From Salvelinus alpinus (lineage: Eukaryota; Chordata; Actinopteri; Salmoniformes; Salmonidae), in the NCBI RefSeq assembly GCF_045679555.1, contig NC_092099.1:14522076-14586075 (forward strand): 64,000 bases of DNA, read 5' to 3'. The notes under the pieces were generated by a model. The model was not told where the DNA came from, did not search any database, and was given only the letters and a program-made list of their open reading frames with translations. Numbering within the stretch: position 1 is the first letter of the stretch; every line of letters starts with the position of its first letter. The position numbers and the translations under genes are program-made. Positions 1-64,000 of the stretch are shown here, piece by piece.

Positions 1-764
1 GTTTATATGTACAATATAAATAGATATTGCAAATGTTAATCATTGAATTGTATTTTTTAGATTGAAGAAATAAAGTATTTCAGTATATAATACATTTGGT
101 CTGACCTTTCTTAGTTGTGACAATGTCTCCTTAAATGTGTTTTTGAAATGAGTAATTTTGTTTTGTGTACAATGATCTGCAGGCTATTTACAAGTGTGAC
201 AGAGGAGCTTTAGTATTTTACAAATTGTTCATGAGGACAGACTGTCCCTGTTGTAGCTGCAGCTGCTCATTGACCCTTCCTACGAGGAAGGTCAGTCCCT
301 TGGAAATGTACTCACATTTAAATACAAAAAATGCTCAATGAGTCGCGCACAATGAATCACCAAAGATTTTCAGGACTAAAAGGGATGATATTCATGTCTA
401 TCAAAGATGTGATTACAGCGTCAGAGGACTTTAAAGTCCACTTCATCTTTATTTTCAGTCTTACATACTTTTAATGACACAATAACTGGTTATACATCAA
501 GGATTTGTCATAAGTGATAAACGGGCGAACCCTTATGATCTAGGATGTTCTTTCCTAAAACGTGACTCTGAATATGAGGATGTTTTCTCATCACTACACA
601 AAACTGCACCAGTCACTGTTACAAATGTTGTCCTATGACATTACTAACAGCTAACTATCACAGTGACAAAAGTGCACAGTTGTTCCTTTCACTCTGTGAC
701 AGCTGTGTGAAGCAGACTGCTTTCCGATTTGGCCAACCTGAATGCTTCCTGAAGGGGAGGTTGG
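1..764. other. Upstream region of klhl41, no gene recognised
   Basis: No coding exon, RNA gene or repeat family could be recognised here. The stretch contains several CAGCTG/CAGTTG E-box-type words, for example CAGCTG at 700-705 and CAGTTG near 677. These could serve the downstream muscle gene but are too short to prove anything. It may include distal promoter sequence or the tail of the neighbouring upstream gene. Confidence 0.5.
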
Positions 765-774
765 CTATATTTAG
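765..774 (+). promoter_or_regulatory. MEF2-type site / TATA-like box of klhl41
   Basis: The word CTATATTTAG fits the MEF2 consensus YTAWWWWTAR exactly and also reads as a TATA-like element. It lies about 120 bp upstream of the klhl41 start codon, with E-boxes CAGCTG at 700-705 and 830-835 on either side. A MEF2 plus E-box layout suits a striated-muscle gene. Whether it acts as a TATA box, a MEF2 site or both is inference. Confidence 0.5.
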
Positions 775-891
775 AGGGCCAAAGTTATATTGAAGGGTCT
801 TCCGATCTGGGGCTCAATACTGCTTAGTCCAGCTGGTACAGTGTGTTGAGAGTTGCATCCACATCCTTTGTCAAGTCACGTTTCTTACAGC

Positions 892-10896
<10,005 letters not shown>

Positions 10897-11021
10897 ACAA
10901 GAGCACAATATGTACTGTCTAGGTGTAACATGGAGGACTGCGAAAACTATTTAAAGTGACTTTCATCCAGATCCTTCAGGATTGTAACCCACCATAATAT
11001 TGTATTCTGTTGCCCATCTTT

Positions 11022-11262
11022 ATAAAGTGTATTTTATTGAACCTAACTAGGCAAGTCAGTTGAGAACAAATTATTATCTACAATGACAACCTACCAAAAG
11101 GCTAAAGACCTCCTGCAGGGACGGGGGCTGCAGCAAAAATAAAAATAGGACAATAGCACATCACGACAAGAGAGACAACAAAACACTACATAAAGAGAGA
11201 CCTAAGACAACATAGCATGGTAGCAACACAACATAGGGTACAAACAAGGGCAAGAAAGTAAA
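11022..11262. repeat. Salmonid interspersed repeat downstream of klhl41
   Basis: Contains the common salmonid block AACTAGGCAAGTCAGTTGAG, then CCTCCTGCAGGGACGGGGGC and the CATCACGACAAGAGAGACAA stretch. A short relative of the first part is at 26618-26712. No coding capacity. klhl41 and fastkd1 converge here, so it lies between their 3' ends. Confidence 0.6.
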
Positions 11263-11374
11263 GTTTGTACCTTAAAAGTTTGTCTACATACATGTCTTTC
11301 TGCTCAATGTATATTTATGTGGAACAGATTCATTGGAGGAATCAAAACCACAAAAACAAAGCATTTTTAAAAAT

Positions 11375-11380
11375 TTTATT
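11375..11380 (-). terminator. Poly(A) signal of fastkd1
   Basis: AATAAA on the minus strand, about 255 nt after the fastkd1 stop codon. It is the first canonical signal in the 3' UTR, so a likely cleavage site lies 15-30 nt further towards lower coordinates. Confidence 0.6.
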
Positions 11381-11632
11381 ACAAAAATTATTATTTGACA
11401 AATGCTACAGTTCATATAAAAAGCCTGATACAATTTTTCTTGGCAGGAGATGAGGTAGCTCCATGTCCACTTTAGGCTTTGGAGTAAGCAATAAGGAGCA
11501 CTTGATAAACATCTGATGCTTAAAAACAATTGTCAATGACCTGCCTGCAAATATACATTTCTAAAAAAGGCAGACTTTTTCTCTCACGGTTCAGTAGCAA
11601 AAGCAATATAACACGTGTCCTTCATTCAACAT

Positions 11633-14600
11633 CTAGGTGCTTGAGGGAAGCCCAGTAAATATCTTCTTCCTAAGGTATTCCTTCCATGCATCCTGTGTGG
11701 AGAGCTCCATAGAGTTCCATTCAAAATGAGGGATCTGTTTAAATGACATTACCATTAATCAGTGATGTACAATATTACATACACAGTAATACCACTTAAA
11801 GGACAGACAGATGATATTTCACACACATACCTGGACAACATGATATCCCAGAATCTCCAGATGTCTCTTTCTCATCATTGCTTCCCCTTTCATGTGACGA
11901 GAGTTTTTGCAGAAGGATTTGGAATCCAAGAAGTCCACAGCAACACTGAGTATGTGGAAAAATGAAAAACGTCAGTACCTATGAACTCCCTTTCAATGTG
12001 TTTACCCATGATAACAGTACATCAGCAAAACGTTTTCAACCAAAAGTTCTGAAATCTACCAATAAAGCTTCCTACCGTTGTGCCCCTGGAGGGACCTCAC
12101 TCCTCTCCTTCCCTACAGAGTCAGAACCCCAGCGGACCTTCCCATCTCCAGATATCTGCAGCTGACTTTGCTCACTGTAGGCCACCGCCTGGTGGTGTCT
12201 GTCCAGAACACATTCAAAGTCTAGGGAGATAAGATGAAATATAGATCACAACTAGAACAGGTGACAGACACATTTGATAAACTTTTTAGTGTAATACCAA
12301 TCTACTAACACAACACATGGTCAGGACTCAGCCCTTACAAAAAAATATTGCCAGTTTGAAACTGCAGTAAAAATGCAGAAACTGCAGTCAACTGGTATTT
12401 TGGACGCAATGACTGCAGAATAAATGCAGTGTACTGTACTATAACTGCACTATAACTACAGTTACACTGTAGTGTACACAGCAAAATTACTGCAGGAAAA
12501 AAATGTTTTTTTGGACGCAGTATTTGCAGCATACTGTAGTTATACTGCACCCTGGCTGCAATATTTTTTGTAAGGGAGGAGCCAACTGCTGTCAAACATG
12601 CTGCAATCCAATCCTGTGTATTACCCACCTACTGTGTAGAAATAAGTAGTGAGCAATGCCACTCTGGCACAATTAATCCCTCCAAGAACTTCCCCAAGCA
12701 TTTTGTGGATTTGTTGTTGGACAGGACTGATGGAACAATTCCCTGACAAAAGTAAGCATGAAATTAGACCCTCAACATTTGTGAAGTAGGAACTGGGGCA
12801 ATCCACAAATATGAATACATCAGTATTGGCTCACCTTTCTTCTGTAACTGTAGGCAGTAACGCTCGTGGAACCAGGGAACCTGGGACTCTGGACACTCTA
12901 GACACACAGCCCGATTTAGCTCCATGAGACGCAGGCGGACACGCTTGTTGAGGGCGTCAGGCAGGGCTATCACAAAAGAGAGTTTAGCTTATCCCACCAG
13001 CCTTATCTCATAATAATCAACCTTTTTATACTACACACTAGTTTATTCGGTACTCCACCCCATTCACGAAAATGGTTCGCTCCTACAAACAGTGAGTCAT
13101 GTGGCCATGGCTTGCTATATAAAGCAGGCAGACAGACATCGAGGCATTCAGTTACTGTTCGATTGAATGTTAGAATGGGCAAAACTGTGAGCGTGGCATG
13201 ATCGCCAGAGCCAGGCGCGCAGGTTCCAGTATCTCAGAAACGGCCGACCTCCTGGGCTTTTCACACACGACAGTGTTAAGTTCATGTTTTAAGTATCCCT
13301 ATATTTCTGTTATTACAGTGCTATCACTCTGTTATTAGTGCGCCTGCGCAGGAGTCTCGTTGTTGATGAACCTGGCCTGAGTGCAATGGCAACCATGTAT
13401 TGTGCTAATACGGCTGAGTAAACGTTGTTAAAAACTGGAACCTTGTTGTGGTGTAATTTTGAGTTAACAGACAGTGTCTAGGGTTTGCCGTGAATGATGC
13501 GACAAACAAAAAACATCCAGTCAGCAGCAGTCCTGTTGGAGAAAACAGCTCGATAAGAGGTCGAAGGAGAATGGCAAGAATCGCGCAAGCTAACAGGCAG
13601 GCTACAAACAGGAAAATAACGGCGCAGTACAACGGTGTGCAGAACGGCATCTCGGAACGCACAACTCGTCAGTCCTTGTCATGAATGGGCTATTGCAGCC
13701 ACACTGGGTTCCACTCCTATGAGATAAAAACAAGAATAAGCGGCTCCAGTGAGCACGCGATCACCAACACTGGACAACTAAGGAGTGGAAAAACGTTGCC
13801 TGGTCCGACGAATCCTGGTTCCTGTTGCGTCATACCGATGGCAGAGTCAGGATTTGGCGTAAGTAGCACGAGTCCATGGCTCCATCCTGCCTGGTGTCAA
13901 CGATACAGGCTGGTGGCAGTGGTGTAATGGTAATGGCAAAGGGGGGGTCCGACCCATTACTAGGTTGGTATACCTAATAAACTGGCCAATGAATGTATAT
14001 TGTTTTGCATTTGTATATAATTCAACCTTGATTGGCTTTTTTTGATAGTAAGGGAAACAGGATACAAGTTTGTATTCATTCACACATTTCTAATATAATT
14101 CGATAACATACTTTCTAACTGGGAATCCAGCTTGGCAAGGAAATTCACATTGAAGATTTCTCGAACCAGGTCCTCCGGGAAGCAGTCAGCCACAGCCAGG
14201 GCATATGCAAGAAGTACAAGCAGATGGGGGTCAAAGGAACCTGGAGGAAGGAGAACAATATATTTGGCTGGTCCTTTTGATGAGTTCCAAACACAAAAAT
14301 GTAGCATAATCCACAATCACTTACTGATATGAGGTATGACGCGCTGAATGCAGATGTCAAACAGCTCATCCACCCTTGGTGGATCATAATTCAGTACAGC
14401 AAAGGGCAGCAAGGTGGCATAAGTCGCTGAGTAGTGGATCTTCAGGAAAGAGGGGATTTTTTTTTGTTATAGTACGGACTTACATTCTGTCTCTACATAT
14501 ATACAGGCAATATAACAGTATTGCCTAATGTGAAATAAAAGGTAATGTGCATGTCTCAAAGTACCTTGTTGATATTCTCCATGGCCACGCTAGCGATGCG

Positions 14601-17600
14601 GTCCATTAATGGAGTACAGAGGTGATTAGTCCTGGTCAGGAAAAGGGCCATCTCAGGCACATTGGTCCAGGATATCTGGTCCTCCAACCTCTGGAGTGTA
14701 ACCATGGTCTCCTCCAGCAGCATCTCCTCAAACCATTCCCCTGACATGTACTTGAGCTCCTCCAACACCAAGTCCAGGCGATCAGCCTTGCGCAGGCGTT
14801 CATGCCCGCAGCGGTTCAGTGTCTGTAGCAGACGCACATACTTGCTGGGCGTGCTGTGTCGGTAGGACGGGTCATTTCGCACCCACTTAGCGACGGCCAT
14901 TGCAAAGGTGTTCAGGTCATTCAGATTACACTGGGGCAGCACTGCCTCCACCCGTGAAATGACACTTTCGTCGAGTCGAGGTGAAGGCAGCATGGAGAGA
15001 ACACGAGTCAGCATGGTCACTTCATATGGGTAAACACTGTCCAGCAAGAACCTGTGAGAAGAAGTTGTATTAGCTTACTCATACGGTATAGTATGCAATA
15101 AGAGTGACCTGTCTACAAACAAAGGAGCTTAGTGGGCAAATAATTATTTAGAATAATTACTCACTGAACCAGAATGTTCCTTAATTTATTGAAGAGCTCT
15201 GGACTCTGGTAATGCAGCAGGATCAGGGCTTGAGTGATCCTGGCTATCTCCATGGGCTTGTAGACATGCAGGTTCTTGTGGACTACTGATGCAATCCTGT
15301 AAAGAGACAACGTTACATTATGACTATAACTACTGTTCCCTGAAGGAGGGGGAACGAGGTACAACATACTATGTATGGGGAGTCGCACTCTCGCAACTTC
15401 GGTTGAAGGATCTACAATCACACCTGACAAGGTCAATGTAATCTGCAACTCGCTGGAAGCCCCGCCTTCCACAGGTGATAAGCGTGAGGCTCGGATTCAT
15501 TCCTTCAATTTAATACCACTCGTCACCGAGCCCAGCAACGGGCGGTGCGGGACCAAACAGGTTTTGCACCACGTTTCCCTCCTTCAGGGAACGAACATTA
15601 GTTAAAGTTATATGTTTCCCTTTCAGTCAGTCAACTTCGGTACAACATACTATAGGGAAATATATCATGCCACAAGCCGACCCCTACGGATACTACACCG
15701 AACAAAAATATAAAACGCAACATGTAAAGTGTTGGTCCCATGTTTCATTAGCTGACATAAAAGATCCCATAAATGTCTCATTTTTGGCACAAATTTGTTT
15801 ACATCCCTGTTAGTGAGCATTTCTCCTTTGCATATCAAGAAGCTGATTAAACAGCATGATCATTACACAGGTGCACTTTGTGCTGGGGACAATAAAAGGC
15901 CACTAAAATGTGCAGTTTTGTCACACAACACAATGCCGCAGATGTCTCAAGTTTTGGGTGTGCAATTGGCATGCTGACTGCAGGAATAACCACCAGAGCT
16001 GTCGCCAGAGAATTTCATATTCATTTCTCTACCATAAGTCGCCTCCAACATCGTTTTAGAGAATTTGGCAATACGTCCAATTGGCCTCACAACTGCAGAC
16101 CAAGTGTATGGCATCGTGTGGGTGAGCGGTTTGCTGATGTCATCGTTGTGAACCGAGTCCCCCATGGTAGCAGTGGGGTTATGGTATGGGCAGGCATAAG
16201 CTACAGGCGACAATGAACACAATTGCATTTTATCGATGGCAATTTGAATGAACAGAGATACCGTGACGAGATCCTGTGGCCCATTTTCGTGCCATTCATC
16301 CGCCGCCATCACCTCATGTTTCACCATGATAATACACGGCCCCATGTCGCAGGGAGCTATACAAAATTCCTGTAAGCTGAAAATGTCCCAGTTCTTCATG
16401 GCCTGCATACTCAGACAGGTCACCCATTGAGCATGTTTGGGATGCGCCAGATTGACGTGTACGCCAGCGTGTTCCAGTTCCCACCAATATCCAACAACTT
16501 CCACAGCCAGTGAAGAGGAGTGGGTCAACATTCCACAATCAACAGTCTGATCAACTCTATGCGAAGGAGATGTGTCACGCTGCATGAGACAAATGGTGGA
16601 CACACCAGATACTGACTAGTTTTCTGATCCACGTCCCTACCTATTTTTAAGGTATCTCTGACCAGATGCATATCTGTATTCCCAGTCATGTGAAATCCAT
16701 AGATTAGGGCCTAATGATTTGATTTCAATGGACTAACTCAGCAAAATCATTGAAATTGTTGCATGTCAGGTTTATATTCTTGTTCAGTATAAATGAAACG
16801 GTCTATGGCCTGACCCCGCCAGATGCGGCAGTCTGGATTTTGTGCATACGTCACGCTGCCTAGCGACTTTCCCCTCTCCCTGCTGTAAGCACACTGTGTG
16901 CAATACTGAGAGCAGTGACATCCAATGGATAAAACCTAACAAAAAGTGTGTGGTGATGGCCAACTCCCCGCAGCACAAATATCTCCTATAGTCAACCTTT
17001 TAAACAACGCACAAGATTCTGCCAGACCCCTGGTGGAGTGGGCGCGTACACCACTAGGTAACCCTTGCTGCTATATGCCAGGGAGATAGCCTCCACAAAC
17101 AGTGGGAGAGATGCTGCTTAGAGAGCACCCTGCCGCTAGCTGGATTAGCAAAACAGACAAAAAGTTAGTCACATAACTGGATATCCACGGTCTGTTCAAT
17201 GTACGTGCGTAAAGCTCACACCGGACACATGAATAGTAACCTCTGTTGCGCTTTAGAAGCAAAAGAAGGAGACGAAAAGGGAAATAGCTCAATAGCTAAG
17301 GACCTCTAGGACACAGCCATGACCTTCGGACCGAAGGCAGCATTTGGATGAAACGTCACCTTATTAAGAGCCGCCCCGGTCAAACTGAGTACAGGAAGGG
17401 TGTACAGATAACTTGGAGGTCACCAACACGTTTATCTGAGGCCAAAGCCATGAGCAGGGAGGTTTTGTAGGAGAGGATCTTCATATCCACCAACTGTAGA
17501 GGCTCAAAGGGGGGGGGGGGGGTCGCACACATTGCCTCCAAAACCAGCGCCAAGTCCCATGCGGGCGCAATAGGTTTATAGACCGGTCTGAAACGACGTA

Positions 17601-20600
17601 TACAGTGAGGGAAAAAAGTATTTGATCCCCTGCTGATTTTGTACGTTTGCCCACTGACAAAGAAATGATCAGTCTGTAATTTTAATGGTAGGTTTATTTG
17701 AACAGTGAGAGACAGAATATCAACAAAAATATCCAGAAAAACGCATGTCAAAAATGTTATAAATTGATTTGCATTTTAATGAGGGAAATAAGTATTTGAC
17801 CCCCTCTGCAAAACATTACTTAGTACGTGGTGGCAAAACCCTTGTTGGCAATCACAGAGGTCAGATGTTTCTTGTAGTTGGCCACCAGGTTTGCACACAT
17901 CTCAGGAGGGATTTTGTCCCACTCCTCTTTGCAGATCTTCTTCAAGTCATTAAGGTTTCGAGGCTGACATTTGGCAACTCGAACCTTCAGCTCCCTCCAC
18001 AGATTTTCTATGGGATTAAGGTCTGGAGACTGGCTAGGCCACTCCAGGACCTTAATGTGCTTTTTCTTGAGCCACTCCTTTGTTGCTTTGGCCGTGTGTT
18101 TTGGGTCATTGTCGTGCTGGAATACCCATCCACGACACATTTTCAATACCCTGGCTGAGGGAAGGAGGTTTTCACCCAAGATTTGACGGTACATGGCCCT
18201 GTCCATCGTCCCTTTGATGCGGTGAAGTTGTCCTGTCCCCTTAGCAGAAAAACACCCCCAAAGCATAATGTTTCCACCTCCATGTTTGACGGTGAGGATG
18301 GTTTCTTGGGGTCATAGGCAGCATTCCTCCTCCTCCAAACACGGCAAGTTGAGTTGATGCCAAAGAACTCCATTTTGGTCTCATCTGACCACAACACGTT
18401 CACCCAGTTGTCCTCTGAATCATTCAGATGTTCATTGGCAAACTTCAGACGGGCATGTATATGTGCTTTCTTGAGCAGGGGGACCTTGCGGACACTGCAG
18501 GATTTCAGTCCTTCACGGCGTAGTGTGTTACCAATTGTTTTCTTGGTGACTATGGTCCCAGCTGCCTTGAGATCATTGACAAGATCCTCCTGTGTAGTTC
18601 TGGGCTGATTCCTCACCGTTCTCATGATCATTGCAACTCCACGAGGTGAGATCTTGCATGGAGTCCCAGGCCGAGGGAGTTTGACAGTTATTTTGTGTTT
18701 CTTCCATTTGCGAATAATCGCACCAACTGTTGTCACCTTCTCACCAAGCTGCTTGGCAATGGTCTTGTAGCCCATTCCAGCCTTGTGTAGATCTACAATC
18801 TTGTCCCTGACATCCTTGGAGAGCTCTTTGGTCTTGGCCATGGTGGAGAGTTTGGAATCTGATTGATTGATTGCTTCTGTGGACAGGTGTCTTTTATACA
18901 GGTAACAAACTGAGATTAGGAGCACTCCCTTTAACAGTGTGCTCCTAATCTCAGCTCGTTACCTGTATGAAAGACACCTGGGAGCCAGAAATCTTTCTGA
19001 TTGAGAGGGGGTCAAATACTTATTTCCCTCATTAAAATGCAAATCAATTTATAACATTTTTGACATGCGTTTTTCTGGATATTTTTGTGGTTATTCTGTC
19101 TCTCACTGTTCAAATAAACCTACCATTAAAAGTATAGACTGATCAATTCTTTGTCAGTGGGTAAACGTACAAAATCAGCAGGGGATCAAATACTTTTTTC
19201 CCTCACTGTACCTTTCAGGAACTGCACCACCCTTGCAGACTGAATGGTAGCAATAATTGTCCATCTTAGGGGCCAGGTCCATAGGAACCAAATCTCGGGC
19301 CTCGCTTGCCAAACCTGCCTGTGCATCTGGAACAACAAGTTTCCACGAGTCCTCGTCTAAAAAGGCGAATGATCGCCACGCCTGCCTGGGCAAACGGGGA
19401 GCCACAAGAATCAATGGTAAGCTCTCCCGGTGCACCCACTCCAACGTGGGCTGAATCAGAACCAGTGGTGGAACTGCGTGAAGGAGGGTACGAGGCCACT
19501 GGTGCGCCAGTTCCCAACGGGGAACTCGGGTCCCCTATCGAGAAAAATAGGTGACACTGTGCGTTTCCTCGTGATGCATAAAAATGCGTCGGCCCTGACA
19601 AAATTGTCTCATACCTGGCAGAGCCTCCATCCCTGAGGGACAGGGTCCCATCTGGATAAAAGATCTGCACCTGAGTTGAAGCAACCGGGGACATGCGTTG
19701 CCCAAAGCATGTGCGCACTGCTCCCCAGCAATAGGGAGGAATCCAAGGTTAGGAGGGAGAGAGAGACTCTCCCCATTTGTTGATGCACGCCACCACTGAC
19801 ATAGTCGGTTCTGACCAGCACAAGCCAGCCAGATGAAAACAGGAAGAAGCGCCAGTGCCCCAGATACTCCGGGTAATTGACATGCAGTGTGTTCTGCACC
19901 AGTGTCCATACCCCCCGAATCGAGCTGTCTTCGTACAGAGCACCCCACCCTCGGAGGAATGCATCTGTCGTAATCACCTTGCAGGATATAACTCAGCCCA
20001 TGGGAGCCCCCTGACAATAGCAGAGGGTCCCACCACTTGGCCATGGCCTGGAGGCCTGACAGGGACACCCAAAGCGACTGGCTTAGGCTGCGAGACATGT
20101 CCAGGTGAGTGGCTAGCACTCAACGCTGGAAGGGCCTTATCAACAATAGCCCTATGGGAACGACTTCTCTCACAGAAGCCATTATCCCCTGTAGGCATAG
20201 GGACTGGCGCAAACGCACTGTGTGACCCAGCCAAAATGTGGCTATGCAGAGTTCGAACTCAGACACCCTCTGTGGGGATAGAAAAGCGTGATAGACAAGT
20301 GAGTCTAGCTCGAGACCCAGAAACAGAATGCGCTGAGATGGAGTCAGACAGCCCTTTGTCTGGTTTCTTATGAAGCCTAGAGACTGAATACGGGCCAGTA
20401 GCATGGATGTGTGTAACATTGCTTGCCCTCTACTCTCCGCCACCAGCCAATCGCTGTAATAGCCGGCAGCTCATGAGCATTCTGAGTAGACTGAGGTGCT
20501 TGCTGAGGGCACGTAGGTCTAAATTGGGACGTAATGTCCCGTCCATCCCTTTTCGTAACCAGGAATACCGGATCTTCGACATAGGAACCACACAGATTGC

Positions 20601-23600
20601 CTGCGCCTGGAAGGGGAGGCTATTTTGTTCCTCAAAACGGACATGGAGGCCTCGGGAACAGTCGACGAGATGATGCTGCAGAAGCGTGGGGGAGACATAC
20701 ACACAGGTAGCCTAGTGGTTAGAGCGTTGGACTAGTAACCGGAAGGTTGCAAGAACGAATCCCCGAGCTGACAAGGTAAAAATCTGCCGTTCTGCCCCTG
20801 AACAAGGCAGTTAACCCACTGTTCCTAGGCCGTCATTGAAAATAAGAATTTGTTCTTAACTGACTTGCCTAGTTAAATAAAGGTAAAATAAAAAATATTG
20901 TAGCCTGTACCCTGACGTCACCATTCGCATGATCAAGGGCGACACTGCATATGCGCGCCATTGGTCGGAGAAGACAACAAGACTACCATGATATGCCATC
21001 TGAAGGTGCGGGACGCCACCTTGTGGACAGGGAGAGATTGGTTATTCCATTTCCACCACTCTTGATAACTGTGTCTCTGAACATGGAGAAGGAACACTTT
21101 TCATCGAATTTGCATACGGAAGCCAAGACTTAACACCTGTGAACTCCGGGAATTGAAAATAGCAATGGGGAAAGCTAATAACTTCCAGTCAAGGGAAGTT
21201 AAGCATGCTAGCCAACGTTAGCCAGGAGGCTTTTTAGCCTATGCTTGGCTAGCTAGAATCTTTGACCACAACACGTTCCGTTTAGAATAACCAAGTGACG
21301 TAATGCTACGTATACTAAACAAGTGAGCTACCCCTACAACTTCACCATTGGGACCGGACACTTCATCAACAAGTCTGGGAAGAGAGGCCGAGACAGACCC
21401 AGGCGGCAGGGGGGCAACCACCGAACCTGGCCGCCCTCCCTCTTCGAGTAGCCTCCCTTTGTCGGCGACAGAGCATACAGGAGACGGGTTGGGCACGGGC
21501 AACCACCGCATACCCCACGCAGACATTTGTACCAACCATCCAACCCAGCTCCGCTTCCTGGCATCCAGGAAAGGAAAGTAGCCATCTGTAATTCCAAGCT
21601 TCCTCAAGAATGCTACACGTCTTTCCAGGGAGCTTGTACACAGTACGTAAAAATGCGCACACGGACTGGTTCGAGTGAGGGCCGCCTGAGCGGGCTCTAA
21701 GCCGAGACAAACTACACATGGATCATGAGTATCTTTCAGAGAAATGCTACAACCGCATGACTGGGGGCATGATCGACCCCGGCTTAGCCATTGTCGTCTC
21801 GGTCGTTTTCTTAGCCATCTTACTCATTGCACCAGCAAATTGAAGAATAACAAATTGGCTGTGATCAGAAAACGTATGATAACATGTACAAACTTCAGCA
21901 CACAACATCCAGGGGGTGAGCACGCTCTACCACCTTGGGACAGTTAGTAGTATGTATATACAACATAGTATGTTGTACTGAAGTTGACTGACTGAAAAGG
22001 AACTTGCCTAAGTTCTACATGCAACTTTCAGACATGGCTGCAACAGAGAATGAACTTACTTTTGGATCAGATTCAGGTTTCTACACTGAATCTCCTCTAG
22101 TGTCTCTGCCACAGCTAGGGCCTGCTGGGCATTAAGATCTTCTGCCAGTAGCAGTGCTGTACTCTCCAACCTGAAAGAGAAGTGGTTAGTGCCTTCAGAA
22201 AGTATTCACACCCCTCAACTTTTTCCACATTTTGTTCTGTTTCAGCCTGTACTTTAAATGGATAAAGTGTAGATGTGTCACTGATCTACGCACAATACCC
22301 CATAAACTCAAAGTGGAATTATGTTTACAAATTAATAAAAAATGAAAACCTGAAATGTCTAGATTCAACCCCTTTATTATTTCAAGACTAAATAACTTCA
22401 GGAATAAAAATGAGCTTAACAAGTCAGATAATAAGTTGCATGGACTAACTGTGTGCCATACATGATGTTTAACATGGTTTTTGAATGACTACCCCACCTC
22501 TGTACCACACATTTACAATTATCGGTATAATCCCTCAGTCAAGCAGTGAATTTCAAGCAGATACAACGCCAAAGACCCGGGAGGTTTTCCAATGTCATGC
22601 AAAGAAGGTCATTGAGTATCCCTTTGAGCATGGTGAAGTTATTACACTTTGGATGGTGTATCAATACACCCAGTCACTACAAAGATACAGGTGTCCTTTT
22701 AACTCAGTTGACAGAGAGGAAGGAAACCACTCAGGAATTTCACTGTGAGGCCAATGGTGATTTTAAACCATTTACATGGCTGTGATAGAAAACGGAGGAT
22801 GAATCAACAACATTGCAGTTACTCCACAATACTAACCTAAATGACAGCTAAGGTAATACTGCACAACATGTGACAAAGAAATGTTTTGTCCTGAATACAA
22901 AGTATTATGTTTGGGGCAAATCTAACAACACCGAGTACCACTCTTCTTATTTTCAAAAATGGTGGCGGCTACATCATGTTATGTGTATGCTTGTCATCGA
23001 CAAGGACTAGGGAGTTTTTTTTAGGATATAAAGAAAATAAATAGAGCTAAGCGGAGGCAAATTCCTGGTTCCTGAAAACCTGGTTCACTCTGCTTTCCAA
23101 CAGACACCGGGAGACAAATCCACCTTTCAGCAGGACAATAACCTAAAACGCAAGGCCAAATATACACTGGAGTTACTTACCAAGATGACATTGAATGTTC
23201 CTGAGTGGCCTAGTTACAGTCTTGACTTCAAACTTGAAAATGGCTGTCTAGCAATGATCAACAACCAATTTGACAGAGCTCGAATCATTTTAAAAAGAAA
23301 AACAGGCAAATATTGTATAATCCAGGTTTGCAAAGCTCTTAGAGATCTTAACCCAGAAAGACTCACAGATGTAGTCGCTGCCAAAGGAGATTCTAACATG
23401 TATTGACTCAGAGGGTTGAATACATATCTAAATCAACATTTTAGTGTTTTATTTGCCATTAATAAAAAATAAATGACATTTCTTCCACTTTGACAGAGTA
23501 TTTTGTGTAGATCGTTGACAAAAAGAATAACAATTAAATTCATTTAAATTAATTAAATTAAATAATTCCACTTTGTAACAACAAATTGTGGAAAAAGTCA

Positions 23601-24986
23601 AGGGGTTTGAATACTTTCTGAAGGCAATGTAAAATAGTTGAAAAATGGTCTGAATTGAACTTGCATCAGGATTCAAAGTTGATTAATAGTTGTAAAACTA
23701 TACAGTTATTGAAACAGATTATGGTCATGGCATACTAAAATGTTCAATCTACCTCTCTTTGGTGTCCTCCCCTGCCATAGGCCCAAGAGCAACAAACAGC
23801 TTGGTGAAGGAGAAAGGGTCTGCGCTCGAATCCACGAGTTCCATTAGCCTCTGTTTTGCAGCCAGACGGAAGTCACAGTTGTTGAACTGCATTGACTGGT
23901 AGAGCCCCAGGATGATGCTTATGTTCTCTGCATTTAGGTGGGGAACATTGTGCAGGAGAATGTGGTTGCACTTCTCCAGCAGGGGACGGTAATTATACTT
24001 GATGTTGCGCAGGAACTGCACCATCCTCCTGGGGTTGTTGTAGTGTGAGGGATCCATGGTGTCAAGGAGATGATCTGCCTTATTGATGAGTTTATCCCGC
24101 AGATGAGGGGACACCAAAGATGACACGCTGACCATGAGGGTTGTCAGGATCCTGCAGAGACGTTCAGAAATTTGAAAAATTAAGTAGTATCAAGAACTTA
24201 CCAGTACTGATTATGTTGTTTTTTTTGTACCTGGCATCATCAATTGAGGAGAGTTTCTGATCCAAAATGTCAGTGATTTGACCCATTGGGGGACTGTGCT
24301 GCAGATGTTGATCACTTAGGCAGACAGCAAACTTGGACAGTGATGGCATTGGAAATCTGAAAAACAGTGAATCAACCCACATCTGTACACCAGCTCACAC
24401 CACCATGTTAAAAGATAATGGTTCTGCTTCAGGTACGTAGTATTCAATAGCAAAATAACATGTTTTTGATTTACCTGTATAATCTGAGCCAGGCCTCTGA
24501 GACCAATTGCTGAGCAAGAGAATCATATGGTTCCACATTGAGCCTTCAAATGAGAAAATACAACATTGATGTGAAAATGTAAACAAACATTTAAAGACTA
24601 AGTATATATGCTTATCCACCACTTAGCCAACATCTGTACCTGAGAACATTGTAGAGCATGTCCACCAACATGACATCATCCATGAGCTCAATTTTGTTCT
24701 CAGCCAGCACCCGGAGAGTCAGGAACTCTGGGTGGCTTTTGATGAACTCAACCGTTCTCAGCATCTGTGGCTTCTCCTTCTGGAAATGCCAGAGCATCCC
24801 TATGGCACAGCCAACATGGTTCACAGTCAGCTTGGCCTTGTTCTTGCCGACCACCTCCAACACTTGGTCTTCACCAGAGCAGATGCCAAGCTGCTCCAGA
24901 ACATAGTCCCGGTTCGCTGCTCCCCCATGCAAAAACCTGCGCAGGTAGCGGCTTCCAGTCACAGCTCGGAGCCGAAACATGGACAT
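11633..24986 (-). CDS. fastkd1: FAST kinase domain-containing protein 1, complete, 14 coding exons
   Basis: Exons in gene order: 24986-24640, 24543-24475, 24356-24231, 24151-23753, 22170-22060, 15296-15165, 15051-14565, 14439-14325, 14240-14112, 12966-12835, 12742-12629, 12220-12076, 11945-11831, 11734-11633. They join in frame to 840 codons (human 847). The start is ATG 24986 or the ATG two codons later. The N-terminus ([18 protein letters not shown]) is rich in Arg and lacks acidic residues, as in a mitochondrial presequence. The middle carries the FAST_1/FAST_2 helical-repeat region. The last two exons form the RAP domain ([12 protein letters not shown] to [12 protein letters not shown]). 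The family acts in mitochondrial RNA handling; FASTKD1 is reported to affect ND3 mRNA. Introns 4 and 5 are mostly a Tc1 and a DIRS element. Confidence 0.96.
12333..12577. mobile_element. MITE with CCCTTACAAAAAA ends, in fastkd1 intron 11
   Basis: About 245 bp with inverted ends CCCTTACAAAAAAATATTGC and GCAATATTTTTTGTAAGGG. The interior is full of ACTGCAGTAA-like repeats and is itself partly palindromic. No coding sequence. A flanking target duplication is not obvious. Confidence 0.7.
13028..13997 (+). mobile_element. Tc1-like transposon remnant, split by a solo LTR
   Basis: Plus-strand fragments read as a Tc1-type transposase: [15 protein letters not shown]-like DNA-binding part near 13200, [16 protein letters not shown] near 13560, and the DES catalytic block (WSDESWF-type) near 13815. 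The frame is broken repeatedly. The ends carry TTTATTCGGTACTCCA and its partner before 13998. It lies in fastkd1 intron 9. Confidence 0.8.
13274..13469. mobile_element. Solo LTR fossil of an LTR retroelement
   Basis: A 196 bp block begins TGTTAAG and ends TTAACA, with an identical 5 bp direct repeat GACAG at 13269-13273 and 13470-13474. The Tc1 sequence around it would be continuous without it. These are the marks of a solo LTR left after recombination between two LTRs. No internal region is present. The family cannot be named from this length. Confidence 0.7.
15694..16789. mobile_element. Tc1-like transposon inside the DIRS fossil
   Basis: The ends GAACAAAAATATAAA (left) and TTTATATTCTTGTTCAGTATA (right) are inverted. 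The plus strand at about 15908-16216 shows an eroded helix-turn-helix part ([20 protein letters not shown]) followed by a fragment near the catalytic region ([13 protein letters not shown]). The frame is broken and internally shortened. Confidence 0.8.
17512..17522 (+). repeat. Poly(G) run
   Basis: Eleven or so consecutive G residues inside the DIRS recombinase region. A second run of about 17 G lies at 57663-57679. Such runs are unstable and prone to sequencing error. Confidence 0.8.
17603..19208 (-). mobile_element. Nearly intact Tc1 transposon, DD34E transposase one base short
   Basis: About 1.6 kb, TA at 17601-17602 and 19209-19210, with long, well-matched inverted ends (CAGTGAGGGAAAAAAGTATT). 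The minus-strand gene runs from ATG 18841 to the stop at 17820, 1,022 nt where 341 codons (1,023 nt) are expected. A paired-type DNA-binding domain comes first ([20 protein letters not shown]), then [16 protein letters not shown] and NPIENLW, the three acidic residues of the DDE triad. The only break seen is a single-base loss in the A run near 18305. It is the best-preserved transposon in the window and lies in the DIRS fossil in fastkd1 intron 5. Confidence 0.93.
20704..20886 (+). mobile_element. tRNA-derived SINE (HpaI-like)
   Basis: A tRNA-like head (GTAGCCTAGTGGTTAGAGCG, an A-box) is followed by GGACTAGTAACCGGAAGGTT. The tail is shared by many salmonid SINEs (TTCTTAACTGACTTGCCTAG, TTAAATAAAGG). 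It is inserted in the DIRS fossil. Near-identical copy at 56330-56518. The family name is from memory and tentative. Confidence 0.8.
22189..23629 (+). mobile_element. Tc1-like transposon filling fastkd1 intron 4
   Basis: The ends TGCCTTCAGAAAGTATTCAC and ACTTTCTGAAGGCA are inverted, next to TA at 22187-22188 and 23630-23631. The plus strand has only eroded transposase and flank remnants. It occupies 1,441 of the 1,582 nt of the intron and stops 18 nt before the exon 5 acceptor. Confidence 0.85.
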
Positions 24987-25649
24987 GGAGGACCCGGCCT
25001 AGTTCAAGTGACAATGGAAGTCCACATATTTAGAAGGTAAACTAACCAGTGCCAAGATCAGGTCCACAGAGAGCTGCCTGCATATTCCTTAAGTGAAACA
25101 TCTGTCGACGATATGAATTTAGAGCGAAGATATCTCCACAAAATGAATAATGTGAAATTAAGGTACATGGTGAATCAATTAATTCATGCATCCAGTAACA
25201 ACGTCAGCAACAACACAGCTGACTGACACGGATGACGTCCTTTTATATTCCTAATGATATCTAATAAGCATGCCTATACAGTATTATTAGATTACGAAAT
25301 AATATTCTTGGCAAATTATTATCATAACGGGTAAAGTAGTAAATTACTATACCTAATCATTGGAAAATCTGGGACTTGACTTTCAAGCCTTAGCTGTGAC
25401 AATTACAACTATTATAAAAGCGTGTGCTACTCACGTGGGGACAGGACAGTGCCCAAGTCAATCCCGTTCCCAACACATCTTGCCGTTTAAGCGTTTACCG
25501 GTGTAAGTCTATTTTTGTTTGTAATATCAAATAATGAATTAGAGTGAAATCGACCTACCAAACAAACTAGTATAATGTATCTATTTTACTTCTCCAGCTA
25601 GCTAATTTGCTACATCAGTTTGTGACTTGAGTCTGTTGGCTGTGTTAGG
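24987..25649. promoter_or_regulatory. fastkd1 upstream region
   Basis: About 660 bp of AT-rich, apparently single-copy DNA upstream of fastkd1, which faces away from ppig. On the minus strand CACTTGAACTAG just before the start codon could be a 3' splice site of a 5' UTR intron. No TATA box stands out. Part of a divergent promoter region, now split by the insertion at 25662-27388. Confidence 0.4.
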
Positions 25650-25661
25650 CTACCGTACTTT

Positions 25662-27388
25662 ATATTCTTCTTCGATGAGGTTTAAAGGCGGTTGGCATCC
25701 AATAAATGTTGCATTACCGCCACCTACTAGACTGGAGTATAACTCCCGTATACATTGATTTTAAAAAAACAATCCTCAAAAAATATATATTTTTCAAATA
25801 AAAAAAAACACAACAAATACCTTACCATCTAACACTAGACTCAAATAATAAATACCATACTCCACTATTTGAATATACTTATTCCTACTTTAGGCCAACA
25901 GCCTGAAAGGATGGGACACCACCACTTAACACACCGTGTAACTCTTCTGATGTCAAGTCTCGCACACCCAAATACCTCTTTGCAGCTGTCACAACAACCT
26001 CTATTTTCTGCGACCTACGTTCCATCCCTGCAGTACAGTTGATAACCATTACTATAAATGCCAAAAATCCAATCTTACTGAAACATGTATCACTTGTTGG
26101 CCTATCCCTCTGTACTGGTACAGATCTACTACTACACCACTCCTCTCAGGATCCCTCCCCCTTGACCCATCTTCCTCTACTTTCTTCACTACCTCACCAT
26201 ATGACAACTTCTGCACTACTCTAACCCTGGAAACCTCAACCTGCCTCTCTCGCACAGGACATTTCTGATCCCCAGCCCCTTAGGCACCCCTACAATTAAC
26301 ACATATAACTACTTTCCCCAATGCTACACACTTCTTTGTCTCATGCTCTTCTGCACACTTCTTACATCTAGGAACCTCACTCCTACACACTGCTGCCACA
26401 TGCCCATAAGCTTGACACCTGTCACAACGTAATGTAGTCGGCCAAAAGCTCATACTGGATAACTTATATATCCTAACATAAAAACTCAAAAGAACAGACA
26501 ATGAATCTTCTGTTTCTCCACTCACGCCAACCTGTCTGCTTTGCACCAAACAACTCCAGTAATCACTCCTTTCAATGGCGCCCTATTCTTGAGAGCAAAA
26601 CAATTCACATATCTTGCCCCCATTTATTTATTTAACCTTTATTTAACTAGGCAAGTCAGTTAAGAACACATTCTTATTTACAATGATGGCCTACCAAAAT
26701 GTTTAACACGGCGCTCCCTATGACCAGCAGAAACACATACAATTATCACAAGACCACTTCTGGTTACCCTCAGCGATTCCACAACACCCAACTCTGTTTT
26801 CACCCACCCTGAAACCTCAAATGGATCAAAGGGGTCCACTTAAAAAAAAAACTTCACTCCTACAGTGACAGATTCATCTTTATTCTGACCCTCAGTGCAA
26901 GCCTCGGGCTCCGAGAACTTCACCACACCTACCACCTCCGATACTTCGCCCTCAATTACTTCCATTTCTCCTCCCGTCTTCAACTCACTCTGTTACACTT
27001 TCTACCATTCTTCTTTTAACAATCTCAATTTTTCCCGCCATTTTAACCGACTCAAGCTCACCCGCTTCCTCTCTCTCTTAGACCTCCTCTGCCTCTTTTT
27101 CTCTCCGTTCCTCCTCCGTATTCCAAGTATAACTATCCTTATGATAATACTGCACTTCTTCTGACATACATATTGTTCTTGCCTTGTCAATTGGACGCCA
27201 TTTAACCGGCTGTCACAAGCAGAACGAACCCCTCGGGATGTAGCGCTCAAAAGTGCATCCGACTTGTAAAGCAGCTGCTTCGTCTTGATGTTCTTCTTTA
27301 TCAATATAGTAGCTACCACGACGCTTTTCCATTTCAAACAAGTGCGCTCTCTTTCTCCCTGTTTTCTCGATTTCCTGGAGCGTGACCA
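25662..27388 (-). mobile_element. ORF1-only LINE-like retroelement, 12 bp target duplication
   Basis: A perfect 12 bp direct repeat CTACCGTACTTT flanks the element (25650-25661 and 27389-27400). On the minus strand it opens with a short leader and a broken ORF1-type frame starting MEKRRGSYYIDK. Zinc-knuckle codons follow at about 26.4 kb (CDRCQAYGHVAAVC, then CKKCAEEHETKKC and CVNC), as in the nucleic-acid-binding ORF1 of non-LTR elements. A basic region follows (RERQVEVSRVRVVQ). After ORF1 there is only a short 3' UTR ending in GAAGAAGAA; no reverse transcriptase is seen. A second, partial copy begins near 63803. A salmonid repeat (26618-26712) is inserted in it. ORF1 is damaged by several stops. 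Confidence 0.75.
26618..26712. repeat. Short salmonid repeat inserted in the ORF1 element
   Basis: ATTTATTTAACCTTTATTTA, AACTAGGCAAGTCAGTTAAG and then ATGATGGCCTACCAAAA: a fragment of the repeat family also seen at 11022-11262. It interrupts the ORF1 frame and so is younger. Confidence 0.6.
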
Positions 27389-27400
27389 CTACCGTACTTT

Positions 27401-28268
27401 TTTCAATATACTGTACCTTTTACCATAATCCATGAGCAAGTCCCTAATGTAAATAACATGTAAAACCGGTGTCCCTTAGTTTATGTACTCTACACAAGCA
27501 GCAGGTAAACAATAACGGAAGACATTTAAAATATATATTTTATTAAAAAATGTTTGTGTTTGAATTATGAGCGATCATCATAATAACAGTCAAAACCAGC
27601 CAGACTTACCAGGGACCGCACGTGTGAAAGGCCGTCTTCTGCGCGCTGACTGGCGCATATTTTTACCCAAAATGCACTGACTTTTCCTGTCGCGCCATCT
27701 TTAGAAAACATTGTGGAGGAAGCGCTGAATGAAACTCGATTTCACCTTGTTGAGGAGAACTACCGTGAGATATTGGCCTCAGTTGACCAACTGAGCTAAT
27801 TTGTAGGTCAACTCTATAATATTTCCGCTATTGTAAGTTATGTAAATTTGAAATAGCATTGAATCCGAAAGAAAAACGGAGATGTATCATTGCATTAAGT
27901 ACCTGCTAACGTTAACAGCAGCTAGTAGTTTTAGCAGCGTAACTACTTGCAGGCCATAATCCGCAAAACGACTAACTAGAATGAAAACGTCGTTTTAGTT
28001 TACATTGTTTCGTCTAGATATTAACGTTATTTAATTAATGTTGATAAAGCGTGTTTTTAAATCATCTAACCTTAACTATCTAGTCATGTTTTTGATACAC
28101 CATGGTCCTAATGCCAATGAATGAATACGCTATATTAGCCTCCGCTTGTAGTTCGAGATGGGTGTTATGTTTGTATTTGTAAACAACTAACGTTAGCTAG
28201 CTATCGTGCTAAATTACGCTCGCTAACTAACAGCAAAACACGTTGGTTTCAGCTACAGAAGTTTGATA
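27401..28268 (+). promoter_or_regulatory. ppig promoter and noncoding first exon
   Basis: A YY1-type word (GCGCCATCTTT, the complement of AAAGATGGCGC) lies at about 27693-27703. It is typical of housekeeping promoters close to the transcription start. Downstream, ATTTCCGCTATT followed by GTAAGT makes a good 5' splice site at 27833, so a noncoding exon probably ends at 27832. The acceptor before the coding exon is TTGGTTTCAG (28252) or the CAG six bases later. No TATA box. Confidence 0.55.
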
Positions 28269-31200
28269 ATGGGAATAAAAGTTCAGCGTCCACGCTGCTT
28301 TTTTGACATTGGCATCAGTAACGTGCTGGGTAAGAATGCAATGTTTTTCCATTTTGATCTTACCATCCAGTTTATCATATATCTGAAATTTAGAGATGCT
28401 TTACTAAAATGTACACAAACTTGGTTTCTCTTGCAGTTGGCAGAGTTGTGGTAGAATTGTTTTCTGATGTCTGCCCCAAAACCTGTGAGAACTTTCGATG
28501 CCTCTGCACAGGTAATTGACTTTCTCTTGTCTCTTGTCTTGGTACACTAATTTCAGACCATCTTTAGATGATGCACATATTGTCTTCTCTGTTTTGACTA
28601 AACCTTTACTTTCCTTGTAGGTGAGAAAGGAATTGGAAAAGGTACACAAAAACCTCTGCATTACAAAGGATGCCTATTCCACAGAATTGTGAAGGACTTC
28701 ATGATTCAAGGAGGAGACTTCAGTGAAGGTATATGAAATACGTGTTTGCCTCAAACAACCAAAACATAGAAATGTTTTATTTGCAGATATTCTCATTTCT
28801 ATATTCCTTCTGTAAATTAGGCAATGGAAAAGGAGGGGAATCTATATATGGAGGATTCTTTGAAGGTAGGACTCCACAGATTTTGTTTAATATTCTAATC
28901 AAAACCAGCCTCAAGGACTAACTAATGGCCTGTCTGTATCTCAGATGAAAGCTTCTCTGTCAAACATAACAAGGAGTACCTCCTGTCAATGGCAAACAGG
29001 GGTAAAGATACCAATGGATCACAGTTTTTCATGTAAGTCTATCAATGTTTTAAGGGCCTTGCTATTATCAAATTGATTGGTCACATACACATGTTTAGCA
29101 GATGTTATTGCGGGTGTAGTGAAAAACTTGTGTTTCTAGCTCCAACAGTGCAGTAATATCTAACAAGTAATATGTAACTATTTCACAACAATACACACAT
29201 CTAAAGTAAAGGAATGGAATTAAGAATATATACTTATTTGGTATGAGTAATGTCGGAGTGATATAGACTAAAATACAGTAAAATTGAATAGAATACATTA
29301 TATACATATGAGATGAGTAATGCAACATTTATTAGTTTGTCATTCATAAATCTAGCATCTTGAGTGAATCAAAACCTTAAAAAGTATGTTTGACTCATGC
29401 TAATATTCTGCTCCATTTTTTTTTTAATCCTGGTCTACAGAACAACAAAACCCACACCGCACTTGGATGGGTAAATATAATATTCTGACAAGCATTGCAA
29501 CTTAGTTCGATAATCTATCTGATTGAATGGTCTTTTGATAATAAGAGCATGTTAGATAAATAGCGATCTGTTCTTAATTATCACTTGTTATAACTTGCTG
29601 GTTTTTATTCTAGTGTCCATGTGGTTTTTGGCCAAGTGATCTCTGGCCAAGAGGTCGTTCAGACAATGGAGAGTCAAAAGACAGATACTGGCAGTAGACC
29701 ATACTCTGAAGTGAAAGTTATGAACTGTGGAGAGCTCATTCCAAAATCAAAAGGTTTGTAGGATTCCAAAAAATTGGCACGGTGTTTTAAACTTGTTATT
29801 GCTTTAGATTGGAGATCTTGGACGGTGTTATCGTCAGGATCATAGCTTTGGGAGATATCCTTAGCACTTACAGTACCAGTCAAAAGTTTGGACACGCCTA
29901 CTCATTCAAGGGTTTTCTTTATTTTGACTATTTTCTACATTGTAGAATAATAGTGAAGACATCAAAACGACGAAATAACACATGGAATCATGTAGTAACC
30001 AAAACAGGTGTTAAATCTAAATCTATTTCAAATTCTTACAAGTAGCCACCTTTTGCCTTGATGACAGCTTTGCACGCTCTTGGCTTTTTCTCAACCAGCT
30101 TCATTCACCTGGAATGCTTTTCCAACAGTCTTGAAGGAGTTCCCACATATGCTGAGCACTTGTTGGCTGCTTTTCCTTCACTCTGTAGTGCTATTCATCC
30201 CAAACCATCTCTATTAGGTTGAGGTCGGGTGATTGTGGAGGCCAGGTCATCTGATGCAACACTCATCACTCCTTATTGGTCAAATAGCCCTTACAAAGCC
30301 TGGAGGTGTGTTTGTGGTCATTGTCCTGTTGAAAAACAATTGATAGTCCCGCTAAGCGCAAACCAGATAGGATGGCGTATTGCTGCAGAATGCTGTGGTA
30401 GCCATGCTGGTTAAGTGTGCCTTGAATTCTAAATAAATCACAGACAGTGTCACCAGGAAAGCACCCCCACACCATCATACCTCCTCTTCCATGCTTCACT
30501 GTGGGAACCTCACATGCAGAGATTATCCGTTCACCTACTCTGTGTCTCACAAAGACTCAGCGTTTGGAACCAAAAATCTCAAGTTTTGACTCATCAGACC
30601 AAAGGACAGATTTCCACCGGTCTAATGTCCATTGCTTGTGTTTCTTGGCCCAAGCAAGTCTCTTCTTCTCATTGGTGTCCTTTAGTAGTGGATTCTTTGC
30701 AGCAATTCAACCATGAAGGCCTGATTCATGTCTCCTCTGAACAGTTGATGTTGAGATGTGTCTGTTACTTGAACTCTGTGAAGCATTTATTTGGGCTGCA
30801 ATTTCTGAGGCTGGTAACTAATGAACTTATTCTCTGCAGCAGAGGTAACTCTGGGTCTTCCTTTCCTGTGGTGGTCTTCATGAGAGCCAGTTTCATCATA
30901 GCGCTGGATTGTTTTTGCGACTGCACTTGAAAAAGCTTTCTTAGTAATTCATTTTCCTCATTGACTGACCTTCATGTCTTAAAGTAACGATGGACTGTCG
31001 CTTTGCTTATTTGAGCTGTTCTTGCAATAAAATGGACTTGGTCTTTAACTAAATAGGGCTGTCTTCTGTATACCCCCTACCATGTCACAACTGATTGGCT
31101 CAAACACATTAAGAAGGAATGAAATTCCGCAAATGTTTTTTTATCAAGGCACACCTGTTATTTAAAATGCCTTCCAGGTGACTACCTCATGAAGCTGGTT

Positions 31201-33608
31201 GAGCATGCAAGCTGTCAAGGCAAAGGGTGGCTACTTTGAATAATCTAAAATAGAAAATATATTTTGATTTGTTTAACACTTTTTGTGGTTACTACATGAT
31301 TCCATGTGTTATTTCATCGTGTTGATGTCTTCACTATTATTCTACAATGTAGAAAATAGTCAAAATAAAGAAAAACCCTTGAATGAGTAGGTGTGTCCAA
31401 ACTTTTGACTGGTACTGTATGTTAACTGTCCTCTACTATTTTACAGCAAAAAAAGAAGAGAAGAAAAGACTGAAGGCCGTCTCCAGTGGCAGCGACAGCT
31501 CAAGTGACTCTGAAAGTTCTGACGACGACTCTTCTGAATCTGAGGGTGACTCTGATAAAGAATCCAAGAAACGGAAGAAGAGGCACAAGAAAGAGTCCAA
31601 GAAAAAGAAGGACAAGAAACAGAAGAAGAAGAAAGATAAAAAAAGGTTTGTGGTGAATGTGTTCCGTAGCATGTGAACTCTAACAACCGCCTTCATTAGA
31701 GCATAGGTTTTAAGTCTGGTCTGTAATGTCTGTAGGTCTGAGCCCAGCAGTGGTGATGAGAAAGAGGAAGAGGTTACGTCTACGGTACGACCAGAGGAAA
31801 TCCCTGTTATCCCAGAAAATAGTTTCCTTATGAGGAGAAGTCCGCAGCAAAAAGAAGAATCTGGAAAGGAGAGGGAAAAAAAGAGGGAGAGGGAAAAGCC
31901 TAGGGAGAGGTGAGGTTATGGACAAGACGGAACAACATTCCAGTTCATTCTGAACCGTTACAACTGGGAACAACAGTATATTCATGTAAATGCGTTTTTG
32001 TTTTGTTGCAGAATGTTTCATTGTCAGTCAGCATATCAGAGGAGCCTTCTGATGACAAGATCAGGCAGGACGATTAAAGGCAGAGGTCCAAGAGTAAGTG
32101 CACTGTCAAGCAAGTACAGTACTATCAGCATACAGTTTCTGCAAAACAAGGGTCTAGAAAGTTAATGGTAATTTATTATCTTTCTTGCAGCGGTACCGAA
32201 CTCCGTCACACTCCAGGTCAAGGTCAAGGGACCGTTTCCAGCGTAGTGAGACTCCTCCACACTGGCGCCATGAGATGCAGCGTGCACAAAGGGCACCAAG
32301 AGCATCCAGCGGAGACCGTTGGATAAAGGGTGACAAGTAAGTCTTACTTTTTTAGTATTTTAACTGCCGGTGCTGGATTGATCAGGCTGTTGAAGTATAA
32401 AGCAGCTTATTATTATCTAGTTAAGGAGCTTCTCAACTATTGGCTAATTTATTCTATTGCCAAAAGTTATCATCAGCCAAGGGCCAGTTATTTTAAGGTT
32501 TCTTCAATGTCTCAACTTGGATTCTGTGTTTGCTGTGAGGGTGATTTTACTCTGTATTTATATTTGTAGGGGTGACATGACAGAGGACAAGAATGAGAGT
32601 GGCATAGCTCCAAGAGGAAGAGAGAGGAAGACCTCTGAAAACAAGCATGAACACGCTGCTGAAAACCCTAGTAAAAACCGAGAGGAGAAGAAAGGTCGCT
32701 CCCATAGATCCAAGAGCAAAGAAAAGGACACTTCTAAAACTGAAGACAAGCACAACAAACACAAGGAAAAAAAGGCCAAATCTCGAAGCCGCAGTAAGAG
32801 CAAAGAGAAAAGTGGTAGGTCCAAAAGCAGAGAGAGGGATCAGAAACATAGCAAAGGGGATGATAAGAGGGGCCGCCAAAGAAGCAAGGACAGAAACCTC
32901 AAAGAAAAAGCCACAGAGTCTGGAACTCAAGACCGTGTTAGAAGTAAAGAACGCTCTAAACCCACTGAGGCTGACAAGAACCGAGAGGAGACCAAAGGAA
33001 GAAATGGTGAGAAGCTTAAGGCAAAGTCTAGAAGCAAGGAGAGGAACTCTGGAAAGGACAGAAACCGATCTCTCAGCAGAAGCAAGGACAGTGGGAGACA
33101 TGCCTCATCTCGAGACAAAGAGCAAGGACGGGACAGAGAGCGAGGTAGGGAGCGCAGTAAGAGCAATGAAAGACGGCGCCACAGAGAGAGGGAGGACAAA
33201 AGGAGAGGTAGATCCAAGAGCCGAGACCGGACAAGGAGTCCAGACAAGATTAAGAGCAGAGACTCCCGTAGAGGCAGGCGCTCCAGGAGTAAGAGCAACA
33301 ATCGAGACCATAGCAAAGACGGTTCATCTCATCAGAGGAAGAACAGAGACGGTGAAGACACTCACAGACGAAGGAGGTCCAAGAGCAGCAACTCTGAGAG
33401 TGAAGGGGAGGGCAAAGGGAAGGACAGGGGTAGAAAGAGCCCCATCTCCAAGAAGAAAAGGGAGGGAAGCCCAGAAAAGGAGTCCTCTCACAAGTCCAAA
33501 GACACGGGGAAAAGCCCTGAGCGGAATCAAAAGTCAAAGAGCCAAGAGAAGGATAAAAACCACAGCAAGAAAAAGAAGTACAGCTCAAGTTCTGATGACC
33601 GTGATTAG
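28269..33608 (+). CDS. ppig: Peptidyl-prolyl isomerase G (cyclophilin G, SR-cyclophilin), complete, 12 coding exons
   Basis: Exons 28269-28329, 28437-28511, 28621-28728, 28821-28865, 28945-29032, 29441-29470, 29614-29753, 31447-31642, 31736-31909, 32012-32093, 32191-32336 and 32570-33608 join in frame to 727 codons (human 754). Residues about 8-175 are a cyclophilin fold that catalyses prolyl cis-trans isomerisation: [15 protein letters not shown] keeps the catalytic Arg, Phe and Gln, and GVHVVFGQ keeps the His. The tryptophan of cyclophilin A is His here (TPHLDG), as in human PPIG. Next come Ser/Asp- and Lys-rich runs, the conserved [16 protein letters not shown] block, and a long Arg/Ser and Lys/Glu domain to the C-terminus. 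The family is nuclear, found in speckles, and binds the RNA polymerase II tail and splicing factors. Intron 7 holds a Tc1. Confidence 0.97.
29055..29330 (-). mobile_element. LINE 3' tail in ppig intron 5
   Basis: The block TTGATTGGTCACATACACAT to ACATTTATTAG matches the tail of the LINE at 46035-47327 (same GTTTAGCAGATGTTATTGCG core). Strongly 5'-truncated and noncoding. Confidence 0.75.
29871..31417 (-). mobile_element. Full-length Tc1 transposon with broken transposase, ppig intron 7
   Basis: 1,547 bp, TA at 29869-29870 and 31418-31419, inverted ends CAGTACCAGTCAAAAGTTTG. Minus-strand transposase fragments include [14 protein letters not shown] and [11 protein letters not shown]; the frame is broken in several places. 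It accounts for all but about 145 nt of the intron and ends 29 nt before exon 8. Same family as 10197-10626, 48942-50347 and 54350-54781. Confidence 0.88.
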
Positions 33609-34590
33609 TCCAGAAAATGTTCACTCTTGTCCATCATCGAATTGAAAAATTCACACGTTTATACCTAATAATGTGTGTGGTTGGTTCTGCTGTAGAACGA
33701 TTTTAGACAAATACTGCAACCGATCCAATTCTGGAATATTTGTACACTTTAAGATTTCATAAGTTTTCACAGCTAGGAGACATTTAGTTTTTTTTGGGGG
33801 GGGGGGGGTTCAGTCAGACTAATTTTACAAATGTTGGAAATGTGATGTGCATTGAGGGTTAGTGGTGAAATGACTGAACATGTGACTGTTGGAAGGAACA
33901 TTTGTGTTTAATTATATATTATATTTTTTTTGTCTGGTACTGAGGGGACATGTTATTCCAGTGTGATAATTGTAATGGAAGGGATGAGTTTGATGTCCTG
34001 TGTTCTTTCTGGGCTTAATGCCTGACTTAACTAATATTTCATGGATACATCACCAGTATGACTAATCATATGGCTATTTTTTTTTAATTTTAAGTGTTTG
34101 TATTACCAACTGTCGCATTATTTGTCACTGAACATACTGTAAGTGCTACATACAAAACTGTCTGACTTAAGTGTATATGTCAGTAGAGAAGGCTCAATTT
34201 GATTTGAAGGGCTGATTTTGTAAAATGATTATGGTGTTACAGATACAAAAACTTTTAAATTGTTTGTTACCTGGCTGTTTCAGGGAATTCTAACTTTTTC
34301 CTGACCTCAGTCTCAAATGAATTAGAAACTGACACATTGCTTTTTGTATTATTGTATGAATTTTTTTTTTTAGATGGGCTTATGTTCAGATTTCCCCCGT
34401 ACATCTTTTAAAATGTAGATGTAAATGCATTGCTGTGATGTTCCACCATGTTAGTTCATACTGGTGTTACATTCCTCGCCATGACTTTCCTTTGAACTAT
34501 AAATGAAAACCACTGGCTTTGTGTAAACAGTCAGAATTCAATATTCCCTAATGAAACATCTGTTTTGAAATAAAAGGATATGGTTAAAAT
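33609..34590 (+). other. ppig 3' UTR
   Basis: AT-rich sequence after the ppig stop with no repeat I can name. The first canonical poly(A) signal AATAAA is at 34569-34574, giving a 3' UTR of about 980 nt. A G-run lies near 33800. Confidence 0.65.
34569..34574 (+). terminator. Poly(A) signal of ppig
   Basis: AATAAA in the context TTTTGAAATAAAAGG, followed about 20 nt later by a GT/T-rich stretch (GTTTGTTTTATTG), the usual downstream element. Confidence 0.65.
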
Positions 34591-34887
34591 GTTTGTTTTA
34601 TTGCCTATAGATTGTTTATCATGTTTAATAGAAGAGTGGTAATTGATACAATAGATATAGAGAACATTGATGCATCACATTTTAATCTGTTGGAGTAGTT
34701 CATGGGAGAGAGGGGGAAGGGGGGATGAATGAGCAAATTGGAAGCTGTATTAAAATGAAACTACTCTGGTCACAGATCTGTGCTTTATCCAACTCTGACT
34801 ATTGTTATGCAGGTACAGATCTAGGACCAGGCTATCAGTATTGTTTCCCAATTTGTGCACTAGTTTTAATTGAACTGTGTATATTCT

Positions 34888-35421
34888 GTAGTGTAAAGTA
34901 CTTAGGTAGTTTTTGGGGGTATCTGTACTTTACTATTTATATTTGACAACTTTTGCTTTTACTCTGCTACATTCCTAAAGAAAATAATGTACTTTCTACT
35001 CCAAACATTTCCCCTGACACCCAAAAGTATTCGTTACATTTTGAATGCTTAACAGAACAGGAGAATTGTTCAATTTATGCACTTAAAGAGAAAATTCCTT
35101 CTCATCCCTACTGCATCTGATCTGGTGGACTCACTAAACACAAATGCTTTGTTTGTAAATTATGTTTGAGTTTTAGAGTGTGCCCCTGGCTATCCGTAAA
35201 CAAAAATAAACAAGAAATCGTGCCGTCTGGTTTGCTTAATATAATGAATTTGAAATAATTGTTACTTTTGATACTTAAGTATATTTTAGCAATTACATTT
35301 ACTTTTGATACTTAAGTATATTTAAAACCAAATAAATTTAGACTTTTACTCAAGTAGTATTTTAATGGGTTTTTACTTGAGTCCTTTTACTCAAGTTTGA
35401 CAATTTGTTACTTTTTCCACC
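34888..35421. mobile_element. hAT-like MITE with direct flanking repeat
   Basis: About 530 bp ending in the TACTTAAGTA-rich sequence typical of a common fish hAT-type MITE (TTTTTCCACCACTG at the right end, TAGTGTAAAGTACTT at the left). The 14 bp ACTGTGTATATTCT occurs on both sides (34874-34887 and 35422-35435), longer than the usual 8 bp, so the element's true ends may lie a few bases inside or outside. No coding sequence. Confidence 0.7.
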
Positions 35422-35694
35422 ACTGTGTATATTCTCAAAACTAAACAAAAAATTATAATTTCAGAAACGTTGGTTACTATCACTATCTCTACATTCCCAT
35501 AATTCTGAGATGAATCATCTTGGAGCACTGAAAAAGACAGCAATCATCACACTATGTCAGTCAACAACCTGCCTATCAAGTTTATTTTTTGTATGTGCAA
35601 TAAATTACTAAATGGTGGTGTATCATAAATGCTTATGACATTTTTTTTTAAAACTCCATTGGTTTATTTTTCTAATCATGCTTTACCTGACCAT

Positions 35695-35850
35695 GGCTGC
35701 GTTCACACAGGCAGCCCAATTCTGATATTTTTTCTACTAATTGTTCTTTTGACCAATTACATCAGATCTTTTTGCATCAGATCTTTCAGAGCTGATCTGA
35801 TTGGTCAAAAGACCAATTAGTGAAAAAAAAGATATGTGTAAATGCAGCCC
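35695..35850. mobile_element. Fold-back MITE, nearly perfect palindrome
   Basis: The sequence folds back along most of its length: GGCTGCGTTCACACA at the left answers TGTGTAAATGCAGCC at the right, and TTTTGACCAATTA answers TTGGTCAAAAGACC nearer the middle. About 155 bp, noncoding. A well-known type in salmonid DNA. Confidence 0.7.
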
Positions 35851-35889
35851 ATGTTGCTATTTTCAACAGATCTTTACCATGTGAATCCA

Positions 35890-37175
35890 AGTTTTTTTCT
35901 TGGATTGCTGAATATACCCCGTCTCGTTCAGCGCCTTGACGTCCTGAGATCTGCTGCTGACGTAATTGGGCATCTGGACACCAATGTCATCTTGAACCAA
36001 GTAACTTGGTCTCACTCCTCCAAAGATGGGGCCAAGACCACCTCCAATTCCCTCCCTGGCAGGGATTGTATGTATTGTATGTCTTGATCACATTCTTTGC
36101 ATACTGCTGGATCTGCTTCTCCACAGCAATGTGCTCTGCATTTTTGGTCTCAAAATCCTGTTTTCTTATGTGGCATTTTCAACCTAAAAATAAATATTTC
36201 AATTGTTAAATTAAATCTTATGTTGCTCAATTATAAGTGCAACAGTTGCAGACACATCTTATAATTTTCTGTGCCTTCAGTGTTTTTGTGTGTTGTTTTT
36301 CAATAAATATTCTGTCTGACTCTTTCGTGGCATAAAGCATAGGGCTCCTGAGTGGCGCAGTGGTCTAAGGCACTGCATCTCAGTGCAAGCGGTGTTACTA
36401 CAGTCCCTAGTTCGATTCCAGGCTGTGATCGGGAGTACCATAGGGCGGTTTGGCCCAGCATCATCCGGGTTTGGCCAGGGTAGGCTGTCATTGTAAATAA
36501 GACTTTGTTCTTAACTGACTTATCTGTCAAGGGCTTTCTGGTTCTTTCCTTCTGCTCCTGTTCTTGTCTCTGAAATAACAAATACAGTGTCATTATGATA
36601 ATGGAACACGTTGTTAGTAACTTACAGACTTATTCCTTGAAAAATATTAATTTTTTGGTGAGAATAACATTTTGAGCTTCCGATTGACCCCTTGCTTGTG
36701 GTAGGGTGCACATGCCATACCATGGCTTCACTGTGTGAGGCAACAGAGTCCAGCATAGCCATCTCCTTCTGCTGCTGTGCCATTGAGCAATAATAGCCTT
36801 GGCAATGAGCTCCTCCTCATTGTCCGTCTGCCCCTGCTGTTGTGGAGCCAATTTCTTCATGATCCTCTCCCTGTGCATATGGACCTCTCTTAGGAGGGAG
36901 AAGAGGCTTAGCAAATCTATGCCCATGAGACTTTCAGAATTGTAAGACAACTGTTGACTAGTGATGCCACAGATGTATATTTCTTATTGTGGTCCTTTTT
37001 CAATCATTTTCTACTCACCTGAACATCTCTTCCTCTTTGTCTTTCCTTAACGTCACAATTTTCTGTTATGCATATGCAAAAAGCCTCCTGCGCTCCCGCT
37101 CCATCTCTTGCTTTTGTGCCTATATTGCTCTAATGATATCTCTGTTCGAGAGATGCTTCTTTAAATACAAATGCA
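35890..37175 (-). pseudogene. Decayed coiled-coil gene, probably cfap210 (ccdc173)
   Basis: Four exon-like blocks on the minus strand, in gene order: 37175-37019 (RDIIRAI, AQKQEMERERRRL, VTLRKDKEEEMFR, then donor GTGAG), about 36945-36700 (REVHMHRERIMKK, NEEELIAKAI), about 36573-36538 (RQEQEQKERTRKPL after a TTTGTTATTTCAG acceptor) and about 36190-35870 (DFETKNAEHIAVEKQIQQYA, then GIGGGLGPIFGGVRPSYL in another frame). Stops interrupt the first block (after RDIIRAI and after LFAYA) and at least one frameshift splits the last. The charged helical sequence fits trichohyalin/plectin-homology proteins. Its place next to ppig is where CFAP210, an axonemal microtubule inner protein, lies in mammals. 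A SINE (36341-36532) and a hAT (from 37381) interrupt the locus. The identity is inferred from position and style, not from an alignment. Confidence 0.6.
36341..36532 (+). mobile_element. tRNA-derived SINE
   Basis: Head CTGAGTGGCGCAGTGGTCTA (A-box), B-box-like TAGTTCGATTCCAGGC, then the tail TTTGGCCAGGGTAGGCTGTC and the shared TTGTTCTTAACTGACTT. It lies between two exon relics of the cfap210-like pseudogene. Same family, opposite strand, near 47880-48034. Confidence 0.8.
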
Positions 37176-37380
37176 GGATTCATTAATACATCTCCATGTG
37201 TATTAACGAATATTACACACCTCCTTGTGTAATATTGCTCTAGTGAGTATGACATTTGAGCATTGATTACATCCTAATACCTTAACATGTGAGCTTTCAT
37301 GGTAGAGTATTTGGTAGTCTATGACATAGATATTCAATTTAATAACTGCTGCCAGGTTGTTAGGCTTCAATGAGACTTAC

Positions 37381-40243
37381 TAGAGATGGGTCGTTCGCGA
37401 ACGAGTTGGCTCTAAGAGCTGGCTCTTGTAGGTGAATGTTGGGAGCCGGCTCGCATATCAGAAGAGCCAAATCTATTTATAAAAATAGAAAAAAATTCAG
37501 ATATGAATAATGAAAAGATTTAAATGAGTAGAATTAACTAATTCAAAGAATGAAAAAAAATATATAATAATATAGGCCTAAATGCTCAAGCGCACACATT
37601 CGTTCTGACTGTCTGCTTAGACTAACAGCCTCACCTGTTGTTCCTGTCAATCAGACACGCAGTGTCAACCAATGAACCAAAGATGCGTGAGGGAGGGCCG
37701 AGCCAACTCACTCAGTCACACACTTAGCAGCCAATGAGTCGGAAGCACAGTAGCATTTGGATGCATTTTAATAATGTAGACAATGTTAGAGCACAATGTA
37801 GAATTTGCCAAAACAAAATCTCATATAAAGCCGGTTCTGCACACAACCTACACGGCATATGCAAACTGTGCACCCAACTGTGAAGCTAGCTGCAGCGGAG
37901 CTTCGAGAAACTAGCGGGCCTTTAGTGATAGTGGTGGAGCCAGCACCTCCACACGTGGAGATGTATCCACTCAGTCAAGTAGGCCTACTCTGCGAAACAC
38001 AGCAACACAGTCTTCTATGGACCAGTTTATGCCAAAGTCTATGTCTGTAGCAAAACAAGGCCAAATTGATATTGCATTGGCTAAAATGATTGTCACCGAT
38101 TTCCAGCCATTTTCGATCGTGGAGGACAGAGGTTTTAGAAATTATAGCAAAAGTCTAACTCCAATGTACACAATTCCAAGAAGGAGAACCTTTTCAAAAT
38201 CACTTATTCCACAACTGTAAGAGAGCACACAAGCTTCAGTGCGGGAAAGAGTCCAAAAAGCTACTGCAGTTTGCCTTACAACTGACTGCTGGACATCAAG
38301 GGTAACCACTTCTTACATGTCGGTTACATGTCACTTCATTGAAGATTTTTCGATGGCTAGCTGTCTTCTGGACTGCTTTGAGTTCAGCGACAGACACACC
38401 TCAGAGAACTTGGCAGAGGAACTGTTGAGAATGGCAAGTAGATGGAAAAGTGGTCTGTTGTGTTAGCGACAATGCAGCTAACATAATCAAATCCATGAAC
38501 ATTTTAAAATGGACCCATCATCCATGTCTTCCCCACACAATCAACCTGATTGTAGGAGATGCTCTGAAGGTGATGAAGCCCACTGTGGACAAAGTGAAAG
38601 CAGCTGTGGAATACTTCCACATGAGCACAGTAGGTGTTGAAAACTAAAGTCTACATAACGCCAGATGGGGATGCCTGAGCTGAGGCCTAAACAAGACTGC
38701 ACTACAAGGTGGAATTTTACATTTTACCCTGGCCATTGTCAATGCACCTGTTGATGCTCTGACCCAAAAAGAATGGGAGGTGGTGGAGGAGGAGTGCAGA
38801 GTCCTGGAACCCTTTGAGCAGGTCACTGTGGAGATCAGTGGAGAGAGATACAGTAAGCAGTTATTAATACATAATTATTTAATCCAGTATTATATATGTA
38901 TATGAGCAGTAGACTAGAACGTAGTATCAGTAGCCAAAACATGAACCTGAACTAATAAGTTACTGTTCTCTCTTTTCAGCTATGTGACAGCCTCAAAAAT
39001 GATACTCCTGTGTAAGGGTCTGCAGAGAATCACAGCCAGCTGCCAGAGAGAAGCAAATGTAACCACAGGACATGTGACAGATTTGATGGACACCCTGTGT
39101 TCATCAATGGACAGAAAGTTCCACAGAATGGAATATCATTTTAATTTAAATTTAATTTTACCTTTATTTAACTCGGCAAGTCAGTTAATTAAGAACAAAT
39201 TCTTATTTTCAATGAAGGCCTAAGAACAGTAATCACGTGCTATCAGAAACCGCTGCACTTGACCTCAGGTTTAAGAAGTTAGCCTTCAGTGATGCCAGAG
39301 CGATTGATGAGGCTCTTCAAAGAATAACCTCAGCAGCAGGGAGGGACAGCCCCAGCAGTCAGCTGGCTCAAGCACCAGGGCAACAGGAAGAAGAGGGAGC
39401 AGATGGAGCAGAAGCACCAGCAGTAGTGCCACAAATGTCTGCTGTTTGGATGCTGTTTGACTAGAGAGCAACTGGGGATGCAGCACGAAGGAATCCTTCA
39501 GCAGATGCCGTAATGGAGGTCCGATCCTATTTGGAGGAGCTCCTCCTCCAAAGATCTGCAGATCCTCTGAGCTGGTGGAAGAACAAGGCCTCTGTCTACC
39601 CACGACTTACTAAAGTCATGACAGGGAGACTCTGCATAGTGGCCACACCTGTTCCCTCAGAGAGGGTCTTCTCGAAAACGGGACAAATAATTACTGAGAG
39701 TAGAAACCGCATCAGTCCCTCGAAAGTGAGGCAGCTTGCATTTCTGAATGCAAATCTCTCATAAAAGCAAAATGTGGTCAGCATTGCTGTGTGCTGCTGG
39801 TTATAACATGGCAATAAAGAAGAGAGAGAAAAGAGGGACCAGTTTAATGTTTTAAGTGGGATGCTGCAGTTTTGCACATTGTTATTTATTTTTCTTTGAT
39901 ATGGTGCAATATTCTATTATTATGTTGTTCAGATTGTATTTATTTTGAATTGTTACATTTATATGCACTTTGTTTATATACATTAAAAAGTTATACTTTA
40001 AATGCATATGTTTAATAGCATTCTTTTTCATAACAAACCAATGCATTTTTAAATATATTGTGGTTAAGGTAGAGTATGATTTCATTTAATAATTTAATTA
40101 GAATTGTTTTAACACCAATCCTAGTCAAACTATCGCAAAATACAAAACATATTTTTTTTAAAGAGCCGTTTGGAAGCCAAAAGAGCCGGCTCTTTTTGGT
40201 GAGCTGAGCTGAACGAGCGGGCTCACTGGAATGCCCATCACTA
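37381..40243 (+). mobile_element. hAT transposon (ZBED-type), nearly full length, broken transposase
   Basis: The ends TAGAGATGGGTCGTTC and GGAATGCCCATCACTA are inverted. Plus-strand transposase pieces follow in order: the N-terminal part near 38017-38217 (MPKSMSVAKQGQIDIALAKM), the RNase H-like core (TTDCWTSRVTTSYM; CVSDNAANIIK; HHPCLPHTINLIV) to about 38646, and the C-terminal hAT dimerisation block at 39513-39764 (DPLSWWKNKA; VPSERVFSKTGQII). A stop after RTFSKSLIPQL, a frame change near 38450 and later stops make it inactive. A SINE-tail fragment interrupts it (39128-39227). No 8 bp target duplication is visible. Confidence 0.88.
39128..39227 (+). repeat. SINE-tail fragment inside the hAT
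   Basis: TTTACCTTTATTTAACTCGG, then AAGAACAAATTCTTATTTTC: a piece of the tail shared by several salmonid SINEs, inserted in the hAT transposase. Confidence 0.6.
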
Positions 40244-40436
40244 ATTCCTGTTATGTGCGGATGCAGAATAAATAGTGAAATGGTTTTTAACTAAATGTAT
40301 TTGAGTGTTTACCAGCATTTGTAACTTGAATCTGATAATTATATGTACAAAAAAGTTAATATTGCTTGATATGTTTCTTGAAATACTTTGCAAATGCAGC
40401 TTATTTCGATGTGAACACTGAAATGGTCTATTCATT

Positions 40437-40575
40437 CATTTTCAGTAGACTCTTATCCAGAGCAACTTCTAGTAGTGAGTGTATACATTTTCGTACTAGT
40501 TCCCCTGTGGGAATCAAACCCACAACCCTAGTATTTCAAATGCTATGCTCTACCAACTGAGCCACATCCTCACAA
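40437..40575 (-). mobile_element. tRNA-derived SINE sharing its tail with an L2-like LINE
   Basis: Minus strand: GTGGCTCAGTTGGTAGAGCA (A-box), then GGGTTTGATTCCCACAGG (B-box region), then a tail that contains GCTCTGGATAAGAG. That word also occurs in the 3' end of the LINE at 57537-58230. It is not a functional tRNA gene: the anticodon arm is disrupted and a long tail follows. Confidence 0.75.
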
Positions 40576-40726
40576 ACTACTTGACGTCTAGGTGTACTCA
40601 ATTACTGTGTTGTGCATTGTTTTTCTTCACGGTGATGGAATGTCTACAGGTGACCTCAGGTGCATAGCCTCTCATTATCTGGACGCTTCATTTACACTCT
40701 CCTTGTATTTATTCCCCTGGTTCAAA

Positions 40727-40822
40727 CTACTTGAATTCGGAGCCATTCGGCTTTGGGAAAAACAGTGACTTGTCGAGATCTGGTGGTTGCATCTCTACAT
40801 TTTCCCCATCAACTGCATGCAC
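40727..40822 (-). other. Possible orphan terminal exon
   Basis: On the minus strand a good acceptor (CGTTTCTTTCAG) is followed by 31 open codons ending PDLDKSLFFPKPNGSEFK and a stop. Nothing else that could join to it was found upstream on that strand (40823-41802). It could be the last exon of a decayed or rearranged gene, or chance. I cannot name it. Confidence 0.3.
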
Positions 40823-41802
40823 TGAAAGAAACGAAAAAACAACAGTGTTATGGTCATGGTATAACAATGATGTTATGCTGTGGTATGCTATGCATAGTTA
40901 TTGCTTTAATATTTGTACGTTTATGTTTCTAGAGCCATACTGCAATTGAGCTTCGATTCACGTTTAGCTGGAGTATTTGGCTGTTTTGGCCTCCAGAGCC
41001 AATTCGCCATCAAACAGAACATGTAAAATCCTTAGACTTTAAGGAGTGTCCATAATTAGCCTAGTGCTTGCCCAGCTACATGTATAGACAATACAATTAG
41101 GTAAACTAGATATCTATTCAAGATAATACACAGACCACTAGATACATCATGTTGCATTTTTAAAAGGGAGACATGATAGATCAGCTATCTGCATGACCAT
41201 AGAAAGACTGGGTAAAGTTAGGGGTGGCGTTTGACACTACAACTTCAACGAACAGAGACAGGCCTGTCGTGTGATAGTGAGTCTAATTGAGGTGCTTAAG
41301 TCTGTGCTTGACTTAGGAAGCCTATCACAGACTTTGAAAGCTGTCTCACTAAGTTTGAACTGATGTTCTTGAGAAATCAGCTACAAATGTATAATGTTTA
41401 AGGGAGGGAGTGGCTTGCACTCAAATACACCTTTTCTTCAGTTTTGAAAATTGTAATAATAAAAAAATCATCAGTCTTTAAAACAAATAATCAGCAGAAT
41501 TGTATTACTATTGTACAACATTGCCAGGTGATTATTGCATAGTATTTCTGGTCCAACAAGTTATAGCAAATATAATTTATGTGGTTCCAGCTACAGTATA
41601 TATTGCCTCTCCCTGTTTCAGCATCACGTCAGAAAACTGGAGATGAGAAGAGGCGGGTTTACTTTGAAAGGGGCAGTCCTTAGCCGAGTATTTTATTCAA
41701 AACCAACTGAACTGAGAGCTTTTCAGCGTGTCCATCAGTTTACGTAAAAGGGTTCACCCATTCAAGTGTGAAATTTTAACCAACTGTTGAGAGAACAGCA
41801 AA
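40823..41802 (+). promoter_or_regulatory. phgdh upstream region
   Basis: About 980 bp with no recognised repeat or exon. The 5' UTR of phgdh presumably starts in the last 100-200 bp, since the coding start at 41803 is followed directly by conserved protein. No TATA box or CpG island is evident. Confidence 0.4.
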
Positions 41803-59407
<17,605 letters not shown>

Positions 59408-59594
59408 ATGGCAGTGAGAGCGTATTGTTACAATGCTGAAGGACCAGTAGAGCATTCCAATGTCTAAATATCTAACCACTTGACTAATCTAACCATTTGA
59501 CTAATCTAAACGGTTTCTTTTGGCCTTTTAGCGTTTCAATACTTAGTTTACAACATGTAGAAAGTGTTTGTTATATTTAACATTACACATCTAG

Positions 59595-59654
59595 AATAAA
59601 TACTAAAAATGTAATTTCTATTGTAGAGATGCGGACTGTGTAGAATTTAATAAA
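59595..59654 (+). terminator. Two poly(A) signals of phgdh
   Basis: AATAAA at 59595-59600 and again at 59649-59654, 188 and 242 nt after the stop codon. The second is followed by a T-rich GTTTTGTATTTTCTTG stretch. Either could be used. Confidence 0.65.
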
Positions 59655-59659
59655 TACCT

Positions 59660-60922
59660 GTTACATTATTACAATTGTTTTGTATTTTCTTGTATTCTCT
59701 ACTTGCCGATTTTGCTAAATGTTCTCAATGTCAACACACCAGGAGGAAGGTAGCTGAAATGGGAAACAAAAAAACAATCCATCTCATCTGACCAATAAAC
59801 TCATATGCATTTGCTGTGCACCCTAGGTTTCTATGGTGACTAGCCTATTTCTAGTATAAAATATTCCCTTGGGTGCAATAGAGATGAAATATGCAATGTT
59901 AGTTTACCAGCCTTTAGTATACTGTATATTTAATAAATGTAATGTCCTGTTATTTCAACAGCGAAGCCTAAAGTACAATGTCCATCACTTAGATTATTTT
60001 ACTTAGCAGTTAGCAGTGAGGTTGTGAACCACAAAATCAGTGTTGGTCATAAGGTTTGATGTGGCGCTTGTTCATGGCACCACACTACAATCTCTCTTTA
60101 GATTATGCAATCGTAATCCTTATTAGGATTTGGCTAAAACTGCCATGGCAACGAAAGAGACTGAATGGGAAGGGGCTTTGCAGTGGGGGAATTCCTCAAT
60201 CAAATTAAAATAGGCTACCAACCATACCGTTTTTTTGTTCACTTTGGGGTAGGATTGTCCTTGTGCGCAGCGATGCTGTCTCGACTCAACCATTGCCGTG
60301 GTTGGAGAATGTGTGTCCAGGGAATAACGGGAACGGTGATTCGCTAAAGCGGTCAATTTGGCAGGTTGTATGTAGCCTATTATCTGGGAAGCAGGCTGGA
60401 GTATATGGAGCAGGGTGACAGCCGGCGCCTCTCCAACTATACACAGATACCAAAATAGGACAGCGGTGTGCTGCAAAGGTCCTGAGAGCTAATTTGAGGT
60501 TAGTGTCTGCGAGCGCCTGTTTCAGTCCAGAAAGCGCAATTCATGCCATTAGACGGTGGAAAGGTAAGCGTGAATGAGGGAATATGGATTTGAAGATTAA
60601 TGGTTGGTACAATGTTGTGAATAATGTTTAGTAGTATAGAATCCAGTGGTTTGAGAGTAGAAACTCATGTCCTGTGCTGATTACTTGAGAGCCTTTATTG
60701 CACTCTCAGATCGTAGCCTACTGATGTGTGTATAGATATAAATAGCCCTAATATTGTAGTAGCCTATGTTGTGGTAAAGATGGAAGCCAATATGTAAAGA
60801 AAGCCATTAAAAGCTATCCGATTTCAGTTGTTTTTAGGCCTATAGTAAATAAAATGGCACAAGAAATGAATGCCACAAATTATGAATGATATGTTCTATC
60901 TTCTCTTCATTTTCTAGCCACT
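59660..60922 (+). promoter_or_regulatory. Intergenic region and klhl23 noncoding first exon
   Basis: No repeat is recognised between phgdh and klhl23. A strong 5' splice site GGAAAGGTAAGC gives a noncoding exon ending at 60563, and TTTTCTAG gives the acceptor at 60917. The coding exon thus starts at 60918 and its ATG is at 60923. The transcription start is probably in the 60.3-60.5 kb stretch, but no core-promoter motif stands out. Confidence 0.55.
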
Positions 60923-63003
60923 ATGTCAGACAAAGGAAAAGGAAGCTACATTTATGACTTTTGTGACGTCGCCCATCCAAATGAACTATTGGATGCTCTG
61001 AGAGAGTTCTACCTAGGTGGCATATTCACCGACATCACCCTACAATGTGCCACGGGACAGGTATTTTACTGTCACAAGGCAGCATTGTCAGCCCGCAGCT
61101 CTTATTTCAAAGTCATGTTCACAGCCGACATGAAAGAGCGGTCAAACAACCTCATCAAACTGACAGGGATTGATTATGACGTTCTGAGTGCTTTGGTGAA
61201 CTACGTATACACTTCCAGGGTGAACATCACTGAGACAAATGTACAGAGCCTGCTGGAGGCAGCAGACCTCTTACAGTTCAGCTCAGTGAAGAAGGCTTGC
61301 GAAGACTTCCTTATACGCTTCCTGGATGTGGACAACTGCCTGGGTATGCACTCTTTTGCTGAGCTGCACATCTGCCCTGAGCTGGAGCGGGAGGCACGAA
61401 GGGTAATGCTCAGCAGGTTTGAGGAACTTCTACAGCAGGAGGAATTCTTGGAGGTGGACTACGACAAGCTGAGTTCCGTCATGTCTCTTAACATCAACGT
61501 ATGGAAGGATGAAGTTCTCTTGGATGCAGTGGTCAAATGGGTCACCTATGACATTGTTAACCGTATTGATCACGTTCAGGGCCTACTCTGTTGTGTCCAT
61601 CTTGAGCTGGATGAGGTGCACTTCAAGACTGCCCTGGATGGACAGAGGCAATGCTTACTGGGCAATGAGGGAAAAGTAAGGTCATTGATTATCAACGCTT
61701 TGAAGTCCAACTGCAAAGAGACTTCAGCGAGCAGGAAGAAACTGTCCTCAAGCATGTATGTTATTGGAGGGTACTACTGGCATCCGCTCTGTGAAGTCCA
61801 CATATGGGATCCAATAAGCAACACATGGGTGCAAGGAAAAGATATGCCTGACCAGACAAGAGAGAGCTATAGTGTATCTTTACTGGGGGCAAATATTTAT
61901 GTGACTGGGGGTTATATGACTGAGACTATTGAAGCCCTGGACACAGTTTGGATTTATAATGGTGATTGTGATGAGTGGACTGAGGGATGCCCCATGATCA
62001 CTGCCAGATACTACCACTGTTCTGTGGCTTTACACGGCTGTATCTATGCCATAGGAGGGTACAGAGGGGGAGCTATACAACTTGACACTGAATTCTATGA
62101 CCCCTTAAAAAAGAAATGGTTCCCTACAGCCAACATGATACAAGGTATGAAAACATAAACAGAACCACTATACAGAGGAGTTAGTTACAATGAGAAGACA
62201 CCTAAGCAAACATGCAGGTCTGTGTTGCTCTAGTATTGCCTTTGAATTTGTCCGTTTCACATGGTTGGGCCAAAGGCTATCTTGGCCACTCATTCACTAT
62301 TTGATTCTTAGCCATTGACCTGAAAATAATTACTTTCAAGTTATTCTGCATATTAAAATAACATGCAAATTATTTTACTGAGTAGCACTACTGAAATCAG
62401 TATTGTTTTGGCTGTTCACTGTTTTTGATCAAATGCTTCCTCTTTCAAAGGTGTAGGAAATGCCACTGCGTGTGTCATGAATGACACAATCTATGTGACC
62501 GGTGGCCACTATGGATCCAGAGGAAGCAGCACCTATGAAAAAGTTCAGGCCTACAGGCCAGACATAAATGAGTGGAACATTGTCACAATCAGTCCTCATC
62601 CAGGTATGACAGATTTTGAAGGAAGTGGGCATTTTATTTTAATTTGTATTCAGTAATATTTAGTAAGTAAATCATTGTATTCATGCTTTCAGAGTATGGC
62701 CTGTGCTCTGTTTCTCTGAACAACAAGCTGTACTTGGTGGGAGGACAGACTACAATCACAGACTGCTACGATCCAGAGAGAGATGAGTGGAGGCAGTTGT
62801 CAGTGATGAAGGAGAGGAGGATGGAGTGTGGTGCTGTAGTGATCAATGGCTGCATCTATGTGACCGGGGGATATTCCTATTCAAAGGGGACGTATCTGCA
62901 GAGCATTGAGAAGTATGACCCAGAGCTGGACACCTGGGAGGTTGTGGGAAGCCTCCCCAGCCCAGCAAGAACACACGGATGCATTTGCATTTACAGTGTG
63001 TAG
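60923..63003 (+). CDS. klhl23: Kelch-like protein 23, complete, 3 coding exons
   Basis: Exons 60923-62144, 62451-62603 and 62693-63003 join to 561 codons (human 558). The start is the ATG five bases after the splice acceptor. Domains: BTB about residues 36-140 (GGIFTDITLQC, VNYVYTSRVNITETNV), BACK about 145-245 (VDNCLGMHSFAELHICPELE), and Kelch blades from about 275 with GG turns (YVIGGYYWHP, YVTGGYMTE, YAIGGYRGG, YVTGGHYGS, YLVGGQTT, YVTGGYSYSKG). The C-terminus ends TYLQSIEKYDPELDTWEVVG, ..., ICIYSV, nearly as in human KLHL23. Such proteins serve as substrate adaptors for CUL3 ubiquitin ligases; the substrate of this one is not well established. The exon layout, one large BTB-BACK exon then short Kelch exons, is regular. 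Confidence 0.97.
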
Positions 63004-63619
63004 TGTCTTTTAATGTACTTTTACAACAAACATCAACTAAATCCCATGGATGCAGTTCCTTCGTGCCATATGGCCCATGAGTGGTCGGGGCTGTGTATGT
63101 GTGTGACAGGTGCTAAGAATCTTTTTACAAAAAGTTACATTATTTATAGTATCTTTTACACCCAGTTGCCCAAAAATGAATGTTCAGTGACAAATGATTG
63201 CTGCTGGTTTAATATTACAAAAAGAGCACATCATTTTCAATCCACTTACATCTAACACACTGGTTCTCATGCACTTAACATTACCAGTTGTGTAATTTTG
63301 GCTTAGACAGGTTAACTTGGTAGAGCTCTACATATGCACACAGTTTTTAGACAAATCTCTACATTTGAAGCACAAATGTCATCAACCATACATCTGAATC
63401 TTAGGGTTTGGGGGATGCACAATTATTCCGGTTTCCTTTGTTTAGACCTCTGATTCTGAATGTAAAAAGAATGAACTACAACAGCTGTCGGTAAAAACCA
63501 AACTGATGATTATGAATGCAAAGATGTATAGGCAGAAGCAGACCACTGCCTAAACGTTGCAACAGTCTGGGGTTGTTTGATTCAGTATGCACCTGATTTT
63601 ACTTGATAAATGTAACTTT

Positions 63620-63802
63620 AAAGATGCAATATGCAGAAATTGCTCCGCCATTTCCTGGTTGCTGAAATTGTAATAGTTCGCCTAATTTCAGTTTGTGACA
63701 AAACAAGGAAGTATAGTGTAGAGAATCATTGTACCATCTAAACCACTGTGAACCTTTTCAATAAACAAAAATATTGTATTTTCAGCTGTTTGAAGGTAAA
63801 AT
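63620..63802 (+). repeat. Salmonid interspersed repeat, cut by the ORF1 element
   Basis: AAAGATGCAATATGCAGAAA to TATTTTCAGCTGTTTGAAGG belongs to a frequent salmonid repeat. It breaks off where the next element begins. No coding sequence. Confidence 0.6.
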
Positions 63803-64000
63803 ATGAGGGTGGGTAAAAACAGAGTTGGGTGCTGTGGAATTAGTGAGGGTAACCAGAAGTGGTCTTGTGAAAGTTGTTTGTGTTTCTGCTGGTCAGAGCG
63901 AGCAGGCGCTCCATGTTAAACGAATGTGGGCAAGAGATGTAAATTGTTTTGCTCTCAAGAAAAGGGAGCAATTGAAAGGAGTGATTACTGGGATAGCGGT
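63803..64000 (+). mobile_element. ORF1-only LINE-like element, second copy (partial at window end)
   Basis: Plus-strand GGGTGGGTAAAAACAGAGTT to TGGTCTTGTGAAAGTTGTTTG is the same ORF1 sequence found on the minus strand at 26.8-26.7 kb. One frame stays open to the window edge (GWVKTELGAVE; SLRVTRSGLVKVVCVSAG; LKKREQLKGVITGIA). It lacks the 5' part, so it is 5'-truncated. Its 3' end lies outside the window. Confidence 0.7.

Follow-up and report, generated by a model that had tools for sequence, protein, structure and literature searches.

Results

Layout of the element

The window analysed here is a 64-kb (64,000-nucleotide) stretch of the Salvelinus alpinus genome. On its minus strand lies a retroelement, a 1727-bp repeat at 25662-27388, with its 5′ end at 27388 and its 3′ end at 25662. 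Read from 5′ to 3′, it comprises a 187-nt leader (27202-27388), a decayed zinc-knuckle ORF1 (25885-27201), a short 3′UTR of 223 nt (25662-25884) and a (GAA)n end. The 3′UTR, which follows ORF1 in other copies as well, terminates in a GGCGGT...ACCGCC hairpin and GAAGAAGAA. Alignment and a pattern search showed that the part of it at 25665-25738, on the same strand, is a tail common to an RNase H-bearing LINE (type B) and to two further tail types, C and D. No reverse transcriptase was found in the three sense frames of the window copy. This is the layout given in the preliminary description of the locus, which listed a leader, a zinc-knuckle ORF1 and a 3′ end lacking reverse transcriptase.

In the window copy ORF1 is a relic interrupted by stops and frameshifts, and its start was taken as the first Met of the family majority frame, located back on the window sequence. 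The open piece bearing the CCHC motif (26280-26549, minus strand) gave a weak match to Pfam zf-CCHC (E 0.38; E 0.033 in a sister copy), both values being below the cut-off. A short repeat, TTTATTTAACTAGGCAAGTCAGTTAAGAACA...GGCCTACC, is nested within ORF1 at approximately 26624-26713; it is missing from sister copies and has further matches in the window at 11044, 20826, 36479, 39152, 47679 and 56447. About 59 nt of ORF1, present in many sister copies, are missing from the window copy near 26553.

A second copy, previously placed at 63803-64000, proved to be real. It begins at 63806 on the plus strand, is 5′-truncated and internally deleted, and continues from the window edge at 64000 for 570 bp to the same 3′ end; once a further 920 bases of the contig were added, its ORF1 too was seen to lead into the same 3′UTR and tail. 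The names fastkd1 and ppig, earlier given to the neighbouring genes, could not be confirmed, as the four ORF pieces compared with Pfam yielded no family at E 0.001.

The element is bounded by a perfect 12-bp target-site duplication, as had been claimed. The left copy of CTACCGTACTTT (25650-25661) adjoins the 3′ end and the right copy (27389-27400) adjoins the 5′ end, with zero mismatches between them, and the chance expectation for such a duplication is 0.14 matches with up to one mismatch allowed. When words with fewer than three different letters were excluded, three directly repeated 12-mers spaced 1.5-2.0 kb apart were counted in the window, and the CTACCGTACTTT pair is the only one that adjoins both ends of the element.

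A dispersed family with a common ORF1-3′UTR joint

The 2.37 Gb genome from which the window comes was searched with the whole element, which matched 94 pieces. Of 3438 candidates, a first-look figure and not a verified copy number, 40 were scored, and all 40 were read with their flanks. Among them are the window copy itself and three neighbours on contig C10 that closely resemble it. In all 40, chosen as they were by whole-element similarity, the sequence crosses the ORF1 stop into the same 3′UTR; three of them (L033, L039 and L040) retain only about 10-20 nt of the 3′UTR before other DNA begins. The tail is reached in 34 of the 40 and is damaged but visible in a 35th (L027), and it has been lost through truncation or insertion in L026, L028, L035, L039 and L040. 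Between ORF1 and the tail, L033 and L044 carry 0.8-0.9 kb of other DNA. That of L033 (0.9 kb) is taken to be an insertion because it matches a LINE-like repeat at window 46042-46826 at 78%; that of L044 matched the window through the short nested repeat only.

Since the first set had been selected by whole-element similarity, a second was drawn with the last 94 bp alone (1163 candidates, of which 40 were scored and 20 of these read), a sample that is still biased toward close tail matches. Here 14 of 20 copies keep the joint across the ORF1 stop, five have the ORF1 end deleted before the 3′UTR and one (L058) has the 3′UTR only. The many copies sharing this junction that the preliminary description had looked for are thus present in the window's own genome. 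Nor did the opposite pattern appear in the copies read, that of a unique junction with reverse transcriptase in every other copy. The 60 copies were searched with two peptides, endonuclease (EN) from L084 and RNase H from L074, both of which recovered their positive controls, and in no copy did an I-type endonuclease or an RNase H turn up between ORF1 and tail. The search had a single match, in L033 (G000:C28:29275671-29280874): a piece of RNase H within the leader, 5′ of ORF1, with two stretches 76-100% identical to the query. This piece of a type B LINE is apparently an insertion.

Genome-wide lists gave a similar picture, each being the best-scored part of its candidates (5203 for ORF1, 1777 for EN and 1154 for RNase H). 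Not one of the best 150 ORF1 places is followed on the same strand by EN within 3 kb or by RNase H within 6 kb. By comparison, 17 pairs within 6 kb were found between the EN list (128 places, after 17 of 145 rows had been dropped as second pieces of one place) and the RNase H list (150 places). At G000:C28:744755-782598 an ORF1 match of equal score occurs seven times, with five of the occurrences spaced 3,337 bases apart, which probably reflects tandem repetition of a unit that includes an ORF1 copy.

The copies are dispersed over the genome, some with clear flanking duplications, and do not form telomeric arrays of the HeT-A kind. The best direct-repeat score across the two ends was at least 9 in 8 of 32 copies; when the ends of different copies were paired as a control, 12 of 256 combinations scored as high. 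Exact 11-bp repeats lie close to the ends of L011, L021, L042 and L043. Where clear, the flanking duplications measure about 10-17 bp. The 5′ ends vary: L013, bounded by its own duplication, begins with some 33 nt unlike the window copy. In L041 (G000:C2:100956969-100965338) tandem units of about 27 bp, resembling GCGAGACGGTGGATGGCGGTTGGAAGA, stand at the 5′ end of the copy and are possibly promoter monomers.

Coding history of ORF1

The majority of 58 copies gives an ancestral ORF1 that stays open in one frame for 430 codons from Met, with two CCHC-like motifs; two letters were supplied in this frame where the reference copy lacks them. Among 40 copies none has an intact ORF1, and the longest stop-free piece is 220 aa. 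Mean difference from the family majority is 6.2% over 59 copies (6.4% for the window copy), a divergence that points to an old spread of the ORF1-only family.

Variants common to at least six copies comprise 20 silent and 30 replacing changes, compared with 207 and 774 among singletons (p 0.004). After removal of CpG-type changes the counts are 9 and 15 against 175 and 753 (p 0.03). At thresholds of three and four copies the same test gave p 0.008 and 0.013, and 0.10 and 0.18 when CpG-type changes were removed. This silent excess among shared variants is weak evidence that selection may have acted on ORF1. A predicted structure of the N-terminal piece of ORF1 was uninformative (mean pLDDT 34.6).

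LINEs that share the 3′ tail

The genome was searched with a pattern that describes the hairpin and its GAA end and in which most of the hairpin stem was fixed. Counting overlaps, it gave 119 exact matches, and the reversed pattern gave none. Merging left 87 listed tails, which loop-based sorting assigned to type A (49, with the window copy), B (14), C (12) and D (11), with one other. RNase H matches lie within 0.8 kb before 8 of the 14 B tails, and an A-type ORF1 match before none of them. In the A group, 11 of 49 tails are preceded by an ORF1 match within 1 kb, and none by RNase H or, within 6 kb, by EN. One B tail (C5:69955307) has EN within 6 kb before it, with RNase H in between, and one C tail (C15:20294386) has an EN match 4.9 kb before it. 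When a single tail was folded, the result was no better than for shuffled sequences (z -0.81; 42 of 200 shuffles as good), and the tail had no match in a collection of viral contigs.

A partner LINE with the same 3′ end and a reverse transcriptase had been predicted. A LINE with this end and an enzyme ORF was found in type B, which carries RNase H upstream of the same hairpin and GAAGAAGAA; its reverse transcriptase is putative. L074 and L075 match the element at 84% over 75 bp, and the last 75 columns are common to the element and the three B copies read (83-84%). Two of these three have RNase H and a Cys-rich ORF2 end upstream of the tail, the RNase H motif having been read by eye, with Pfam RNase_H at E 0.024-0.026, below the cut-off. 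Another route to a partner, by way of PF00075, was rejected: six 1-kb stretches downstream of genome matches (L068-L073) lacked the GAAGAA 3′ end, and at least some of them resemble LTR or retrovirus-like pol genes.

The other tail types were less uniform. The likeness of the type C copies L077-L079 to the element is confined to the last 75 bp or so, with neither ORF1 nor RNase H upstream in the three read, and two of them share about 280 bp (72%); type C may be a truncated LINE or a SINE. One D copy, L082, represents a second ORF1-only type, in which an ORF1 32-36% identical to that of A is followed by a 3′UTR and the same tail. Of the two further D copies examined, one (L081) has its tail preceded by 30 nt that resemble the end of the A ORF1, and the other (L080) shows no ORF1. 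At G000:C7:31486737-31487225 a weak EN match (43%, E 4e-6) stands 269 bp ahead of a D-like tail, perhaps marking a LINE that bears this tail and has lost internal sequence. Tails of types C and D may thus belong to LINEs too.

ORF1 was read at two LINE loci. At L085 (C6:77045900) a zinc-knuckle ORF1 is followed directly by an ORF2 with AP endonuclease; a PF14529 match follows at C6:77046879, and RNase H 81% identical to the B query is found 5.4 kb on. We infer that these parts belong to one element that contains an insertion. The related LINE on C3 (L083 and L084) has the end of an ORF1, EN, RNase H 2.6 kb on and a similar tail start that breaks off. The AP endonuclease stands at the start of ORF2, directly after ORF1, in L084 and L085, as in an I-type LINE. 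The ORF1 of L085 is 37% identical to that of the present family over 189 aa (E 2e-31). As this value is so low, the ORF1-only lineage would appear to have long been separate, and its true parent may be another, unseen family.

Discussion

The element in the window is best explained as a fixed, decayed copy of a multi-copy family of ORF1-only, non-autonomous non-LTR elements, HAL1-like in organisation and copied in trans by a LINE that recognises its tail. We give this reading a probability of roughly 0.8. It builds on the family itself, the joint, the ancestral open frame, the duplications and the RNase H-bearing LINE with the shared tail. The ORF1-only, non-autonomous movement suggested in the preliminary description gains support from the shared joint, the lack of EN and RNase H domains between ORF1 and tail in all 60 copies, and the tail-sharing LINE.

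In such a scheme, the ancestral RNA would have consisted of the leader, the 430-codon zinc-knuckle ORF1, the short 3′UTR and the terminal hairpin with GAA repeats. This RNA was probably translated into ORF1p, which would then have coated it, binding in cis. Endonuclease and reverse transcriptase would have been supplied in trans by a LINE with the same tail, which we take to be of the I type (type B and perhaps others), and insertion, by target-primed reverse transcription, would account for the flanking duplications of about 10-17 bp. The common tail suggests how the enzyme may select the RNA; the same tail could also reflect common descent, with no exchange.

The most serious competitor is a large SIDE, in which a single deletion of an autonomous LINE carrying this ORF1 was followed by passive spread with no need for ORF1p. 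The weak signal of selection on ORF1 fits this idea (p 0.10, 0.18 and 0.03 at thresholds of 3, 4 and 6 copies, with CpG-type changes removed). We nevertheless regard it as unlikely: no LINE with a close ORF1 was found, the best-scored 150 ORF1 places never lead into EN or RNase H, and the LINE ORF1 that could be read is just 37% identical. Moreover, the majority frame is open over 430 codons and one D copy represents a second ORF1-only type with the same tail. We consider it very improbable that the element arose from an ORF1 mRNA retrocopied in the manner of a processed pseudogene, or that it is a SINE that acquired an ORF1. It is indeed short, single-gene and flanked by a duplication, but the window copy has no poly(A) and ends in a LINE-type hairpin and GAA repeats that it shares with a LINE. 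Furthermore, the 5′ and 3′ untranslated parts are common to the copies and ARAGORN (bacterial mode) found no tRNA gene in the window. Finally, the preliminary description offered as an alternative a single copy of a longer LINE, internally deleted and mobilised just once. This would suit the damaged ORF1 relic of the window copy and the SIDEs described in PMC6740152 as short, internally deleted non-LTR LINE elements, but it requires a unique joint and is refuted because so many copies (40/40 and 14/20, besides the second copy in the window) have the same one.

ORF1-only LINE derivatives are known mainly from mammalian L1 and from Drosophila telomeres, and the ORF1-only family described here may be compared with both. 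L1 is not known to carry RNase H. The half-L1 (HAL1) elements of mammals are presented in PMC5753468 as non-autonomous LINE derivatives of several origins that encode ORF1p only. In organisation the present family resembles them, with ORF1 but neither EN nor reverse transcriptase. However, HAL1 derives from L1, whereas here the tail-sharing LINE bears RNase H, the ORF1 of its relative has CCHC motifs and the element terminates in a hairpin and GAA repeats. The earlier comparison with half-L1 elements is apt for the way of working, but probably does not extend to descent from L1, since ORF1 matches that of an RNase H-linked LINE. As far as this match goes, the family would not be a HAL1 by descent.

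Telomeric arrays of the HeT-A kind are not known to carry target duplications. HeT-A of Drosophila is a Gag/ORF1-only non-LTR element, whose reverse transcriptase is thought to come from TART or TAHRE (PMC5537684). It is likewise ORF1-only with a borrowed enzyme, but it resides in telomere arrays, whereas the copies in S. alpinus are dispersed. The Persaeus SIDEs, internally deleted non-autonomous non-LTR elements of about 270-320 bp, share the 3′ end of their partner, the CR1 element Zenon; their ends are reported in PMC6740152 to match the partner at 94-99%, and less in Danaus. The elements described here differ from Persaeus in having retained a 430-codon ORF1, 37% identical to that of the LINE read. 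In zebrafish, the ORF2 protein of ZfL2, a stringent-type LINE, recognises a stem-loop in the 3′ tail (PMC4176376). ZfL2 belongs to the L2 clade, has its own ORF2 and is not ORF1-only, and its tail recognition is the mechanism that we infer here.

What appears new, then, is the setting: a non-L1 group of LINEs, a separately diverged ORF1 and a hairpin tail common to an RNase H-bearing LINE, the kind itself, an ORF1-only LINE derivative, being known already. A literature search found no ORF1-only LINE family in fish; Repbase may hold a name for this one.

More tentatively, and with slightly less than even confidence, the ORF1-only types A, A′ and D may form a long-lived, separately evolving lineage of parasites of the RNase H-bearing LINEs of this genome, one that kept the tail and whose ORF1, though by now less than 40% identical to that of the LINE, remained a coding sequence at the time A spread. 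If this is true, its own ORF1p would be worth more to such an element than its own reverse transcriptase. A large non-L1 family and a LINE that shares its tail, together in one genome, would offer a means of testing whether ORF1p acting in cis and a 3′ tail suffice to borrow a reverse transcriptase, and the same system could show why ORF1-only elements win.
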